Below are positions 1-64,000 of a stretch of 64,000 bases of DNA, piece by piece. The notes below the pieces were generated by a model that made no database searches, was not told the origin of the DNA, and was given only the letters and a program-made list of their open reading frames with translations. The stretch comes from Desulfoferula mesophila (GTDB lineage Bacteria > Desulfobacterota > Desulfarculia > Desulfarculales > Desulfarculaceae). A program made the translations under genes and the position numbers. The stretch's first letter is position 1. Each line of letters opens with the position of its first letter. The DNA lies in assembly GCF_037076455.1 (NCBI RefSeq), contig NZ_AP028679.1:4045501-4109500 (forward strand), written 5' to 3'.

Positions 1-106
1 CGGCCATGATCCTGGAGAGCATGTCGGTCTTGCCGGTGTTCACCTCGCCGGTGATCAAGGTCCAGGAGCCGAGGAGCTCCTCCACCGACGGCAACTCGAA
101 TTCCAT
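1..106 (-). CDS. P-loop NTPase, N-terminal fragment (runs off the window)
   Basis: The reverse strand starts with ATG at 106 and reads about 35 residues before leaving the window. It begins MEFELPSVEELLGSW and contains a Walker A loop of the form GEVNTGKT, so it is the start of an ATP- or GTP-binding protein. Its ATG overlaps the stop codon of the upstream NRAMP-like gene (TGATG), which implies translational coupling. Only the P-loop is visible, so the family and substrate cannot be named. Confidence 0.7.
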   Translation of the reverse strand, partial: MEFELPSVEELLGSWTLITGEVNTGKTDMLSRIMA

Positions 107-1317
107 CACATCACCCCCAGCTTGCTGAGCAGGAAGCGGGCGGCCAAAATCGTGGTTATGGCCAAGGTGATGAAGCCCAGGAGATTGAGCCCCCAGGAGT
201 TCACCCGCTCGCCGTAGTAGCGCTTTTGGTTGAGCAGATACAGGATCACCCCGATGATGACCGGGGTGCCGCAAAGGCCCAGGGCCAGCATCACCGGCAA
301 CAACAGGAAGAAGCCGCCCTTGATGAAGGGCCCCACCGCGCTCAGCAGCACTCCGCCGATGAGCACCAGCCTGAAGCGCTTGTCCTCGCGGTCCGGGGCC
401 AGCCCGGCCTGGTCGAAGATGAAAAAGGCGGCGGCCAGGTAGGTGGGCATGATGGTGGAAAAGGTGGCCGCCCACAGCCCGGCCAGAAACACCGCCAGCG
501 CCCCCGGCCCCAACAGGGGGCCCAGGGCCTGGGCCACCTCGCCGGCCACGCGCGCCTTCACCCCCGCCGGGTGCAGCACCGCCGCGCCCACCAGGAAGAT
601 GGCCAGGCTGTACAGCCCAAAGGCCAAACCCATGGAGACCACGGTGTCGAAGCGGGCCAGGGGCAGCTCGGTCACACCCCAGCCCCGGGCGTTGGTGTTG
701 TAGGTGTGCATGCCGATGATGGTGATGTGCACCGCCCCGCCCATGATGGCCGCGGCCATCAAGGCCGACGAGCCGCCGCCGGGCAGACTGGGCCACAGAC
801 CGGCCAGCATGGCGCCGGGGTCCAGGGGGGAGCGCAGCGCGGTGATCACGAAGCAGATCACGATGCCGATGACCAGGAACTTGCACAGGTTCTCGAACCA
901 GCGGTAGCCGCCGTGCATGAGCAAAAAGGAGAGCACCACCGCGTAGGCCAGGCCCCACCAGGGCGAGGACAGGCCGGTGACCAGGCCGGTGACTCCCACC
1001 AGGGCGTTCATGAGCACCATGGCCGCCAGGTAGGTGGCCAACACCGCGTCCACGGCCAGGACCCAACCCCAGGTCTTGCCCAGCCGCTCGCGGGCCGCGG
1101 CGATGATCCCCCGGCCCTCCAATATGCCCACGCGCGCGGCCAGGTATTGGGCCGTGGTGCCGAACACCGCGCTCAAAACAACCACCCACAGCATTTCATA
1201 GCCAAAGGAGGCCCCGGCCATGGCCACGCTGGCCAAGGTGGCCGGTCCGCAGGCCACCGCGCTGACTATCCAGGCGGGGCCCATGCGGCGGGCGTAGTCC
1301 ATCCAGCGGGCAAGCAT
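106..1317 (-). CDS. NRAMP-family-like membrane transporter
   Basis: A 403-residue polytopic membrane protein with about 11 hydrophobic segments. The first segments read GPAT...AGASFGYEMLW followed by QYLAARVGILEGRG, the same spacing as TM1-TM2 of NRAMP (Mn2+/Fe2+ proton symporters). The canonical TM1 metal motif DPGN is replaced by GPAT, so two known metal ligands (Asp and Asn) are absent. The TM6 region (IMGGAVH) also lacks the usual MPH. The fold assignment is good, but the transported ion is unknown and may not be Mn2+ or Fe2+. It is translationally coupled to a downstream P-loop protein. Confidence 0.75.
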   Translation of the reverse strand: MLARWMDYARRMGPAWIVSAVACGPATLASVAMAGASFGYEMLWVVVLSAVFGTTAQYLAARVGILEGRGIIAAARERLGKTWGWVLAVDAVLATYLAAMVLMNALVGVTGLVTGLSSPWWGLAYAVVLSFLLMHGGYRWFENLCKFLVIGIVICFVITALRSPLDPGAMLAGLWPSLPGGGSSALMAAAIMGGAVHITIIGMHTYNTNARGWGVTELPLARFDTVVSMGLAFGLYSLAIFLVGAAVLHPAGVKARVAGEVAQALGPLLGPGALAVFLAGLWAATFSTIMPTYLAAAFFIFDQAGLAPDREDKRFRLVLIGGVLLSAVGPFIKGGFFLLLPVMLALGLCGTPVIIGVILYLLNQKRYYGERVNSWGLNLLGFITLAITTILAARFLLSKLGVM

Positions 1318-1449
1318 GACTTCTCCGGGTCAAGCGGTGGATTAGGCCCTAAAATTTACCACATACCGTTGGCAGGCCAAGAGGCGCTTTTTGGCGCGGC
1401 GCCCCTGGCTGTGATATTTTTCTAGGCACACTCAAGAAGGTGCAGCGCC

Positions 1450-2292
1450 ATGAGCGATGAATTCATAGCCGGTTTCAACCCGCCCCCGGACGACGGCGGC
1501 CCGGCTTGGTGGCTCATTTACCACGAAGACAAATTCCTGGTCCAGGACGAGGACCCGCCCCGTCTGCCCCTGGCGCGCCAAGTCTGGGAGCTGGGGCTCA
1601 CGTTGGAAACGGCGCGCTATCTGGGGCAATGGCAGGGGCGGCCCGCCTATGCCGCCACCCTGGGCCATCCCGCGGCCACGCCCGAGGGCTACGCCTGGCA
1701 CGGCCTCTACGGCCTGGCCATGGGCTGGCCCGAGGGGCTGACCGCCCTGGGCGGCCGGGCCAAGCAGATTCTGGCCTGGGAGCGGCGCAACCGCTTCTGC
1801 GGGGTATGCGCCTCGCCCATGATCGACGATCCCAAAGAGCGGGCCCGGCGCTGCCCCCGCTGCGGCCTGGTGGCCTATCCCCGGGTCTCCCCGGCGGTGA
1901 TCATGGCCGTGCAGCGCGAGGGCAAGGTTCTCCTGGGCCGTTCGCCGCGTTTCGCGCCGGGGCGCATGAGCGTGCTGGCCGGGTTCGTGGAGCCGGGCGA
2001 GACCCTGGAGCAGACGGTGGCCCGCGAAATCAAGGAAGAGGTGGGCATCGCCGTGACGGACATCCGCTACTTCGCCTCCCAGCCCTGGCCGTTTCCCGAC
2101 TCGCTCATGGTGGGCTTCACCTGCCAGTGGGTCGCCGGGGAGATAGAGGTGGACGGCGAGGAGATCGTGGAGGCGGGCTGGTACGGCCTGGAAGATCTGC
2201 CCCGCATCCCGCCGCGCTCCACCATCGCCCGGCGGCTCATCGACCACGTGGTGGTGGGGGCCCAGCACCTGGGCTCCACCGGCTGGCGCTAG
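1450..2292 (+). CDS. nudC: NAD(H)/NADH pyrophosphatase (NudC type Nudix hydrolase)
   Basis: A 280-residue protein that hydrolyses NADH/NAD+ to NMN(H) and AMP, and in E. coli also removes NAD caps from RNA. A zinc ribbon is visible (C117, C120, C135, C138), followed by a complete Nudix box at about 178-200 (GFVEPGET...REIKEEVGI). The downstream SQPWPFP motif is the NudC-specific signature that separates it from other Nudix enzymes. The ATG at 1450 is preceded by a weak purine-rich stretch. The thioesterase gene starts 2 nt after its stop, so the two are probably co-transcribed. Confidence 0.93.
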   Translation: MSDEFIAGFNPPPDDGGPAWWLIYHEDKFLVQDEDPPRLPLARQVWELGLTLETARYLGQWQGRPAYAATLGHPAATPEGYAWHGLYGLAMGWPEGLTALGGRAKQILAWERRNRFCGVCASPMIDDPKERARRCPRCGLVAYPRVSPAVIMAVQREGKVLLGRSPRFAPGRMSVLAGFVEPGETLEQTVAREIKEEVGIAVTDIRYFASQPWPFPDSLMVGFTCQWVAGEIEVDGEEIVEAGWYGLEDLPRIPPRSTIARRLIDHVVVGAQHLGSTGWR

Positions 2293-2294
2293 CC

Positions 2295-2849
2295 GTGTAT
2301 CCCCTGGTGCGCACCGCCAAGGTGGCCCTGGCCGCCCTGGGCCGCCCGCCCCTGAAGCTGGGCGACACCTCGCGCATCAGCCTGCGGGTGTGGCCCGGCG
2401 ACCTGGACCTGTACCTGCACATGAACAACGGCCGCTACCTGAGCCTCATGGACCTGGGGCGCCTGGATTTCATCATCCGGGTGGGTCTGTTGCCCTTCAT
2501 GCGCCGCCAGCGCTGGCGGCCCCTGCTGGCCGCGGCCACCACCCGTTTCTGGCGCTCGCTCAAGCCCTTCCAGCGCTTTGCCATGGAGACCAAGGTGGTG
2601 TGGTGGGACGAGAAGTGGATCTATCTGGAGCAGGAGATGCTCCACGATGGGCACCTGGCCGCCCAGGGGATGATGAAGATGGTGATCAAGTCGCCCAAGG
2701 GCACCGTGGACCCGCCCTCGGCGGCGCGCGCCCTGGGGGCCCACCCGGTGCCCGCCCCGGCTCCCCCGCGCGGCCTGGCCGATTGGATTCATTGGGAACA
2801 AGCGTTAAAAAACGGGAGCAATCCTCCGCCTACCCGGGAGCGTACCTAA
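2295..2849 (+). CDS. hot-dog fold acyl-CoA thioesterase (4HBT_2 type)
   Basis: The reading frame has no ATG near its beginning. The likely start is GTG at 2295, 2 nt after the nudC stop, giving 184 residues. The sequence LHMNNGRYLSLMDLGRLDFIIR is characteristic of THEM6/4HBT_2 thioesterase-like proteins, where the Asn-Asn-Gly-Arg-Tyr region forms the active-site helix. It presumably hydrolyses acyl thioesters in the cytoplasm; the chain length is unknown. The C-terminus is Pro-rich. Its TAA overlaps the stop codon of the convergent histidine kinase gene by 2 nt. Confidence 0.8.
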   Translation: MYPLVRTAKVALAALGRPPLKLGDTSRISLRVWPGDLDLYLHMNNGRYLSLMDLGRLDFIIRVGLLPFMRRQRWRPLLAAATTRFWRSLKPFQRFAMETKVVWWDEKWIYLEQEMLHDGHLAAQGMMKMVIKSPKGTVDPPSAARALGAHPVPAPAPPRGLADWIHWEQALKNGSNPPPTRERT

Positions 2850-4627
2850 GCCTGCTCCAAGGCGGCACGCACCGCTTTAAGCAATTCACCGCGCAAGAAC
2901 GGTTTGGCCGCGAAACCCTGCAGCCCCAAGGTGCTCATCTCCTCCATCAGCTCTTGGGGGGCGTACCCGCTGGCCAGGACCACCTTCACCTCCGGCGACA
3001 GCTCCCGCAGGCGCTTCAGGCAGGTTCGGCCGTCCATGCCCGGCATGCTTATGTCCAGGACCACCAGGTCGAACCCGCCGTTGGCTCTAAAGCGCGCCAG
3101 GGCCTCCTCGCCGCCGGCGGCCACTTCCACCCGGTAGCCGGCCTCGGTGAGCAGCCGGTGGCCCAGGTTCAAGATGGCGGGCTCGTCGTCCACCACCAAA
3201 ACACGCTCCCGCTCGTCCGGTAGCTCGGCGGAAGAGGCCGGTGCGGGCGCCTGGCCCTCGTTTTGGCAAACCGGAAAATACAGGTCGAAACAGGTTCCCT
3301 GGCCCGGTTCGCTTTGGCAGACGATGCGCCCCCCCAGGGAGTTGACGATGCCGTACACCGTGGAGAGCCCCAGGCCGGTGCCCCGGCCGGCCTCTTTGGT
3401 GGTGAAAAAGGGCTCGAAGACCCGCTCCTGGGTGGCCTCGTCCATGCCCTGGCCCTGGTCGCGCACCCTAAGGCGCAGGTAGGGGCCGGAGGAAAGCTGG
3501 GCCTGGTCCACCCCGCAATCGTCCATCGAGGCGTGAGCGGAGGTGCTCACCGTCAAGAGGCCGCCTTGGGGCATGGCGTCGCGGGCGTTGGTGGCCAGGT
3601 TTATAAGCACATGCTCCAGTTGCACCGCATCGCCCAGCATTTTCCCCAGACCGGGAGCCAGATCCAACTGCACGGTCACCGCTTTGGGCAAGGCGTGACC
3701 CAGCAACTCCGCGGCGTCGCGTACCGTCCGGTTCAGGTCCAGGGGGCCCACCCGCGCCTCTTGCCGGCGGCTGTAAGTCATTATGCCGCTGACCAGGCTG
3801 TGGCCCTTGCGCCCGGCGGCCAGCACCTGCTCCAGGTCGGCGATGTCGACTACGCCGTTGCGGGCCTGGCCCAGGGCCGCCTCGCCGTAGCCCATCATCA
3901 CCGTTAGGATGTTGTTGAACTCGTGGGCGAGGCCCCCGGCCAAAGTGCCCAGGGATTCCAGCTTCTGGCTCTGCTTGAGCTGGTCGTCCAGGCGGGCCCG
4001 CTCCTCTTCGGCCTTGCGCCGGCCGCTTACGTCGCGGAACACCAGCACCACGCCGTCCACTTTTCCCTCGGCGGTTTTGATGGGCGCCCCGCTGTCCTCG
4101 ATGGGCGCCCGGCGTCCGTCCTTGCTCACCAACAGGGTGTGGTTGGCCAGGCCCACCACGATTCCCTCGGCCAAAACCTTGTCCACCGGGCTGGCCACCG
4201 GCCTCAGGGTGTACTCGTTGATGATGTTAAAGACTTCATGCAAGGGCCGGCCCCGGGCCTCGGAGGCCCGCCAGCCGGTGAGGCCCTCGGCGGTGGGGTT
4301 GAGGAAAGAAACCCGGCCTTGGCGGTCGGTGACGATTACCGCGTCGCCGATGCTGGTCAGGGTCGTGGAGAGCCATTGACGGCTGGCGCTTAGCTGCGTC
4401 CTGGCCTTTTGCAAACGCTCCACTATGCCCCCGGCCACTACGCCGAACCCCACGAAGCAGACCAGGATCAACAGGCGGATGTATAGCTCGTGGGCGGGAA
4501 CCTCGGTGAGCAAAAGGCCCAACAAGCTGCCCTTGTAAAACCAGATATAGTCCGTCAGGCCGTCCGCGAACCAGATGAACAGCCCCAGGCCCACGGCCAA
4601 CGCTATGATTTTGTGGCTGGTGCGCAA
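2846..4627 (-). CDS. membrane-bound hybrid histidine kinase (PAS-HisKA-HATPase-REC)
   Basis: A 593-residue sensor kinase. Two membrane segments (about 7-27 and 47-67) are followed by a PAS domain (about 85-205). The HisKA motif GGLAHEFNNIL has the phospho-acceptor at His235. The ATP-binding domain has N-box NLATNARDAM and G-boxes up to GTGLGLSTVYG near 416-426. A C-terminal receiver carries the DD pair at 480-481 and phospho-acceptor Asp525 (LDISMPGMDG). The periplasmic loop between the two membrane helices is short, so sensing is probably through the membrane or the PAS domain. No response regulator with an output domain is adjacent, so the phosphorelay target is unknown. Confidence 0.92.
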   Translation of the reverse strand: MRTSHKIIALAVGLGLFIWFADGLTDYIWFYKGSLLGLLLTEVPAHELYIRLLILVCFVGFGVVAGGIVERLQKARTQLSASRQWLSTTLTSIGDAVIVTDRQGRVSFLNPTAEGLTGWRASEARGRPLHEVFNIINEYTLRPVASPVDKVLAEGIVVGLANHTLLVSKDGRRAPIEDSGAPIKTAEGKVDGVVLVFRDVSGRRKAEEERARLDDQLKQSQKLESLGTLAGGLAHEFNNILTVMMGYGEAALGQARNGVVDIADLEQVLAAGRKGHSLVSGIMTYSRRQEARVGPLDLNRTVRDAAELLGHALPKAVTVQLDLAPGLGKMLGDAVQLEHVLINLATNARDAMPQGGLLTVSTSAHASMDDCGVDQAQLSSGPYLRLRVRDQGQGMDEATQERVFEPFFTTKEAGRGTGLGLSTVYGIVNSLGGRIVCQSEPGQGTCFDLYFPVCQNEGQAPAPASSAELPDERERVLVVDDEPAILNLGHRLLTEAGYRVEVAAGGEEALARFRANGGFDLVVLDISMPGMDGRTCLKRLRELSPEVKVVLASGYAPQELMEEMSTLGLQGFAAKPFLRGELLKAVRAALEQA

Positions 4628-4741
4628 TGACGGCCTTTCATGCTGTATGGATGACCCGCCCCGGAAAAAAGATTACTTCTAAGATGATCGCAGATGCATA
4701 CGCCGAATACAATTGGGCTGGAACATTAAATTAGTCGGGTA

Positions 4742-5332
4742 TCAGGGCCGGTTCAGGCCGGCGGCTAGGGCGGCCCCGGCCTCGCGGGCCTCTTGGAGAT
4801 ATTGGGGATGTTCCTTTACCTCGCCTTCCAGGTCCAGACCCCGATACAACAGGCTCTGGCTGAGTTCCATGTCCAACACGTCCATGAAATAGCGCACCGT
4901 GAGCAGCACGCCTTCGAAGAGCTTCTGGCCGTGGGTGGCCCCCACGGAGATGAACAGGCCCTTGCGCTTGGGGGTCCACTGGCCGAACTTCACCTGGTCG
5001 ATCCAGTACTTTTTGACCCACAGGCTCTGGAAGCGGTCCATCATGATCTTGGTGTGGGCGCTGACCGTGTAAAAAAAGATGGGCGAGGACAGGATCATGG
5101 CGTCGCTGGCCAGGCATTGGTCGTAGAGCCCCTGGAAATCGTCCTGAATGACGCAGCGCCCGCCCTGTTTGCAGCCATAGAGCTCCAGGCAGGGGCTGAT
5201 GCGCAGGTCGCGCAGCACCACCTTTTCCACGCTGGCCCCGGCCTCCCTGGCCCCTTGAACGGCCTGGTCGGTCAATAGGGCGCTGTTGCCCTCCCGGCGG
5301 GGGCTTCCGTATATGGCCACGATGCGGCTCAT
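4742..5332 (-). CDS. NAD(P)H-dependent FMN reductase / flavodoxin-fold oxidoreductase
   Basis: A 196-residue cytoplasmic flavoprotein. The N-terminus (IVAIYGSPRREGNSALL) is the phosphate-binding loop for FMN seen in the NADPH-dependent FMN reductase family, and SSPIFFYTVSAHTKIMMDR is the second FMN-contact region. Several cysteines (CLELYGC, GGRC) lie in the middle, a pattern seen in anaerobe iron-sulfur flavoproteins, though the compact Fe-S motif is not clearly present. It stands alone and is divergent from the SLC13 carrier gene. The substrate is not predictable. Confidence 0.82.
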   Translation of the reverse strand: MSRIVAIYGSPRREGNSALLTDQAVQGAREAGASVEKVVLRDLRISPCLELYGCKQGGRCVIQDDFQGLYDQCLASDAMILSSPIFFYTVSAHTKIMMDRFQSLWVKKYWIDQVKFGQWTPKRKGLFISVGATHGQKLFEGVLLTVRYFMDVLDMELSQSLLYRGLDLEGEVKEHPQYLQEAREAGAALAAGLNRP

Positions 5333-5443
5333 GCTGCTCTCCTTGGGGGTTTGGTGCCTGGGGCGATTTTAACACATCCCCCCGGGCCCTTTCCTCCCGT
5401 CCCGCCGGGAGAGTATAAATAGAAACCAACCGGGAAAGGACGC

Positions 5444-7231
5444 ATGGAAACCCTCACCTTGACCAATCAGATGATCGAAGTGCTGGCTCTAATCGGCCTG
5501 GCGGTTTTGCTGTTCGTTGTGGAGTGGGTACGGGTGGACGTGGTGGGCATCATGATGATGGTGTTCACCCCGCTCCTGGGCCTGGTCACCCCCCAGGAGG
5601 CGCTTTCCGGCCTGTCGAGCAACGCGGTGGTCTCCATAATCGCGGTGATGATCATCGGCGCGGGGCTGGACCGCACCGGCCTGGTGGGCCTGGCGGTCAA
5701 GCCGGTGCTCAAGCTGGCCGGGAGCCGCGGCCGCCGGGTGGTGGTGTTCGTCTCGGCCACGGTGGCGGTCATCAGCAGCATCCTGCAAAACATCGGGGCC
5801 GCGGCCCTGTTCCTGCCCGCGGTGCAGCGCATCAGCCGCGCGCGCCTCATCCCCATCTCGCGCCTGCTCATGCCCATCGGCTTCGCGGCCATCCTGGGCG
5901 GCACCCTCACCCTGGTGGGGTCGAGCCCCCTGATCCTGCTGAACGACCTCATCGCCCCCTTTGAGCTGCGCCCCTTCGGCCTGTTCTCGGTGACTCCGGT
6001 GGGGCTGTGCCTGGTGACGGCGGGCATCTTGTATTTCGTGGTTTTAGGCAGCCGGGTGTTGCCCCAGGGCTCGGTGCCCCGGGCGGCGGCGCTGTGCCGC
6101 CTGCATCCCCTGGGCGGCGAGCATTTCGAGTTCAGGGTGCGCCCCGAGCTGCCCCAACCCCTTACCGCCGAGATCATGGCCCGGCGCTACGGGGCCCACC
6201 TGGTGGGGCTCAACAAGGTGCACCACGGCGAAAAGCTCCTGGCCCCGGACGAGCGCAGCATCCTCTACCCCGGCGACGAGGCCGTGGTGGTGGCCACCCC
6301 CGCCTCCCTGGAGCGCCTGGCCCTGGACTTCAACCTGGAGGTCAAGCCCCGCCTGGAAACCTTTTCCGAGGATCTGAGCCCCCAGCAATGGGGCTCGGTG
6401 GAAGCGGTGGTGGCCCCCCGTTCCGAGCTGGCGGGCCGAACCCTGGGCCAGGTCCACTTCGTGAGCAAATTCCAGCTCAACCCGGTGGCGATTTTCCGAG
6501 GCGACACCCCGAGCGAGGTGCGCCTTGAGGAGATGAAACTCCAGGAAGGCGACAGCCTGATCATGGAGGGGCCCTGGCAACGCTTCCGCATCCTGGCCGA
6601 AAAGGGCTGGCTGGTCTTCTGCACCCCGGTGCGCGAGGAGCCCCCGGCCACGGGCAAAGCGGCCTGGGCCGCCCTGTGGCTGGCCCTGTCGCTGACCATG
6701 ATCCTGGTGTTCAAGGTGCAATTGGGCATCAGCCTGTTGACCGGAGCCCTGGGCATGCTGGTCACCCGGGTGATCCGGGTGGAGGAAGCCTATCAGGCGG
6801 TGGACTGGCGCACCGTTTTCCTGCTGGCCGGCCTGTTGCCCTTGGGCATGGCCACTCTCAAGACCGGGACCGCCGCCTGGGTGGCCCAGGAGGTGCTCGG
6901 CCTGGCCGGGCCCTTGTCCCCCCTGCCCCTGCTGGCCCTGGTGGGGGTGCTCTCCACCGTGTTCACCCTGGTGGTGAGCAACGTGGGGGCGGTGGTGCTG
7001 CTGGTGCCCATCGCGGTGCAACTGGCCCTGCAGGCCGACGCCGACCCCCGCCTGGCCGCCCTGGCCGTGGGGCTGGCCACCAGCAACTCTTTCATCCTGC
7101 CCACCCACCAGGTCAACGCCCTGTACATGGGACCGGGGCGCTATCACGCCAGGGATTTCATCAAGGCGGGCCTGCCGTTGTCGGTGATCTTCCTGGTGGT
7201 GATGCTGGCCGCGCTGTATCTGCTGTATTAG
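5444..7231 (+). CDS. SLC13/DASS-like permease with two TrkA-C (RCK_C) domains
   Basis: A 595-residue membrane protein. An N-terminal half of about six helices is followed by a cytosolic insert (about 215-400) made of two TrkA-C-like modules (EIMARRYGAHLVG... and SELAGRTLGQVHF...), then a second helical half. This layout is typical of bacterial SLC13-type anion permeases with RCK_C inserts. The helix motifs SSNAVVSIIAVM and GLATSNSFILPTHQVNALYMGPG resemble the substrate-loop signatures of the ion-transporter superfamily. The substrate could be a dicarboxylate or sulfate; the sequence does not decide. An A/T-rich TATAAAT hexamer lies just upstream of the ATG. Confidence 0.85.
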   Translation: METLTLTNQMIEVLALIGLAVLLFVVEWVRVDVVGIMMMVFTPLLGLVTPQEALSGLSSNAVVSIIAVMIIGAGLDRTGLVGLAVKPVLKLAGSRGRRVVVFVSATVAVISSILQNIGAAALFLPAVQRISRARLIPISRLLMPIGFAAILGGTLTLVGSSPLILLNDLIAPFELRPFGLFSVTPVGLCLVTAGILYFVVLGSRVLPQGSVPRAAALCRLHPLGGEHFEFRVRPELPQPLTAEIMARRYGAHLVGLNKVHHGEKLLAPDERSILYPGDEAVVVATPASLERLALDFNLEVKPRLETFSEDLSPQQWGSVEAVVAPRSELAGRTLGQVHFVSKFQLNPVAIFRGDTPSEVRLEEMKLQEGDSLIMEGPWQRFRILAEKGWLVFCTPVREEPPATGKAAWAALWLALSLTMILVFKVQLGISLLTGALGMLVTRVIRVEEAYQAVDWRTVFLLAGLLPLGMATLKTGTAAWVAQEVLGLAGPLSPLPLLALVGVLSTVFTLVVSNVGAVVLLVPIAVQLALQADADPRLAALAVGLATSNSFILPTHQVNALYMGPGRYHARDFIKAGLPLSVIFLVVMLAALYLLY

Positions 7232-7400
7232 GGCGGGCCAGTGCAGGAGGGCGAGGTTCATCCCCTCCCTTTCTTTTGCATCCGGCAATAGTGGTCATCG
7301 CGATGAGCATCTCCATGGGGATGCGACGTGGCGATCTTCGCTTTCCCCCAGGCGGGATGGCCCTGTCTGGCCAGCGCAGGCAGGACAGAGGAAACGGAAG

Positions 7401-7468
7401 ATTGCCGCGGCCGGGCAGACCGGGCGGCCTAGTACCTCCTCGCGCTTGCCTCTGCCCGGCCTCGCAAT
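7401..7468. repeat. long inverted repeat (ATTGC...GCAAT hairpin)
   Basis: The left arm at 7401-7419 (ATTGCCGCGGCCGGGCAGA) pairs with the right arm at 7451-7468 (TCTGCCCGGCCTCGCAAT), with one bulge or mismatch around the third to fifth pair. The roughly 31-nt loop is itself GC-rich. The ends ATTGC/GCAATGACG resemble a widespread class of bacterial intergenic hairpin repeats. No T-run follows either arm, so it is not a classical terminator. Confidence 0.65.
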
Positions 7469-7532
7469 GACGGCCACTTTCTGAAGTCGGTGATCGAAAG
7501 GGGGGGTTAGCTCCGCCCTCTTCCGGTCAGGG

Positions 7533-7571
7533 GAATTGTTGGGCTTCGCTTCGCTCAACCCAACCTACGCC
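7533..7571. repeat. GTTGGG/CCCAAC hairpin repeat, copy 1
   Basis: A short element with arms GTTGGG and CCCAAC around a loop containing the direct repeat TTCGCTTCGCT, ending in CCTACGCC. Related copies lie at 32702-32739, 49512-49550 and 49575-49608. All of them sit in gaps that also carry the larger structured repeat. Confidence 0.7.
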
Positions 7572-7605
7572 ATCTCTTGGAATCGGCGGCACCTGCCGCG
7601 GGGCG

Positions 7606-7647
7606 GAGATTGCTTCGTCGTTGCGCTTGTCGCAACGGCAAGCCTCA
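7606..7647. repeat. small hairpin repeat (GTTGCG/CGCAAC)
   Basis: The arms GTTGCG (7620-7625) and CGCAAC (7631-7636) enclose a CTTGT loop. An outer partial pairing joins GCTT and AAGC. The start GAGATTGCTTCGTCG resembles another common intergenic repeat type. No gene overlaps it. Confidence 0.5.
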
Positions 7648-7654
7648 TCCCCCC

Positions 7655-7686
7655 ATCCCGCGGCACGGCCAGGGGGCGCTAGACAA
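7655..7686. repeat. linker module of the composite repeat (copy a; copy b at 7819-7851)
   Basis: The segment containing GCGGCACGGCCAGGGG and then GCGCTAGACAA occurs here and again at 7819-7851 with two small differences. A third partial copy (GCGGCACAGCCAGGGG) precedes the repeat at 32.77 kb. The structured repeat and this linker therefore travel together, and the 7.65-7.95 kb block looks like a tandem duplication of the composite unit. Confidence 0.65.
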
Positions 7687-7708
7687 GCAGATAAGCGGGT
7701 TCGCCAGG

Positions 7709-7817
7709 GGTTCGTGGGCAAGGCGTCCGGTGAGCGAAAGGCGCAGCTGTAGCAGAGCCTACAGCGAGCCTTGAGCGATACCGGCAACACCGCCCACGGG
7801 CAGCTGGCGAAGCCGCC
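7709..7817 (-). repeat. structured stop-abutting repeat, copy R1 (tandem second unit)
   Basis: A copy of the roughly 105-nt structured repeat in the orientation of the glcD-type gene. The central stem is GCTGTAG (7746-7752) with CTACAGC (7759-7765). The 3' flank on the plus strand carries CCGGCAACACCGCC, which can pair with GGCG-TCCGG on the other side. It is nearly identical to copy R3 at 32.8 kb. It is not next to a stop codon itself but lies directly downstream of copy R2, which is. Confidence 0.75.
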
Positions 7818-7846
7818 AATCCCCGCGGCACAGCCAGGGGGCGCTA

Positions 7847-7950
7847 GACAAGGCGTCGGGCGCGCGAGACCCGCAGGCGTATCAACCAATACGCCGAGGA
7901 GGCGAGCGCCGCCCGCAACGCTGTATCGCGCCGCCTGGCGCAGCCGCCGC
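7847..7950 (-). repeat. structured stop-abutting repeat, copy R2
   Basis: In the orientation of the glcD-type gene the element starts at the base after the TAG stop (7951-7953) with GCGGCGGCTGCGCCAG. The central stem is GGCGTAT (7876-7882) with ATACGCC (7889-7895); the outer stem is GGCG/CGGGC with GCCCG-CAA-CGC. The stem sequence differs from R1 and R3, but base pairing is preserved. Confidence 0.75.
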
Positions 7951-9342
7951 CTAGGCTAAGATGTCGGGGGTTGGTACGGCCTTGTGAGGATTAAGAATGC
8001 CCGCCGGGTCAAAGAGCCGCTTGATGCCGCGCATCAGCTCCATGGCCACCGGGTCCAGCTCGGCCCCCACGTAGCCCAGCTTGGCGTTGCCCACCCCGTG
8101 CTCGCCGCTGAGCGAGCCGCCCACCTTGAGCACCTGGGCGAAGACGTCGGTGACCGCCTGGTGGGCCTGGCGGTTCTGTTCGGGGTCGGAGGCGTCGTAC
8201 ATCACGTTGACGTGCAGGTTGCCGTCACCGGCGTGGCCAAAGGTGGGGATGAGCACTCCGCGCCGCTGGCCGATTGCGTGGATGGCCCGGATGGCCTGGG
8301 CCAGGCGGCCCAGGGGCACCACCACGTCCTCGTTGAGCTTGTTGGGGGCCAGATTGTACATGGCCGGGCCCATGGAGCGCCGCGCCCGCCACAGTTCGGC
8401 CGCCTCGGCCGGGTCCAGGGCCAGGCGCACCTGGCGCCCGCCGCCCTCCTCCAGTACCCGGGCCAGGCGCCGGGCCTGGCCGGCCACCACCTCGGGCGCG
8501 CCGTCCACGTCGATGAGCACCATGGCCTCGGCCTCGGGGGGCAGGCCCAGGCCCGCGTGGGCGTTGACCGCCCCCAGGCTCTGGGAGTCGATAAACTCCA
8601 GGGCCGCCGGGGTTATGCCGCTCATGAGCACCGCCTGCACCGCCTGGGCGGCGGTCTCCAACTCGTGGAACAGGGCGCTCACCGTGGCTTTGGCCTCGGG
8701 CTTGGGCAACAGGCGCAGGGTCAGCTCGGTCATCACCGCCAGGGTGCCCTCGCTGCCCACCAGCAGGCGGGTGAGGTCGTAGCCCACCACCGTCTTCATG
8801 GTGGAGCGCCCGGTGCGCAGCACCCGGCCGTCGGGCAGCACCGCCTGCAGGGCCAGCACGTAGTCGCGGGTCACGCCGTATTTGACCGCGCGCAGGCCGC
8901 CGGAGTTCTCGGCCGCGTTGCCCCCCACGGTGCAAAACTCCACGCTGGCCGGGTCGGGGGGATAGAACAGGCCCCGGGCCTCGGCGGCCCGCTGCAGGTC
9001 GGCGGTGATCACCCCCGGCTGCACCACGGCCACATGGTCGGCGGGGTCGACCTTGAGGATGCGGTCCATGCCCGCCAGGTTGAGCACCAGGCCGCCGTCC
9101 ACCGGCAGGGAGCCGCCGGACTGGCCCGAGCCCGCCCCCCGGGGCACCACCGGCACCCGGTGCTGGCTGGCCGCGGCCAAGACCCGGGCGATCTGCTCCA
9201 CCTCCACCCCTCGCACCACCGCCTCGGGCGGGTAGCTCTTGCCGGTGGCGTCGTAGGAATAGAGCAGGCGGTCCTCCTGGCCGTCGCTGAAGTTTTCGGC
9301 TCCGGCGGCCTGGATCAGGGCGCTGCGGGCGGCGGGGTTCAT
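7951..9342 (-). CDS. FAD-binding oxidoreductase, glycolate/D-lactate oxidase GlcD type
   Basis: A 463-residue flavoprotein of the FAD-linked oxidase family (PCMH FAD-binding domain plus C-terminal cap). The FAD signature PRGAGSGQSGGSLPVDGGLVL lies near residues 87-107, GGNAAENSGGLRAVKYG follows, and the C-terminal GHAGDGNLHVN motif supplies the catalytic or metal-binding histidines. It should oxidise a 2-hydroxy acid such as glycolate or D-lactate. The ATG at 9342 is chosen because GGAGG lies 5 nt upstream; an in-frame ATG 20 codons earlier lacks that support. No GlcE, GlcF or Fe-S partner is adjacent, so the electron acceptor is unknown. Confidence 0.88.
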   Translation of the reverse strand: MNPAARSALIQAAGAENFSDGQEDRLLYSYDATGKSYPPEAVVRGVEVEQIARVLAAASQHRVPVVPRGAGSGQSGGSLPVDGGLVLNLAGMDRILKVDPADHVAVVQPGVITADLQRAAEARGLFYPPDPASVEFCTVGGNAAENSGGLRAVKYGVTRDYVLALQAVLPDGRVLRTGRSTMKTVVGYDLTRLLVGSEGTLAVMTELTLRLLPKPEAKATVSALFHELETAAQAVQAVLMSGITPAALEFIDSQSLGAVNAHAGLGLPPEAEAMVLIDVDGAPEVVAGQARRLARVLEEGGGRQVRLALDPAEAAELWRARRSMGPAMYNLAPNKLNEDVVVPLGRLAQAIRAIHAIGQRRGVLIPTFGHAGDGNLHVNVMYDASDPEQNRQAHQAVTDVFAQVLKVGGSLSGEHGVGNAKLGYVGAELDPVAMELMRGIKRLFDPAGILNPHKAVPTPDILA

Positions 9343-9436
9343 CGATCCTCCAGAAATGCCCTGGCCCGGATATTTCACGGGGACCGGGGCAACATAGTAC
9401 AATGCTAACTTAATACCACAATGCGGGGGAGCATTC

Positions 9437-10807
9437 TTGCCGTCCCTTTACCGCCATAGCGCCCTGCTTTTCGCCCTGGCCCTCTTGGCCCTGGCCCTGG
9501 CTTGCGCTCCGGCTCCGGCTCCGGCTCCCGCGCCGCCCCAGGGCCTGGTCCTGCCCCCCCAGGAACTGGCTCCCCTGTTCAAGCGCGGCGATGGCGACGG
9601 CTGCCTGCTCCGGCCCGCCTACCAGGCCGAGCGGGCGTCGGACTATCTGGTTCGCTACTTCGAATGCTGGACCCGCAGCGCGCCCAAACACAGCCGGGCG
9701 GAGCTATGGGCCCTGGCCCAGCCGCTGGTGGACGAGCCCGGCCTGGGCGTCAACCTGCGAAAACGGCCCCAGGGCTGGTACCAGGCCCTGTGGCGGGCGG
9801 CCGGAGGCCGGGCCTACCCCAACACCGACTGGAAGGGCCTGACCCTGGGGCCCTGCAACCTGCGGGTGCTGCCCAGCCGGGAGCCGGATTTCGCCCAAGG
9901 CCCCGGCGGCGGCTTTCCTTTCGACCGCCTGCAACAGACCTCCCTGCCCGGCGGCCTGCCGGTGCGGGTGTGGCTGGTGAGCCCCAGGGGCGACTGGCTG
10001 GTGGCCGAGACCCCCCTGGCCCTGGGCTGGCTGCCCGTCCGGGCGGTGGGGCGGCTGAGCGCGGAGCAGGCCGCGCAGTGGCAGCAGGGGCCCTTCGTGA
10101 CCGTGACCCGGGACGGCGGCCCGCTGCGCACCCCGGACGGCGGCTTCTTGTGCGACGCGGCCCTGGGCTGGCTGCTGCCCCGGCGGGAAGGTGGCCGGGC
10201 GGCCTGGCGGGTGCGCTTCCCCCTGGCCGCTCCGGGGGGGCGGGCCAAGCTGGGCGGGGCCTTTCTGCCCCGGGGGGCGGCCGCGCCCTTCCCCCTATCC
10301 CTTACCCCCGCCAACCTGGAGCAGGTGGCCGGCCCCCTGTTGGGGCGGCCCTACGACTGGGGCGGCCAGTGGGGCGGGCGGGACTGCTCGGCCCTGACCC
10401 GCGACCTGTTGGCCCCCTTTGGCTTGTGGCTGCCGCGCAACTCCGCCGACCAGGCCAAGGCCGGGGTGGAGCACATCCCCCTGGATGGCCTGGGCAACCA
10501 GAAAAAACAAGAGCTTATAATGCGGCGCGGCATCCCCTGGCTCAGCCTGCTATACATGCCCGGCCACGTGATGCTCTACGTGGGCGCGCCCCAGGGCCAA
10601 CCTTTGGTGCTGCAAGCCCTGTGGGGCCTCAAGACCCGCACCCCCCAGGGCCAGGGTCGGCTGGTGGTGGGGCGGGTGGTGCTCAGCGGCCTTAACCCAG
10701 GGGAACAACTGCCGGACTTGGCCCAGCCCGAAGGCCTGCTCCTGCCCCGGGTCACCACCCTGGCCCTGCTGGCCCCGCCGGAAGAGCTCTGCCCCCGAAC
10801 CGACTAA
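9437..10807 (+). CDS. NlpC/P60 family lipoprotein with SH3 domains
   Basis: A 456-residue exported protein. The TTG start at 9437 follows a GGGGGAG ribosome site. A lipoprotein signal ends LALAC, with the lipidated Cys at 23, followed by an Ala-Pro repeat linker. The middle resembles the SH3b-containing NlpC/P60 proteins. The catalytic domain shows the nucleophile Cys317 in GGRDCSALTRDLL, and the His motif MPGHVMLYVG about 60 residues later. It probably cleaves peptidoglycan stem peptides (gamma-D-Glu-DAP endopeptidase) at the inner face of the outer membrane. Confidence 0.85.
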   Translation: MPSLYRHSALLFALALLALALACAPAPAPAPAPPQGLVLPPQELAPLFKRGDGDGCLLRPAYQAERASDYLVRYFECWTRSAPKHSRAELWALAQPLVDEPGLGVNLRKRPQGWYQALWRAAGGRAYPNTDWKGLTLGPCNLRVLPSREPDFAQGPGGGFPFDRLQQTSLPGGLPVRVWLVSPRGDWLVAETPLALGWLPVRAVGRLSAEQAAQWQQGPFVTVTRDGGPLRTPDGGFLCDAALGWLLPRREGGRAAWRVRFPLAAPGGRAKLGGAFLPRGAAAPFPLSLTPANLEQVAGPLLGRPYDWGGQWGGRDCSALTRDLLAPFGLWLPRNSADQAKAGVEHIPLDGLGNQKKQELIMRRGIPWLSLLYMPGHVMLYVGAPQGQPLVLQALWGLKTRTPQGQGRLVVGRVVLSGLNPGEQLPDLAQPEGLLLPRVTTLALLAPPEELCPRTD

Positions 10808-10854
10808 ATAGGCGATACCAATTAATTTTAGTCAGTTTTATCTATTTAAACTAT

Positions 10855-11517
10855 TTGACCTTCCCCCCAATCCAGCTAAAGTTTATTAAGCCCGCCCCCC
10901 ATGAGGGGTTTAAACGGGGCGTAGCCATTCCAACCGGCCGGGAGCGATCCATCTTTAAGACCTCGCAACATAACAGCCCGGAAACCCAGGACATCAGCCA
11001 ACTGGTGGGGGCCAAGGCCCAGGAGCTTTTTTCGCGCGGCCACATGCTTTGCGCCCCGGCGGTGCTCACCGCCCTGAACCTGGGGCTGGGCGGCGGCCTG
11101 GATCAGCCCCTGGTCAACAACCTCACCGCCGGTCTGGGCGAGGGCCTGGGCGGGGCGGGTTGCCTGTGCGGGGCGGTGTCCGGGGCCTGCGTGGGCCTGG
11201 GCCTGTTCATCGGCGCGGGCAAGGACGGCGGCCGCGCCAGCCGCCGGGTGGCCGAGGCCAGCCACCAGTTGCACGACTCCTTCAAGGCCGAGCGGGGCTC
11301 CACCTGCTGCCGGGTGCTCTCCAAAAAAGTCAAGGACGACAAGAAGGCCCATATGGCCCAATGCGCCGAGCTCAGCGGCCTGGCCGCCGAGCTGGCCTGC
11401 CGCGCCATCCTGCTTCAGCGCCCCGAGCTGGCCCAGACGGCGGACCTGGATTACCTGAGCCAAAAGGTGGCCAAGAAGTCCGGCCTGGCCCGTCTGGCCA
11501 CCGCTGTTTCGTCCTAA
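10855..11517 (+). CDS. C_GCAxxG_C_C family redox protein
   Basis: A 220-residue protein with the Cys pattern of the C_GCAxxG_C_C family: CLCGAVSGACVGLGL near the centre, CC further on (STCCRVL), and later single cysteines. Members are common in anaerobes and are thought to be redox-active, but no biochemical function is established. The start is uncertain: the TTG at 10855 is the first possible codon, while a GTG at 11005 (before GAKAQELFSRG) would give a length closer to the usual family size. It is followed by a hairpin with a T-run at 11534-11618. Confidence 0.75.
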   Translation: MTFPPIQLKFIKPAPHEGFKRGVAIPTGRERSIFKTSQHNSPETQDISQLVGAKAQELFSRGHMLCAPAVLTALNLGLGGGLDQPLVNNLTAGLGEGLGGAGCLCGAVSGACVGLGLFIGAGKDGGRASRRVAEASHQLHDSFKAERGSTCCRVLSKKVKDDKKAHMAQCAELSGLAAELACRAILLQRPELAQTADLDYLSQKVAKKSGLARLATAVSS

Positions 11518-11533
11518 AAATTCCCCAGCCCTA

Positions 11534-11618
11534 CCCTTTGGTATAAAATTCGCACCCCAGTCGGGGAGGCCCCTATTTATGCCGTGACCGGGCCATACCA
11601 AGGGCAGAGGTGTTTTTT
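11534..11618 (+). terminator. large hairpin followed by a T-run, terminator or small structured RNA
   Basis: CCCTTTGGTAT (11534-11544) pairs with ATACCAAGGG (11595-11604) with one bulge. The interior holds a second hairpin (CCCC...GGGG around 11555-11567). A six-T run at 11613-11618 follows. This suits termination of the C_GCAxxG_C_C gene, but the roughly 50-nt structured interior is larger than a normal terminator loop. Confidence 0.5.
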
Positions 11619-11637
11619 ATGGATTATATCCAAGGGT

Positions 11638-11680
11638 TAAAACAAAAAGAAAGCGCCGGGTGGCTAGTCCCGGCGCTCTC
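11638..11680 (-). terminator. rho-independent terminator for glyA
   Basis: On the minus strand the perfect 9-bp stem AGCGCCGGG/CCCGGCGCT (11652-11660 and 11669-11677) is followed by a T-rich tract (TTTCTTTTTGTTTT). It lies about 250 nt downstream of the glyA stop, so glyA has a long 3' untranslated region or an unrecognised small gene lies between. That stretch (11681-11927) encodes only a 22-residue minus-strand reading frame beginning MSPRERRGQVVEI, too short to call. Confidence 0.75.
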
Positions 11681-11927
11681 TAGGAAAGGAGAAAAGGCTT
11701 TTAGAAGCTGGTTGCCCCAATATGAAAGCAATTAGGATGCCAACCAGGCCTCAATCTCTTTTTCCCCTTCCTAGTCTTTTAATTTCAACCACTTGTCCAC
11801 GCCGCTCCCGTGGAGACATTTTCCGCGCCCAGCCAGGTTGAGTACAAAAATTTGAACCGCCTTGAGAGCCTGTGAGGACCGTTCGGGGTAACCACAGGCA
11901 ATTATGACTAAAAGTTCAGTTCAAAAA

Positions 11928-13181
11928 TCAACACTGGCCGGGATCGATACCGGGAGCCGGGAAGTCGGCGCACAGGTCGGCCACCAACTGGCGCAGATTG
12001 GCCAGGGCCGTCGCGTCTTCCAGGTTGGCGGCGGTCTGGGCCACGAACCCGGCGACCAGGTCCATTTCCGCCTCGGTCATGCCCCGGGTGGTCAAGGCCG
12101 GAGTGCCCAGGCGCACCCCACTGGGGTCGTTGGCCGAGCGGGAGTCGAAGGGGATCTTGTTGGCGTTGGCCACGATGCCCGCCCGCTCCAGGGCCCCGGC
12201 CAGCGACTTGCCGGTGAGGCCCGCCGCCCCGGCGTCGATGAGCACCAGGTGGTTGTCCGTGCCCCCGGTCACCAGGGTGAAGCCGCGCTCCAGCAGACCC
12301 TCGGCCAGGGCCTTGGCGTTGGCCACCACCTGGCGGCAGTAGTCGGCGTAGGCCGGGGTGGCGGCCTCCTTCAGGGCCACGGCGATGGCCGCGGTGGTCT
12401 GGTTGTGGGGGCCGCCCTGCAGACCGGGGAACACCGCCTTGTCGATGGCCTTGGCCAGCTCCTCGCGGCACAGGATCATGCCGCCCCGGGGCCCGCGCAA
12501 CAGCTTGTGGGTGGTGCTGGTCACCACGTCGGCGTGGGGGAAGGGGGCGGGGTGCTGGCCGGTGACGCACAGCCCGGAGATGTGGCTGACGTCGGCCACC
12601 AGGCGCGCCCCCACCTCGCGGGCGATCTCGGCGAAGGCCGCGAAATCCACCACCCGGGGATAGGAAGAGGCGCCGCAAAAAATCATCTGGGGCTTGAACT
12701 CCCGGGCCAGGCGGCGGGCCTGGGCGTAGTCGATGCGCCCGTTCTCCCGGCTCAGGCCGTAGCTCATCACCTCGTAATAGGTGCCCGAGAAGCTGGCCTT
12801 GGCCCCGTGGGTCAGGTGGCCGCCGGCGGCCAGGTCCATGCCCAACACCCGTCCGCTTTTGCCCAACAGGCCCAGGTACACGGCCATGTTGGCCGGGCTG
12901 CCGGAATAGGGCTGCACGTTGGCGTGCTCGGCCTGGAAAAGGGCCTTGGCCCGCTCGATGGCCAGGGTCTCTATTTCGTCAATATTTTCCTGCCCCTGAT
13001 AGTAGCGCTTGGCCGGGTAGCCCTCGGAGTATTTATTGGAGAGAATGCTGCCGGTGGCGGCCAGCACCGCGGGAGAGGCATAATTCTCGGAAGGGATCAT
13101 GCGCAAAACCGAGGCCTGGCGCCGAGCCTCCTTGTCGATAAGGGCGGCTACCTGGGGATCGATGGAGTGAAGAGGGTCCAT
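11928..13181 (-). CDS. glyA: serine hydroxymethyltransferase
   Basis: A 417-residue PLP enzyme that interconverts serine and glycine with transfer of a one-carbon unit to tetrahydrofolate. Family landmarks are RMIPSENYASPAVL near 27-40, the NKYSEGYPAKRYYQG block, ADVSHISGL near 196-204 and the PLP lysine K226 in STTHKLLRGPRGG. The length is normal for bacterial GlyA (415-420). The ATG at 13181 is retained because the N-terminus matches the family. A sigma70-like promoter lies upstream at 13221-13249 on the minus strand. Confidence 0.96.
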   Translation of the reverse strand: MDPLHSIDPQVAALIDKEARRQASVLRMIPSENYASPAVLAATGSILSNKYSEGYPAKRYYQGQENIDEIETLAIERAKALFQAEHANVQPYSGSPANMAVYLGLLGKSGRVLGMDLAAGGHLTHGAKASFSGTYYEVMSYGLSRENGRIDYAQARRLAREFKPQMIFCGASSYPRVVDFAAFAEIAREVGARLVADVSHISGLCVTGQHPAPFPHADVVTSTTHKLLRGPRGGMILCREELAKAIDKAVFPGLQGGPHNQTTAAIAVALKEAATPAYADYCRQVVANAKALAEGLLERGFTLVTGGTDNHLVLIDAGAAGLTGKSLAGALERAGIVANANKIPFDSRSANDPSGVRLGTPALTTRGMTEAEMDLVAGFVAQTAANLEDATALANLRQLVADLCADFPAPGIDPGQC

Positions 13182-13220
13182 GGTATTGAGTTCCTTGGAG
13201 GTTGCGGTGATAAGCGTCTA

Positions 13221-13249
13221 AACATGGCACAGGCCAAAACCCTTGTCAA
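13221..13249 (-). promoter_or_regulatory. sigma70-like promoter upstream of glyA
   Basis: On the minus strand TTGACA (13244-13249) is followed after exactly 17 nt by CATGTT (13221-13226). The -35 box is perfect and the -10 box weak. It is placed about 40 nt before the glyA start codon. Confidence 0.5.
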
Positions 13250-13337
13250 CGCCTTGGTCCTTCCCTTGGCGGGTCCGCCGCTTTAAGGTAGATGTAGACA
13301 CGACAGCTAAACAAATTTTGACTTTCGCCTTGGAGAC

Positions 13338-14240
13338 ATGCTTTTGCGCCTCGCGGGATACAAGCACCTGGAGTTGACGGACAAGGAAGTTTTCACCCGC
13401 CATTTGCGGGCGGGCCCACCGGCCATCAGCGAGCTTACCTTTTCCAACCTGTTCATGTGGCGGCGCCACTACCAACCCCACTGGCGCGAGGCCGACGGCT
13501 GCCTGCTGGTGGCCGCCTGTCTGGAGGGCAGCGAGCCCTTCGGCCTGCCCCCGGCCGGGGCCGGGGACCGGGTGGGGGCCGCCGAAACCCTGTGCCGGGA
13601 TCTGGCCCAAGCGGGCTATCCCCATCAGCTGCAGCGGGTGGGCGAGGAGCTGGCCCTGGCCCTGGAGGCCACCGGGCGCTTCAGCATCGACTTTGACCGC
13701 GACAACAGCGATTACGTTTATCTGGCCTCGGAGTTGGCCGAGTTGCCGGGCCGGCGTTTCCACCGCAAGAAGAACCACTTCAACAAGTTCGTCAAGAACT
13801 ACCGCTTCGAGTACCGGCCCTTGGAGGCCCAGTTTATCCGCCAGGTGCTGGATATGCAGGAAAACTGGTGCCGCTTGCGCGAGTGCGACGAAGACCCCGG
13901 CCTGGCCAGCGAGGATCGGGCCATCTATGAGGCCCTGAGCAACTACCAGGACCTGGATTACTCGGGCGGGGTGATCTTGATCGACGGCAAGGTGGAGGCC
14001 TTCAGCCTGGGCGAGCCCTTGTCGCCGGACACGGCGGTGATTCATCTGGAAAAAGGCAACCCTGCCTTTGAGGGCATCTACGCGGCCATCAACAAGCTGT
14101 TCGTGACCAACGCCTGGGCCGGGATGACTTATATAAACCGGGAGCAAGACCTGGGGCTCAGCGGCCTGCGCCAGGCCAAGGAGTCCTACCTGCCCCACCA
14201 TCTGGTCAATAAGTACGTGGTTACGCCCGACTTTTTATAG
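13338..14240 (+). CDS. DUF2156 / phosphatidylglycerol lysyltransferase C-terminal-like protein
   Basis: A 300-residue protein matching the DUF2156 (LPG_synthase_C-like) fold, a double GNAT acyltransferase-like domain. Visible family features are ISELTFSNLFMWRRHY near the N-terminus, FHRKKNHFNKFVKNY in the middle and YINREQDLGLSGLRQAKESY near the C-terminus. There is no membrane flippase domain, so it is not a full MprF-type lysyl-phosphatidylglycerol synthase. Stand-alone members are widespread and uncharacterised; an aminoacyl- or acyl-transferase role is plausible. It is divergent from glyA and lies 91 nt upstream of pyrE. Confidence 0.8.
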   Translation: MLLRLAGYKHLELTDKEVFTRHLRAGPPAISELTFSNLFMWRRHYQPHWREADGCLLVAACLEGSEPFGLPPAGAGDRVGAAETLCRDLAQAGYPHQLQRVGEELALALEATGRFSIDFDRDNSDYVYLASELAELPGRRFHRKKNHFNKFVKNYRFEYRPLEAQFIRQVLDMQENWCRLRECDEDPGLASEDRAIYEALSNYQDLDYSGGVILIDGKVEAFSLGEPLSPDTAVIHLEKGNPAFEGIYAAINKLFVTNAWAGMTYINREQDLGLSGLRQAKESYLPHHLVNKYVVTPDFL

Positions 14241-14331
14241 CCCTGCCTTTTTGGGGGCGCTTGCGCCGACGAGGGGTTTACGCTAGCCTGTTAGTGATTT
14301 TTGGGCCCGGGCGACAAAGGAGTTAGTAGCC

Positions 14332-15102
14332 TTGCTGGAACTGAAGCCTTATCAACAGAGATTGGCCCGCCTTCTGGCCGGCAGCGGAGCCCTGTTCTTC
14401 GCCCCGGACCTGCGTCTCAAGGACGGGCGCCCTACCCCCTATTTCGTCAACCTGGGCAAGCTCAACACCGGCCGCCTGGCCCTGGAGATGGGGCGCTGTT
14501 TCGCGGGCTGGATCGCCGAACAGGGCCTGATCGGCCAAAACCCGGTGATCGTAGGGCCTTCCTACAAGGGCAGCGCCCTGGCCCTGGCCGCGGCCATGTG
14601 CCTGTGGGAAGACGCCGAGGCCGAGCTGGCCTTTGACTACGACCGCAAGGAGGCCAAGACCCACGGCGAGGCCAGCGGGGCCAAGGCCATGTTCGTCACC
14701 GGAGCGCTGACCCCGGGGGCCAAGCTACTCATCATCGACGACGTGGGCACCTCCATGGCCACCAAGCGCGACCTGCTGGTTAAGCTGGAGGCCGAGGGCC
14801 GGCGCCTGGGCCAACCCTTCCAGGTGCTGGGAGTGCTCCTGGGGGTGGACCGCGAGCAGACCCAGGCGGTGTACGATGAGCAGGGCAAGCTGGTCGAAGG
14901 GGTGCGCGGCCCCGACGCCCTGGCCGCCTTTGTGCAGGACACCGGGGTCAAGGTGTGGTCTTTGCTGGGCATCCGGCAGATGGTGCGATACCTGGCCCAG
15001 GTGGGCGAGCCGGTCATGGTGGCCGGCGGCATGCGCCCCCTGGAAGACGCCGACGTGCGGCGGGTGGAAGAGTATTTGGCAGTTTACGGGCGGGAAGGCT
15101 AG
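14332..15102 (+). CDS. pyrE: orotate phosphoribosyltransferase
   Basis: A 256-residue enzyme of de novo pyrimidine synthesis converting orotate and PRPP to OMP. The PRPP-binding loop is VLIIDDVGTSMATK (LLIIDDVGTS near 134-143). The substrate loop DYDRKEAKTHGEAS carries the flexible-loop lysines and histidine, and the N-terminal motif KDGRPTPYFVNLGKLNTG is typical. It starts with TTG at 14332, supported by AAGGAG about 9 nt upstream. A C-terminal extension of about 35 residues goes beyond the minimal PyrE domain. It heads a long plus-strand run. Confidence 0.95.
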   Translation: MLELKPYQQRLARLLAGSGALFFAPDLRLKDGRPTPYFVNLGKLNTGRLALEMGRCFAGWIAEQGLIGQNPVIVGPSYKGSALALAAAMCLWEDAEAELAFDYDRKEAKTHGEASGAKAMFVTGALTPGAKLLIIDDVGTSMATKRDLLVKLEAEGRRLGQPFQVLGVLLGVDREQTQAVYDEQGKLVEGVRGPDALAAFVQDTGVKVWSLLGIRQMVRYLAQVGEPVMVAGGMRPLEDADVRRVEEYLAVYGREG

Positions 15103-15105
15103 GCC

Positions 15106-15450
15106 GTGCGCCGGGCCATCGTATCGCCCCTGCTTTCCGGCCTGGTGATACCCGGCCTGGGGCAGATCGTGAACCGTCAGGTGGGCAAGGGCGCCATGAT
15201 GGTGGCCGCGGCCAGCCTGTTGTTCATGCTCACCCTGGGCTTCGCCTTTCACGAGATAAGCCAGGCGGTGCTGGCCCTGGACGGCTACGCCGGACCGGAC
15301 AAGATCGGCGCCCTGAGGGCCCAGCTCATCAAGCAGGGCGTGGGCTGGCTGCTGACCTTGGGCGGGCTTACCGCCGCGCTGTGGATATACGGCATCATCG
15401 ACGCCTACAAAGGCGGGCGCGCCCGCGACGCCCAGCTGGCGGGCCAATAA
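15106..15450 (+). CDS. small membrane protein with PGLGQ motif
   Basis: A 114-residue protein starting at GTG 3 nt after the pyrE stop. Three hydrophobic segments are visible (about 8-20, 28-50 and 84-104). The motif SPLLSGLVIPGLGQIVNRQVGKGAMM resembles the N-terminus of DUF5683/TM2-like small membrane proteins. The function is unknown; the spacing indicates co-translation with pyrE. Confidence 0.75.
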   Translation: MRRAIVSPLLSGLVIPGLGQIVNRQVGKGAMMVAAASLLFMLTLGFAFHEISQAVLALDGYAGPDKIGALRAQLIKQGVGWLLTLGGLTAALWIYGIIDAYKGGRARDAQLAGQ

Positions 15451-15462
15451 GGAACCTGAAGC

Positions 15463-15795
15463 ATGCGCTCCCTGGTAATAGACGAACTGACTCCCGCGGA
15501 TATGGAAAAGCTCGCCGGCCACCTGGAGGCCACCCTGGAGGTCTCGGGCCTGCCCGACGTCTTTTGGCTTCCAATGCCCGAGGAATTGCTGAGCCCCACC
15601 CAGCGGGAGCACGCCGACTGCGGCCCCCACCGGGTGGCCGTGGTGCTGGAGTTGGACGGTCTGCGCCTGGAGCTTTTGGTGCGCGCCTCCCAGAGCCTGC
15701 GCTGCGCCTGCACAGATTACGCCGACGACGGCCAGCGCAAGTGGCTCATAGGCTACCTGGATCAGCTTATCGAGCAGCTTGAGCTGCAGACCTAG
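15463..15795 (+). CDS. conserved hypothetical protein (110 aa)
   Basis: A 110-residue soluble protein, acidic and Leu-rich, with a CAC motif (SLRCACTDYADD) near residue 81 and a Cys-His pair (HADCGPH) in the middle. I do not recognise a family. It lies 12 nt downstream of the small membrane protein and 10 nt upstream of the zinc-ribbon gene, clearly in the same operon. Confidence 0.7.
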   Translation: MRSLVIDELTPADMEKLAGHLEATLEVSGLPDVFWLPMPEELLSPTQREHADCGPHRVAVVLELDGLRLELLVRASQSLRCACTDYADDGQRKWLIGYLDQLIEQLELQT

Positions 15796-15805
15796 GAGAG
15801 AGAGA

Positions 15806-16030
15806 ATGCTGCCGGGTATGCCCAGGGGCGGCCGGGGACAATACAAGGACCTGGAAGCCACCAGCCTGTTTTGCCCCCGCTGCGGCAAGGCCCAGCCGGT
15901 GCGCCGGCGTCTGCTGCTGGTGTTGCCCACGGGAGAAAAATATTCCTACCTCTGCGCCGTGTGCGGCGAGGAGGTGGGCAGCAAAACCGAAACCGGACCC
16001 TCAAATGGGGTTATAAACACCCTTGGCTAG
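15806..16030 (+). CDS. zinc-ribbon small protein
   Basis: A 74-residue protein. The ATG at 15806 is preceded by a GGAGAGAGAG ribosome site. It contains two Cys pairs, CPRCGK near residue 23 and CAVCGEE near 50, which should bind one zinc in a rubredoxin-like knuckle. Proteins of this kind occur in Desulfobacterota beside cell-envelope and biosynthetic genes; no function is known. Confidence 0.7.
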   Translation: MLPGMPRGGRGQYKDLEATSLFCPRCGKAQPVRRRLLLVLPTGEKYSYLCAVCGEEVGSKTETGPSNGVINTLG

Positions 16031-16039
16031 GCACCTTAA

Positions 16040-17026
16040 ATGAATCAGCTAACACCCCAGCACACGCACGCCCTCATCACCGGCGGAGCCGGCTTCATAG
16101 GCCGCCACCTGACCGGGCACCTGTTATCCCTGGGGCAACCGGTTGAGGTTATCGACGATTTATCCACGGGCGGCATCCACAATATAGAGCCCTACAAGGA
16201 TCATCCCGGGTTCAGCTACACCATCGCCGACATGCGCAAGGAGGCCTTGTTGGCGGAGATGGTGGACCGCGCCAAGGTCATCTACCACCTGGCCGCCGCG
16301 GTGGGAGTGCGGCTGATCGTGGAGAACCCGGTGAGGACCATCGAGACCAACATTGGCTGCACCGAGACGCTGCTGCGCCTGGCCAACAAAAAAGGCAAAA
16401 AGGTGATATTGGCCTCCACCAGCGAGGTCTACGGCAAAAACTCGCATGTGCCCTTTGTGGAGGACCACGACCTGGTGCTGGGATCCACCAGCAAGGGCCG
16501 CTGGTCCTACGCCTGTTCCAAGGCCATCGACGAGTTCCTGGCCCTGGCCTATTGCCGGGACCGGGGCCTGCCGGTGGTGGTGGCCCGTCTGTTCAACACC
16601 GTGGGCCCGGGCCAGACCGGCCGCTACGGCATGGTGCTGCCCAGCTTCGTGCGCCAGGCCCTGAGCGGCCAGCCCATCACGGTCTACGGCGACGGAACCC
16701 AGAGCCGTTGTTTCTCGGCGGTGGACGAGGTGGTGCGCTGCCTGTCCGCCCTGGCCGAGACCCCGGAGGCGGTGGGCAAGGTGGTCAACGTGGGCTCCAC
16801 CAAGGAAGTGAAAATCCTGGAGCTGGCCGAGCTGGTGAAAAAAATGACCGGGAGCAGCTCGCCCATCAAGATGGTCCCCTACGAACAGGCCTACAAGGAC
16901 GGTTTCGAGGACATGCACCGGAGGGTGCCTTCCGTGGACAGGCTGCGGGATCTGGTGGGCTTCGTCCCCCAGATGGGCATCGAACAGGTGGTGGAGTCGG
17001 TAATACGCTACTACCGGGAGCGCTGA
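16040..17026 (+). CDS. NAD-dependent sugar epimerase/dehydratase (extended SDR)
   Basis: A 328-residue SDR enzyme. The NAD-binding GGAGFIG motif is at 15-21, Asp39-Asp40 follow beta-2, STSEVYG lies at 126-132, and the catalytic pair is Tyr157/Lys161 (YACSK). It belongs with UDP-glucose 4-epimerase and UDP-glucuronate decarboxylase-type enzymes, and the ARLFNTVGPGQ block suggests a nucleotide-sugar substrate. It sits directly before a WecA-type sugar-phosphate transferase, so it probably supplies a modified sugar nucleotide for a surface glycan. Confidence 0.88.
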   Translation: MNQLTPQHTHALITGGAGFIGRHLTGHLLSLGQPVEVIDDLSTGGIHNIEPYKDHPGFSYTIADMRKEALLAEMVDRAKVIYHLAAAVGVRLIVENPVRTIETNIGCTETLLRLANKKGKKVILASTSEVYGKNSHVPFVEDHDLVLGSTSKGRWSYACSKAIDEFLALAYCRDRGLPVVVARLFNTVGPGQTGRYGMVLPSFVRQALSGQPITVYGDGTQSRCFSAVDEVVRCLSALAETPEAVGKVVNVGSTKEVKILELAELVKKMTGSSSPIKMVPYEQAYKDGFEDMHRRVPSVDRLRDLVGFVPQMGIEQVVESVIRYYRER

Positions 17027-17060
17027 GCTTGCCCGCCGCGTCTCCAAGCGAGCCGTCGGC

Positions 17061-18833
17061 ATGAGACTGATCTATTGCTTTGTCCTGGCCCTGGCCGCCG
17101 CCGCCCTGCTCACCCCGGCGGTGATGGCCCTGGCCCGCCGCATGGGCTGGGTGGTGGCCCCGCGCCAGGATCGCTGGCATCGCCGCCCCACGGCCATCTA
17201 CGGCGGAGTGGCCATCTATCTGGCCTTCATGCTCAGCTGGCTCTTCCTGGGCGGCCGGAGCAGCCAGGATTTGGTGTTGGTGGTCTGCGCCGGCGCCATG
17301 TTCCTGGTGGGTCTGGCCGATGACATCTTCGAGCTAAAACCCCAGGTGAAGTTCCTGGCCCAGCTTTTGGTGGCCACCGTGGCCGTGGCCCTGGGCCTGC
17401 GTTTTGATTTCATCGCCTGGACCTGGCTCAACGTACCCTTCACCCTCCTGTGGCTGGTGGGGGTCACCAACGCGGTCAACATCCTGGACAACATGGACGG
17501 CCTCAGCTCCGGGGTCACCCTGTCCGCCGGGACCATTCTGGCCCTGGTGGCGGCGGTGAAGGGCGCGCCCCAACTGGGGGTGCCCGCCGCCGCCCTGGCC
17601 GGAGCCGCGGCGGGCTTTTTCATCTACAACTTCAACCCGGCCAAAATTTTCATGGGCGACTGCGGCAGCCTGTTCCTGGGCTTCAGCCTGGCCGGTTGCA
17701 CCGTGCTGGGGGCCGGCGGCGCCAGCAACCTGATGCTGGCCCTGTTGATTCCGGTGGGGGTGTTGGTGGTGCCCCTGTTCGACACCGCCCTGGTCAGCTT
17801 CCAACGCACCAGCCACGGCCGCTCCATCGCCCAGGGCGGCCGCGACCACTCCAGCCACCGCCTGGTGTTTTTGGGGCTCAGCGAACGCCGGGCCGTGCTG
17901 GTGCTCATCGCGGTGAGCCTGGCCGGGGGGCTGCTGGCCATTTTCCTGCATTTCCTCACCCCCCTGGTGGCCATGGTGGTCATCGCGGTGGTGATCGTGG
18001 TCTTCGTGTTCTTCGGGGTGTTTTTGGGCGGGGTGAAGGTATACAACTCCCCGGAGCGCGCCAGACGCCGCTGGCAAAGCCCCCTGCTGGACCAGCTGGT
18101 GCTGCACAAAAAGCAGCTGGTGCAGATACTCACCGACCTGCTTTTGCTTTCCGCCGCCTACACCGCGGCCTGGCTCTTGCGGTTCGAGGGCAGCCTGGGG
18201 CCGGAGCAGATGAACCTGCTCACCGTCTCTTTGCCCTGGGTCCTGGCGGCCAAGATCCTGTTCCTGTGGCTTTTCGGGGTCTACCGGGGCGAGTGGCGCT
18301 ACGTTTCGGTCCACGCCATGATCCAGTTGTCCAAGGCCTCGCTGGCCGGCTCGCTGGTGGTGGTGGGGGGCACCCTGCTCCTGCGCGATCAGGGCTACAG
18401 CCTGTCGGCGGCGATCATCGACTTTTTCGTGAGCTTCTTTTTCCTGGCGGGCAGCCGCTCTTTGGTGAGGGTGTTCACCGAGAGCATAATGCACAAAGAG
18501 GGCGAACCGGTGCTGATCATGGGGGCGGGCGACGGCGGAGAGCTGCTTTTGCGCGAGCTGCGCAACAACCCGGCCCTGCCCTACGTTCCGGTGGCCTTCG
18601 TGGACGACGACCCGGCCAAGCGCGGCCTGGTCATTCACGGCATCCCGGTGCTGGGCACCCGGCACGACATCGCCGAACTGGCCGACAAGTACGAGGCCAC
18701 CCGGGTGATCATATCCATACTTTCCCCGGTCGATGGCGGCCTGGAAGAGGTGTTCGCCATCTGCCGCCGGGCGGGGTTGGAATGCGTGCGGGTGCAGCCC
18801 ATCGTGGAGCAAGAGCTTGAGCACACCGCTTGA
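17061..18833 (+). CDS. fusion: undecaprenyl-P sugar-1-P transferase (MraY/WecA family) + CapD-type N-terminal region
   Basis: A 590-residue membrane protein. Residues 1 to about 330 are a polyprenyl-phosphate HexNAc-1-P transferase with the landmarks DD87-88, NILDNMDG (140-147), GDCGS (199-203) and the cytosolic His motif RDHSSHR (261-267). Residues about 350-590 match the N-terminal part of CapD/WbpM-type nucleotide-sugar dehydratases: about four helices, then a Rossmann-like GAGDGGELLLREL domain (488-500). The catalytic SDR half of those enzymes is missing. It should load a sugar-1-phosphate onto undecaprenyl phosphate; the tail may bind a cofactor or regulate. The next gene overlaps its end. 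Confidence 0.85.
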   Translation: MRLIYCFVLALAAAALLTPAVMALARRMGWVVAPRQDRWHRRPTAIYGGVAIYLAFMLSWLFLGGRSSQDLVLVVCAGAMFLVGLADDIFELKPQVKFLAQLLVATVAVALGLRFDFIAWTWLNVPFTLLWLVGVTNAVNILDNMDGLSSGVTLSAGTILALVAAVKGAPQLGVPAAALAGAAAGFFIYNFNPAKIFMGDCGSLFLGFSLAGCTVLGAGGASNLMLALLIPVGVLVVPLFDTALVSFQRTSHGRSIAQGGRDHSSHRLVFLGLSERRAVLVLIAVSLAGGLLAIFLHFLTPLVAMVVIAVVIVVFVFFGVFLGGVKVYNSPERARRRWQSPLLDQLVLHKKQLVQILTDLLLLSAAYTAAWLLRFEGSLGPEQMNLLTVSLPWVLAAKILFLWLFGVYRGEWRYVSVHAMIQLSKASLAGSLVVVGGTLLLRDQGYSLSAAIIDFFVSFFFLAGSRSLVRVFTESIMHKEGEPVLIMGAGDGGELLLRELRNNPALPYVPVAFVDDDPAKRGLVIHGIPVLGTRHDIAELADKYEATRVIISILSPVDGGLEEVFAICRRAGLECVRVQPIVEQELEHTA

Positions 18834-19563
18834 GAGCCCCGGCGCCGGGCCCCTGCGCCCCCTGCGATTGGGGGAGGTGGATTTTTGGGCCTTCCCCGCG
18901 CTGGAGGCCCTGCCCGGCCTGCTGCACGCCGTGAGCACCCGCCAGGTGGACCTGGCCGCGTCTGGGGACCAGGCGGGGCCCAACCTGGAGCGCCTGCGCC
19001 GGACCCTGGGCCTGAAGCGCCTGGCCTGGGTGCGCCAGGTGCACGGCACCGACATCGTGGCCGTGAACGGCGAGGAGGCCTGGCCCGCGGGGGTGGCCGA
19101 CGGCCTGACTACCGACCAGCCGGGGGTGGGGCTACTCATCAAGCAGGCCGACTGCCAGGCGGTGATCCTGGCCGCGCCGGAGCGGGGGGTGGTGGCCAAC
19201 CTGCACGCCGGATGGCGGGGCAACGCGGCGGGCATGCCCGCCAAGGGCGTGGAGTTTCTGCGCGAGCGCTACGGGGTGGAGCCCCATGAAATCCACGCGG
19301 CGGTGAGCCCCAGCCTGGGGGCCTGCTGCGGCGAGTTCGTCAACTGGCGCGAGAAACTCCCCGCCTGGTTCGCGCCCTTCAGGGTGGGGGAGAACCACTT
19401 CGACCTGGAGGCGGCCACCCGCCACCAACTGGAGGCTGCCGGGGTGCGGCCCCAGCGCATATTCACCAGCGGCCGGTGCACCGTGTGCAGCCCGGAGTTT
19501 TTCTCCTATCGCCGCGACAAGACCGCCGGCCGCTTCGGCACGGTGGTGGCCCTGCGGGAGTGA
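18817..19563 (+). CDS. pgeF: PgeF/YfiH family peptidoglycan-editing or purine-nucleoside phosphorylase-like protein
   Basis: A 248-residue protein of the YfiH (DUF152, laccase-domain) family. A TTG start at 18817 with GGAG 7 nt upstream overlaps the previous gene by 17 nt. Family landmarks are RQVHGTDIV, the conserved cysteine in QADCQAVIL, NLHAGWRGNAAG and CTVCSPEFFSYRRDK. In E. coli YfiH removes mis-incorporated serine from muropeptides, and several homologues phosphorolyse purine nucleosides. The position between a glycan lipid-carrier transferase and pyrK does not settle which role applies. Confidence 0.9.
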   Translation: MSTPLESPGAGPLRPLRLGEVDFWAFPALEALPGLLHAVSTRQVDLAASGDQAGPNLERLRRTLGLKRLAWVRQVHGTDIVAVNGEEAWPAGVADGLTTDQPGVGLLIKQADCQAVILAAPERGVVANLHAGWRGNAAGMPAKGVEFLRERYGVEPHEIHAAVSPSLGACCGEFVNWREKLPAWFAPFRVGENHFDLEAATRHQLEAAGVRPQRIFTSGRCTVCSPEFFSYRRDKTAGRFGTVVALRE

Positions 19564-19564
19564 G

Positions 19565-20359
19565 ATGAGCCACAACCAATACGCCAAGGTGACGGACAAC
19601 CAGCCGGTGGGGCCGGAGATCTACCGGCTCACCCTGGAGGCTCCGGCCATCGCCGCGGCCGCCCGGCCCGGCCAGTTCGTGATGCTCCGGGTGGGCCCCG
19701 GCCCCGAGCCCCTGTTGGCCCGGCCCTTTTCCATCCATGGGGTGGAGGGCGGCCAAGTGTTGATCCTCTACCAGGTCAAGGGCAAGGGCACCAAGCTTCT
19801 GGCTCAGGCCCGCCGGGGCGAGGAGCGGCTGGTCTGGGGCCCCCTGGGGCGGGGCTTCGAGTTGAGCCTGGAGCGGCCGGTGTTGGTGGCCGGGGGCATG
19901 GGATTGGCCCCCCTGGCCTTCGCGGCCGAGCGCCTGGAGGAGCGGGGCGCGGCCTTCGAGGCCTTTTACGGCCTGGCCTCCAGGGAGGCCCTGGTGGCCT
20001 GGGACGCGGTGAGCGGCGAGGGGGCCTTCTACCTTGATGGCTGGGGCTGGAGCGGGGCCAGCGAAGACGGCAGCGTGGGCCACCACGGCCTGGTCACCGA
20101 GCCCCTGCGCGCGCGCCTGCAAGCCGGTCCCCGGCCCGGCGCGGTGCTGGCCTGTGGCCCCTTGCCCATGCTCAAGGCGGTGGCCAAGCTGTGCGCCGAG
20201 TTCGAGGTAGCCTGCCAGGCGTCGCTGGAGGCGCCCATGGCCTGCGGGGTGGGGGCCTGCCTGGGCTGCGCCATCCCCGCCGCCAGCGGCGGTTATCTCC
20301 GGGCCTGTCAGGAAGGCCCTGTAATGGAGGCCTCTTTGGTGGACTGGGGGAGAGTATGA
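19565..20359 (+). CDS. pyrK: dihydroorotate dehydrogenase electron-transfer subunit
   Basis: A 264-residue FAD/[2Fe-2S] protein that passes electrons from dihydroorotate dehydrogenase PyrD to NAD+. The FAD motif RPFSIHGVE lies near 53-61, the NAD-binding GGMGLAPL near 114, and the cluster cysteines are C227, C232, C235 and C248 (ACGVGACLGC...C). It is followed by a transglutaminase-like gene that overlaps by ATGA and then by pyrD, so the two subunits are separated by one inserted gene. Confidence 0.94.
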   Translation: MSHNQYAKVTDNQPVGPEIYRLTLEAPAIAAAARPGQFVMLRVGPGPEPLLARPFSIHGVEGGQVLILYQVKGKGTKLLAQARRGEERLVWGPLGRGFELSLERPVLVAGGMGLAPLAFAAERLEERGAAFEAFYGLASREALVAWDAVSGEGAFYLDGWGWSGASEDGSVGHHGLVTEPLRARLQAGPRPGAVLACGPLPMLKAVAKLCAEFEVACQASLEAPMACGVGACLGCAIPAASGGYLRACQEGPVMEASLVDWGRV

Positions 20360-21024
20360 GCGACGAGCGGCCCTTGGAGGATTTCCTGGTTCCCGCCCCC
20401 GGCGTGCAGTGCGAGGCGAGCGAGGTGTTCGAGCTGGCCAAGCGGGTGGCCCGGGGCAGCGTGGGCGACGTGGAGGCGGCCCGGCGTCTGTTCGAGTTCG
20501 TGCGCGACACGGTGCGCTACAGCGTGCGGGTGCCCTTCGATTCCCTGGAGCACTACCTGGCCCTGAACACCCTGGCCCGGGGCCGGGGCTATTGCGTGCA
20601 AAAGGCGGCGCTCTTGTGCGCCCTGGCCCGGGCGGTGGGCATCCCCGCCCGCCTGGGCTTCGCGGACATCGAGAACAACCTCTTGCCCGAGGGGCTCTAC
20701 GAGATCACCGGGGGCAAGGTGTTGCAGTACCACTGCTTCGTGGAATGGTACGTGGGCGGGGCCTGGCACAAGGCCACCCCCAGCTTCGACCGGGCGCTGA
20801 GCGCCGAGCGGGGCTGGCGGCTGGTGGAGTTCGTGCCCGGTGAGGACCTGCTCCTGCCCGCCACCGACCTGAGCGGGCGGCCCCACATCCGCTATCTCCA
20901 GCAGCGGGGCTGGCGGCTGGGGGTGCCCCTGGAGGAGATGATGGCCACCTGGATCGCCGACGTGGGGGCCGATCACCTCGATGCCTGGCGGGCCTGGGCC
21001 CTGGCGGCGGAGCAGAGCGCGTGA
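20356..21024 (+). CDS. transglutaminase-like (papain-fold) protein inside the pyrK-pyrD operon
   Basis: A 222-residue cytoplasmic protein with a transglutaminase-core triad: Cys80 (GRGYCVQKAALL), His126 (YHCFVEWY) and Asp145 (TPSFD). No signal peptide or membrane segment is visible. It overlaps pyrK by 4 nt at its start and pyrD by 4 nt at its end, so all three are translationally coupled. Stand-alone cytoplasmic proteins with this core act as peptidases, amidases or peptide N-glycanase-like enzymes. A role in pyrimidine synthesis is not established. Confidence 0.85.
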   Translation: MSDERPLEDFLVPAPGVQCEASEVFELAKRVARGSVGDVEAARRLFEFVRDTVRYSVRVPFDSLEHYLALNTLARGRGYCVQKAALLCALARAVGIPARLGFADIENNLLPEGLYEITGGKVLQYHCFVEWYVGGAWHKATPSFDRALSAERGWRLVEFVPGEDLLLPATDLSGRPHIRYLQQRGWRLGVPLEEMMATWIADVGADHLDAWRAWALAAEQSA

Positions 21025-21956
21025 GCGCCGGCGTGGACATGGCCGTCAGCGTGGGCGGAGTGGCCCTGGCCAACCCGGTTTTGGCCGCCAGCGGCACCTT
21101 CGGCTATGGCCGGGAATACAGCCCCTACCTGGAGCCCACGGCCATCGGCGGCCTGGTCACCAAGGGGGTAAGCCTAAGGCCCCGCGAGGGCAACCCGCCG
21201 CCGCGCATCGTGGAGACCGCCTGCGGCATGCTCAACGCCATCGGCCTGGCCAACGTGGGCCTGGAGGAATTTTTGGCCCACAAGCTGCCCTGGCTGGCCG
21301 GGCAGCCGGGGGCGGTGGTGGTCAACCTCTACGGCGAGAGCGTGGAGGAGTTCGCCGAGCTGGCCGCCCGCCTGGGGGCCGAGCCGGGGGTGGACGCCCT
21401 GGAGCTCAACGTGAGCTGCCCCAACGTGAAGGAAGGCGGCATGGCCTTCGGCTGCCACCCCGGCGCGGTGGGCGAGGTAACCCAGGCGGCGGTGCGGGCC
21501 GCGGCGGGCAAGCCGGTATGGGTCAAGCTGACCCCCAACGTCACCGACCCGATGCCCATGGCCCTGGCCGCCGCCCAGGCCGGAGCCCAGGCGGTGAGCC
21601 TGATCAACACCCTGCTGGCCATGGCCATCGACCCCCAGACCCGTCGGCCCCGCCTGGCCAACGTGGTGGGCGGCCTCAGCGGCCCGGCCATCAAGCCGGT
21701 GGGCCTGCGCATGGTGTGGCAGGTGGCGGGCGCCCTCAAGATTCAGCACCCGCAGGTGGACGTGGTGGGCCTGGGGGGCATCATGAGCGGCACGGACGCG
21801 GCGGAATACCTCATCGCCGGGGCCAAGGCGGTGCAGGTGGGCACGGCATCCTTCACCGACCCCGCCGCCGCCGGGCGCATCGCCGCCGAGCTGGCCGCCT
21901 ATTGCACCGAGCAGAAGATGAGCGCCGCCGAGCTATGCGGCAGCCTGCGGCTATAA
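21021..21956 (+). CDS. pyrD: dihydroorotate dehydrogenase, class 1B catalytic subunit
   Basis: A 311-residue FMN enzyme oxidising dihydroorotate to orotate. A GTG start at 21021 overlaps the previous stop (GTGA). Class 1B features are ASGTFGYG near the N-terminus, the catalytic cysteine in LELNVSCPNVKEGG, and C-terminal GLGGIMSGTDAAEYLIAGAKAVQVGTA for FMN phosphate binding. The presence of pyrK upstream supports the NAD-linked 1B type. It is followed 15 nt later by an NTF2-like gene. Confidence 0.95.
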   Translation: MSAGVDMAVSVGGVALANPVLAASGTFGYGREYSPYLEPTAIGGLVTKGVSLRPREGNPPPRIVETACGMLNAIGLANVGLEEFLAHKLPWLAGQPGAVVVNLYGESVEEFAELAARLGAEPGVDALELNVSCPNVKEGGMAFGCHPGAVGEVTQAAVRAAAGKPVWVKLTPNVTDPMPMALAAAQAGAQAVSLINTLLAMAIDPQTRRPRLANVVGGLSGPAIKPVGLRMVWQVAGALKIQHPQVDVVGLGGIMSGTDAAEYLIAGAKAVQVGTASFTDPAAAGRIAAELAAYCTEQKMSAAELCGSLRL

Positions 21957-21971
21957 GCAAGGGAGAGGATC

Positions 21972-22379
21972 ATGGACCTTAGCCCGCACGCCATCGCCGA
22001 GGTTCGCATCACCCTGGACAGCTTTTTGGAGGCCTACGGCCGGGGCGACCTGGACGAGATCATGGGCTTTTTCCTGGACGACCCCCGCATCATCGGCCTG
22101 GGCACCGGGCTGGGCGAGCGCAACCTGGGCTGGGACGAAAACCGGGCCCAGGTGGAGCGCGACCTGGCCCAGAGCATCAGCCGCCAAGTGACCATGGACT
22201 GGTTCAAGGGCGCGGGCAAGGGCGAGGTGGCCTGGGCGGCCATGGAGAGCACGGCCAAGATGCAGACCCAGGCGGGGGAGTTCGACGTCACCCTGCGGGG
22301 CAGCTTCGTGTTCCTGCGCACCGACCATGGCTGGAGGATCGTCTCCTACCACCTCAGCGTGCCCATGGCCGTGGAGTAA
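21972..22379 (+). CDS. NTF2-like/SnoaL-type small protein
   Basis: A 135-residue protein with the cone-shaped NTF2 fold pattern: an N-terminal helix (LDSFLEAYGRGDLDEIMGFF), DDPRIIGLGTGLGERNLGWDE, and C-terminal strands ending RTDHGWRIVSYHLS. This matches SnoaL_3/DUF4440-like proteins, which range from isomerases to small-ligand binders. GGGAGAGG precedes the ATG. It is the last gene of the pyrE-pyrD run and is followed by a terminator-like hairpin. Confidence 0.75.
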   Translation: MDLSPHAIAEVRITLDSFLEAYGRGDLDEIMGFFLDDPRIIGLGTGLGERNLGWDENRAQVERDLAQSISRQVTMDWFKGAGKGEVAWAAMESTAKMQTQAGEFDVTLRGSFVFLRTDHGWRIVSYHLSVPMAVE

Positions 22380-22541
22380 AACCGCGAGGGCAATCCGCTA
22401 CGCAAGTGGGGCATCGGGCTTATTTATTAGTCGGCGCAGCGGACACAATACTTCCAGCCATCTCGACATAAGCGGTTAACGGCGATACTCAGGCGGCAAG
22501 CAGCCGCCTGGTAGGTCCCTGGCCACCGCGCTTGAGTAAAT

Positions 22542-22577
22542 ACGGACCGCCCCGTAGGGCCGGTCCGTTTGATTTTC
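22542..22577 (+). terminator. rho-independent terminator after the pyr run
   Basis: ACGGACCG (22542-22549) pairs with CGGTCCGT (22561-22568) around an inner CCC-GTA-GGG hairpin, followed by TTTGATTTT on the plus strand. It lies between the NTF2-like gene and the convergent 64-residue gene and may serve both strands. The rest of 22380-22619 shows nothing recognisable. Confidence 0.65.
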
Positions 22578-22619
22578 GGCCCTTGCAAGAGCACGTCGAG
22601 CGAGAGGAACCAGTTCGTT

Positions 22620-22814
22620 TTAGGCCTGCACCGCCACCAGGGAGATGCCGAGGCTCTTCTCCAGGCTCTGGACCTTGCCCAGCTTGGCTTCATTCAGCTT
22701 GGCCGGTTGGATGGCGTGGCAGGAGAAAGCCAGCAAGGTCTGGCCCAGGTCGCTCTCCAGCTGTTTGATCTTGGCGATGTCCTGTTCCTTCAGGTTGGAC
22801 AGGCTGCAAATCAT
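22620..22814 (-). CDS. 64-aa protein made of two similar repeats
   Basis: The ATG at 22814 has a strong ribosome site (GGAGG, 5 nt upstream). The protein contains two copies of a roughly 25-residue helix-strand unit: IKQLESDLGQTLLAFS and VQSLEKSLGISLVAVQ align well. A Cys-His pair (FSCHAIQPA) lies between them. I recall similar small proteins in other anaerobes but no assigned function. Confidence 0.7.
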   Translation of the reverse strand: MICSLSNLKEQDIAKIKQLESDLGQTLLAFSCHAIQPAKLNEAKLGKVQSLEKSLGISLVAVQA

Positions 22815-22887
22815 CTTGGCCTCCGTTTCCTAAAAGGTTGCTTGTCCCTGATCACTTGCCGGGCTCCGGTACGGGCTCGGGCGCGAC

Positions 22888-23073
22888 CTACTGCTGGGGC
22901 ACCGGGACGCAGTCGCCGCGCTTTTGCAGCTTGCATAGTTTGTAGGCCGCATCCTCGGCCCAGGATTCCATGGCCTGCTGCACGTCGCCCCAGAAAGAGG
23001 GCTGGGCCTTGATGAAGTTCTTGCCGCCCGCCCGGTCGGCCACCAAAGTATCTGTATTTATTAATGATGCCAT
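22888..23073 (-). CDS. 61-aa hypothetical protein
   Basis: A short reading frame with a plausible composition (MASLINTDTL...), a WAEDAAYKLCKLQ amphipathic stretch and a Cys-containing C-terminus (GDCVPVPQQ). The ribosome site is weak. It is kept because it shares strand and spacing with the 64-aa gene and is not explained by an overlapping gene. It could be spurious. Confidence 0.4.
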   Translation of the reverse strand: MASLINTDTLVADRAGGKNFIKAQPSFWGDVQQAMESWAEDAAYKLCKLQKRGDCVPVPQQ

Positions 23074-23184
23074 CTCGACGGGCTAAAAATCAAAAAATAT
23101 ATCGAAATGTGGTACTTGGCAAAGCGGACGCAAAAAGGCCGCGACCCGCCTGGCGGATCGCGGCCGTGTGCTTGGGGGGAGATT

Positions 23185-24534
23185 CTACTTGGCGCGCAGC
23201 TTGGCCAGGGCCTGGTGGGCCGCGTTGATCAAGGGGTGCACCGTTGGTGAGGACGACAGCTTGGGGTGGGTGGCGATCTGCATCATGTCCATGTCGCGCA
23301 CCGTGGCCCCCTTTTGGATGCCCATGGCGATGACGTTGACCAGCTCGCCAGCCGACTCGCCGCCAAACACCTGGCCACCCAACAGGGCCCCGGCCCGGTC
23401 GGCGAAAAGCAGCTTCACGCTCATGGGCGAGGCGCCGGGCAGGTTGCCGGGGTGGCGGTCCGGGGCGGCGGCGGTGCCGCTCACGTAGCGGATGCCCTCG
23501 CGTTGGCAGACCCGCTCGGTCAGCCCGGCGCTGGCGTAGCAGGTGTCGCCGAACTTGGTGGAAAAGGCGGCGATGCTGCCCTGGATCTGGTTGAGCACCC
23601 GGATGCCGTAGATGTTGGTGCCCGCGTTGCGCGCCTCGGCCGTGGCGGTGGAGGCCAGCCACACCGGCACGGCCTTGCGGGTGAAGAAGTCGCGCTTGAG
23701 GGCGCAGTCGCCCACCGCGAAGATGTCCGGGGACGAGGTGCGCATGTAGCTGTCCACCCAGATGGAGCCGTCGCTGGCCAACAGCAGGCCCGCGTCGCCG
23801 GCCAGCTTGCTGTTGGGCCGCCCGCCTATGCCGATGATCACCAGGTCGGCGGGCAGTTCCTCGCCGTTGGACAGGGCCACGGAGCTGACCTTGCCCTCGC
23901 CCTGGAAGGCCTTGACCATCTGGCCCAGGTGCATCTTTATGCCCTGATCTTCCAGCTTCTTTTGAATCTCGTCGCAGTATTCATCGTCAAAGGCCGCCTG
24001 CAACACCTTGGGCATCAACTCCACCAGGTGGATGTTCACCCCGCTTTGGCCGGACAGCTCGTCGGCGAACTCCGCGCCGATGAAGCCGCCGCCCACGATG
24101 ACCACGTTCTTGGCCGCCCGGGCGTCTTCCACCATCCCGCTCAGGGGGGCCAGGCTCTTGGTGATGGTGAACACCCCCTCCAGGTCCGCGCCGGGTATGG
24201 GCGGCTTGGCCGGGTTGCTGCCCGTGGCCAGCACCAGGCGGTCGTAGGTGACCGAATCGCCGTTGTCCAGGCTCAGGGTCTTGGCCTCCGGGTCCAACGA
24301 CACCGCCCCGGCCACCACCGACTCGATGCCCGCGGCTTCCAGGCCGCCCATGGGCATGGCGTTGCCCTTGGGTTCGGCGATGGTGTTAATCATGTAGGGA
24401 ATGGCGCAGGGGATCACCCCGTCGCCGATCTGGCGGATAACGCAAACCGACTTTTCGGGATAAACGCTCTTGGCGGTCATGGCGGAAATAATCCCGCCGG
24501 GGCCTCCTCCCACCACTACGATATCTTTTTCCAT
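23185..24534 (-). CDS. FAD-dependent pyridine nucleotide-disulfide oxidoreductase (CoA-disulfide reductase/NADH oxidase-like)
   Basis: A 449-residue flavoprotein. The FAD motif VVVGGGPGG is at about 6-14, the NAD(P)H-binding GGGFIGAEFAD near 160, and the second FAD motif TSSPDIFAVGDC near 270. A single redox cysteine, Cys43 in VIPCAIPY, matches the position used by CoA-disulfide reductases and NADH oxidases that carry CoA or sulfenate at this Cys. No rhodanese domain is fused. The ATG at 24534 is chosen because the FAD motif follows at once; upstream in-frame codons encode non-family sequence. Confidence 0.88.
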   Translation of the reverse strand: MEKDIVVVGGGPGGIISAMTAKSVYPEKSVCVIRQIGDGVIPCAIPYMINTIAEPKGNAMPMGGLEAAGIESVVAGAVSLDPEAKTLSLDNGDSVTYDRLVLATGSNPAKPPIPGADLEGVFTITKSLAPLSGMVEDARAAKNVVIVGGGFIGAEFADELSGQSGVNIHLVELMPKVLQAAFDDEYCDEIQKKLEDQGIKMHLGQMVKAFQGEGKVSSVALSNGEELPADLVIIGIGGRPNSKLAGDAGLLLASDGSIWVDSYMRTSSPDIFAVGDCALKRDFFTRKAVPVWLASTATAEARNAGTNIYGIRVLNQIQGSIAAFSTKFGDTCYASAGLTERVCQREGIRYVSGTAAAPDRHPGNLPGASPMSVKLLFADRAGALLGGQVFGGESAGELVNVIAMGIQKGATVRDMDMMQIATHPKLSSSPTVHPLINAAHQALAKLRAK

Positions 24535-24872
24535 GATCGTCCTATCCAATCGTCTAGGCGTGATTGACAAGGTGCGCGCGCATCCCGCCGGTGACCCCTC
24601 TCCCGGCGCACGCCGGCCCAAGCGCCGCGAGGGCGCGGCGTGAGCGGCGTCCGGCAAAGGGCGCAGAGCACGGCGTTGGCTGGGAGGGGAAGGGGCTGGA
24701 GGCCGGATGTGGCGATGCGGTTTTCACGTTCAGGCTGCTTTTCACTGCTGTGGTTGAACTATCTCCTAATATTTGTAGTCCTTTTGTGGCTTTTTGCAAG
24801 GACAACCGGAGCCGCGCGGGAAAAACCCAGGGCGCCTCAAGATAACATGCTAATTTGGTTGGTTAAATTATC
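24535..24872. other. 338-nt gap without a supported feature
   Basis: The first half is GC-rich with short CGGC/GCCG repeats; the part near 24720-24872 is AT-richer. No gene, tRNA, terminator with a T-run or recognisable repeat was found on either strand. Confidence 0.5.
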
Positions 24873-25415
24873 TTAGAGCAACGGAAGGACGGGCAGGCAC
24901 AGGGCCCGGACCAGGGCAACGGACCAAGTTTCTCCAGCGGGATAATGGCCTTCCAGGCCAGGGCCGGGCTCGGGGCGGGGGGCATCGCCTTGTGGCCACA
25001 GGGTCAGCAAGAGGCGGTTGACCTTGCGGCCCGCCGCGTCCACCTGCCAGCGCCCCACCTCGGGGAACAGCAGCACCTCCACCCGGCGCTGCCAGCGCCG
25101 CTCCTCCAGCCACAGGCGCACGCCCGGATTGCGGCCGTCCGGCAGATGATAGGCGTACTCGGCCAGGGAGAAGCTCTGGAACCCGGCGATCTTGGCCAGG
25201 TTGGCCGCCAGGTAGTCGTAGTGGTTGCGGTCGTCCAGGGCGCCGGGGCCCAGCTCGGCGCTCAGGGCCGCCGCCGCGGCCCGCGCCTGGGCCAGGATGG
25301 CGGCCAGGGCGGCGGCCAGGGGCTCGGCGGGGGGCTCGGGGCTCAGGGCCGGGGCGGGCTTTGGGGCCAGGCGGGCCAGCACCCGCCCGGTGAGTTCGTC
25401 TGGGGTCGGCATCAT
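24873..25415 (-). CDS. hypothetical protein, coupled to the EamA transporter
   Basis: A 180-residue protein with an Ala/Pro-rich N-terminal third and a more ordered second half (HYDYLAANLAKIAGFQSFSLAEYAYHL, VRLWLEERRWQRRVEVLLFPEVGRW). I do not recognise the family. Its start overlaps the stop of the EamA transporter gene (ATGA), so the two are translated together. Confidence 0.65.
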   Translation of the reverse strand: MMPTPDELTGRVLARLAPKPAPALSPEPPAEPLAAALAAILAQARAAAAALSAELGPGALDDRNHYDYLAANLAKIAGFQSFSLAEYAYHLPDGRNPGVRLWLEERRWQRRVEVLLFPEVGRWQVDAAGRKVNRLLLTLWPQGDAPRPEPGPGLEGHYPAGETWSVALVRALCLPVLPLL

Positions 25416-26344
25416 GTCTCAAACCCTTCCGTGTAAGCCCGCCGGCCCCATACGGCCAAGGCCCCTCCGGCGGTGATGAGGGCGAAGGCCAGCACGTCGT
25501 TCCAGGCGGGAAACTGACTCCATACCAGCCAGTCTATGAGCGCGGCGAACAGCACCCCGGAGTAGCGGAAGGGGCCCAACTCGCCCATGCTGGCGTAGTG
25601 ATAGGCCCCGCTGGTCAGGGCGGGCACCAGGATGGTGAGCAGCCCCAGGGAAAGCAGGGCCGCCAGCAGGCCGGTGTCCTCGAAAAAGGGGCTGGCCCAG
25701 TCGCGCGGGGGAAACAGGCTGTGCTGCCAGGCCGGGTAATGTACCCCCACCACGCTCATGGCCCCGAGGCTTATCACCACCCCGCACAGCACCACGTAAA
25801 AGGAAATGCGCTCCTTGGGCTCGGTTGGCCCCAGCATGTTGCTGGTGACCAAAACCACGCTCATCAGCACTCCCGAGGCCAGGGCCAGCCAGGAGACCCC
25901 CCCGATGCGCTCGGAGGCGGGCACCATGACTAGGACCACGCCGGCCAGGCCCAGGGCGGTCCCCAGCCAGGCCGGCCAGGGTTGGCGGATCTTACGGAAA
26001 AAGTGATTCCACGCCGTGGCCAGGATCGGCGCGAGGTTGAACAGAAGCAGGGCCTTGGGCAGGGGGGTGCTGCTCAGGCTGGAGTACAGGCAATACATGG
26101 CCGCCACGTAGACGGTGCCGTTGATCACCTGCAAACGTGGCTTGGCGGTGGCCAGGGACAGCTCGGGAAAATACAAGCGCCGCGCCGCCAGGAACATGGC
26201 CATGCCCGCGGTCATGCGTACGCTCAAGAGGAATTCGATGGAAAAGGCGGCCGAGGCCCATTTGACGATGGCGGCCATGACCGCCACGCCCAGGGCCGCC
26301 AGCCCCACCATGGAAGCGCCCCGGGGAAGGCTCTTAGGTACCAT
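25412..26344 (-). CDS. EamA/DMT family transporter
   Basis: A 310-residue protein with ten predicted membrane helices in two EamA repeats. The second repeat contains LTSGAYHYASMGELGPFRYSGVLFAALIDWLVW, typical of DMT carriers related to S-adenosylmethionine or nucleotide-sugar uptake proteins. The substrate cannot be predicted. The start ATG lies about 60 nt downstream (minus strand) of the selB stop. Confidence 0.85.
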   Translation of the reverse strand: MVPKSLPRGASMVGLAALGVAVMAAIVKWASAAFSIEFLLSVRMTAGMAMFLAARRLYFPELSLATAKPRLQVINGTVYVAAMYCLYSSLSSTPLPKALLLFNLAPILATAWNHFFRKIRQPWPAWLGTALGLAGVVLVMVPASERIGGVSWLALASGVLMSVVLVTSNMLGPTEPKERISFYVVLCGVVISLGAMSVVGVHYPAWQHSLFPPRDWASPFFEDTGLLAALLSLGLLTILVPALTSGAYHYASMGELGPFRYSGVLFAALIDWLVWSQFPAWNDVLAFALITAGGALAVWGRRAYTEGFET

Positions 26345-26405
26345 GGCTCAGCGCCGCTCGTGTCGGAGGCGATATGCGCGTCGCCAAGGTCATGGGCCTC
26401 GCGCC

Positions 26406-28310
26406 CTATCCCCCCCGGAGCACGCGGTGGTCGCCCACCCGCATGGTCAGCATGGTGGAGTCAAAGTACTCCAGCAGGGGGATGATGTACTTGCGGCTCA
26501 GGCCGGTCATCTCCTTGAACTGGGAGGCCTCGATCTTCTGGTTGGCCTTCAGGAACTCCACCAAGCGCTCCTTGATCTCGGCCAGGGCCGGGCCGTGGTA
26601 GTAGAAGTCCTGCTTCACCTTGACCAGCACCCCCTCGTTCACCAGCACCCCGGCCACCTGCTTGGCCTGGGCCGGGTTGGCCCCCTGGATCACGTCGGCC
26701 CAGTTGGGCGGGGCCAGGCCGCCCTCGGCATAAGCCTTTTCGATCTTCTCGCGCAGGGCTTGGTCCGCCCCGGCCAGCTGCACCTGGTGGCCGGGCAGGC
26801 GCAACAGGTCTTTTTCGGCCACCACCGCCTCGCCGCCCTCCAGCTTGCGCATGAGGTGGGCGAAAAGCTTGGGGTCCTCGCTGCTCAGAAGGCGGCGGCG
26901 CAGCTCCTCCCGGGGCATCCCCGCCTTGAGCGGGTTGGCCGAGTGATAGGCGGCCACCAGCTCCAGGGCCTTCTCCATGAGCTCCTGCTGCACCGAGGCG
27001 GCGATCATGCGGCCGCCCTCCTTGTCGAAGCGCACCAGCTCCTGCTTGGAGAGCATGTCGCCCACCAGGGCCTCCAGGGCCTTGGGGCCCAGCGGCACCA
27101 GGCGGGGCAGCTCGGCCAGGGTTATGCCCCCCGGCCCGGCCAGGCGGGCGTGCACCGCCACCTTGTCGCGGGGCTCGCCGCCGCGCAGGGTCTCGAGGTC
27201 GGCCATGATCTCGGGGCGGCCCCGTTTGTGGCGGCCGGGATGGGGATGCAGCACCACCCCGCCGGCCACGGTGTGCACCGGCGAGTAGGAGCGCAGCACG
27301 TAGCGGTCCCCGGCCATCACCGCCACCGGGGACTCCAGGCGCACCTGGCCCAGGGCTCTCTCGCCGGGGGCCAGCTCGTCGCGGTCCAGCCACAGCACCC
27401 GGCCCAAAACCTCGGCCGATCCGGTGTGCAGGCGGATGGGGGCGCGGTGCTTGAGCGACCGGGCCATGTCGGGCAGGGCGTTGACCTCCAGGTCCAGCCA
27501 CAGGGAAGGCTCCAGGGAACCGGGGGTGGCCAGCACGTCGCCGCGCTCCACCCCGGCCTTTTCGATGCCTTGCAGGTTGATGGCCGTGCGCTGCCCCCGC
27601 CGGGCCTCGCGCACCTCGTCGTTGTGCACCTGCAGCCCGCGCACCTTGGTGGTCACTCGCCGGGGATAGATGCTCACCTCCTGGCCCACCGTGATCTGGC
27701 CGGAGGTGGCCGTTCCGGTGATTACCGTGCCGAAGCCCTTCATGGTGAACACCCGGTCCACCGGCAGGCGGAAGGTGCCTTCGGCGGGCTGCTCCTCCAA
27801 AGACTCCACCAGCTCGGCCAGGGCGGCCTTGAGTTCCTCGATGCCCTGGCCGCTCACCCCGCTCACCGGAATGATGGGCGCGCCCTCCAGGAAGGTGCCT
27901 TCCACGTACTCGGCCACGTCCTCGGTGACCAGCTCCAGCCACTCCTCGTCCACCATGTCGATCTTGGTGAGCACCACCAGGCCGTGCCCCACTCCCAACA
28001 GCTTGCAGATGTCCAGGTGCTCCCGGGTCTGAGGCATCACCCCCTCGTCGGCGGCGATGACCAGGGCTACCAGGTCGATGCCCGCCGCGCCGGCCACCAT
28101 GTTCTTGACGAACTTCTCGTGGCCCGGCACGTCCACGATGCCCAGGCGCTGGCCGCCGGGTAAATCCAGATAAGCGAAGCCCAGCTCGATGGTGATGCCC
28201 CGGGCCTTTTCCTCCTTGAGACGGTCGGTCTCTATTCCGGTGAGGGCCTTGATCAGGGTGGTCTTGCCGTGATCGATGTGACCGGCGGTGCCCAGGACGA
28301 TCTGCTTCAT
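26406..28310 (-). CDS. selB: selenocysteine-specific translation elongation factor
   Basis: A 634-residue GTPase that delivers Sec-tRNA to UGA codons next to a SECIS hairpin. G1 ([12 protein letters not shown]) lies at 5-16, G2 at [14 protein letters not shown]3 at [12 protein letters not shown] and G4 at TKID. The C-terminal third contains winged-helix repeats (for example the final [21 protein letters not shown]) that bind SECIS RNA. The ATG at 28310 is used because it precedes the GTPase core directly. No selA, selD or tRNA-Sec lies in this window, so the rest of the pathway must be elsewhere. Confidence 0.95.
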
Positions 28311-28381
28311 GGCGGGCCTTTCAATGCTGAGGGGTGGAACGCTCACTCAACTATATGGGCGGACAACGGAAAGCGTCAAGC

Positions 28382-28460
28382 GGAGGGGTAGGAGGCGGGG
28401 CGTACCACACGGAAAGAGTATTTGACGGTTTTAGTGTGGTATCGCCCCTCGCCTCCCTCC
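28382..28460. repeat. extended imperfect inverted repeat between selB and ruvX
   Basis: The inner arms TACCACAC (28403-28410) and GTGTGGTA (28434-28441) are perfect. Pairing extends outward through GGAGGCGGGGCG on the left against CGCCCCTCGCCTCC on the right with small bulges, giving arms of about 27 nt and a 23-nt loop. It is not a tRNA (no T-loop, no anticodon arm). It lies in the divergent promoter region. Confidence 0.6.
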
Positions 28461-28500
28461 CGCCTTGTTAACTCGCGCCGCGCCGGGCATAATTGGGCGC

Positions 28501-28929
28501 ATGTCTCATGAAACCCCCGGAGTGGTGCTGGCCCTGGACGTGGGGCTCAAGCGCATCGGCCTGGCGGTGAGCGACCCCGAGCGGCGCACCGCCCGGCCGC
28601 TTTTGGTCTATGAGCGGGTCAACCGCGACAAGGACGTGGCCACCCTGGGCGATATCGCCGCGGCCGAGGGGGCCAACCTCTTGGTGGTGGGCCTGCCCAC
28701 CAAGCTGGACGGCAGCCTGAGCCCGGTGGGCCAGGGCATCGTCAGCCTGGCCAAGCGCCTTCAGCGCCGCCTGGGCCTGCCGGTGGAGTTCACGGACGAG
28801 GCCCTGTCCACGGTGCGCTCGGAGGAAGCCATGATCGAGGCTGGGCTAAGCCGGGCCAAGCGCCGCCAGGTGGTGGACCGGGCGGCGGCGGCGGAGATCC
28901 TGCGCCGCTGGCTGGAGGCCCGCGCGTGA
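28501..28929 (+). CDS. ruvX: putative Holliday junction resolvase / pre-16S rRNA nuclease RuvX (YqgF)
   Basis: A 142-residue RNase H-fold nuclease. LALDVGLKRIGLAVSD supplies the first catalytic Asp, VVGLPTKLDGS the central motif, and FTDEALST plus VDRAAAAEIL the remaining acidic positions (Glu and Asp). In E. coli YqgF matures the 16S rRNA 5' end. The ATG at 28501 is chosen because upstream codons do not match the family. It overlaps mltG by GTGA. Confidence 0.92.
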   Translation: MSHETPGVVLALDVGLKRIGLAVSDPERRTARPLLVYERVNRDKDVATLGDIAAAEGANLLVVGLPTKLDGSLSPVGQGIVSLAKRLQRRLGLPVEFTDEALSTVRSEEAMIEAGLSRAKRRQVVDRAAAAEILRRWLEARA

Positions 28930-29942
28930 AACCGGGGCACAAGAGCCTAATCGGCCTGGGCCTGGCCGTGGTGGTGGCCCTGGTGGCGGCGGCGGGGATC
29001 TATTGGGGGGGCAAGGCCTGGCTGTTGCACCGCCGGGCCAGCCAGTGCGGGCCGACCCAGCTGGTGGAGATCGCTCGGGGCTCCAGCCTGGCCCAGGCGG
29101 CCCAGGCCCTGGCCCAGGCGGGCATCATCACCAACCCCCGCCTGTTCCAGCTGGCCGCGCGCCTCACCGACGAGCAGGGGCCCATCAAGGCCGGGGAGTA
29201 CGAGCTGTCTCCGGCCATGGAGGCGCGGCGCATCCTGCATTTCCTGCGCACCGGGCGCATCAAGCTGCACCAGGTGCTCATTCCCGAGGGCTACACCCTG
29301 ACCCAGATCGCCAATCGCTTGGACGAGGGAGGCGTGGCCGAGGCCGAGACGGTGCTGGGCCTGGCCCAAAACCAGGCCTTTATCAAGGAGCTGGGGCTGG
29401 AGGTGCCCTCCCTGGAAGGCTATCTGTTCCCGGACACCTACAATTTCCCCCGCCACCTGGGGGCCCGGGCGGCCCTGAGCGCCATGGCGGCGCGCTACCA
29501 GCAGGCCTGGAAACCGCTGGCCCCCCAGGCCCGGGCCCAGGGCTGGAGCCGGGGGCAGGTCACCACCTTGGCCTCCATAATCCAAAAGGAGGCGGGCGAC
29601 GACCGGGAGATGCCCCTGATCAGCGCGGTGTACCGCAACCGGCTCAAAAAAGGAATGCGCCTGCAGGCCGACCCCACGGTGATCTACGGGCTGGGCAAAC
29701 AGTTCGACGGCAACCTGACCCGGGCCCACCTGACGGGCGACACCCCCTACAACACCTATACCCGCACCGGCCTGCCGCCGGGGCCCATCTGCTCGCCGGG
29801 CCGCGCGGCCCTGGAGGCCGCCCTGAACCCGGCCCCGGCGCCCTACCTTTATTTCGTGGCCAAGGGCGACGGCAAGCACCAGTTCAGCACCACCTACGCC
29901 CAGCACCAAAAGGCGGTGGACGCCTTCCAGCGCCGCCGCTGA
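28926..29942 (+). CDS. mltG: endolytic peptidoglycan transglycosylase MltG
   Basis: A 338-residue inner-membrane protein with one N-terminal helix (about 7-25), a LysM-like domain (IPEGYTLTQIANRL) and the YceG/MltG catalytic domain. The catalytic glutamate is in ASIIQKEAGDDREMPLISAVYRNRL, followed by MRLQADPTVIYGLG and the terminal NPAPAPYLYFVAKGDGKHQFS. It cleaves nascent glycan strands and sets their length. A GTG start at 28926 overlaps the ruvX stop. A terminator follows. Confidence 0.93.
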   Translation: MKPGHKSLIGLGLAVVVALVAAAGIYWGGKAWLLHRRASQCGPTQLVEIARGSSLAQAAQALAQAGIITNPRLFQLAARLTDEQGPIKAGEYELSPAMEARRILHFLRTGRIKLHQVLIPEGYTLTQIANRLDEGGVAEAETVLGLAQNQAFIKELGLEVPSLEGYLFPDTYNFPRHLGARAALSAMAARYQQAWKPLAPQARAQGWSRGQVTTLASIIQKEAGDDREMPLISAVYRNRLKKGMRLQADPTVIYGLGKQFDGNLTRAHLTGDTPYNTYTRTGLPPGPICSPGRAALEAALNPAPAPYLYFVAKGDGKHQFSTTYAQHQKAVDAFQRRR

Positions 29943-29943
29943 G

Positions 29944-29976
29944 CCGCGCTTTGGCCCCCTCTGGCGCGGTTTTTTG
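29944..29976 (+). terminator. rho-independent terminator after mltG
   Basis: CCGCGC (29944-29949) pairs with GCGCGG (29964-29969) across a 14-nt loop and is followed by a run of seven or more T. Confidence 0.65.
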
Positions 29977-29989
29977 GATTGAACCAAAC

Positions 29990-30045
29990 CTCAATTTATT
30001 AATTGAGCCATATTCATTGTTGGGGTATATTTGGTCTAACCTTAA
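29990..30045. promoter_or_regulatory. palindrome CTCAATT-TATT-AATTGAG and GGTCTAACCTTA element
   Basis: A perfect 7-4-7 palindrome lies at 29990-30007. At 30033-30044 the 12-mer GGTCTAACCTTA is identical to the left part of the palindrome upstream of the GntR gene (38391-38406). Both are in the region that feeds the TetR-etfBA unit, so either may bind a regulator. Confidence 0.4.
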
Positions 30046-30077
30046 GCCGAAGACACCGGGGGTTCCCTAAAAAATCG

Positions 30078-30132
30078 TTGACAGGCTTGGGGGGCCGTGC
30101 TACCAAAGTCTTTGAATGAATCATCATTCATT
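30078..30132 (+). promoter_or_regulatory. promoter with FadR-like palindromic operator for the TetR-etfBA unit
   Basis: TTGACA (30078-30083) is followed after 17 nt by TACCAA (30101-30106), a weak -10. Directly downstream lies AATGAATCATCATTCATT (30115-30132), a perfect 7-4-7 palindrome. It closely resembles the TGAATGA...TCATTCA operator of Bacillus-type FadR, a TetR-family regulator of fatty-acid degradation. Its position over the likely transcription start suggests autorepression relieved by acyl-CoA. Confidence 0.65.
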
Positions 30133-30184
30133 GGAATAAACTTCTTCGGCGCGGTTTGGGGGCCGCCGCGCGGGGCGTAGCACT

Positions 30185-30796
30185 TTGAAACCCGAGTACA
30201 AAAAAAACAGCGACAAGCACCGCCGCATCATCGAAGCGGCGGTCAAGGTTTTCGCCAAAAACGGCTTTTTCAATTCCAAGGTCAGCGAGATCGCCCGCGC
30301 CGCCAACGTGGCCGACGGCACTATCTACCTCTACTTCCAGAACAAGGACGACATCCTCATCTGCCTGTTCGAGGAAGAGATGGCCAAGGTGCTGGAAAAC
30401 ATGCGCCACGCATTGTCCGGCATAACCGATCCGCCCAAAAAGCTGGAGCATTTCGCTCTGGCCCATTTGAGCCTCATGGAACAGCATCATGAATTGGCCG
30501 AGATCATCCAGGTGGAGATCCGTCAATCCTCCAAGTTCATGAAGGAATACACCAACGAGCAATTCCACCAATATTTGAACATAATCAGCGAGATCATCAA
30601 GGAGGGCCAGGCCCAGGGGGTGTTCCGCCAGGACATCCTGCCCGGGGTGGCCAAGCGGGCCTTTTTCGGGGCCCTGGACGAAATGAGCCGGTATTGGGTG
30701 TTGTCATCGGTCAAAAAATATTCCATAACCATGGCAGCCAAACAGATTAGCGATTTCTTCCTTAAAGGAATGTTGCAACACAACAGCGAAAGCTAG
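30185..30796 (+). CDS. TetR family transcriptional regulator (FadR-like)
   Basis: A 203-residue repressor. The N-terminal helix-turn-helix reads RRIIEAAVKVFAKNGFFNSKVSEIARAANVADGTIYLYFQNKDDIL, the classical TetR signature closest to regulators of fatty-acid oxidation. The C-terminal ligand domain is all-helical. The TTG start at 30185 is the first plausible codon. The neighbouring etfBA genes and the TGAATGA-type palindrome upstream suggest control of acyl-CoA dehydrogenase electron transfer. Confidence 0.88.
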   Translation: MKPEYKKNSDKHRRIIEAAVKVFAKNGFFNSKVSEIARAANVADGTIYLYFQNKDDILICLFEEEMAKVLENMRHALSGITDPPKKLEHFALAHLSLMEQHHELAEIIQVEIRQSSKFMKEYTNEQFHQYLNIISEIIKEGQAQGVFRQDILPGVAKRAFFGALDEMSRYWVLSSVKKYSITMAAKQISDFFLKGMLQHNSES

Positions 30797-30854
30797 TTTT
30801 AGATCCCCAGTTTTTTGTTACTCCAGCGCAAGCTAGGAAAGGAGGGGTGGAACA

Positions 30855-31625
30855 GTGAACATCGTGGTATGCATCAAGCAGGTGCCGGACACCGAGGCGG
30901 TGATCAAGATCGCCGGCGACGGCAAGTCCATAGACACCGGCGATATCAAATGGGTGATGAATCCCTACGATGAGTTCGGCGTGGAAGAAGCGCTGCGCAT
31001 CGTCAAGGATCAAGGCGGCGAAGTGACCGTGATCGGCGCGGGCCCCGCCCGGGTGGTCGAGGCTCTGCGTACCGCCCTGGCCATGGGCGCCGACAAGGCC
31101 ATCCACATCAAGGATGACGACCTCTACGGAGCCGACCCCATCGCCGTGGCCAAAATGCTGGCCAAGGCCATCGAGCCCCTGGGCGCCGACATCATCTTCT
31201 TCGGCCAGCGGGCCGTGGACGACGACAGCGGCGTGGTGAGCTCGGCGGTGGCCGAGTTGTTGGGCCTGCCCCAGCTTTCGGTGGTGACCAAGGTGGAGTT
31301 GGCCGACGGCAAGGTCAAGGGCACCCGCCCCGTGGAAGGCCAGACCCTGGTGCTGGAAGCCCCCCTGCCGGTGGTGATCAGCGCCCAGAAGGGCCTCAAC
31401 GAGCCCCGTTATGCCTCCCTACCGGGCATCATGAAGGCCAAGAAAAAACCCTTGGAGACCAAGGCCCCGGCGGACTTGGGCGTGGAGCGGGCCGATGCCA
31501 TCGAGATCGCGGTCCTGAATCCGCCCCCCGACCGCGCTCCCGGCAAGACCGTGGAGGGCGAGACCCCGGCGGAGTTGGCGGCCAATCTGGCCAAGCTGCT
31601 CAAAGAAGAGGCCAAGGTCATCTAA
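30855..31625 (+). CDS. etfB: electron transfer flavoprotein, beta subunit
   Basis: A 256-residue subunit of the ETF heterodimer, which accepts electrons from acyl-CoA dehydrogenases. It begins with GTG at 30855 after GGAAAGGAGGGG. Family landmarks are NIVVCIKQVPDTEAV, MNPYDEFGVEEALRI and LPQLSVVTKVEL; the AMP/nucleotide site lies near FFGQRAVDDDSG. No [4Fe-4S] insert or bifurcating-type extension is evident. It is followed 48 nt later by etfA. Confidence 0.95.
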   Translation: MNIVVCIKQVPDTEAVIKIAGDGKSIDTGDIKWVMNPYDEFGVEEALRIVKDQGGEVTVIGAGPARVVEALRTALAMGADKAIHIKDDDLYGADPIAVAKMLAKAIEPLGADIIFFGQRAVDDDSGVVSSAVAELLGLPQLSVVTKVELADGKVKGTRPVEGQTLVLEAPLPVVISAQKGLNEPRYASLPGIMKAKKKPLETKAPADLGVERADAIEIAVLNPPPDRAPGKTVEGETPAELAANLAKLLKEEAKVI

Positions 31626-31673
31626 GGACCCTGAAAGGGACATCACCTTTCGCACGAAGGGAGTGCATATATC

Positions 31674-32627
31674 ATGGCTGGTGTTTGGATAATCGCCGAG
31701 CAGCGTGACGGCGAATTCAGAAAAATAACCTATGAAGTGGCCAGCGCGGCCAAAAAAGTGGCCGACGAGCTGGGCACCGAGGTAACCGCGGTGGTGCTGG
31801 GCTCGGGCATGGAAGGCGCTTGCGCCGACCTGGGCAAATTCGGCGTGGCCAAGGTTCTCTATGGTGACGGCGAGGCCTTCGCGGCCTACACCACCGAGGC
31901 CTACACCAACGCCTGCGCGGCCCTGATCAAAGACGGCGCCCCGGACGTGGTGCTCATGGGCGCCTCCATGCAGGGCAAGGACCTGGGCGGCCGCCTGGCG
32001 GCCCGTTTGGACACGGGCATCGCGGTGGATTGCACCGCCCTGGCCGTGGACGGCGGCAAGCTCAAGGCCACCCGGCCCATGTACGCCGGCAAGGTCTACG
32101 CCGACGTGTTCATCAACGGCACGCCCCAGATCGCTTCCCTGCGCCCCAACGTCTTCGACATCTCCGAGACGGGCGCCCAGGCGGCGGTGGAGAGCGTGGC
32201 CGCCGACGCGGGCGAGGTCAAGGCCGTGGTGGCCGAGGTCCAGGCCGCCGAGGAAGGCAAGATCGACCTCACCGAGGCCACGGTCATCGTCAGCGGCGGC
32301 CGCGGCATGAAGGACGCCGACAACTTCAAGATCCTCGAGGAGCTGGCCGGCAAGCTCAACGCCGCCGTGGGCGCCTCGCGCAGCGCGGTGGACGCGGGCT
32401 GGCGCTCGCACACCGACCAGGTGGGCCAGACCGGCAAGGTGGTCACCCCCAACCTGTACATCGCCTGCGGCATCTCCGGGGCCATCCAGCACCTGGCGGG
32501 CATGGGCAGCTCCAAGGTCATCGTGGCCATCAACAAGGACCCCGACGCCCCCATCCACACCAAGGCCGACTACTGCGTGGTGGGCGATCTGTTCGACGTG
32601 GTGCCCGAGCTGACCAAGGACATCTAG
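31674..32627 (+). CDS. etfA: electron transfer flavoprotein, alpha subunit
   Basis: A 317-residue subunit carrying the FAD-binding C-terminal domain: [19 protein letters not shown], the conserved [37 protein letters not shown] and [28 protein letters not shown]. The N-terminal half matches the EtfA alpha/beta domain. No ferredoxin domain is fused. A strong terminator follows, so TetR-etfB-etfA form a closed unit. Partner dehydrogenases are not in the window. Confidence 0.95.
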
Positions 32628-32658
32628 CTCCCGCGCCACCGAGGCAATACAAAAGCCG

Positions 32659-32692
32659 AGCCCCCGCCCGAACCGGGCGGGGGCTTTTTTGG
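32659..32692 (+). terminator. strong rho-independent terminator after etfA
   Basis: AGCCCCCGCCCG pairs with GGGCGGGGGCT around AACC and is followed by TTTTTT. The GC stem is almost perfect. Confidence 0.9.
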
Positions 32693-32701
32693 TTTAGGGG
32701 A

Positions 32702-32739
32702 TTGTCGGGCTTCGCTTCGCTCTACCCAACCTACGCCAT
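32702..32739. repeat. GTTGGG/CCCAAC-type hairpin repeat, copy 2
   Basis: It contains GTCGGGCTTCGCTTCGCTC followed by TACCCAACCTACGCC, matching the copy at 7533-7571 with a few substitutions. Confidence 0.65.
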
Positions 32740-32765
32740 GGCCAGATTATGTCTTAGCGGCACAG

Positions 32766-32882
32766 CCAGGGGTTCGTGGGCAAGGCGCCCGGCGAGCGAA
32801 AGGCGCAGCTGTAGCCGAGCCTACAGCGAGCCTTGAGCGATGCCGGCAACACCGCCCACGGGCGCCTGGCGCAGCCGCCCGG
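32766..32882 (-). repeat. structured stop-abutting repeat, copy R3
   Basis: In the orientation of the DUF3795 gene it begins 2 nt after that gene's TAG stop with GGGCGGCTGCGCCAGGCGCC. The central stem is GCTGTAG (32808-32814) with CTACAGC (32821-32827). It is nearly identical to R1 at 7.7 kb over about 100 nt, including the preceding GCGGCACAGCCAGGGG linker. Confidence 0.75.
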
Positions 32883-33374
32883 CTAATCCAGATCGACGGG
32901 ACTCTTGCACTGATTACACCGCCCCGCCCCGCGGAAAAGCTTGTTGCCGCAGGTGGGGCAAGTGTAGCGAGCCTCCTCGTCCTCGATCCACTTTTGGGTG
33001 CCCACCTCGCGCCAATAAGGGATGGCCCGCAGGATCACCTTCTTGCCCACGGCCATGGGGAAGCGCTCGATGTGCCCGCAGGGAAAGTCGTCGCACTGGT
33101 GGCAGCCCTCGTAGCCCTTGGACTTGGTGCAGTCCTTGATGGCGCAGGAGCGGCAAAAGACAAAAGGCTCCTCGGACATACAGCCCTTGCACTTGATGTC
33201 GGCCGCGGTCAACTGGTCCCCGCCGGGCAGGGTCCCCTTGCCGGGCTTGCCGCCCTGGTAAAGGCCCACCAAGGCCTGTTTGAATTTCTGGTTGTCGTCG
33301 CGGTGGGCCATGTAGATGGCGCACACCCCGCAATAGAGCCCGCAGGGGGCCACAAAATGCGGATTGATCTGCAT
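32883..33374 (-). CDS. DUF3795 domain cysteine-rich protein
   Basis: A 163-residue protein with the DUF3795 pattern: APCGLYCGVCAIYMAH near the N-terminus, CKGC, CRSCAIKDC, GCHQCDDFPCGH, and a C-terminal zinc ribbon (CPTCG...CNQCKS). At least 12 cysteines could hold metal. Members are abundant in anaerobes with unknown function. It is the last gene of the minus-strand TRAP operon, 14 nt after the permease, and is followed directly by repeat copy R3. Confidence 0.85.
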   Translation of the reverse strand: MQINPHFVAPCGLYCGVCAIYMAHRDDNQKFKQALVGLYQGGKPGKGTLPGGDQLTAADIKCKGCMSEEPFVFCRSCAIKDCTKSKGYEGCHQCDDFPCGHIERFPMAVGKKVILRAIPYWREVGTQKWIEDEEARYTCPTCGNKLFRGAGRCNQCKSPVDLD

Positions 33375-33388
33375 TCTTGCCGCCCCGG

Positions 33389-35569
33389 TCAGTTGCCCGC
33401 CGTCTGGACCTGGGGCCCCCCGGCGGCCGGGCTGATGAATTTCTGCATGGCCACCACCAGGGCCAGCAAGACCAGGCCCACCGAATCCACCAGCCAGGCG
33501 GGGATGACGGCCCCGCCGGGCAGCATGATATCCGGCCAGAACAGCAGGGCCGCCGCGAAGACCAGCATGATGGTTTCCAGCACGGTGGCCTTGCGGAACA
33601 TATAGCGGTCCAGGGCGGCGGCAAAGGCCACCAGGCCCAGCAGGGTGGTGATCCAGGCCAGGATCACCTCCCAGTGCATCAGCTCATAATCCTTGCCCAT
33701 ACCCAACAGGGGCCGGTAGGCCATGACGATGGGAATGATGTAGAGCCCCTTGGCCAGCTTCCATGAGGTAAAGGCGGTCTGCATGGGGTTGGCCCCGGCC
33801 ACCCCGGCCCCGGCAAAGGAGGCCAGGGATACCGGCGGGGTCACGTTGGCGTCCTGGGAATACCAGAACACGATCATGTGGGTGACCAGCAGCGGCACCC
33901 CCAGGTCCAACAGGGCCGGTCCGGCCAGGGTGGCCAGCACGATGTAGCTGGCGGTCACCGGTAGGCCCATGCCCAACACCAGCGAGGCCGCGCCGATGAG
34001 CAGGATGGCCAGGGCCTCGATGCCGAAGGACAGATCCAGCACCAGGCTGGAGAACTTGAGCCCCATGCCGGTTAGGGTCACGGTGCCCACGATGATGCCC
34101 GCCGCCGCGCAGGCCACCGACACCATGATGGCGTTCTTGGCCCCGCGCTCCAGGCCGGTGAGGACCATCTTGCCCTCGGCCTTGGCCAGCTCTCCCGCGC
34201 TCAGGCGCTGGTCGCTGATGGCCGGCACCATTCCCTTGCTCACGCTCCAGCGCACCAGGTTGGCCAGGATGCTGGCGGCCAGGGTGCTCATCACCGCCAC
34301 GAATCCGGCCATCATGGGCGAGTAGTTGGCCATGAGCACGTAGACGAGGATGCCCACCGGGATGATGAAGTGCAGGCCGCCCTTGACCACCTTCCAGGCC
34401 TTGGGCAGTTTCTCCTTGGGCTGGCCCACGATGCCTTCTTTTTTGGCCTCGAAGTGCACGAACAAGAGCACCGTGAGGTAGTACATGATGGCCGGCACCA
34501 GGGCCACCTTGATGATGGTCAGGTAGCTGGTGTTGGTGAACTCGGCCATGAGGAAGGCCCCGGCCCCCATGATGGGGGGCATGAGCTGGCCGCCGGTGGA
34601 GGCGGCCGCCTCGATGGCCCCGGCCACGTGGGGGCGGTAGCCCACCCGCTTCATCATGGGGATGGTGAAGGAGCCGGTGGCCACCACGTTGCCCACCGCC
34701 GAGCCCGACACCGAGCCCATGAAGCCCGAGGCCAAGACCGCGGTCTTGGCCGGGCCGCCGCTGAAGCGGCCGGTTAGGGCGTAGGCCAGGTCGATGAAGA
34801 AGTTGCCCCCGCCGGTGACCTCCAAAAAGGCGCCGAAGAGCACGAAGACGAACACGAAGGTGGCCGCCACCCCCAGGGGCAGGCCGAAGACGCCTTCGGT
34901 GGTCAGCCACAGGGTGGTGCTGATGCGCTCGATGCTGTAGGGCTTGTGCAGGAACATGTCCAGCAGGTAGGGCTCGTAGTAGTGGGCGTAGAGCCAGTAG
35001 GCCGCCGTGGCCGCGATCACCAGCAAGGTGAGCCAGGACTTGGGCTTGTTGCACAGCCGAGCCACCACCAGGCAGGCCAGCACGGCCATGATGATGTCGC
35101 CGGTGGTGTAGGCATACACCAGGGCCGCGAAGCAGATGCCGGCCATGACCCCGCCGATCACCCGGCGGCAGGCCTCCAAGACCAAAATGGTGCCCGCGAT
35201 GGACACGTAGAGGTCCATGTCCAGCCAGTCGCCCTGGCGGGCGAAGATTTCGTCCAGGTTGGCGCAGATGTAATAGACGCAGTAGCACGAGGCCAGGACC
35301 AGGAGCCAGTCCAGCAGCAGCCAGATGCTGAAGCGGTCCTTGCGGGCCCCGTCGAAGGGCGGCTGCAACAGGTAGGTCAGGCTGAGGATGGCCCCCAGGT
35401 GCACCGAGCGCTGCACCAGGGCGGTGAGGGCCGTGATCCCGGCGGTGTAGAGCTGGTAAAGGCTCAGGGCCACCGCCAGCACCATGACCACCTTGGCCAT
35501 GGTGTGCACCAGGGCCTGGTTGGGGCCATGCTTGTCCGCCACGCTGTTTACTTGGGTGCTTGAAGGCAT
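33389..35569 (-). CDS. TRAP transporter fused permease (DctQM type)
   Basis: A 726-residue membrane protein in which the small (4-helix) and large (12-helix) TRAP subunits are fused, as usual for TAXI-type systems. The large domain shows GAFLEVTGGGNFFIDLAYALTGR, GFMGSVSGSAVGNVVATG and the motif VLGMGLPVTASYIVLATLAGPAL. It imports an organic acid with a Na+ gradient using the TAXI binding protein encoded upstream. The substrate is unknown. Confidence 0.92.
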   Translation of the reverse strand: MPSSTQVNSVADKHGPNQALVHTMAKVVMVLAVALSLYQLYTAGITALTALVQRSVHLGAILSLTYLLQPPFDGARKDRFSIWLLLDWLLVLASCYCVYYICANLDEIFARQGDWLDMDLYVSIAGTILVLEACRRVIGGVMAGICFAALVYAYTTGDIIMAVLACLVVARLCNKPKSWLTLLVIAATAAYWLYAHYYEPYLLDMFLHKPYSIERISTTLWLTTEGVFGLPLGVAATFVFVFVLFGAFLEVTGGGNFFIDLAYALTGRFSGGPAKTAVLASGFMGSVSGSAVGNVVATGSFTIPMMKRVGYRPHVAGAIEAAASTGGQLMPPIMGAGAFLMAEFTNTSYLTIIKVALVPAIMYYLTVLLFVHFEAKKEGIVGQPKEKLPKAWKVVKGGLHFIIPVGILVYVLMANYSPMMAGFVAVMSTLAASILANLVRWSVSKGMVPAISDQRLSAGELAKAEGKMVLTGLERGAKNAIMVSVACAAAGIIVGTVTLTGMGLKFSSLVLDLSFGIEALAILLIGAASLVLGMGLPVTASYIVLATLAGPALLDLGVPLLVTHMIVFWYSQDANVTPPVSLASFAGAGVAGANPMQTAFTSWKLAKGLYIIPIVMAYRPLLGMGKDYELMHWEVILAWITTLLGLVAFAAALDRYMFRKATVLETIMLVFAAALLFWPDIMLPGGAVIPAWLVDSVGLVLLALVVAMQKFISPAAGGPQVQTAGN

Positions 35570-36121
35570 CTAGGGCTCCTGTGTCCTGGTGGGAGTCGCC
35601 CGGTGGGGCCAGGCCCACCGCCAGAGGCGGTGGAGCAGGCTTACCGGCCTGGCGCTGAATTGCACCGCCTGGTGCGGGGCCAGGGCCGACAGATTGACGG
35701 CCGTGCCTCGCCACAAGACGGTGTGGTCCACTCCGGGGCTGCCCACCCTGAGGACGAAGTCCCCGGTGGGCTGATGCATGTCGGTGATGACCTCGTAGGG
35801 GCCGCGCATGATCATGCGGCCCACCCCGGGCATTTTGCCCATTCCCGCGCCGAACTTCAGGTAGCGCTCTTCCTCGATATAGATGCGCCCGGCCGCGTCA
35901 ACGCTGTGCACTTCCCAGATGGGGGCGTTTTCCACGGAGTGATAGTAGTGCACGGTGAAGCGCTCCCCGGGCCGGAGCGGCAACACCAACAGAGGCTCCC
36001 CGCCACGCGGGGTGATCCTGAGCTCCAGCCCGCCGGGGGCCAGGGCCAGGACCAAAAGGCCAAGGACCGCCCCGGCCAGCCCCCACAGGGCCGGCCGGAG
36101 CAGCCGTTTGGGTTCACGCAT
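35570..36121 (-). CDS. DUF1850 protein associated with TAXI-TRAP transporter
   Basis: A 183-residue protein with one N-terminal membrane helix (about 12-32) and a DUF1850 domain (GERFTVHYYHSVENAPIWEVHSVD, YLKFGAGMGKMPG). Such genes typically lie between the TAXI binding protein and the fused permease, exactly as here, with no gap on either side. It probably works with the transporter; its role is unknown. Confidence 0.85.
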   Translation of the reverse strand: MREPKRLLRPALWGLAGAVLGLLVLALAPGGLELRITPRGGEPLLVLPLRPGERFTVHYYHSVENAPIWEVHSVDAAGRIYIEEERYLKFGAGMGKMPGVGRMIMRGPYEVITDMHQPTGDFVLRVGSPGVDHTVLWRGTAVNLSALAPHQAVQFSARPVSLLHRLWRWAWPHRATPTRTQEP

Positions 36122-37087
36122 TTAGGGCATCAGGATGTTGGGTACCGTGATACCGCGCTCCTTGAGGGCCTTGACGGTGCCCGGATGCAGCGGGATGGGG
36201 CTGTACTTGACCGCGTTCTCCGGGGTGGTGTAGGCCGCCGAGGGGTGGATCTTCATCAGGTAGTCCCGGTGATTCCACAGGGCGTTGACCAGGTTGTAGA
36301 CCAACTCGGTGTCCAGGGACTTCTGCACGATCATCACGTTCCACACGCCGATGGTGGGCACCGGCTTGTCCACGCCGCGATACACGCCGGTGCTCAAATC
36401 CACCGCCGCGTAGGTCTTATTGGCGGCCAATACCTTGGCCTGCTGCTTCGCGGTGATGGGCAGGATGCGGATGTCGTGGGTGGTGGCCAGGTCCATGATG
36501 GAGCTGGTGCCCGGGCCCACCGACCAGAAGCCCACCTCGATGGTGCCGTCGCGCAGGGCGTTGGCGGTCTCGGTGAAGCTCAGGCGCTTGTCGCTGTAGG
36601 AGTCCAGGGGAATGCCCAGGGCCTTGAGCACCGCCTCGGACATGAAGTTGGTGCCGCTGCCCGGGCTGCCGGTGGACACGCTCTTGCCCTTGATCTGGGT
36701 GATGTCGGTGATGGGGCTTTTCTTGAGCACCACCACCTGCAGCAGGTTGGGGTACATGATGGCCATGCCCAGGATGCGGTGCTTCTTGCCCCGGAACTTG
36801 CTGGTGCCCTGGAAGCCGGCCTTGGCCACGTCGCCCATGACCTCGCCGATGACCGTCTCGCCCTTGTCGGCCAGCTTGACGTTTTCCACGCTGGCCCCGG
36901 TGACCTCGGCCACCGCCTTCACGCCCTTGACGTACTTGGACCAGATTTCGGCCACGCCGCCGCCGTAGGGATAGTAGATGCCCCCGGTGCCGCCGGTGCC
37001 GATGCCGATAAAGGTGGTGCTCATGGCGATGCCGGCGCCCAGCAGAAGGGCCATCGCAATGGCCATAATTACGCTAAATTTTTTCAT
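36122..37087 (-). CDS. TAXI family TRAP transporter solute-binding protein
   Basis: A 321-residue periplasmic protein with a signal peptide (KKFSVIMAIAMALLLGAGIAMS). The TAXI motif GIGTGGTGGIYYPYGGGVAEIW follows directly, and TGSPGSGTNFMSEAVLKALGI is the second ligand region. It captures the substrate and delivers it to the fused permease downstream. Glutamate and other organic acids are known TAXI substrates; none is indicated here. Confidence 0.93.
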   Translation of the reverse strand: MKKFSVIMAIAMALLLGAGIAMSTTFIGIGTGGTGGIYYPYGGGVAEIWSKYVKGVKAVAEVTGASVENVKLADKGETVIGEVMGDVAKAGFQGTSKFRGKKHRILGMAIMYPNLLQVVVLKKSPITDITQIKGKSVSTGSPGSGTNFMSEAVLKALGIPLDSYSDKRLSFTETANALRDGTIEVGFWSVGPGTSSIMDLATTHDIRILPITAKQQAKVLAANKTYAAVDLSTGVYRGVDKPVPTIGVWNVMIVQKSLDTELVYNLVNALWNHRDYLMKIHPSAAYTTPENAVKYSPIPLHPGTVKALKERGITVPNILMP

Positions 37088-37111
37088 GGGTCGATCCTCC
37101 TTGCGCCCTGG

Positions 37112-37555
37112 TTACTTGGCCATGGCCTTGACGATCAGCTCCATGCCCGTGGGGGGCATGTCCTGACCTTTGAAGAAATAGGTGAAGCCGGCGGTGGCGC
37201 CGGGCTTGACCAGACCTTTTTTGGTTTTGCGGGGGATTAGGCCACCCACGGCCTTGCCGTTGTCCAGGAAGATGTTCACCCGGAAGCGCTGGTCATCGCT
37301 GGAGACGTTTTTGAGGGTGACCTTGACCGCCAGGGATTTGGCGCCGTCGTAGGTTTTATAGGAACACTCCAGGCCGACAAGCTGGGCCTCCGGGGCCACG
37401 GAGGTGACCACCTTGCCCCCAACCGCGCAGGAGAGATATCTTGCCGGGGCCGGCTTGGCCGCCTCCTCCTTCATGGTGGCGCAGCCGGCCAAGGCGAGGG
37501 CCAAGGCCACACACGCGGCCAATAGCCCCATCAGCATCACTTTGGTGATTCTCAT
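37112..37555 (-). CDS. small lipoprotein of the TRAP operon
   Basis: A 147-residue lipoprotein. The ATG at 37555 is preceded by GGGAGGAAAG, which decides the start over an upstream in-frame ATG. The signal peptide ends ALAGC. The mature domain (LVGLECSYKTYDGAKSLAVKV, RFRVNIFLDNGKAVGG, MELIVKAMAK) looks like an immunoglobulin-like beta sandwich; I do not recognise a family. It sits between the GntR gene and the TAXI binding protein. Confidence 0.75.
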   Translation of the reverse strand: MRITKVMLMGLLAACVALALALAGCATMKEEAAKPAPARYLSCAVGGKVVTSVAPEAQLVGLECSYKTYDGAKSLAVKVTLKNVSSDDQRFRVNIFLDNGKAVGGLIPRKTKKGLVKPGATAGFTYFFKGQDMPPTGMELIVKAMAK

Positions 37556-37597
37556 GCTTCTTTCCTCCCGTCCTGGTTTGGGAAACAAAAACTTCCA

Positions 37598-38326
37598 TCA
37601 GCAGGCCTTGCGCTTGGCCTGTCCCCGGCCTACCTCCACCCCCATGCTGCGGTAAAGCTCGAGCAGGGTCTGCAGGTCGGCGGTGGTCAGCCGGTGGGCC
37701 TCCTCGGCCTGTCCAGCCCGGATGGCGTCCATGATCTTTTGGTGATAATCATGCACTACCAGGCTGACTTGCCGATTCAGCTTGCCCCGCAGGCTCTCCA
37801 CCAGGATGCTCATTACCGTGTCGCACAACAGGCTGAGCAGGGGATTGCCGGCCAAGGCCACCAGACGACGGTGGAATTCCAGGTTGTGTACTCGAAGCGT
37901 CTGGGAATCGTCGGTTTTCTCGTGGGCCTTTTCCAGCACCTCGGCCAGACGGGCCAACCCGGCGGAATTGTTCCGCTGGGCGGCCAGGGCCGCCGCCGGA
38001 GGCTCCAACAAAAGCCGCATCTCGAACAGATCGTTGAGAGTTATGTCGCCGCCCGCCAGGAGATTTTGGATGGAGGCCACCAGGGGCTTGTCCAGGTCGT
38101 GGCACACGAAGGTGCCGCCGCCGGCGCCTTTTTGCACCCTGAGGATCCCGGCCATTTCCAGGGTGCGGATGGCCTCGCGAACCACCACCCGGCTCACCCC
38201 GTATTGCTCGGCCAGCTCGCGCTCCGGCGGAAGCTGTTGATCCTCTTCCAACAATCCAGCAAAGATTTGCCCCCGGATGGCCTCGGCCACCTCTTCATAG
38301 GCTTTCTTGCGCCGGTTGGTCTGCAA
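37598..38326 (-). CDS. GntR family (FadR subfamily) transcriptional regulator
   Basis: A 242-residue regulator with an N-terminal winged helix (LPPERELAEQYGVSRVVVREAIRTLEMAGILRVQKGAGGGTFV) and an all-helical FCD ligand domain with metal-site residues (HNLEFHRRLVALAGNPLL; HQKIMDAI). A TTG start at 38326 (LQTNRRKKAYEE) is the most family-like beginning; GAGGG lies about 8 nt upstream. It heads the TRAP-TAXI operon and probably responds to the transported acid. Confidence 0.88.
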   Translation of the reverse strand: MQTNRRKKAYEEVAEAIRGQIFAGLLEEDQQLPPERELAEQYGVSRVVVREAIRTLEMAGILRVQKGAGGGTFVCHDLDKPLVASIQNLLAGGDITLNDLFEMRLLLEPPAAALAAQRNNSAGLARLAEVLEKAHEKTDDSQTLRVHNLEFHRRLVALAGNPLLSLLCDTVMSILVESLRGKLNRQVSLVVHDYHQKIMDAIRAGQAEEAHRLTTADLQTLLELYRSMGVEVGRGQAKRKAC

Positions 38327-38390
38327 CAGTGCGTCCCTCGGGTTTCCCCTACGATGATGCGGGCGGGCAACGATCAGATTTACCAGGGTA

Positions 38391-38406
38391 GGTCTAACCT
38401 TAGACC
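38391..38406. promoter_or_regulatory. operator-like palindrome GGTCTAA-CC-TTAGACC
   Basis: A perfect 7-2-7 palindrome lies between the divergent GntR gene and the nucleoside-recognition membrane pair. FadR-subfamily GntR regulators often bind TGGTCTGACCA-like sites, which this resembles. A partial match (12 identical bases) occurs at 30033-30044. Confidence 0.55.
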
Positions 38407-38485
38407 AGATGTATTGTGCCAACCATGGGCCTTGCTTGTCAATGGTTGGGTTGACCGAATCGGCGCCTGCGCCTAGACTTGGCCC

Positions 38486-38944
38486 ATGTCCGCCGAGCAC
38501 GCCGCCTCGGCCCCGCCCGGCCCTCCCTGGCGCCTGGCCCTGGGCCGCAGTTGGGAGCGGGGCCGCAAGTTCTTGTGGTTCCTGCTCATCAACATTTTGC
38601 CCCTGTACCTGGCCAGCGATCTTTTGGTGGCCAGCGGGGCCCTGGCCAAGATCAGCGGCTTTTTGGCACCGGTGATGAACCTGTGGGGCCTGCCCCCGGA
38701 GGCGGCGGCGGTCTTGGTGGCGGGCATGCTGGTGAACCTCTACGCCGCCACCGCCGTGGCCGCGCCCCTGGCCCTTAGCTGGCAGCAGGTCAGCGTGCTG
38801 GGGCTCATCCTGGGCATCGCCCACAGCCTGATCATCGAGGCGGTGGTGGTGCGCCAGCTGACCCCCCGCTACCACGCCCTGACCCTGTTGCGCGTCGTGC
38901 TGGGCCTGGGCGCGGGCTGGCTCCTGGCCTTGGCGCTATGCTGA
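38486..38944 (+). CDS. nucleoside-recognition (Gate) domain membrane protein, first half
   Basis: A 152-residue membrane protein with about four helices and the Gate-domain pattern FLWFLLINILPLYLASDLLVASG...GLPPEAAAVLVAGMLVNLYAATAVAAP. Two-gene pairs of this kind resemble SpmA/SpmB and other split transporter-like proteins. It overlaps the next gene by 7 nt. The function in non-sporulating bacteria is unknown. Confidence 0.8.
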   Translation: MSAEHAASAPPGPPWRLALGRSWERGRKFLWFLLINILPLYLASDLLVASGALAKISGFLAPVMNLWGLPPEAAAVLVAGMLVNLYAATAVAAPLALSWQQVSVLGLILGIAHSLIIEAVVVRQLTPRYHALTLLRVVLGLGAGWLLALALC

Positions 38945-39387
38945 ACCAGCTTATCGCCATGTTGCCCGGGGCGGCCGGCAAGGGCCTGGTGCTGTGCGCC
39001 GAGCTGGCCCTGGTGGTGCTGCCGCTGATCGTGGGCTACGAGATGGCCAAGGCCTACGGGGTGTTCGAGCGCCCCTGGACCAGGCTGCGCCCCGCTCTGG
39101 CGGCCATCGGCCTGGGGCCCGGCGGCCTGGTGCCCCTGTTGGCCGGGGTGTTTTTGGGTCTGCTCTACGGGGCGGGCATCCTGGTTTCGGTGAGCCGCGA
39201 CGAGGGCCTGGCCGACAGCGAACGTTTGGCCCTGGCCGTGTTTCTGGTTACCTGCCACGCGGTGGTGGAAGACACCGCCCTGTTCGTGATACTGGGGGGG
39301 AGCGCTTTTTGGATTCTGGCCCCGCGCCTTTTTCTGGCCCTGGGGCTCACCGCCTGGCTGGCCCGGCGGGGCCGGAGCCGCAACTGA
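38938..39387 (+). CDS. nucleoside-recognition (Gate) domain membrane protein, second half
   Basis: A 149-residue partner with about four helices. GLGPGGLVPLLAGVFLGLLYGAGILV and LAVFLVTCHAVVEDTALFVILGG match the second Gate-domain subunit. It is translationally coupled to the first half. The pair probably forms one membrane complex. Confidence 0.8.
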   Translation: MLNQLIAMLPGAAGKGLVLCAELALVVLPLIVGYEMAKAYGVFERPWTRLRPALAAIGLGPGGLVPLLAGVFLGLLYGAGILVSVSRDEGLADSERLALAVFLVTCHAVVEDTALFVILGGSAFWILAPRLFLALGLTAWLARRGRSRN

Positions 39388-39404
39388 ACCGAGGGGAGAA
39401 AACG

Positions 39405-39683
39405 ATGGCCATACACCGCCATGATTTCGTGGAAGAATACACCGGCCTGGTGGGCTTCGGCCTGGACCGGCCCACCGACGAGGCCACCGTGCTGGTCTAC
39501 TTGCAGAAGTTTTCCGACGACGAGTGCATGGCCGCCATCCTGCCCCGGCTGAGCCAGGAAGAGCTGGCCATGCTCTTCGACACGGTGAGCGACCTGTTGC
39601 GCCGCCACCTGGAAGAAGAGGAATATCACGCCAAGTTTCTGAAGGACCCCGAGCCCCATCACCACGCGCCCGTGGAGGAATAG
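39405..39683 (+). CDS. hypothetical acidic protein (92 aa)
   Basis: A 92-residue soluble protein with a GGGGAGAA ribosome site before the ATG. It is rich in Asp/Glu with alpha-helical segments (TVLVYLQKFSDDECMAAILPRLSQEELAMLFDTVSDLL) and ends in a His-rich, metal-binding-looking tail (PHHHAPVEE). I recall similar cytoplasmic proteins in related anaerobes but no function. Confidence 0.7.
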   Translation: MAIHRHDFVEEYTGLVGFGLDRPTDEATVLVYLQKFSDDECMAAILPRLSQEELAMLFDTVSDLLRRHLEEEEYHAKFLKDPEPHHHAPVEE

Positions 39684-39687
39684 CCCC

Positions 39688-40833
39688 ATGAGCTCCGAGG
39701 AAAAACTGCCCCGCCAACTGGCCCTGGTGCGCGGCATCCTGGACGGCGCCTTTTTCAGCCCCTTGCGCAGCCTGGACTGGCCCGCCTTCTGCTTCGACCA
39801 GCCCGGCCTCCTGGGCCTGGAAGAGGAAGAGGCCTTTGACCTGTACGTGCGCGGGTCCCTGGCCGCCGAGACGATCTACCCCGAGCTGTGCGAGGGCCGC
39901 GAGCCCCTGGCCTGGATATGGTCCATGCCCGAGCCCGGCCCGGTGTTGGCCCACGCCCTGGCCAACCTGCGCTCGGACCGCCCCTTTCTCTTCCACCGCC
40001 TGATCTATTCCCTGGCCCCGGTGAAACAGGGCGAGCTGTCCCCGGAGAGCTTCGAGCTGGTGGAGGACTACCTGGCCGCCGCCCTGGGCGAGGGTTCGGG
40101 CCTCCGGGAGGCGGCGGCCGACGAGGTGGCCACCCTCACCCGGCGGGCCCTGATGGCGGCGGGGCAAACCGGCGAGGAGCCCGATCCCCTCTTGGCCGAG
40201 GCCGCGGCCAAGGTGCTCGCCCAGGCCCGGGCGGCCGAGGTGATGAGCGACGCCGAGCTACTCACCTGGCTCACCCTGGGCGGAGGCCTGGAGGGAGTGG
40301 ATCCGGAGATGGCCCCGGCGGTGTGCGCCCTGGCCTGGTCCGGCTGGTGCGGGGCCGTGGTGGGCGCGCCGCCCGACCTGGCCCTGCTGACTCGCCTCAG
40401 GCCCAGCCTGGTGCTCTCCCCCAGCGAGCTGGCCCTGCACACCCCCCAACTGGCGGGGGCGGGCCAGGTGATCACCGCCCGCTGCCCCTATTGCCAGACC
40501 GACAACACGCTGGTGCTGGGCAAGGAGGTGGCCGAGCGGGTACGCTGCCCCCACCTGATCTACGTGGGCACCAGCGACGAGGCCCATCTGCTGCGCGCGG
40601 TGCAGGGCTTCGACCTGGGCCAGGACTTTTTGAACCTGCTGGAAAGCTACTACCAGTCCCCGTCGGACTTCGAGCTGTTCGCCACCATCGTGGACGACCT
40701 TTACGAGATGCTCTGTTCCCAGGGCCGCCTGGCCGCCGCGCCGGTGAGCAGCGAGGGAACCCAGGGCTTTTATTATCTCAAGGCGTTTTTTGCCGGGCCC
40801 GCGCCGGAGCAAGAGGAAGAGAGCGTGCACTGA
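39688..40833 (+). CDS. hypothetical protein (381 aa) with CPYCQ motif
   Basis: A 381-residue mostly helical, acidic protein with no membrane segment. One Cys pair (ARCPYCQTDNTLVLGKEVAERVRCPHLIYVG), with a second Cys 20 residues on, could form a zinc ribbon near residues 267-290. I do not recognise a family. It starts 4 nt after the preceding stop and its stop overlaps the next ATG (TGATG), so it is part of the same operon. Confidence 0.7.
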   Translation: MSSEEKLPRQLALVRGILDGAFFSPLRSLDWPAFCFDQPGLLGLEEEEAFDLYVRGSLAAETIYPELCEGREPLAWIWSMPEPGPVLAHALANLRSDRPFLFHRLIYSLAPVKQGELSPESFELVEDYLAAALGEGSGLREAAADEVATLTRRALMAAGQTGEEPDPLLAEAAAKVLAQARAAEVMSDAELLTWLTLGGGLEGVDPEMAPAVCALAWSGWCGAVVGAPPDLALLTRLRPSLVLSPSELALHTPQLAGAGQVITARCPYCQTDNTLVLGKEVAERVRCPHLIYVGTSDEAHLLRAVQGFDLGQDFLNLLESYYQSPSDFELFATIVDDLYEMLCSQGRLAAAPVSSEGTQGFYYLKAFFAGPAPEQEEESVH

Positions 40834-41888
40834 TGAGCCTGATCGAGTTGCTGGACGCCCTGTGTCCGCCCCTGGGCCCTCCGGGGCGCGAGGACGACAT
40901 CCGTGCGGTGGTGCGCGCGATAGTGGAGCCCCTGGCCCACCGGGTGGAGGTGGACCGCCTGGGCAACCTGCGGGTCTGGTGGGGAGACCCACAGGCCCGG
41001 CCCCTGGTGATGCTGGACGCCCACCTGGACGAGGTGGCTCTGATCGTGCAGCACATCGACGAACAGGGCTTCATCCGGGTGGCTCCCCTGGGCGGCTTGG
41101 ACCGCCGCCTGCTGCCCGGCTCCAAGGTGATCCTGCAGCCCGCGCCGGGCCAGAGCCTGGGGGCGGTGTGCGGCCTCTTGCCCCCCCATGTGAGCGGAGG
41201 CAAGGGCGAGGAAAAGTCCCAGCCCTGGGAGCAGATATTTTTGGACGCCGGCCTGGGCAGCGCGGCCGAGGCGGCCCAGGCGGGCCTGGAGATCGGCACC
41301 TGCGGGGTGTTGGACCTGGGCCACGGCCCCCTGGGCCGGGGCTATTACCACGCCCGCAACCTGGACAACCGGGCCGGGTGCGCGGTCTTGGTATGGCTGC
41401 TGCGGCGTCTGGCCGCGGAGCAACGCGAGCTGGGCTTCGGCCTGGTCATGAACTTCTCGGTGGCAGAGGAGGTGGGCCTTAGGGGCGCCATCACCGCCGC
41501 CTTTGACCTGGCCCCGGACCTGGCCCTGGCCGTGGAGTCCACGGTGGGCGAGACCCCCGGAGTGGAAGCGGCCCGCACCCCCACCCGGCTGGGCCAAGGC
41601 CCGGCGATCACCGTGGCCGACGGGCGCATCGTGGTGCCCCGGGCGGTGGTGGATTCCCTGGAGGCGGCGGGCCGGGAGGCGGGCATCGCCTGCCAGCGCA
41701 AGCGTCCGCCCTTTGGCGGCACCAACGCCGGGGCCATCCACCTGAGCCGGGGCGGGGTGCTTACCGGGGTGGTGAGCGTGCCCACCCGCTATATCCACAG
41801 CCCGGCCTCGGTGCTCAAGCTCAGCGACCTGGAACAGTTGGGCGAGCTGGTGTGGGCCTGGTTGGGCCGGGCGGGAGAGTTGTTGTGA
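40833..41888 (+). CDS. M42 family aminopeptidase/peptidase
   Basis: A 351-residue dinuclear metallopeptidase. Metal and catalytic residues are visible in MLDAHLDEVALIV (first His and Asp), ARNLDNRAG (bridging Asp), SVAEEVGLRGA (general-base Glu pair) and VPTRYIHSP (C-terminal His). M42 enzymes form self-compartmentalised dodecamers that trim peptides in the cytoplasm. It is immediately followed by an M24 peptidase, suggesting a small peptide-degradation unit. Confidence 0.9.
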   Translation: MSLIELLDALCPPLGPPGREDDIRAVVRAIVEPLAHRVEVDRLGNLRVWWGDPQARPLVMLDAHLDEVALIVQHIDEQGFIRVAPLGGLDRRLLPGSKVILQPAPGQSLGAVCGLLPPHVSGGKGEEKSQPWEQIFLDAGLGSAAEAAQAGLEIGTCGVLDLGHGPLGRGYYHARNLDNRAGCAVLVWLLRRLAAEQRELGFGLVMNFSVAEEVGLRGAITAAFDLAPDLALAVESTVGETPGVEAARTPTRLGQGPAITVADGRIVVPRAVVDSLEAAGREAGIACQRKRPPFGGTNAGAIHLSRGGVLTGVVSVPTRYIHSPASVLKLSDLEQLGELVWAWLGRAGELL

Positions 41889-43105
41889 GCTGGGAGTTCC
41901 CCCCCTGGTACCAACTGACCCCCATGGAGGTGCTGGGGCCGCGCCGGGAGCGCATCGCCAACCTGTGCGCCATGCAAGACCTGGACGGCATGCTGCTCAC
42001 CGACGCCTACGACGTGTTTTATGCCAGCGGCACCAGCCAGCAGGGCCTGGTGCTCATCCCGGCCAAGGGCGAGCCCCTGGTACTCATGCGCCGCCACGCC
42101 GAGCGGGCCGCGGCCGAAAGCCCCTGGCCGGTGACCCTCATCAAGGGGCTCACCGAGGCGGCGGACTTTCTCCTGGCCGTTTTGCCCCGGCGGGCCCGCC
42201 TGGGCCTGACCCTGGACGTCATGCCCGCCGTGGATTATTTGGGCTGGCAAAAGCGCCTGCCCGAGCGGGAGCTGATCGACGCCACCGGCCTGTGGCTGGA
42301 CCTCAAGGCGGTCAAGGACGCCTGGGAACTGGAGCGCATGGCCGAGGCGGGGCGGCTGGCCGCCTCCATCTACGCCGCCCTGCCGGGCATCATCCGGCCG
42401 GGCATGAGCGAGGCCGAGCTGGCCGGCGAGATGCAGCGGTTGGCCATGGCCGGGGGATCCATCGACCAACTGCGCTCGCGCCACGCCTATCACCAGACCT
42501 ATTCCTGGCACATCGCCTCCGGCCCGGAGGGCAACCTGCCCAGCGCCATGGACGCGCCCTTCAACGGCTGGGGGCTGTCCCCGGCCTTTCCCCTGGGGGC
42601 CAGCCACCGGCGCTTCCGGCCGGGCGAGCCCATCAACGTGGACTTCGGGGTTAGCCTGAATGGCTACCAGACCGACCAGACCCGCACCTACGTCTTGGGC
42701 CCCGCCCCGGCCGAGGTGCGCGCGGCCCACGCCTGTCTGGAAGAGATCGAGGCCGCGCTGGTCGCGGGCCTGGCGCCCGGCGCGGTGAGCGGCGAGCTCT
42801 ACGAGACGAGCCTGGAGATCGCCGCCCGCCACGGCCTGAGCGACGGCTACCTGGGGCGCCCGGGCCACAAGATCCGCTTCGCGGCCCACGGGGTGGGCCA
42901 GGAACTGGGCACCCCGCCCTATGTCCTGGAGGGCTCCCGCGCGGTGGTGCGCGCGGGCGAAACTTACGCCCTGGAGCTGAAGATCCTCACCCCCCAGGGA
43001 CCGGTGGGCCTGGAGAGCACCGTGGCGGTGCGGGACTCGGGCCCGGCCCTGAACCTGACCCCCGAGCCCAGCGTGTTGACCGAAATACCCGTGGAGACCA
43101 CATGA
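41885..43105 (+). CDS. M24 family Xaa-Pro-type peptidase
   Basis: A 406-residue two-domain protein: creatinase-like N-terminal domain and pita-bread catalytic domain. Metal ligands are visible as NVDFGVSLNGYQTDQT (two Asp), FAAHGVGQELG (His), YALELKI (Glu) and LESTVAV (Glu). It cleaves Xaa-Pro bonds or a related substrate. A GTG start at 41885 overlaps the M42 stop (GTGA); the ATG at 41924 is an alternative. Confidence 0.88.
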   Translation: MSWEFPPWYQLTPMEVLGPRRERIANLCAMQDLDGMLLTDAYDVFYASGTSQQGLVLIPAKGEPLVLMRRHAERAAAESPWPVTLIKGLTEAADFLLAVLPRRARLGLTLDVMPAVDYLGWQKRLPERELIDATGLWLDLKAVKDAWELERMAEAGRLAASIYAALPGIIRPGMSEAELAGEMQRLAMAGGSIDQLRSRHAYHQTYSWHIASGPEGNLPSAMDAPFNGWGLSPAFPLGASHRRFRPGEPINVDFGVSLNGYQTDQTRTYVLGPAPAEVRAAHACLEEIEAALVAGLAPGAVSGELYETSLEIAARHGLSDGYLGRPGHKIRFAAHGVGQELGTPPYVLEGSRAVVRAGETYALELKILTPQGPVGLESTVAVRDSGPALNLTPEPSVLTEIPVETT

Positions 43106-43569
43106 AACGCATCAACCCCGAATGGGTGAAGGCCGTCCAGAGCGGGGTGAACCCCTGCCCCTACTTTGACCTGCAATCCATGCGCATCGTGGACATCGCC
43201 TGGGGCTGGGCCCGCGTGGAGATAGAGCTGGGCCGCAAGCATCTCCAGCCCTTCGGCGTGGTGCACGGCGGGGTGATCGCCACCATCGCCGACGCGGCGG
43301 GTTTCTGGGGGGTCTACAGCCAGATGGAGCCCGGACAGGCCATGACTACGGTGGAGCTCAAGGTGAACTACCTGGCCCCCACCAAGGACCAGGGCAAGCT
43401 CATCGGCGAGGGACGCTGCATCAAGCTGGGGCGCACCCTGGGCCTGGGCGAGGCCACGATCAGCAATTCGGCGGGCAAGGTGGTGGCCCACGCCACCACC
43501 ACCCTGATGGTGGTGCCCCACCTGAGCCTGGTGAACCAGGACCAGTTGCCGGAAAAGTTCCTGGACTGA
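43102..43569 (+). CDS. PaaI-type hot-dog thioesterase
   Basis: A 155-residue thioesterase with the 4HBT pattern: LQPFGVVHGGVIATIADAAGFWG (catalytic region HGGV...D) and MTTVELKVNYLAPTK. It overlaps the M24 gene by ATGA. It probably hydrolyses acyl- or aryl-CoA esters. It is the last gene of the operon that begins at 38486. Confidence 0.85.
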   Translation: MKRINPEWVKAVQSGVNPCPYFDLQSMRIVDIAWGWARVEIELGRKHLQPFGVVHGGVIATIADAAGFWGVYSQMEPGQAMTTVELKVNYLAPTKDQGKLIGEGRCIKLGRTLGLGEATISNSAGKVVAHATTTLMVVPHLSLVNQDQLPEKFLD

Positions 43570-43675
43570 GCCGACCGGCTTGGCCGGCCCAAATTCCTCC
43601 GAAAACTTGACAATGGGCGCCGAGGCCTGCCAGCCTGATAATTGATAACTGTTTTCCACTAAGCAAGGGCGCTAT

Positions 43676-44140
43676 TTGACCAGACGCCAGCCAGCCGTGG
43701 ACCAGCGCGCCCAGGCGCGCGTGGAGGAGATGACCCAGGCCCTGCGCCAAGCGGGCCAGAGGATCACCCCCCAACGGCTGGCCGTGCTCGAAATCCTGGC
43801 CGGCAGCGATGAGCATCCCAGCGTGGAGAGGATCTACGAGCAGGTGGCGCGGGAGTTCCCCACCACCAGCCTGGCCACCGTGTACAAGACCCTGGCCTTG
43901 CTCAAGTCCCTGGATCAGGTGTTGGAGTTGGGCTTTGCCCACTGGGGCAGCCGCTATGACGGCAAACAGCCCCAACCCCATCCTCACGCCGTATGCCTGC
44001 GCTGCGGCGCCATAGCCGACCCCGACCTGCCCCAGGCACAGGAGATGGCCCGGGAAATGGCCCGCCGCTCGGGCTACCAGATAGAGCGGCATCAACTTGA
44101 CTTTTTCGGTCTCTGCCCCGACTGCCGCAAAAAGAAATGA
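43676..44140 (+). CDS. Fur family transcriptional regulator (PerR-like)
   Basis: A 154-residue metalloregulator. The winged helix contains [48 protein letters not shown]. The structural zinc site uses CLRC and CPDC, and the regulatory metal site uses HPHAVC plus downstream His. A TTG start at 43676 with AAGGGC upstream is used. The catalase gene follows after 118 nt with a PerR-like box between them, so a peroxide-sensing role is likely. Confidence 0.88.
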
Positions 44141-44166
44141 ATTTCGGTTTCGCGATCGGACCCGAG

Positions 44167-44181
44167 TTATAATAATTGTTA
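44167..44181. promoter_or_regulatory. PerR/Fur-like box upstream of catalase
   Basis: TTATAATAATTGTTA matches the PerR consensus TTATAATNATTATAA at 12 of 14 defined positions. It lies 78 nt before the catalase start codon. A looser GATAAT-containing element lies at 43637-43650 before the regulator gene itself. Confidence 0.6.
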
Positions 44182-44258
44182 TCTACGGAAAATCATTTTC
44201 CTTAGATAATTACTTGCATATACTCGGCGACCAACCAGAAGCCAAAGGAGACGCTTCC

Positions 44259-45770
44259 ATGTCCGAAAAGAAAAGACCCCTGACCACGGCTTTCGGCCAG
44301 CCGGTGGGCGACGACCAGCACAGCCTGACCGCCGGACCCCGGGGGCCCATCCTGATGCAGGACTATCACGTCCTGGAAAAACTGGGACACTTCGACCGCG
44401 AGCGCATCCCCGAGCGGGTGGTGCACGCCAAGGGCGCGGGCGCCTACGGATATTTCGAGGTGACCGCCGACGTGAGCCAGTACACCAAGGCCAAGTTCTT
44501 GAGCGAGGTGGGCAAGAAGACCGACGTGTTCGCCCGCTTCTCCACCGTGGGCGGCGAGCGGGGCTCGGCCGACGCGGCCCGCGACCCCCGCGGCTTTGCC
44601 CTGAAGTTCTACACCGAAGAAGGCAACTACGACATGGTGGGCAACAACACCCCCGTGTTCTTCATCCGCGACGTTATCAAGTTCCCGGACTTCATCCACA
44701 CCCAGAAGCGCAACCCGGCCACCAACCTGCCGGACCCGGACATGTTCTGGGACTTCCTGTCGCTGACCCCCGAGTCGGCCCACCAGGTGACGGTGCTCTT
44801 CTCGGATCGGGGCACCCCGGCCACCTACCGCAACATGAACGGCTATTCCAGCCACACCTACAAGTGGTACAACGCCGCCGGCGACTATTTTTGGGTGCAG
44901 TACCACTTCAAGACCGACCAGGGCATCAAAAACCTGACCCGCCAAGAGTCGGAGATGCTAAAGGGCAAGGACCCGGACCACGCCACTCGCGACCTGCACA
45001 ACGCCATCGCCCAGGGCGACTACCCCTCCTGGACCCTGGAGATGCAGATACTCACCCCCGAGCAGGCCAAGGACTTCAAGTGGGACATCCTGGACATCAC
45101 CAAGGTGTGGCCCCACGGCGAGGTGCCGCCCATCAAGGTGGGCAAGCTGGTCTTAAACCGCAACCCGGTGAACTACTTCGCCGAGGTGGAGCAGGCCGCC
45201 TTCTGCCCCGGCAACCTGGTGCCGGGCATCGCCATAAGCCCGGACAAAATGCTCCAAGGCCGGGTGTTCTCCTACCATGACACCCACATCCACCGCCTGG
45301 GCCCCAACTATCACCTGATCCCGGTGAACCAGGCCAAGCATCACCCGGAAAACAACTACCAACGCGACGGCTTCATGCGAGTGGACGACGGCGGGGGCAG
45401 CGGGCCCAACTACTACCCCAACAGTTTCGGCGGCCCGGCCCCGGACCCGGCGGCCCAGGAACCGGCCATCCCCCTGGAAGGCGACGGCGACCACTACGAA
45501 TACGCCTTTGACAACGACGACTTCGTGCAGCCGGGCAACCTGTATCGCAACGTGATGACCGACGAGGCCAGGGAGCACCTGGTGGGCAACATCGTGGACC
45601 ATCTGGGCGGCGCGGCCAAGCGCATCCAGGAACGCCAGGCGGCGGTGTTTTTCAAGTGCGATGCGGACTACGGCACCAAGGTGGCCCAGGGCCTGGGCCT
45701 GGACGTGAACCGGGTCAAGGAGTTGGCCGCCATGAGCAACGAACAGCGGGCCGCGGCCACGGCCAAGTAA
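44259..45770 (+). CDS. katA: monofunctional heme catalase (clade 3-type, small subunit)
   Basis: A 503-residue catalase. The catalytic His lies in [14 protein letters not shown], the Asn in [21 protein letters not shown], and the heme-ligand Tyr in [18 protein letters not shown]. The ATG at 44259 follows AAAGGAG. The length and lack of a C-terminal flavodoxin-like domain indicate the small-subunit type. It protects against hydrogen peroxide, probably under control of the adjacent Fur-family gene. Confidence 0.96.
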
Positions 45771-45792
45771 CCCCGCTCATCCGCTAAAACCA

Positions 45793-45828
45793 AAAGCCGT
45801 CCGCCGTTTTGCGGCGGGCGGCTTTTTA
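45793..45828. terminator. bidirectional terminator between katA and the PlsB/GpsA-like gene
   Basis: AGCCGTCCGCCG (45795-45806) pairs with CGGCGGGCGGCT (45812-45823), with one G-U pair, around TTTTG. A T-run follows on the plus strand, and TTTTGGTTTT follows on the minus strand. Confidence 0.85.
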
Positions 45829-45846
45829 AGTGTGGCGGACGCGGGG

Positions 45847-48315
45847 CTATGACTCCGCCTCGGCGCCCTCCAGGAAGGTGGTCCAGGCCTCCTCCAGGAT
45901 GGGCATCTTCACCCGGCGGGCGGCGGCCATCTTGACGGCCAGGTCCAGATCGTTCCAGGCGATGAGCGGGCGGTCTTCCTCGGCCCATTGGCGGGCCAGG
46001 CGGCGGGCCGCGGAGGGCGCCCCCTTGCCCCGGCGGGCCTGGCTGCCCACCCGGCGGCCGAACTCGCGGGCCTGGCCGCCCAGGCCGCTGGCCGCGAAGG
46101 CGGCCGACCAGGCGGCGCTGGCCGCGCTGAAGCTGCTCTCCGAGCCGCCCAGGGCCCGGGCCAGGACGATGGCCTCGGCCGAGGCGTCGGCCAGGTAGAC
46201 CCCCGCCGTGGCCGCCCGGTTCATGCGCTCCATCCGGGTGAGATAACCCGCCCACATGCCGTAGACCCGCGAGAGCACCCCGGCCAGGTTCACCCCCACC
46301 GGGTCCTCGCTCACCGCCACGGAGATGGGAGCCATGGTGAACAGCTTGGCCAGCTCGTCGCGCTCGGCGGCCGGACCGGCCAGCACCAGACGTCCGCTAC
46401 GGCCTTCCATCAGGTCGCCGGTGCCCACCGCCCCGCCCATGGCGTAGACCGTCACGTCGCCCCGCCCGGCCCGGGCGGCCATCTGGCGCACCAGGGCCAC
46501 CGGCAGATAGGGCGGCTCCGGGGCCAGGCCCCGGCTGGCCACTACCAACTTGACCCCCTGCTCGGCGTGGGCCAACAGCACCCGCACCTGCTCGGCCAGG
46601 TGGCCGGCCGGGCAGGCCAACACCACCTCGGTGGCCTTTTTGAAGGCGCTGGGCGGGTCGGAGGTGACAAAGGCGTTCTTGGGTAGGCGCTGCTCGCTGA
46701 AGCGGCCCTCGGGGCTGCGCTCGTAGACCAGTTGATCGATGATCTCGCGCCGGGGGTCGTAGAGGGTCAGGCTGGCGTGCAGATAGTGGCGGCCCTCCAA
46801 CATGCGGTTGCCCAGGTAGTGGGTAAGGGCGAAGCCCCAGTCGCCCGCGCCCACCACCACCAGGTTCTGCTTGGCGTTGGGGGAATACAGGCGGCGGTCG
46901 CCGTGGGTGGCGTAGAAGCTAAGGCCCCGGGAGTTGCGCACCTTGGGCAGCTTCTTTTCGTCGCGCAGCAGGGGCCACACCACCCCCCGGCGGCGCAGGG
47001 TCTTGAGGCCGTCGGCCACCACCTGGGAAATGGGGTTGTCCCGGATCAAATCTTCCAGGTCCGGCTCCACCCCGAAGGTCTCGCGGTGGTACTCGCTCAG
47101 GAGGTCCAGCTCGGCCTGGGCGGCCGCGTTCAGGTCGGAGGCGCCCTGGCGGCGGGCCCTGAGCAGGCCCCGGGCGGTCAGCTGACTGGCCATGACCTTT
47201 TTGCCGCGGGCGATGTCGCTGATGGCGGTGAGGGCCACGTATTCGTCCAGCTCCCGGCCCTGGCGGTCGGCGGCGTGGGCCGCTTTTAGCTCGCTGAGCA
47301 GGCGGGGCTGGGGCAGGGTCACGTAGGCCCGGCCGTAGAGACCCTGGATGCTGCGCCACATCCAGGAGCGGGGGTGGGCCACCATGCGCCCCAGGGTGGG
47401 CAGCGCGCCCAGGCCCCGAATCCAGGTGTAGACCCCCTTGCGGGCGGCCAGGGAGAGGTCTTCGGGCACCGTGGAAAAACTGATGGCCACCGGCTGGACC
47501 ACCACCTCCTGCTCGCCGGCCAGGGCCCCCCTGAGGGTGACCAGGCGGCGGGGATAGCGCAGGCTGCCATCGCGGCTGCGGGCTCCGCCCGCCCAGGCCT
47601 CCAGGAAGATGCCCTGTTGCCCGCCCCGCTCGGCCAGGGCCCGGCAGTAGTTGAACAGGGCGGCCATGTAGGATCGGTCTGCCCCCCGGCGACGCACCAC
47701 GTAGGAGCCGATCCACAGGATGCGGGCGATGCTCTCGATGGCCATCATGTTGTCGCCCGCGGCGAAGGCCGGCAGGCCCAGCCCGTTTTGGGCCAGCACC
47801 GCGGCCAACAGGAACTCGTCCAGATGCGAGGAGTGGTTGATGAGATAAACCACCCCCAGGCCCTGTTCGCGGTACCGCTTCAGCTGGTCCATGTGGGCCA
47901 GCTCGCGCCGGTCGGCCGAGGTGAAGCTGGCCGTGGGGTCCCGCTGGCTGAAAAATCCGTTGACCAGGGTCACCACCGCCGATGTGCCGTATTCGTGAAT
48001 CTCGCGGTCGTAGCGGATGGCGATGGAATCCAGGTTGTGCTCCACCGCCGCGCGGTCCGGCTCCTGGCCCTCGGAGGCGAGTTGGGCCATGGTGAGCTCG
48101 GCGGCCCACTGGCGCACCGCCCCGGCCTCTTCCCAGGAGGGAGGCATCTGGCGGAAGTGCTCCAGCCAGGGGCGGCCCGCTTCACTGTGGGACACGTGCT
48201 TGAGAAGACGGTAAAAATCCACCCGTCCGGCCTGGCGCACCAGCTGCTTTTTGAAGCTGCGCCCCAGCTTGGACGTAAGGGACAAGGGGAAGGGTTTTTG
48301 CTTGGCTGCGGACAC
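45847..48315 (-). CDS. fusion of PlsB-like glycerol-3-phosphate acyltransferase with a GpsA-like dehydrogenase domain
   Basis: An 822-residue protein starting at GTG with GAGG upstream. Residues 1 to about 430 are a PlsB/GPAT acyltransferase with the HX4D motif H161-D166 (NHSSHLDEF) and FLEAWAGGARSRDG (237-250). Residues about 483-822 resemble NAD-dependent glycerol-3-phosphate dehydrogenase: VVGAGDWGFAL (487-497), YAMGGAVGTG and DPVGVNLAG. The catalytic lysines expected in TKG and ALKN are replaced by Arg595 (SRG) and Ser682 (LSR). It should acylate glycerol-3-phosphate at the first step of phospholipid synthesis; the second domain may be a sensor or be inactive. Confidence 0.85.
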   Translation of the reverse strand: MSAAKQKPFPLSLTSKLGRSFKKQLVRQAGRVDFYRLLKHVSHSEAGRPWLEHFRQMPPSWEEAGAVRQWAAELTMAQLASEGQEPDRAAVEHNLDSIAIRYDREIHEYGTSAVVTLVNGFFSQRDPTASFTSADRRELAHMDQLKRYREQGLGVVYLINHSSHLDEFLLAAVLAQNGLGLPAFAAGDNMMAIESIARILWIGSYVVRRRGADRSYMAALFNYCRALAERGGQQGIFLEAWAGGARSRDGSLRYPRRLVTLRGALAGEQEVVVQPVAISFSTVPEDLSLAARKGVYTWIRGLGALPTLGRMVAHPRSWMWRSIQGLYGRAYVTLPQPRLLSELKAAHAADRQGRELDEYVALTAISDIARGKKVMASQLTARGLLRARRQGASDLNAAAQAELDLLSEYHRETFGVEPDLEDLIRDNPISQVVADGLKTLRRRGVVWPLLRDEKKLPKVRNSRGLSFYATHGDRRLYSPNAKQNLVVVGAGDWGFALTHYLGNRMLEGRHYLHASLTLYDPRREIIDQLVYERSPEGRFSEQRLPKNAFVTSDPPSAFKKATEVVLACPAGHLAEQVRVLLAHAEQGVKLVVASRGLAPEPPYLPVALVRQMAARAGRGDVTVYAMGGAVGTGDLMEGRSGRLVLAGPAAERDELAKLFTMAPISVAVSEDPVGVNLAGVLSRVYGMWAGYLTRMERMNRAATAGVYLADASAEAIVLARALGGSESSFSAASAAWSAAFAASGLGGQAREFGRRVGSQARRGKGAPSAARRLARQWAEEDRPLIAWNDLDLAVKMAAARRVKMPILEEAWTTFLEGAEAES

Positions 48316-48447
48316 GTCATCCTCGCCCGGCCGTTGGGGCCTTTCTGAAAAACGGATGTCCGTAACTGTAGCCTCCTGGCCCGCCTTGTCAAGAATGAAC
48401 CGGGCTCAGTCCTTGTCTGGGGCCCCCCCGGGGTGTAGATTCGGATT

Positions 48448-49440
48448 ATGTCTATCTACCAAGAAGAACCGCCGAGGTTGAGCCCGGACGAGGCTCTGGA
48501 ACGGCTCAAGGCCCTGCCCCGTCCCTGGGCCCGGGACTACCTGGCCATGTATTCCAACTGGCTGGGCGGCGTGGTCACCGAGCCCTGGCTCATGAGCGTG
48601 CCCCTGGACGACCACCTGGTGCACCGGGGCGACGGGGTGTTCGAGGCCACCAAGTGCCTGAACGGGCGCATCTACCTGTTCGAGCGCCATTTGGAGCGCC
48701 TCAAGCGCTCGGCCACCTCCATCCACCTGGAGATGCCCCTGACCCGGCGGGAGCTTACCGCCCTGGCCGTGGCGGTGATCAAGGCGGGGGGCCAGCGCGA
48801 GTGCATGCTGCGCATCTTCCTGTCGCGGGGGCCGGGCGGCTTCAGCACCAACCCCTACGAATGCCCCCAGGCGGGGGTGTACGTCATGGCCAGCCGCATC
48901 CATCCCCCGGCCGAGGAGATCTATGAGCGGGGGGCCAATCTGGGAGTGAGCCAGGTGCCGGCCAAGAGCGGCTTTTTCGCGGGGGTCAAATCCTGCAACT
49001 ACCTGCCCAACGTGCTGCTCAAGCGCGAGGCCATCACCCACGGCTGGGACTTCGCCATCTGCCTGGACCCGGAGGGCTATTTGGCCGAAGGCTCCACCGA
49101 GAACATGGGCCTGGTGGACCGCGAGGGGGTTTTGCTCCTGCCGCCGCCGGACAACATCCTGGAAGGCACCACCGCCAAGCGCACGGTGGAGCTGGCCGCC
49201 GGGCTGGTGGAGCGCGGCGAGCTGGCCGGGGTGGTCCGGCGTCACCTGGGGGTGGAGGAGTTGAGCACCGCCGCCGAGGTGCTACTCTTTGGCACCACCC
49301 TGGACGTGCTGCCGGTATGCCGCATCGACGGCAAGCCGGTGGGCGACGGTCAGGTGGGGCCGGTGGCCAAAAAGCTGCGGGCCCTGATCCTGGACGACAT
49401 CGCCAATAATCCCGAGATGTCCACGGCGGTTTGGGAATAA
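48448..49440 (+). CDS. class IV aminotransferase (branched-chain/D-amino acid transaminase-like)
   Basis: A 330-residue PLP fold-type IV enzyme with the PLP lysine at K181 (GVKSCNYLPNVLLKREA), RGDGVFEATKCLNGRIYLFERHLERL near 60-85 and EGSTENMGLV. It could be a branched-chain aminotransferase, D-alanine aminotransferase or aminodeoxychorismate lyase; the sequence alone does not separate these. It is divergent from the PlsB/GpsA-like gene. Its TAA is followed without a gap by a truncated copy of the structured repeat. Confidence 0.85.
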   Translation: MSIYQEEPPRLSPDEALERLKALPRPWARDYLAMYSNWLGGVVTEPWLMSVPLDDHLVHRGDGVFEATKCLNGRIYLFERHLERLKRSATSIHLEMPLTRRELTALAVAVIKAGGQRECMLRIFLSRGPGGFSTNPYECPQAGVYVMASRIHPPAEEIYERGANLGVSQVPAKSGFFAGVKSCNYLPNVLLKREAITHGWDFAICLDPEGYLAEGSTENMGLVDREGVLLLPPPDNILEGTTAKRTVELAAGLVERGELAGVVRRHLGVEELSTAAEVLLFGTTLDVLPVCRIDGKPVGDGQVGPVAKKLRALILDDIANNPEMSTAVWE

Positions 49441-49491
49441 CGGCGGCTGCGCCAGACGCCCCATAGCCGCGTTGCCGGCAAGGTGGGCAGG
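49441..49491 (+). repeat. structured stop-abutting repeat, truncated copy R5
   Basis: It starts at the base after the aminotransferase TAA with CGGCGGCTGCGCCAGACGCC and continues through GCCGCGTTGCCGGC, matching the first 40 nt of R4. It stops before the central stem. Confidence 0.7.
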
Positions 49492-49511
49492 ATCAAGAAA
49501 TCAAAAAACGT

Positions 49512-49550
49512 GTAGGTTGGCGTAGAGGGCGCAAGCCCGCAACCCAACAA
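49512..49550. repeat. GTTGGG/CCCAAC-type hairpin repeat, copy 3 (inverted)
   Basis: GTAGGTTGGCGTAGAGGGC, then GCAAGCCC and CAACCCAAC form a hairpin GGGC-GCAA-GCCC with outer GTTGG/CCAAC pairing. It is inverted relative to copies 1 and 2. Confidence 0.6.
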
Positions 49551-49574
49551 TTGCTTATGAACAGGCACCTCAAG

Positions 49575-49608
49575 GTGTTGGGTTTCGCTTCGCTCTACCT
49601 AACCTACC
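49575..49608. repeat. GTTGGG hairpin repeat, copy 4 (degenerate)
   Basis: GTGTTGGGTTTCGCTTCGCTC followed by TACCTAACCTACC matches copy 1 with substitutions. The remaining bases up to 49780 show nothing beyond a ribosome site before the methyltransferase. Confidence 0.6.
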
Positions 49609-49780
49609 AAAGATCATTGCGCCGCTGATTCCGATGGTCGAGACCAACCCCAGCCATTCCACCCACAGAGACAAGCAGGACACGATGGTGTATTTTGAAT
49701 CAAGGGCAATGCACCGCCCTTCTACTCCTGCCTGAACTCACGGTGCGACCAGCATCGAACCACACATGCAGGGGACGAGC

Positions 49781-50803
49781 ATGTCTATTCTAGAGCCCAT
49801 CGAGGAGAGCCCACGCAGCCTGTACCAAGCGGTCTATGCGCCGGTCAAGGCCGAGATCATCCTGGCCGGGATCAAAGTGGGACTTTTTAGCCATCTGCAA
49901 GAACCCATCAGCGCAGCCGCCCTGGTGGACAAGCTGGGCTGGGAGCCAAGGGCAACCGAAATACTGCTCAATGGCCTGGCTTCTGCCGATATCTTGCTAA
50001 AGCAAAACGGTCTGTTCTCCAACAGCCTCGAGGCCTCGCGTTTTCTGGTCCCCGGCAGGCCCACCTATTTGGGAGATCATCTGCTCAACACCCACCGCAT
50101 GGTGACCGGCGGGCTCGTCGGCCTGCCCGAGCGCCTGCGCAATGACACGCCTCCCCAAACCCAGCAAACCGGCCAATCCGGCCCAACCGACTGGTCGGCC
50201 ATGGCCGAGGGCATGGCCAATTCGGCCCGGGCGGGGCGGGTGCAGATGGTGCTGCCTCTGGTACTGGGACTGCCCGAGTTCACCACCTTCCGCAAAATGC
50301 TGGACCTGGGCGGCGGGCCGGGCCTGCTGTGCATCGCCATGGTGCAGGCCCATCCCTCCATGCGCGGGGTGGTCTTTGACAATCCGGCTGTGGGTGACCA
50401 AGCTCGCCAGTACATACAAGAGCACGGCCTCACAGATCGTGTCACCTTTTTGGGCGGCGACTACATGAGCGATTCCCTCGGCTCGGGCTACGACCTGGTC
50501 TGGGCCAGCGCCTCGCTGAATTACTGCGGCGAGCGGCTCGACGAGCTGGTGGCCAAGGTCTACAACGCCCTGGAGCATGGCGGAGTCTTCGCCGTGTTGC
50601 AGGAGGGCCTGACCCACGAGGGCACCAAGCCCTCGGAGATGGTGCTGCCCATGCTGGCCTGGCGGCTGGGCTCGGACGAGGGAATCAATTTCGCGCAAGG
50701 ACAGATCGCCCAAGCCATGCTGGAGGCCGGTTTCCGCTCGGTGCGTTCGCGCACCGTGCAAACCCTGCACGGCCCCATGGACTTTGACGTGGCCCGGAAA
50801 TAG
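49781..50803 (+). CDS. SAM-dependent O-methyltransferase (family 2 type)
   Basis: A 340-residue methyltransferase with an N-terminal winged-helix dimerisation domain (EIILAGIKVGLFSHL; LVDKLGWEPRATEILLNGL) and a Rossmann domain with SAM motif MLDLGGGPGLLCIAMV near 180. The catalytic region resembles small-molecule O-methyltransferases such as hydroxyneurosporene or aminobenzoate methyltransferases. The ATG at 49781 is preferred over one 15 nt upstream because GGGGA precedes it at proper spacing. The substrate is unknown. Base composition is slightly lower in GC than neighbouring genes. Confidence 0.85.
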   Translation: MSILEPIEESPRSLYQAVYAPVKAEIILAGIKVGLFSHLQEPISAAALVDKLGWEPRATEILLNGLASADILLKQNGLFSNSLEASRFLVPGRPTYLGDHLLNTHRMVTGGLVGLPERLRNDTPPQTQQTGQSGPTDWSAMAEGMANSARAGRVQMVLPLVLGLPEFTTFRKMLDLGGGPGLLCIAMVQAHPSMRGVVFDNPAVGDQARQYIQEHGLTDRVTFLGGDYMSDSLGSGYDLVWASASLNYCGERLDELVAKVYNALEHGGVFAVLQEGLTHEGTKPSEMVLPMLAWRLGSDEGINFAQGQIAQAMLEAGFRSVRSRTVQTLHGPMDFDVARK

Positions 50804-50821
50804 GAGCGCAACGGTTCGGTC

Positions 50822-50866
50822 AAAAAAATAGCCGGGCGTTGGGATGCTACAAACCAACGCCCGGCG
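50822..50866 (-). terminator. rho-independent terminator for the cupin gene
   Basis: GCCGGGCGTTGG (50831-50842) pairs perfectly with CCAACGCCCGGC (50854-50865). On the minus strand it is followed by TATTTTTTTG. It lies just downstream of the cupin stop. Confidence 0.85.
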
Positions 50867-50885
50867 CAAAACTGCTGTCGGAACT

Positions 50886-51161
50886 TTACTTCAGCTCGAC
50901 CTCCACGAAACTGAACTCGCGCTCCCCCGCGTTGATGGTGTTGTGGCTCACCCCGGCCGGGCGGGCGTAGGTGGCTCCCGCCTGCAAGCCGACCTCTTTC
51001 GTCCCGTCGGCGTCTTGCAGGCGCAGCACTCCGTCGGTAAGCGGCACCACCACATAGTCCAGAGGGTGCACGTGATGCCCCGTTGCCCCGCCGGGAGGCA
51101 GCCGCCACAAGGTCGCTTTCACCCGCTCATTATCCACTTGCACCGTTGACGTCACTTGCAT
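50886..51161 (-). CDS. small cupin protein
   Basis: A 91-residue single-domain cupin with a metal-site pattern GHHVHPLDYVVVPLTDG (two His) and a second motif ARPAGVSHNTINAG. The start ATG at 51161 follows a purine-rich ribosome site. Small cupins of this type act as metal-dependent sensors or enzymes; no specific role is visible. Confidence 0.82.
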   Translation of the reverse strand: MQVTSTVQVDNERVKATLWRLPPGGATGHHVHPLDYVVVPLTDGVLRLQDADGTKEVGLQAGATYARPAGVSHNTINAGEREFSFVEVELK

Positions 51162-51251
51162 TTGCGCTCTCTTTTCGGGCTGGGGAAAAAATCGAACCGG
51201 AAGGCCCACGCCTCCCGGTTTCGCCGTTTGGGATGCCTTATACCAGCAAAC

Positions 51252-52877
51252 TCACTGTCCCTCATCCGGCTTGGTCTGGCTGGTATCCTCGGCCTGCTCG
51301 CGGGCCTTTTTGCGCGCCGCCTTGAGCTTGGCCGCCTTTCGGCCGCGCACCGCGCCGGAGGAAACATCTTCCACCACGCTCCACCAGCCCACCACCTGGC
51401 GAGCCAGGTTACCGATCTGCTTGATCAGCTCCCCGGCGGTGTCGCGGTCCTTGAACACGAAGTGCTCGCCCTCCACGTCCACGCTCACCGTGGCCCCCAC
51501 CTTGAGCGGGGGCTCCATGCGCCCGTGGGCCAGGATCACCGAGCCGTCGGCCAGCTTCACGTAGCCCAGGCTCAGCGGGGCCTCGAAGCCCGGCGGGGGG
51601 TTGTAGAGCTCGGTCCAGGTGAGCAAAGCGCCCCGCCCCGGCTTGAGGCTCTGGGGCAGCAGCAGGGGGCGGCTGGGAACCAGGGCGGGCTGGTAGTCCA
51701 ACTCCTCGGCCACCTGCCAGGTCCGCTTGCGGTCGGTGCGGGTGACGATGGTCACCAGGTTGTTGTTGGCCAGGCCGCCGATGGACTGGGCCAGGCCCAC
51801 GTCCACCTTGTTTAGCTGGCGCGGGGGGTCCACCCGGCCGCTCATCTGCCAGGCCAGCTCCACCACCTGGGCCAGCCCCGAGGCCCCCACCGGGTGGCCC
51901 CGGGCCTTGAGCCCGCCCGAGGCGTTGATCGGCAGCGCCCCGTCGCGCCCGGTCTCGCCCTCCAGGGCCGCCCGCCAGCCCTGGCCCGGCGGGAAGAAGC
52001 CCAGGTCCTCGCTGCCGATGATCTCGAAGATGGTGAAGGCGTCGTGCACCTCGGCCAAGTCCACCTCGCCGGGCCCCAGCCCGGCCATCTGATAGGCCTT
52101 CACGGCCGCCTGCTTGGTGGAGTTGAAGGAGGTGAAGGCCCCCCGGCGGCCTACGGCCAGGGTGTCGGTGGCGTGGCCCACCCCCACCAGGTTGAGCAGG
52201 CCCGGACGGCTGGAGAGCACCATGGCCGCCGCGCCGTCGCTGATGGGCGCGCAATCGTAGATGCGCAGGGGATCGGCCACCAGGCGGCTGGCCAGGTATT
52301 GGTCCAGGTCGATGGCCTTTTGGAACTGGGCGTAGGGATTCATGGCCCCGCCGGCGTGGTTCTTGATGGCCACCGCGCCCAGGGCCCGGGTCAGGGTGTC
52401 CTCGTCCAGGTCGCTCTCGTGGGCGTAGCGCCGGGCGATCATGGCCGCCAGGGCGGGCATGGTGGCCCCGTAGCTGCGCTCCACCCGGTCGATGACCCGG
52501 GCCAGGATGCGGGTGGTCTCGCTGGTGGGCAGGTGGGTCATCTTCTCACCCGCCACCACCAGGGCGTTTTGCACGTAGCCGCTGGCCACGGCGTAGAAGG
52601 CGCTCTCCAACACCGCCGCCCCGGTGCTGCTGGCGGTCTCCACCCGCGAGGCCGGGGTGCCGGGCAGGCCCAGTTGGTCGGTGAGCACCGCGGCCAGGTT
52701 GGAGTCGCCGGTGAACTCGCCGGGGTCCATGACCCCCAGATACACCGCGTCCACCGCCTCCAGGTCGGCCTGGCTAAGGGCCGCCTCGGCGGCCTCGATC
52801 ATCATGCTCTCCAGGCTGGCCTCGCGCTTGCCGAAACGGGTAAGCGCCGCGCCGGAGATGAAAACCGGATTGGCCAT
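51252..52877 (-). CDS. thiolase-superfamily protein with fused DUF35 OB-fold; nucleophile Cys replaced by Ser
   Basis: A 541-residue protein. Residues 1 to about 385 are a SCP2-type thiolase domain: EVHDAFTIFE and GGLKARGHPVGASG hold the catalytic histidines. The usual nucleophile in VENACASG is replaced here: VETASSTG has Ser83 at the Cys position. Residues about 400-515 form a DUF35-type OB-fold (LTWTELYNPPPGFEAPLSLGYVKLADG), normally a separate acyl-CoA-binding partner. The C-terminus is Lys-rich. It may act as a non-condensing acyl-CoA-binding protein or use Ser; this is inference. Confidence 0.82.
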   Translation of the reverse strand: MANPVFISGAALTRFGKREASLESMMIEAAEAALSQADLEAVDAVYLGVMDPGEFTGDSNLAAVLTDQLGLPGTPASRVETASSTGAAVLESAFYAVASGYVQNALVVAGEKMTHLPTSETTRILARVIDRVERSYGATMPALAAMIARRYAHESDLDEDTLTRALGAVAIKNHAGGAMNPYAQFQKAIDLDQYLASRLVADPLRIYDCAPISDGAAAMVLSSRPGLLNLVGVGHATDTLAVGRRGAFTSFNSTKQAAVKAYQMAGLGPGEVDLAEVHDAFTIFEIIGSEDLGFFPPGQGWRAALEGETGRDGALPINASGGLKARGHPVGASGLAQVVELAWQMSGRVDPPRQLNKVDVGLAQSIGGLANNNLVTIVTRTDRKRTWQVAEELDYQPALVPSRPLLLPQSLKPGRGALLTWTELYNPPPGFEAPLSLGYVKLADGSVILAHGRMEPPLKVGATVSVDVEGEHFVFKDRDTAGELIKQIGNLARQVVGWWSVVEDVSSGAVRGRKAAKLKAARKKAREQAEDTSQTKPDEGQ

Positions 52878-53035
52878 GGTTCGTCCCGCGATCCGTTTAA
52901 TTCCCGCATTAGCCCATGTCTTATTTCATGGTAGCACCACCGGCTCCCGGGCCAAGGAAATTCGGCTCTTACCAGAATCGGCGGCCTGGGGTAAGCTAAG
53001 TGAGTTAAGAGCAACCACAACCGATCGGGATCGAG

Positions 53036-53920
53036 ATGAAATCAGGCTTCGTGGCCATAATCGGGGCGCCCAACGTGGGCAAGTCCACCTTCTTGAACCA
53101 GGCCCTGGGCTTCAAGCTGGCCATCACCAGCGACAAGCCCCAGACCACCCGGCACCGCCTGCTGGGGGTGCACAACCTGCCCGAGGCCCAAATAGTGTTT
53201 TTGGACACCCCCGGCATCCACGTGGCCAAGAGCGCCCTGAACCGGCGCATGGTGGCCGCCGCCGAGGAAACCCTGAACGAGGTGGACGCGGTGCTGTTCA
53301 TGGCCGAGATCACCGCCAAGGGCATGGAGCGAGCCCAGGCCGTAGCCCCCCGCCTGGCCAAGGTGAACGCGCCGGTGATCATGGCCCTGAACAAGATCGA
53401 CCTGCTGCCCAAGAAGGAGGCCCTGCTGCCGTTGTTGTCGCGGGCCGCCCAGTGGGGCGATTGGAAGGCCCTGGTGCCCATCAGCGCCCAGAACGGCGAC
53501 GGGGTGGAGGAGCTGCTGGGCGAGCTGACCGAAGTCCTGCCCGAGGGGCCGCCCCTTTTCGACCCCGAGGTGATAACCGACCTGCCGCTGCGCTTTTTGG
53601 CCGCCGAGCTGATCCGGGAGAAGGTGTTCCGCCTCACCGGCCAGGAGGTGCCTTACTCCACCGCCGTAACCGTGGACCAGTATTTGGAGCCCGAGGAGGC
53701 GGACCGGCCGGTGGCCATCACCGCCACCATCCACGTGGAGCGCGAGGGGCACAAGGGCATCATCATCGGCAAGGGCGGGGCCATGATCAAAAAGATCGGC
53801 ACCCAGGCCCGCCTGGACCTGGAAAAGCTGGTGGGCGGGCCGGTGTTTTTGGATCTGCTGGTCAGGGTGGAGCCCAAGTGGTCGCGCCAGGAGCAGGGCC
53901 TCAAGAAGATGGGCTACTAG
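53036..53920 (+). CDS. era: GTPase Era
   Basis: A 294-residue GTPase for 16S rRNA maturation and 30S assembly. G1 GAPNVGKS lies at 10-17, G2 at QTTRHRLLG, G3 at DTPGIH and G4 at NKID. The C-terminal KH domain carries GHKGIIIGKGGAMIKKIGTQAR. The length is normal. A terminator follows directly. Confidence 0.96.
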   Translation: MKSGFVAIIGAPNVGKSTFLNQALGFKLAITSDKPQTTRHRLLGVHNLPEAQIVFLDTPGIHVAKSALNRRMVAAAEETLNEVDAVLFMAEITAKGMERAQAVAPRLAKVNAPVIMALNKIDLLPKKEALLPLLSRAAQWGDWKALVPISAQNGDGVEELLGELTEVLPEGPPLFDPEVITDLPLRFLAAELIREKVFRLTGQEVPYSTAVTVDQYLEPEEADRPVAITATIHVEREGHKGIIIGKGGAMIKKIGTQARLDLEKLVGGPVFLDLLVRVEPKWSRQEQGLKKMGY

Positions 53921-53945
53921 CCCTCTAGCAGCCCGAACGATTTTC

Positions 53946-53981
53946 CCGCGCCGGAGGAGTTCCTCCGGCGCGGTTTTTCTT
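53946..53981 (+). terminator. rho-independent terminator after era
   Basis: CCGCGCCGGAGG pairs perfectly with CCTCCGGCGCGG around AGTT and is followed by TTTTTCTT. The convergent downstream gene ends just beyond it. Confidence 0.9.
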
Positions 53982-54894
53982 ACCAGTTGAGGAGTTTCTT
54001 TGCCGCGTTGAGGCCCTCCTGCACCATGTCGCCGCTCTGGCTCTGGGAGCCGTCCTGGGGCTGGCCCGAGGCCGGGGCGCTCTTGCCGGCCTGCTGTTGG
54101 GCCGCATGCTGCTGGGCCTGCGCCTCCTTGGCCTGGCGGGAGGCGTCCTGCATGGCCTGGCTCTGCTTCTTGCCGAAATCCGGGTCCTTGAGCATGTCCA
54201 TGACCTGCTTGGCCATCTGACGCTGCTGGTTGTCGGCCTCCTGGTTGAACACCGGCTTGATGCCCGGCGGGGGCGCTAGCTTGTCGGCGGGGATCGGCAC
54301 CCCGGTACGCACCTGGGTGGCGGTCAGGTTCATCTGCATGCCCATGATGCCGCCTTCCTGCTTGAGCACCACGCCCTTGCCCTTCCAGGTGTAACTGGTG
54401 AGCCCCATCACCTTGACGATCTCCACCGGATGGTTCAAAAAGGTGCCCTGGCTCACCTGAGGCTTGGAGCCTCCCATGGCGGCCAGGAAGTTGCCGCCCA
54501 TCTGCTCGGCGTTTTTCTTCACCCGCTTTTTCTCGGCCGGGGATAGCTTGTCATACTCCTGGGCCAGGTAGGTGATGTAGTTGCCGGTGTAATAGGCCTC
54601 GTTCTTGCCCAGGTCCACGGTGGTGACCCGCTGGGGCTCGGTGATGATTATGGAGTTGTCCTCGCTGCCGAAACCCAGGATCTTGGTAACCACCTTCTTG
54701 TGCTCGGCCCGCGTATCGCCCTTGAAGTAGACCGTAGACTGCCCCTGCTGGTTGCCGGAGTAGCTGTAGTTGATGATGGCCGACTTGAAGGGAGGCGGCA
54801 TCTTGAAGGGGTTGTCGGCGGCGGCCGCTACCGCGGCCAAACCGAGCATCACGGCCAGGGCGGCGGTGGCCAGGCAAACTCTACTGAAGCGCAT
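53980..54894 (-). CDS. exported hypothetical protein (DUF4412-like)
   Basis: A 304-residue protein with a signal peptide ending near AAVAAA-A. The middle resembles proteins that read out bound or modified substrate (INYSYSGNQQGQSTVYFKGDTRAEH, ITEPQRVTTVDLGKNEAYY), similar to DUF4412. The C-terminal 70 residues are low-complexity Gln/Ala/Lys (QAMQDASRQAKEAQAQQHAAQQ) and likely unstructured. The function is unknown. Confidence 0.75.
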   Translation of the reverse strand: MRFSRVCLATAALAVMLGLAAVAAAADNPFKMPPPFKSAIINYSYSGNQQGQSTVYFKGDTRAEHKKVVTKILGFGSEDNSIIITEPQRVTTVDLGKNEAYYTGNYITYLAQEYDKLSPAEKKRVKKNAEQMGGNFLAAMGGSKPQVSQGTFLNHPVEIVKVMGLTSYTWKGKGVVLKQEGGIMGMQMNLTATQVRTGVPIPADKLAPPPGIKPVFNQEADNQQRQMAKQVMDMLKDPDFGKKQSQAMQDASRQAKEAQAQQHAAQQQAGKSAPASGQPQDGSQSQSGDMVQEGLNAAKKLLNW

Positions 54895-55060
54895 GATCGA
54901 TCACTCCCAAAATATCCGGTTATTTGTATGCGCGGGCCTGAATATCAGCGTCTTCATGCTAGGGACAATCGCGGCGCAAGGCAAGCCATATCGATGGCAG
55001 CGGCCTTGTTCGGGGGGCCCCGGCCTGTGTTAATCTGAGCCTATAACGGGAGAACGAGCC

Positions 55061-56101
55061 ATGCGCGAGGCCATGCTATACGACAAGACCGGCGACCGGG
55101 ACCAGGTGCGCTGCCGCCTGTGCGCCCACGGTTGCCTCATCGATCCGGGCAAGCGGGGCATCTGCCAGGTGCGCGAAAACACCGAGGGCACCCTTTACTC
55201 CCTGGTCTACGGCAAGCCCATCGCGGGCAACGTGGACCCCATCGAGAAAAAGCCCCTGTTCCACTTTTTGCCCGGCACCACCAGCTACTCCATCGCCACC
55301 ATCGGCTGCAACTTCCAGTGCGCCTTTTGCCAGAACTGGGACATCAGCCAATACACCCGCGAAGGGGGCAGCGACATTCCCGGCGGCGGGCCCGGCGGGG
55401 CCGAGGTGAGCCCCCGACAAATCGTGGAGGCGGCGCAAAGGGCGGGCTGCGCCTCCATCTCCTACACCTACACCGAGCCCACCATCTATTTTGAATACGC
55501 TTACGACTGCATGAAGCTGGCCCACCAGGCGGGGCTCAAGAACGTGTTCGTGACCAACGGCTACGAGTCGGCCGATTGCATCGAAGCGTGCCAGGGCCTG
55601 CTGGACGCGGCCAACGTGGACCTCAAGGCCATGAGCGACGGCTTTTACCGCCGCGAGTGCAAGGCCTCGCTGCAGCCGGTGCTGGACACCCTGCAGCGCG
55701 TGCATCAGGCGGGCATCTGGCTGGAGGTGACCACCCTGCTCATCCCCGGCAAGAACGACTCTCCCCTGGAGCTGACCAAGCTGGCCGAGTTCATCGCCCG
55801 GGAGCTTTCCACCGAGGTGCCCTGGCACATCAGCGCCTACACCCCCCGCTACAAATATAGTAAGGGCGGCCCCCAGCGCACCCCGCTGGCCACCCTGGAG
55901 ATGGCCATGGGCCTGGGCTTACAGGCCGGGCTGAGCTACGTGTATCCGGGTAATCTCTTCGGCCACGACGGCGAGAACACCAAGTGCCCCGGCTGCGGGG
56001 AGAAGATCATCGGCCGCCGGGGATACTCGGTGAGCGACCAGGTGGCCAAGACCGGCCTGTGCCCCTCCTGCGCCCAGCCCATTTCCGGGGTGTGGCGCTG
56101 A
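55061..56101 (+). CDS. amrS: AmmeMemoRadiSam system radical SAM enzyme
   Basis: A 346-residue radical SAM enzyme with the cluster motif at Cys83, Cys87 and Cys90 (IGCNFQCAFCQNWDIS). An N-terminal Cys group (C18, C21, C25, C35) precedes it, and a C-terminal zinc-ribbon (CPGCGEKI, CPSCAQPI) follows. AmrS-type proteins occur in a three-gene set with MEMO1 and AMMECR1 homologues; those partners are not visible here. The substrate is undefined. Confidence 0.9.
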   Translation: MREAMLYDKTGDRDQVRCRLCAHGCLIDPGKRGICQVRENTEGTLYSLVYGKPIAGNVDPIEKKPLFHFLPGTTSYSIATIGCNFQCAFCQNWDISQYTREGGSDIPGGGPGGAEVSPRQIVEAAQRAGCASISYTYTEPTIYFEYAYDCMKLAHQAGLKNVFVTNGYESADCIEACQGLLDAANVDLKAMSDGFYRRECKASLQPVLDTLQRVHQAGIWLEVTTLLIPGKNDSPLELTKLAEFIARELSTEVPWHISAYTPRYKYSKGGPQRTPLATLEMAMGLGLQAGLSYVYPGNLFGHDGENTKCPGCGEKIIGRRGYSVSDQVAKTGLCPSCAQPISGVWR

Positions 56102-56835
56102 TGGGCTCCCCGCCCCATCCCGGCGCGGGCCATCGCGGCCGCCTGCGGGAGAAGTTTTTGACCCACGGCCTGGGCAAGTTCACCGACGAGGAGGCCCTGG
56201 AGCTTTTGCTCACCCTGGCCACCCCCCGCCAGGACTGCAAGCAGCAGGCCCGCGGTCTGATGGGTGAGTTCGGCAGCCTGCGGGCGGTGCTGGAGGCCCC
56301 GCCCGCCGATCTGGCCCAAATCAAGGGCATCGGCCCCAAGAACATTTTGGGGCTCAAGCTGGTGCCCGCCGTGGCCCGGCGCTATCTGGAAGACCGGCTC
56401 ATGGACCAGGCGGCCCTGGGCGATCCCGCCCAGGCGGCGGAATACCTGCTGCTGACCATGGGTCCGCTCAAGCAGGAGGTGTTCCGGGTGCTGCTGTTGG
56501 ACTCCCGCCGCCGGGTGCTGGCCAGCGAGGACCTGTTCAGCGGCACCCTGAACCAGGCGGTGGTCTATCCCCGGGAGGTGGTGGCCAAGGCCCTTGCCGC
56601 CGGGGCTTCCGAGGTGGTGGCCGCCCACAACCACCCCAGCGGCGACCCCACCCCCAGCGGGGCGGACCGCCGCTTGACCCGCCAGCTATACTTTGCCTGC
56701 CGGGGGGTGGGCCTGGCGCTTCTGGACCACCTGGTGGTGGGGCGCGAGAGCCTGTACAGCTTTAGAGAGCAGGGGGAGATCGTCCTCCTGGCCCGGGAAT
56801 ACGACGCCATGAACCTGGAGGAGACGGCCCCATGA
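56101..56835 (+). CDS. radC: RadC family JAB/MPN protein
   Basis: A 244-residue protein. The ATG at 56101 overlaps the amrS stop (TGATG). An N-terminal helix-hairpin-helix (LAQIKGIGPKNILGLKLV) is followed by the JAMM metal motif HNHPSGDPTPSGADRRLT. RadC was linked to repair, but its role remains unclear. It is translationally coupled to pyrF downstream by ATGA. Confidence 0.92.
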   Translation: MGSPPHPGAGHRGRLREKFLTHGLGKFTDEEALELLLTLATPRQDCKQQARGLMGEFGSLRAVLEAPPADLAQIKGIGPKNILGLKLVPAVARRYLEDRLMDQAALGDPAQAAEYLLLTMGPLKQEVFRVLLLDSRRRVLASEDLFSGTLNQAVVYPREVVAKALAAGASEVVAAHNHPSGDPTPSGADRRLTRQLYFACRGVGLALLDHLVVGRESLYSFREQGEIVLLAREYDAMNLEETAP

Positions 56836-57545
56836 ACCCACGCGACCGCCTGATATTCGCCCTGGATGTGGACAACGCCGACGAGGCGGAAGACCTGGTG
56901 CGCCTGCTGGCCCCGGAGGTGGGGGTGTTCAAGGTGGGCCTGGAGCTGTTCGTGGCCGCCGGACCTTCGGTGGTGGAGCGGGTGCGACGGGCCGGGGCCC
57001 GGGCCATCTTTCTGGACCTGAAGCTGCACGACATCCCGGCCACCATGCGCGCCGCCGCGAGGGCGGCCGCCGGGCTGGGGGTGGATTTGATAACCTGCCA
57101 CGCCGACCAGGCGGGCATCTTCGCGGACATGGACCTGGGTGGGGCCAAGTTGCTGGGGGTCACGGTGCTCACCAGCTTGGGGAGCCAGGAGCTTAAGGCC
57201 ATGGGCTATCCGCCCGAGCTGCAAGACCCCCAGGCCCTGGTGCTCCGGCGGGCCTCCCTGGCCCTGGCCGCGGGCTGCGCCGGGGTGGTGTGCTCGGGGC
57301 TGGAGGCGGCGGCGGTGCGCAAGGTGTTGGGACTCCAAGCGTTTATCGTCTGCCCCGGCATCCGCCCGGCCAGCGGGGAGGTCCACGACCAAAAGCGGGT
57401 GATGACCCCGGAGCGGGCCATCGCCGCCGGGGCCAGCCACATCGTGGTGGGCCGGCCCATCCGCACCGCCGACGACCCCCCGGCCGCCGCCCGGGCCATG
57501 GCCGCGGGCATCGCCGAGGGCCTGGCCCAACGCCCGCCTGCTTGA
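56832..57545 (+). CDS. pyrF: orotidine 5'-phosphate decarboxylase
   Basis: A 237-residue TIM-barrel enzyme producing UMP. The catalytic motif DLKLHDIPATM contains the Lys-Asp pair, PGIRPASGEVHDQKRVMTPERAIAAG and HIVVGRPI follow as the phosphate loop. The length is normal. It completes the final step of de novo pyrimidine synthesis. Confidence 0.96.
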   Translation: MNPRDRLIFALDVDNADEAEDLVRLLAPEVGVFKVGLELFVAAGPSVVERVRRAGARAIFLDLKLHDIPATMRAAARAAAGLGVDLITCHADQAGIFADMDLGGAKLLGVTVLTSLGSQELKAMGYPPELQDPQALVLRRASLALAAGCAGVVCSGLEAAAVRKVLGLQAFIVCPGIRPASGEVHDQKRVMTPERAIAAGASHIVVGRPIRTADDPPAAARAMAAGIAEGLAQRPPA

Positions 57546-57604
57546 CTGCCCTGGGGGCCGCTGGTAGAGTTTAATCGCATTGTTGGAAGGTTAAGAGGTG
57601 TCCC

Positions 57605-57979
57605 GTGGCCGAGGTTATCGACCTTCAAGGACGCAAGGGCAAAGAGAGGCGCATAGCCGAAGGCAGAGCCCGCCGCCGCGCCGAAGCGGTGGCCAGTTCG
57701 CTCAGTTGCGGCATGTGCCCCCGGCGTTGCGCCCACTGCGGCCAGCCCGCCGAATTCGTGGCTCCGCCGCCGATGGACGCGCCCTACCCCTTCTGCGAAG
57801 TGTGCCAAGAGGAATACGAGGCGTTCCGTCGCTTGGAAAAGGGGGGTGAACCCGAGGCCTTTTGGCACACCCCCCAGTGGGCCACCACTTGGCGCACCTG
57901 GCTGGCCCACATGCAGGCCAATCAGGAATTCCGGGGGTCGCCCGCCTTCCTGAAGCTCATGGAGGAACACCTGGACTGA
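57605..57979 (+). CDS. zinc-ribbon hypothetical protein (124 aa)
   Basis: A 124-residue protein with a GTG start. Cys clusters CGMCPRRCAHCG and CEVCQEEYE suggest a zinc site near residues 33-70. The N-terminus is highly basic (GRKGKERRIAEGRARRR). It has the look of a small regulatory or nucleic-acid-binding protein common in Desulfobacterota; no function is known. Confidence 0.7.
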   Translation: MAEVIDLQGRKGKERRIAEGRARRRAEAVASSLSCGMCPRRCAHCGQPAEFVAPPPMDAPYPFCEVCQEEYEAFRRLEKGGEPEAFWHTPQWATTWRTWLAHMQANQEFRGSPAFLKLMEEHLD

Positions 57980-58018
57980 GGGCCGTGAGGGTCTCTCACC
58001 TGGGAGGAGGCTGAGGTT

Positions 58019-58225
58019 ATGATCGGCGGGATAGGCATTCCCGAACTTCTTATCATCCTGGTCATCGTCCTTCTGATCTTCGGGGCGGGCAAGCTGCCCC
58101 AAATCGGGGGCAACCTCGGCAAGGCCATCAAGAACTTCAAGGGCGGGGTCAAGGAAGACGAGACCGACGAGTTGAAGTCGGCCAAGTCCGAGGAGCTTGA
58201 GGACAAAAAGGCCGAAAAAAGCTAG
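58019..58225 (+). CDS. tatA: twin-arginine translocase subunit TatA/TatE
   Basis: A 68-residue protein with one N-terminal membrane helix ([15 protein letters not shown]), the hinge and amphipathic helix [23 protein letters not shown], and an acidic/basic tail. It forms the translocation pore of the Tat pathway. A terminator follows immediately. Confidence 0.94.
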
Positions 58226-58248
58226 ACCCCGTCTTTCGCGAGAGTTTC

Positions 58249-58288
58249 AGGCCGCCGCGCTCACCACGGCGCGGCGGCCTATTTTTTT
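58249..58288 (+). terminator. rho-independent terminator after tatA
   Basis: GGCCGCCGCGC (58250-58260) pairs with GCGCGGCGGCC (58269-58279) around TCACCACG, followed by a 7-T run. Confidence 0.9.
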
Positions 58289-58518
58289 GCCCGCGCCGGG
58301 TTGCTCCCCCGGCCTGGCAGCAGGGGCTCCAGCCCCAGGCCGGCCAAAAACACCAGGCAGCACAGGGGCCTGGTGAGGAAGCGGCCGTCCGAGGTTACCC
58401 AGGTGAGCCCCGCCACCACCAGCGCCGCCCCCAAAAACCCCCACACCAGCCAGGCCTCCCGCCGGGCCGGCCCCGCCCGCCGGGTGTCGACCCAAGCACC
58501 ACCTCCCGCCCAGAGCAA
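58279..58518 (-). CDS. possible small membrane protein (79 aa), low confidence
   Basis: A reading frame with TTG start and two likely membrane segments (AWLVWGFLGAALVVAGLTWV and LTRPLCCLVFLAGLGLEPLL). Coding potential is plausible but no family is recognised. The stop lies inside the tatA terminator. Confidence 0.4.
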   Translation of the reverse strand: MLWAGGGAWVDTRRAGPARREAWLVWGFLGAALVVAGLTWVTSDGRFLTRPLCCLVFLAGLGLEPLLPGRGSNPARAKK

Positions 58519-58604
58519 GCCAAGGAGCGGCGGGAAATTTTTCCACCACCTGTCCCCTAGCCCGGCCGGCCTGGCCGCCGATGGAGACCTTTCCGCCGCA
58601 GTGT

Positions 58605-58851
58605 TGTGGAAAAGTCAATCAACTAATTGGTTATAATAGAAATCATCTTGTTGAAAACTTGTTGATTGGCTATTGAAAAGCCCAAATGACGGTGGAAAAC
58701 CCGGATGAAAAACGGTTGTTATTCCGGCAGACTCGGTGAAAAACTCGTTGAGTTCACCAAATGGTTGGTGGAAAAACGGCGGGTAATTCCCTGAGAGCGG
58801 TTGAAAGGCCGGGGGTAAATGGCGCAAAAATAGCAGGTGGCCGGTGGATAA
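58605..58851. other. candidate chromosomal replication origin: phased DnaA-box-like array
   Basis: Nine same-strand 9-mers related to GGTKGAAAA (reverse complement of TTTTCMACC) start at 58605, 58649, 58671, 58691, 58703, 58734, 58767, 58799 and 58843. The first, TGTGGAAAA, and last, GGTGGATAA, are closest to the classical DnaA box (TGTGGATAA). Gaps of 44, 22, 20, 12, 31, 33, 32 and 44 nt are near multiples of one helical turn. AT-rich DNA (about 58614-58660) overlaps the first two boxes. The dnaA gene begins about 1.7 kb downstream. Confidence 0.7.
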
Positions 58852-58887
58852 CCCGCCGGGCCCGAGCTTCGAGCCGGGAGGCATAAC

Positions 58888-59991
58888 ATGCTCATCGGGG
58901 TGCCCAAGGAGATAAAGACCGAGGAATACCGGGTGGCCATGACCCCCGCCGGGGTGCGGATCCTGGTCGCGGCGGGCCATCAGGTGCGGGTGGAGACGGG
59001 CGCGGGCCTGGGCGCGGGCATCACCGACGAGGCCTACGCCTCGGCCGGAGCCCGGCTCACCGACGCCGTCGGGGCCTGGGAAGCCGCCATGGTGGTCAAG
59101 GTCAAGGAGCCCCTGCCCCCTGAATACGGCTATTTCCGGCCCGGCCTGCTGCTCTACACCTATCTACACCTGGCTGCCCAGCCCGAGCTGACCCACCGCC
59201 TGATCCAGGACCGGGTGACGGCGGTGGCCTACGAGACCATCCAACTGCCCGACGGCAGCCTGCCCCTCTTGGAGCCCATGAGCCGGGTGGCCGGGCGCAT
59301 GGCGGTGCAGGCCGGGGCCCACTACCTGGAGCGCCCCCAGGGCGGGCGAGGGGTGCTCTTGGGCGGGGTGCCCGGAGTGGCCCCCGGCCGGGTGGCCATC
59401 CTGGGGGCCGGGACGGTGGGCCACGCGGCCCTGAAGATGGCCCTGGGGCTCCGGGCCCAGGTGACGGTGCTCAACCGCACCGCCCCCCGCCTCAACCACC
59501 TGGACGACCTCTACGGCGGGCGGGTGACCACCCTGCTCTCCCTGCCTGAGACGGTGGCCGAGGCCTGCGCGGCCAGCGACCTGGTGATCGGGGCGGTGCT
59601 CTCGCCGGGGGCCAGGGCTCCCCAGCTGGTGAGCGAAGAAATGGTCGGGAGCATGCAACCCGGTTCGGTGATCGTGGACGTGGCCATCGACCAGGGCGGC
59701 TGCGTGGCCACCATGCGCCCCACCACCCACGCGGACCCGGTGTTCACCGTGCACGGGGTGATCCACTACGGAGTGGCCAACATGCCCGGCGCGGTGGCCC
59801 GCACCAGCACTCTGGCCCTGACCGGGGCCACCCTGCCCTACGCCCTGGTGCTGGCCCATGAGGGCCTGGCCGCCGCCCGCCGCGACCCCGCCCTGGCCCT
59901 GGGGGTCAACACGGCCGGCGGGCTGTTGGTGCATCCGGCGGTGGCCGCCGCCCTGGGCCAAAGCGCCGCGCCCCTGGAGCAGGCTCTCTGA
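58888..59991 (+). CDS. ald: alanine dehydrogenase
   Basis: A 367-residue NAD-dependent enzyme catalysing alanine and pyruvate interconversion. The N-terminal motif MLIGVPKEIKTEEYRVAMTP, the substrate-binding YTYLHLA, the NAD-binding GAGTVGHAALKMALGLRAQVTVLNR, and DVAIDQGG are typical. GGGAGG precedes the ATG. It sits between the box array and dnaA. Confidence 0.95.
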   Translation: MLIGVPKEIKTEEYRVAMTPAGVRILVAAGHQVRVETGAGLGAGITDEAYASAGARLTDAVGAWEAAMVVKVKEPLPPEYGYFRPGLLLYTYLHLAAQPELTHRLIQDRVTAVAYETIQLPDGSLPLLEPMSRVAGRMAVQAGAHYLERPQGGRGVLLGGVPGVAPGRVAILGAGTVGHAALKMALGLRAQVTVLNRTAPRLNHLDDLYGGRVTTLLSLPETVAEACAASDLVIGAVLSPGARAPQLVSEEMVGSMQPGSVIVDVAIDQGGCVATMRPTTHADPVFTVHGVIHYGVANMPGAVARTSTLALTGATLPYALVLAHEGLAAARRDPALALGVNTAGGLLVHPAVAAALGQSAAPLEQAL

Positions 59992-60544
59992 GCCCGCGCC
60001 GAGGCCGCGCTTCCAGCGGTTTCGGGTGCGCATGGCGAAAACCAGCCCTGAAAAACGACGGGTTGCCGGGGGGTGAAATTTTTTTTGAACCCCCTCCCTG
60101 GGCCGGGACACCATCTTTGGTCATATTTCCCGGTAGTTATCCGCCGCCTTAATCCAATGAGATTAATTTGGGCGAAAAACGCCGAAATATCGCGATAATC
60201 GTCGAAAATAGGATTACGCCTATGTGGCCAAAATATGGCACAGTTGTGACATTATTGAGAAACTCAAGCGTGGATGGAGCTTAGCCCAACTGCCCACAGA
60301 GGCCTTCATTCAGGCACCTACAGAAATTGTCCTTCGATTTACAGTGAAACCAAATGGTTATCATTGTGGTCAAGTGGAGGAAGCTTACGGGCCACGCCGA
60401 GATATATCAAGATTGACCGCTGGTGGGAACAAAAGCAATGATGCTCCAGACACAATGTCGCACCGGGTCACTTTTTAAACACAGTCTTATTCGCTTATTA
60501 ATTCCGCCTTGTCGCGGATTCACGGGGGCCTTTTTTCCTCAACC
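59992..60544. other. AT-richer region upstream of dnaA, possible DUE or foreign DNA
   Basis: GC content drops sharply between about 60070 and 60500. A short T-run hairpin near 60068-60092 may end the ald transcript. Several GAAAA-containing motifs and a TTATCCGCC (60138-60146) could add DnaA contacts. One 84-codon reading frame (listed separately) lies here. No other feature was found. Confidence 0.45.
60224..60478 (+). CDS. 84-aa reading frame of atypical composition
   Basis: A GTG-started frame encoding MAKIWHSCDIIEKLKRGWSL and ending near DTMSHRVTF. Third positions are A/T-rich, unlike all neighbouring genes, and AGGA lies about 10 nt upstream. No family is recognised. It may be a recently acquired gene, a remnant, or chance. 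Confidence 0.35.
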   Translation: MAKIWHSCDIIEKLKRGWSLAQLPTEAFIQAPTEIVLRFTVKPNGYHCGQVEEAYGPRRDISRLTAGGNKSNDAPDTMSHRVTF

Positions 60545-61969
60545 ATGAACTACGGCCAATCACATACGCACAATACCCCCATGTTGGAGCCTTCCCCCAG
60601 CGCCTCGGCCAGGCCAGCCGAGGCGGAAATTTTATGGCGGAAGCTATTGAGCAGCCTGGACGGCGGCCTGGATCCCCAGGACTACGGCCTGTGGCTGGAA
60701 CCACTACAGCCTAAACCCCTGCGGGGTAACCGGCTGGTACTGCTCTGCCCCAACCAATTGCATCTCAACACCGTTCAGCAACGCTTCGCGCCCTTGCTGC
60801 AACAGCATCTGGCCGAGCTGCACCCCGATCTGGAGCTGGTTCTGGAGTCTCCCCGGCCCGCCGCGCGCCGCGCCTCCCAGCCGCCCCCCCCGGCGGCCCC
60901 GGCCCCCCGCCAGATGGAGCTGCCCCGCATGGGGGCCTTGCAGATGCCCCGGCTGAACCAGCGCTACGTTTTCGACAACTTCGTGGCCGGCGGAGGCAAC
61001 GAGTTCGCCTTTGCCGCGGCCAAGGCCCTGGCCGGCGGCGGCGGCTTGTTTTCTAACGGCCTGTTTTTGGTCTCGGGCACCGGCCTGGGCAAGAGCCACC
61101 TCACCCAGGCGGTGGGGCACCAGATCCTGGGCTACATGCCCCAGACCAGAGTGGCCTACCTGACCGCCGAGGACTTCACCAACCAGATGATCGCCGCCAT
61201 CCGGGGCAAGCGGGCCGACCAGTTCAAACAACGCTTCCGCACCGGCTGCGACCTGCTGCTCTTGGAGGAGGTCCAGTTCCTGGCCGGCAAGGACAAGACT
61301 CAGGATGAGCTGGTCTATACCCTGGACGCCCTGGCCGACGCGGGCAAGCGGGTGGTGTTCACCGGGCGCATGGCCCCGGCCCAATTGCAGGGCCTGGCCC
61401 CGGCCCTGGTCAGCCGCCTGGCCGACAGCGTGACCGTGGGCATCGAGCCCCCGGACTTCGCCACCCGGGTGCGCATCCTCAAGCGCCAAGCCGCCCAGGA
61501 GGGCATGGCCGTGCCCCCCGAGGTGCTGGAGTTTTTGTCCCAGGAGATACCCGACGACGTGCGCCGCCTGCGCTCGGCCCTGGTGGGGCTCATGGCCCGC
61601 GCCAGCCTCACCGGACGGCCCCTCGACCTGGGCCTGGCCGCGGAGGTGTTGGGCCAGTTGGCCTCCCGCCTGCGCCGGGTGAGCCCGGCCCAGATCCGCG
61701 ACCTGGTGGCCACGGTCTACGGCATGGAGAGCAAGCTGCTCACCGGCAAGAGCCGCAAAAAGGCGGTGGTGCGGCCGCGCAACCTGGCCATGTGCCTGTG
61801 CCGCCGCCACACCGACGCCTCCTTCGCGGCCATAGGCCAGGTGTTCAACCGCAACCACGCCACGGTGATGTACGGGGTGGACCAGATCGAACGCAAGCTG
61901 GAGATCGAGCCCAAGCTGGCCGCCGAGTTGGCCTTCTTGGAGCAGCGCTTGGGGGTGAGCGGCGGCTAG
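60545..61969 (+). CDS. dnaA: chromosomal replication initiator DnaA (divergent)
   Basis: About 474 residues with all four DnaA domains: domain I (LWRKLLSSLDGGLDPQDYGLWLEPL), a Pro-rich domain II, an AAA+ domain and a helix-turn-helix domain IV (CRRHTDASFAAIGQVFNRNHATVMYG). Walker A is SGTGLGKSH (177-185); Walker B is LLLLEEVQF (237-245), with EE instead of DD. The arginine-finger region keeps SR (LVSRLADS). In domain IV the usual GRDHTTV reads NRNHATV, changing bases-contacting Asp and Thr. The start is uncertain (ATG 60545 or 60581; no clear ribosome site). Confidence 0.9.
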   Translation: MNYGQSHTHNTPMLEPSPSASARPAEAEILWRKLLSSLDGGLDPQDYGLWLEPLQPKPLRGNRLVLLCPNQLHLNTVQQRFAPLLQQHLAELHPDLELVLESPRPAARRASQPPPPAAPAPRQMELPRMGALQMPRLNQRYVFDNFVAGGGNEFAFAAAKALAGGGGLFSNGLFLVSGTGLGKSHLTQAVGHQILGYMPQTRVAYLTAEDFTNQMIAAIRGKRADQFKQRFRTGCDLLLLEEVQFLAGKDKTQDELVYTLDALADAGKRVVFTGRMAPAQLQGLAPALVSRLADSVTVGIEPPDFATRVRILKRQAAQEGMAVPPEVLEFLSQEIPDDVRRLRSALVGLMARASLTGRPLDLGLAAEVLGQLASRLRRVSPAQIRDLVATVYGMESKLLTGKSRKKAVVRPRNLAMCLCRRHTDASFAAIGQVFNRNHATVMYGVDQIERKLEIEPKLAAELAFLEQRLGVSGG

Positions 61970-62024
61970 AGCGGCCTGACCGGGCTAGTGGGCGGACATG
62001 CGGCCACGGCAAAATGCAAGCCAC

Positions 62025-62054
62025 GGGCCAGGCGCTAGCCTGGCCCTTTCTTTT
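62025..62054 (+). terminator. rho-independent terminator after dnaA
   Basis: GGGCCAGGC (62025-62033) pairs perfectly with GCCTGGCCC (62038-62046) around GCTA and is followed by TTTCTTTT. Confidence 0.85.
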
Positions 62055-62150
62055 GGCGTGGGTGGTGGCGGGGACGCGCCGCCGCCCCGAGGCGGGCCGC
62101 TGATTTTTTCTCGCGCTTAAAAATCCCAGGCGATCCGGCCCGCGACCCGC

Positions 62151-62489
62151 TCAGGCCTCACTTGGGAGGTTGAGTTTGTCCTGCCAGATCATGCGCAACA
62201 GTTCCAGGTCTTGGGCGTAGTCGCTTTTCGTTTCGTCCTGGTCGTATTCCAGACGTTCCAGCACCTCGACGATGAAATTGTCCGCGCCCTGCTCGCTCCA
62301 CTCGGATTGCAGCCGCCGGTCGGGGTGAGAACCCCGCGCAAGCTGGAAACGATAGCGGTTCATCAGGCTTTTCAGATCCTTGGCCGAGTATAGATAGCAA
62401 TTTCCGCTTATCCTGGATTGGATCCGGAACACCCCCATCTCCGGCTTCATGCTCTTGTACATTTCCTTGAGTTCTTTTTTGTCGGCCAT
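62151..62489 (-). CDS. GIY-YIG-like protein with degenerate catalytic motifs
   Basis: A 112-residue protein aligned with small GIY-YIG nucleases (MGVFRIQSRISGNCYLYSAKDLKSLMNRYRFQLARGSHPDRRLQSEW...ENF-like DNFIVEVLE). The GIY block is GVF and YIG is replaced by LYS; a final Glu (VEVLE) remains. It may be an inactive or modified nuclease. It lies 3 nt downstream of the DUF6530-like gene. GC content is lower than the surrounding genome. Confidence 0.7.
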   Translation of the reverse strand: MADKKELKEMYKSMKPEMGVFRIQSRISGNCYLYSAKDLKSLMNRYRFQLARGSHPDRRLQSEWSEQGADNFIVEVLERLEYDQDETKSDYAQDLELLRMIWQDKLNLPSEA

Positions 62490-62492
62490 CGC

Positions 62493-62972
62493 TCAATAAC
62501 CCATTTCCCTTAAAATCCGGGCCAGCATCTTAAGCCGCTCTCCGATCAGCTCATCGTCACGGTGCAGGGCCTCTGAAAATAGCTGCATGTCTTCATCGAT
62601 CTTTTCGTTGTCCAGGCAGACGGCGACGGTCATGGCCTCTCCCTGCAGGCCGACCCTGGCGATTTGGGCCTGGTCCTGGTCGTAGAGCTTCTCGTAGCGG
62701 TAGGCCTCCCTGAAATGAAGCAGGGACTGACAGATCATGATCCCCAAATCCAGCACGCGGTGCAGGGGCAATTCCTCTGATTGCCGGGACCACTTGCCCC
62801 CCGTATGCCGCCAAACCTTGGCGGATATCTCGACCTTGCCCCGTTCGTTCCATTGGGCCAGCCCCAAGGAAAGGCCCTTGGCATCGGAATGATTGGCGTA
62901 GCGGCCGTCCACCTTCTCGTAGTCCTCCACCACGAAAACCGGCTTGTGCTTAAGGTATGTAGGGACCTTCAT
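62493..62972 (-). CDS. DUF6530-like conserved protein
   Basis: A 159-residue protein with blocks YANHSDAKGLSLGLAQWNERGKVEIS, SEELPLHRVLDLGIMICQSLLHFREAYRYEKLYD and GERLKMLARILREMGY. It closely recalls a family I know as DUF6530, mostly from Firmicutes; this is from memory. AAAGGGAAAGGGC lies before the ATG. It is the first gene of a two-gene operon driven by a strong promoter with operator palindromes. Function unknown. Confidence 0.7.
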   Translation of the reverse strand: MKVPTYLKHKPVFVVEDYEKVDGRYANHSDAKGLSLGLAQWNERGKVEISAKVWRHTGGKWSRQSEELPLHRVLDLGIMICQSLLHFREAYRYEKLYDQDQAQIARVGLQGEAMTVAVCLDNEKIDEDMQLFSEALHRDDELIGERLKMLARILREMGY

Positions 62973-62991
62973 GCGGCCTGCCCTTTCCCTT

Positions 62992-63050
62992 TTTAGTAAT
63001 TTACTAAATTAGTAATTTATTAAATTAACAGGCCCCGGCCGCGCTGTCAA
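62992..63050 (-). promoter_or_regulatory. promoter-operator of the DUF6530/GIY-YIG-like pair
   Basis: On the minus strand TTGACA (63045-63050) is followed after exactly 17 nt by TAATTT (63022-63027). Overlapping and downstream lie two palindromes 16 nt apart: TTAGTAATTTATTAA (63009-63023, one mismatch) and the perfect TTTAGTAATTTACTAAA (62992-63008). This looks like a repressor-controlled promoter; the repressor gene is not visible nearby. Confidence 0.7.
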
Positions 63051-63081
63051 CCAGGGGACCGAGCAAGTTAAGAGGGATGTG

Positions 63082-63202
63082 AGACAAAGGCAGACGCTGC
63101 AGGGCAAGGCGGCAGGCGAACGAGGGACGCAGGCGTAGTCTACCTACGCCGAGGACCGAGTGACGCCGACAACGCCGCCATGCGGCGTCTGGCGCAGCCG
63201 CC
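63082..63202 (-). repeat. structured stop-abutting repeat, copy R4
   Basis: In the orientation of the adjacent gene it begins at the base after the TAA stop with GGCGGCTGCGCCAGACGCC. The central stem is GGCGTAG (63132-63138) with CTACGCC (63144-63150). Outer pairing GGCGGC with GCCG-CAA-CGCC is present. Confidence 0.75.
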
Positions 63203-63577
63203 TTAGTGCTTGCCGGCTATCACCAGCCGCAACCTCCTCATCCGCCGCTTGATGAGATAGCCCAAGGCGTCGCGGGCCGTGCGCAGCAGGGCCTGGTCCT
63301 CGCGGTCCAGGGGCAGGCAGTCTTCCCGGCGTTGCCGGACCCGCCAAAACGCCAAGCCCAAACCCAGCAGAAGCAGCCCCGCCAGGCCCAGCAGCAGGTA
63401 CAGGCCCAGGCTCGAGGACTCGCTGACCGACGGCGGGGGCGCGGGCGGCCAGAAGGGCGGGGGATCGGCCACGCGAACCACCAAGCAGCCGGGCAGAGCG
63501 GCAAAACAGGCCGTCAGTGGAATGGCCAAGCGGCCAGCCCGATTGTGGAATTTTGAAATCTGTTGACATATACCCAT
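63203..63577 (-). CDS. small membrane or lipoprotein-like hypothetical protein
   Basis: A 124-residue protein. The N-terminal third contains a hydrophobic stretch ending ALPGC, a possible lipobox, then a Pro-rich linker (DPPPFWPPAPPPS). A clear membrane helix (LGLYLLLGLAGLLLLGLGLAF) is followed by a basic C-terminus (RRMRRLRLVIAG). The start is uncertain; no good ribosome site precedes the ATG at 63577. It is divergent from the Mor-like gene. Confidence 0.55.
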   Translation of the reverse strand: MGICQQISKFHNRAGRLAIPLTACFAALPGCLVVRVADPPPFWPPAPPPSVSESSSLGLYLLLGLAGLLLLGLGLAFWRVRQRREDCLPLDREDQALLRTARDALGYLIKRRMRRLRLVIAGKH

Positions 63578-63591
63578 AAAGGCTATATTAA
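63563..63591 (+). promoter_or_regulatory. sigma70-like promoter of the Mor-like gene
   Basis: TTGACA (63563-63568) is followed after 17 nt by TATTAA (63586-63591). It lies about 70 nt before the ATG of the Mor-like gene and overlaps the N-terminal codons of the divergent gene. Confidence 0.6.
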
Positions 63592-63663
63592 CCTGAGCTG
63601 CGAGTGCTTCACCAATAGCACACCGGCAGGATCGTTTTGAACCAAAAGCTTCAAGGAGAAAAC

Positions 63664-63981
63664 ATGGAACAGAACCTTTTGAGGGGTCCGGGCCTGGTGC
63701 CCGGCTGGATGAAGCGGGTGCAGGCCGAGCAGCTCCCCGAGGTGTACCAGGAGATCGCCGGGGTCATCGGGCTGGAGCCCACCCTGCAACTGGCCCAGGT
63801 GTTCTCGGGCAACAGCGTGTACTTCCCCAAGCTGGAGCGCTGTCTGCTGGATTTGCGCAACCAGCTCATCCGCGACGAGTTCGACGGGGCCAACACCCGC
63901 CAACTGGCCCGGCGCTGGGGGCTCTCCACCCGCCACCTGCGCTACATCCTGCACCCCGAGCGCCCCGGTAGTGACAACTAG
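63664..63981 (+). CDS. Mor transcription activator-like DNA-binding protein
   Basis: A 105-residue protein similar to phage Mu Mor/C regulators: LAQVFSGNSVYFPKLERCLLDLRNQLIRDEFDGANTRQLARRWGLSTRHLRYIL contains the beta-strand/Gly-Asn and helix-turn-helix parts. AAGGAG precedes the ATG at 63664. Stand-alone Mor-like genes occur in many bacterial chromosomes, often near mobile elements. No phage genes are visible in the remaining 19 bases. Confidence 0.8.
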   Translation: MEQNLLRGPGLVPGWMKRVQAEQLPEVYQEIAGVIGLEPTLQLAQVFSGNSVYFPKLERCLLDLRNQLIRDEFDGANTRQLARRWGLSTRHLRYILHPERPGSDN

Positions 63982-64000
63982 ACCGCTTGGCCCCCGACCC

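Follow-up and report, generated by a model that had tools for sequence, protein, structure and literature searches.

The chromosome of Desulfoferula mesophila carries a helically phased array of DnaA-box-like sequences upstream of ald and a dnaA gene, which raises the question of whether this locus is an origin of replication or a site that serves DnaA in another way. The array was analysed in a window of 64,000 nucleotides, to which the coordinates below refer unless the genome record is named. A preliminary description of the window had proposed the array as a candidate oriC.

Architecture of the box array

The array (58605–58851, plus strand) was composed of nine 9-mers on a single strand, with the consensus GGTGGAAAA or GGTTGAAAA, and was kept in relatives. 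Box 1 (TGTGGAAAA, 58605–58613), located 5' of an AT-rich patch, matched TTTTCCACA perfectly on the minus strand. Box 2 (TGTTGAAAA, 58649–58657) had, in the minus-strand reading, four NAN triplets downstream, separated from it by a 10-bp spacer. Box 3 (TATTGAAAA, 58671–58679), box 4 (GGTGGAAAA, 58691–58699), box 5 (GGATGAAAA, 58703–58711), box 6 (CGGTGAAAAA, 58734–58743), box 7 (GGTGGAAAA, 58767–58775), box 8 (GGTTGAAAG, 58799–58807), and box 9 (GGTGGATAA, 58843–58851) were also on the plus strand, and box 8 had the same letters in the D. mesophila genome (G000) and in G009, G006, and G005. The starts and spacings given in the preliminary description (44, 22, 20, 12, 31, 33, 32, and 44 nt) were exact.

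The nine starts fitted a period of 10.8 bp (R = 0.94), and equal phasing was obtained in 1 of 20,000 random nine-site placements, an approximate value because the sites were picked by eye. When a fixed box score was applied to both strands of 1.63 Mb (36% of the chromosome), the segment 58601–58860 ranked first among 160,870 scanning windows, with a periodic power of 55.6 compared with 26.7 for the runner-up (mean 5.3, s.d. 3.1). The phasing and this top rank bore out the earlier proposal that the sites lie on one face of the DNA. The box score was devised after the arrays had been seen; its absolute z-values are therefore fitted in part, and the ranks are the safer measure.

Between boxes 1 and 2, 31 of 40 positions were A or T (about 58610–58649), which confirmed the AT-rich patch previously noted at the first two boxes and represents a possible DNA unwinding element. 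Two features sought in an oriC, a cluster of DnaA boxes and an adjacent AT-rich element, were present at the locus. A BUS module is defined by a box, a spacer of at most 16 bp, and at least three NAN trios (PMC8287927); box 2 and its four trios were BUS-like, a pattern that has low specificity in AT-rich DNA and was not seen in most relatives. A sigma-70-like promoter scan gave no hit at the array, and no Rfam family was matched at the locus.

The second dnaA gene and its neighbours

The array was preceded by tatA, with a terminator-like stem after this gene, and was followed by ald (58888–59991, plus strand), encoding alanine dehydrogenase, which started 37 bp past the last box. The AT-rich intergenic region between ald and the dnaA gene (59992–60544, plus strand) contained a weaker phased signal on the same strand, strongest at about 60052–60251. 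This signal exceeded all shuffles, as did the corresponding signals in G009, G008, and G007, and a weak signal at this place recurred in several genomes of the genus.

The dnaA gene lies about 1.7 kb from the array and beyond ald, in the distance and order first described, but it was the second, divergent dnaA of the genome (dnaA2, 60545–61969, plus strand). Domains I, III, and IV were detected in DnaA2, with matches above the cut-off to PF11638, PF00308, and PF08299 (N-terminal, ATPase, and C-terminal helix-turn-helix, respectively), and the Walker A and DnaA helix-turn-helix motifs were intact. A DUF6530 protein (62496–62972, minus strand) adjoined dnaA2, beside a 112-residue protein without a Pfam match (62154–62489).

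The genome contained two full dnaA genes on a single contig of 4,479,191 bp, of which the window spans positions 4,045,501–4,109,500. The other gene, dnaA1, opened the record (2–1336 of the contig) and was followed by dnaN (2101–3216) and gyrB (7881–10271). DnaA2 shared 34% identity with DnaA1. The recognition-helix motif was kept in both proteins, as KDHSTV in DnaA1 and R(D/N)H(A/S)TV, preceded by one residue fewer, in DnaA2. In a maximum-likelihood tree, the DnaA1 and DnaA2 proteins of the family fell into two separate groups, each with a support of 100/99, and DnaA2 grouped with DnaA proteins from other families of the class (100/99). This separation and grouping indicate that the split between DnaA1 and DnaA2 is old.

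One DnaA was detectable in most of the 59 sampled genomes of the phylum. In five genomes of the class outside the family (G026 and G028–G031), the sole DnaA detected belonged to the DnaA2 clade, with the proviso that a very divergent dnaN-linked copy could escape detection. This suggests that the DnaA2 clade can serve as sole initiator, and, because the DnaA domains are also kept, proteins of this clade are probably able to initiate replication.

Two genomes of the set (G012 and G013) had a third dnaA of the DnaA2 clade, without a phased array beside it, and in both the array-linked dnaA2 had one in-frame TGA inside the matched stretch. The D. mesophila genome also contained about 24 near-identical genes for IstB-like ATPases (263–268 residues) matching the DnaA ATPase profile, which fell by score into 15 equal copies and groups of 7 and 2 and represent a heavy load of IS21-type elements.

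Conservation in Desulfarculaceae

The search covered 19 relatives in the family, including Desulfarculaceae MAGs, Dethiosulfatarculus sandiegensis, and Desulfocarbo indianensis. DnaA matches were found in all 19, nearly all of which had both genes. When the box scores of 14 family genomes were pooled, repeats appeared at 11 bp (z = 21.6), 22 bp (24.3), 32–33 bp (29.7 at 32), and 43–44 bp (25.8 at 44), whereas the opposite strand of the pooled arrays showed no box-score periodicity. The phased spacing, whose conservation had been proposed as a check, was thus kept across the family. Among four close relatives, the boxes were conserved by column; an 11-bp periodicity of the invariant columns was not significant. 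Outside the family, a search beside dnaA2-type genes gave no similar array with the same motif.

Within the genus, the order was pyrF, a short gene, tatA, the array, ald, and dnaA2, so that the suggested comparison of the tatA–ald–dnaA region gave a syntenic arrangement with the array upstream of ald. In genera g1 and g5, the array was separated from dnaA2 by ald, which was absent from this place in g2, g3, g4, and g6. In the ald-less genomes G001, G002, G011, and G018, the array occupied the apparently non-coding stretch immediately 5' of dnaA2, and no convincing gene separated the two. Since the array stays before dnaA2 in these genomes, it belongs with dnaA2 and not with ald.

The box GGTGGAAAA was common to the array and to the dnaA1–dnaN region, and G001 had TGTGGAAAA at both loci. 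The AT-rich patch was strong in about 9 of 13 family arrays and weak or missing in G007, G008, G010, and G015, although the arrays of these four genomes were strong.

Position of the chromosomal origin

The GC skew of the D. mesophila chromosome was obtained from sampled 20-kb stretches and from 390 kb of uninterrupted sequence around the array. In the sampled stretches, positive skew prevailed between 1 and 2.2 Mb and negative skew between 2.3 and 4.45 Mb, which places one switch near position 1 and the opposite switch near 2.25 Mb. The array, at 4.104 Mb of the record, lay about 370–375 kb from the switch at position 1. The preliminary description had named a skew minimum far from the array as evidence against its proposal, and the minimum was found at this distance. 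No skew switch was present at the array, where the 100-kb flanks had skews of −0.0001 (left) and −0.0106 (right), the reverse of the trace of a bidirectional origin. Orientation-split third-position skew was swamped by the coding strand and was uninformative.

Other origin landmarks were also located at dnaA1. Three parS-like sites, each with one mismatch, were all found at 35.8–38.7 kb, and a reversed-pattern control gave none; dnaN and gyrB were at 2.1–10.3 kb, away from the array. The dnaA1–dnaN gap contained three direct GGTGGAAAA boxes at 31 bp, an inverted TTTTCCACC, a 17-bp gap, and the triplets TAT TAT TAC TAA. These boxes and triplets form a BUS-like, putative unwinding module, and the layout was found again in most relatives. 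The dnaA1–dnaN boxes were phased too (peaks near 11–12, 20–21, 31, and 42), more weakly than the dnaA2 array.

The closed genome G001 (3,655,731 bp, one contig) gave the same result. Its skew was mostly negative through dnaA2 and turned positive, unevenly, at dnaA1–dnaN, 273 kb away. The proposal that the array is oriC does not hold against the skew switch, the three parS-like sites, and dnaN, all of which are at the dnaA1 locus. The record of G001 starts at dnaA2 (L124:351–1658), 273 kb from the skew switch and dnaA1–dnaN, and its coordinate origin is probably misplaced. In both closed genomes, dnaA2 was offset leftwards from oriC with the same orientation, by 8.3% of the genome in D. mesophila and 7.5% in G001.

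Proposed function of the array

Since the array lies about 370–375 kb from the origin indicated by base composition, a control element is the probable reading, whereas a second origin is no more than a possibility. We estimate an even chance that the array is a DnaA-responsive control site at dnaA2, acting through a filament, titration, or regulation, with replication starting at dnaA1–dnaN. Judged from sequence, the array is probably a family-conserved, putative nucleation site for DnaA filaments that controls or titrates DnaA. This reading starts from what the DNA itself contains, namely the array, its phasing, conservation, and linkage to dnaA2, and the remote skew switch and parS sites; to these it adds that DnaA1, DnaA2, or both may bind, form a filament, be titrated, and act in regulation at the array. 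Direct-repeat boxes about one turn apart support head-to-tail oligomers of ATP-DnaA in E. coli (PMC10316083; PMC4285127), and the same arrangement at the array is the ground on which we infer a DnaA filament.

In the proposed mechanism, a one-directional DnaA-oligomerisation array would stand before dnaA2 in Desulfarculaceae. The strong anchor boxes (T/GGTGGAAAA) would be bound first by DnaA, which would then spread head-to-tail along the weaker sites, with one protomer per 11-bp turn, to give a filament on a single face of the DNA. Such a filament may sequester DnaA away from oriC and may tune ald–dnaA2 transcription as DnaA accumulates. This role would resemble that of datA in E. coli (PMC4585315) and of the DnaA-box clusters of B. 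subtilis (PMC5295017), combined with regulation of dnaA2. In G008, G015, G007, and G010, the array remains strong despite a weak or lost AT-rich patch, which favours control or titration over use as an origin. On the other side, the origin-like polarity and the AT-rich patch (5' of the TGTGGAAAA boxes), kept in most relatives, exceed what titration needs.

The main rival, with a complete anatomy and the correct polarity in most relatives, is that the array, the AT-rich patch, and dnaA2 form an auxiliary second origin that has an initiator to itself and is used rarely or only under special conditions. A box, a 40-bp AT-rich patch, and a directional array follow one another, the patch being on the side where E. 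coli has it (PMC10316083); the array is better phased than that at dnaA1–dnaN; and DnaA2 keeps the DnaA domains, while in several members of the class no DnaA of another clade was detected. The two closed genomes nevertheless lack a skew switch at dnaA2, the parS-like sites and dnaN sit at dnaA1, and four relatives keep the array with a weak or lost patch, so we regard a second origin as rather unlikely. It is likewise improbable that Desulfarculaceae chromosomes have two origin modules with two initiators, the main one at dnaA1–dnaN and a conditional one at the dnaA2 array.

Distinctly unlikely is an array that acts only as an autoregulatory operator of dnaA2 (and ald), repressing or activating these genes and leaving DnaA elsewhere unaffected. 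The array is always directly upstream of dnaA2 or ald–dnaA2, and the short distance from the last box to ald would suit an operator, but a length of 200–500 bp is long for a simple one, and the scan for sigma-70-like promoters, the one promoter class covered, gave none at the array. Binding of the repeats by an unrelated regulator of ald was rejected as very improbable: the array is immediately 5' of ald in the genus of the window, but it remains with dnaA2 in ald-less genomes and its motif is identical to the dnaA1–dnaN boxes. Scarcely credible is the array as principal chromosomal origin, for all that it is the best-phased box array in the sampled genome with a dnaA close by, given the skew switches at position 1 and about 2.25 Mb, the distant parS-like sites, the family-conserved BUS-like module at dnaA1–dnaN, and the equal outcome in G001.

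Comparison with known systems

The left DnaA-oligomerisation region of E. coli oriC and its unwinding element resemble the array in their direct-repeat boxes about one turn apart, and the AT-rich element is 5' of the TGTGGATAA-like boxes, on the same side as at the array. The array differs from this system in its greater length, its linkage to a second dnaA, its distance of about 375 kb from the skew origin, and the lack of a skew switch.

The datA and DARS sites of E. coli and the DnaA-box clusters of B. subtilis, which restrain initiation (PMC5295017), likewise have boxes outside oriC. These sites have few boxes and lack a strict 11-bp phase on one strand, an AT-rich patch, and a second dnaA, whereas the array has all of these. 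The relative distance between datA and oriC is constant in E. coli (PMC4585315), and the offsets of dnaA2 from oriC in the two closed genomes (8.3% and 7.5%) are comparable to it, in so far as two genomes allow.

Bipartite origins, such as those of B. subtilis and H. pylori, have two box clusters around a gene, and a weak second signal was present here between ald and dnaA2. The spacer gene is ald instead of dnaA, however, and the locus is off the skew origin. In the putative double origins reported by Gao in 2015 (PMC4403523), two DnaA-box loci are found per chromosome, some with two dnaA genes, as observed here; a switch of the disparity curve was required at the second locus, and the array has none.

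The position of dnaA alone can misplace an origin, as exemplified by the G001 record, opened at dnaA2. The regularity of the array, unusual for a natural substrate, suits it to studies of DnaA filaments on double-stranded DNA. The natural use of more than one origin per bacterial chromosome is an open question (PMC4403523). With two DnaA proteins of ancient separation and two phased DnaA-box loci on one chromosome maintained throughout the family, Desulfarculaceae allow a direct comparison of the second-origin model with the titration model in organisms for which closed genomes or isolates exist.
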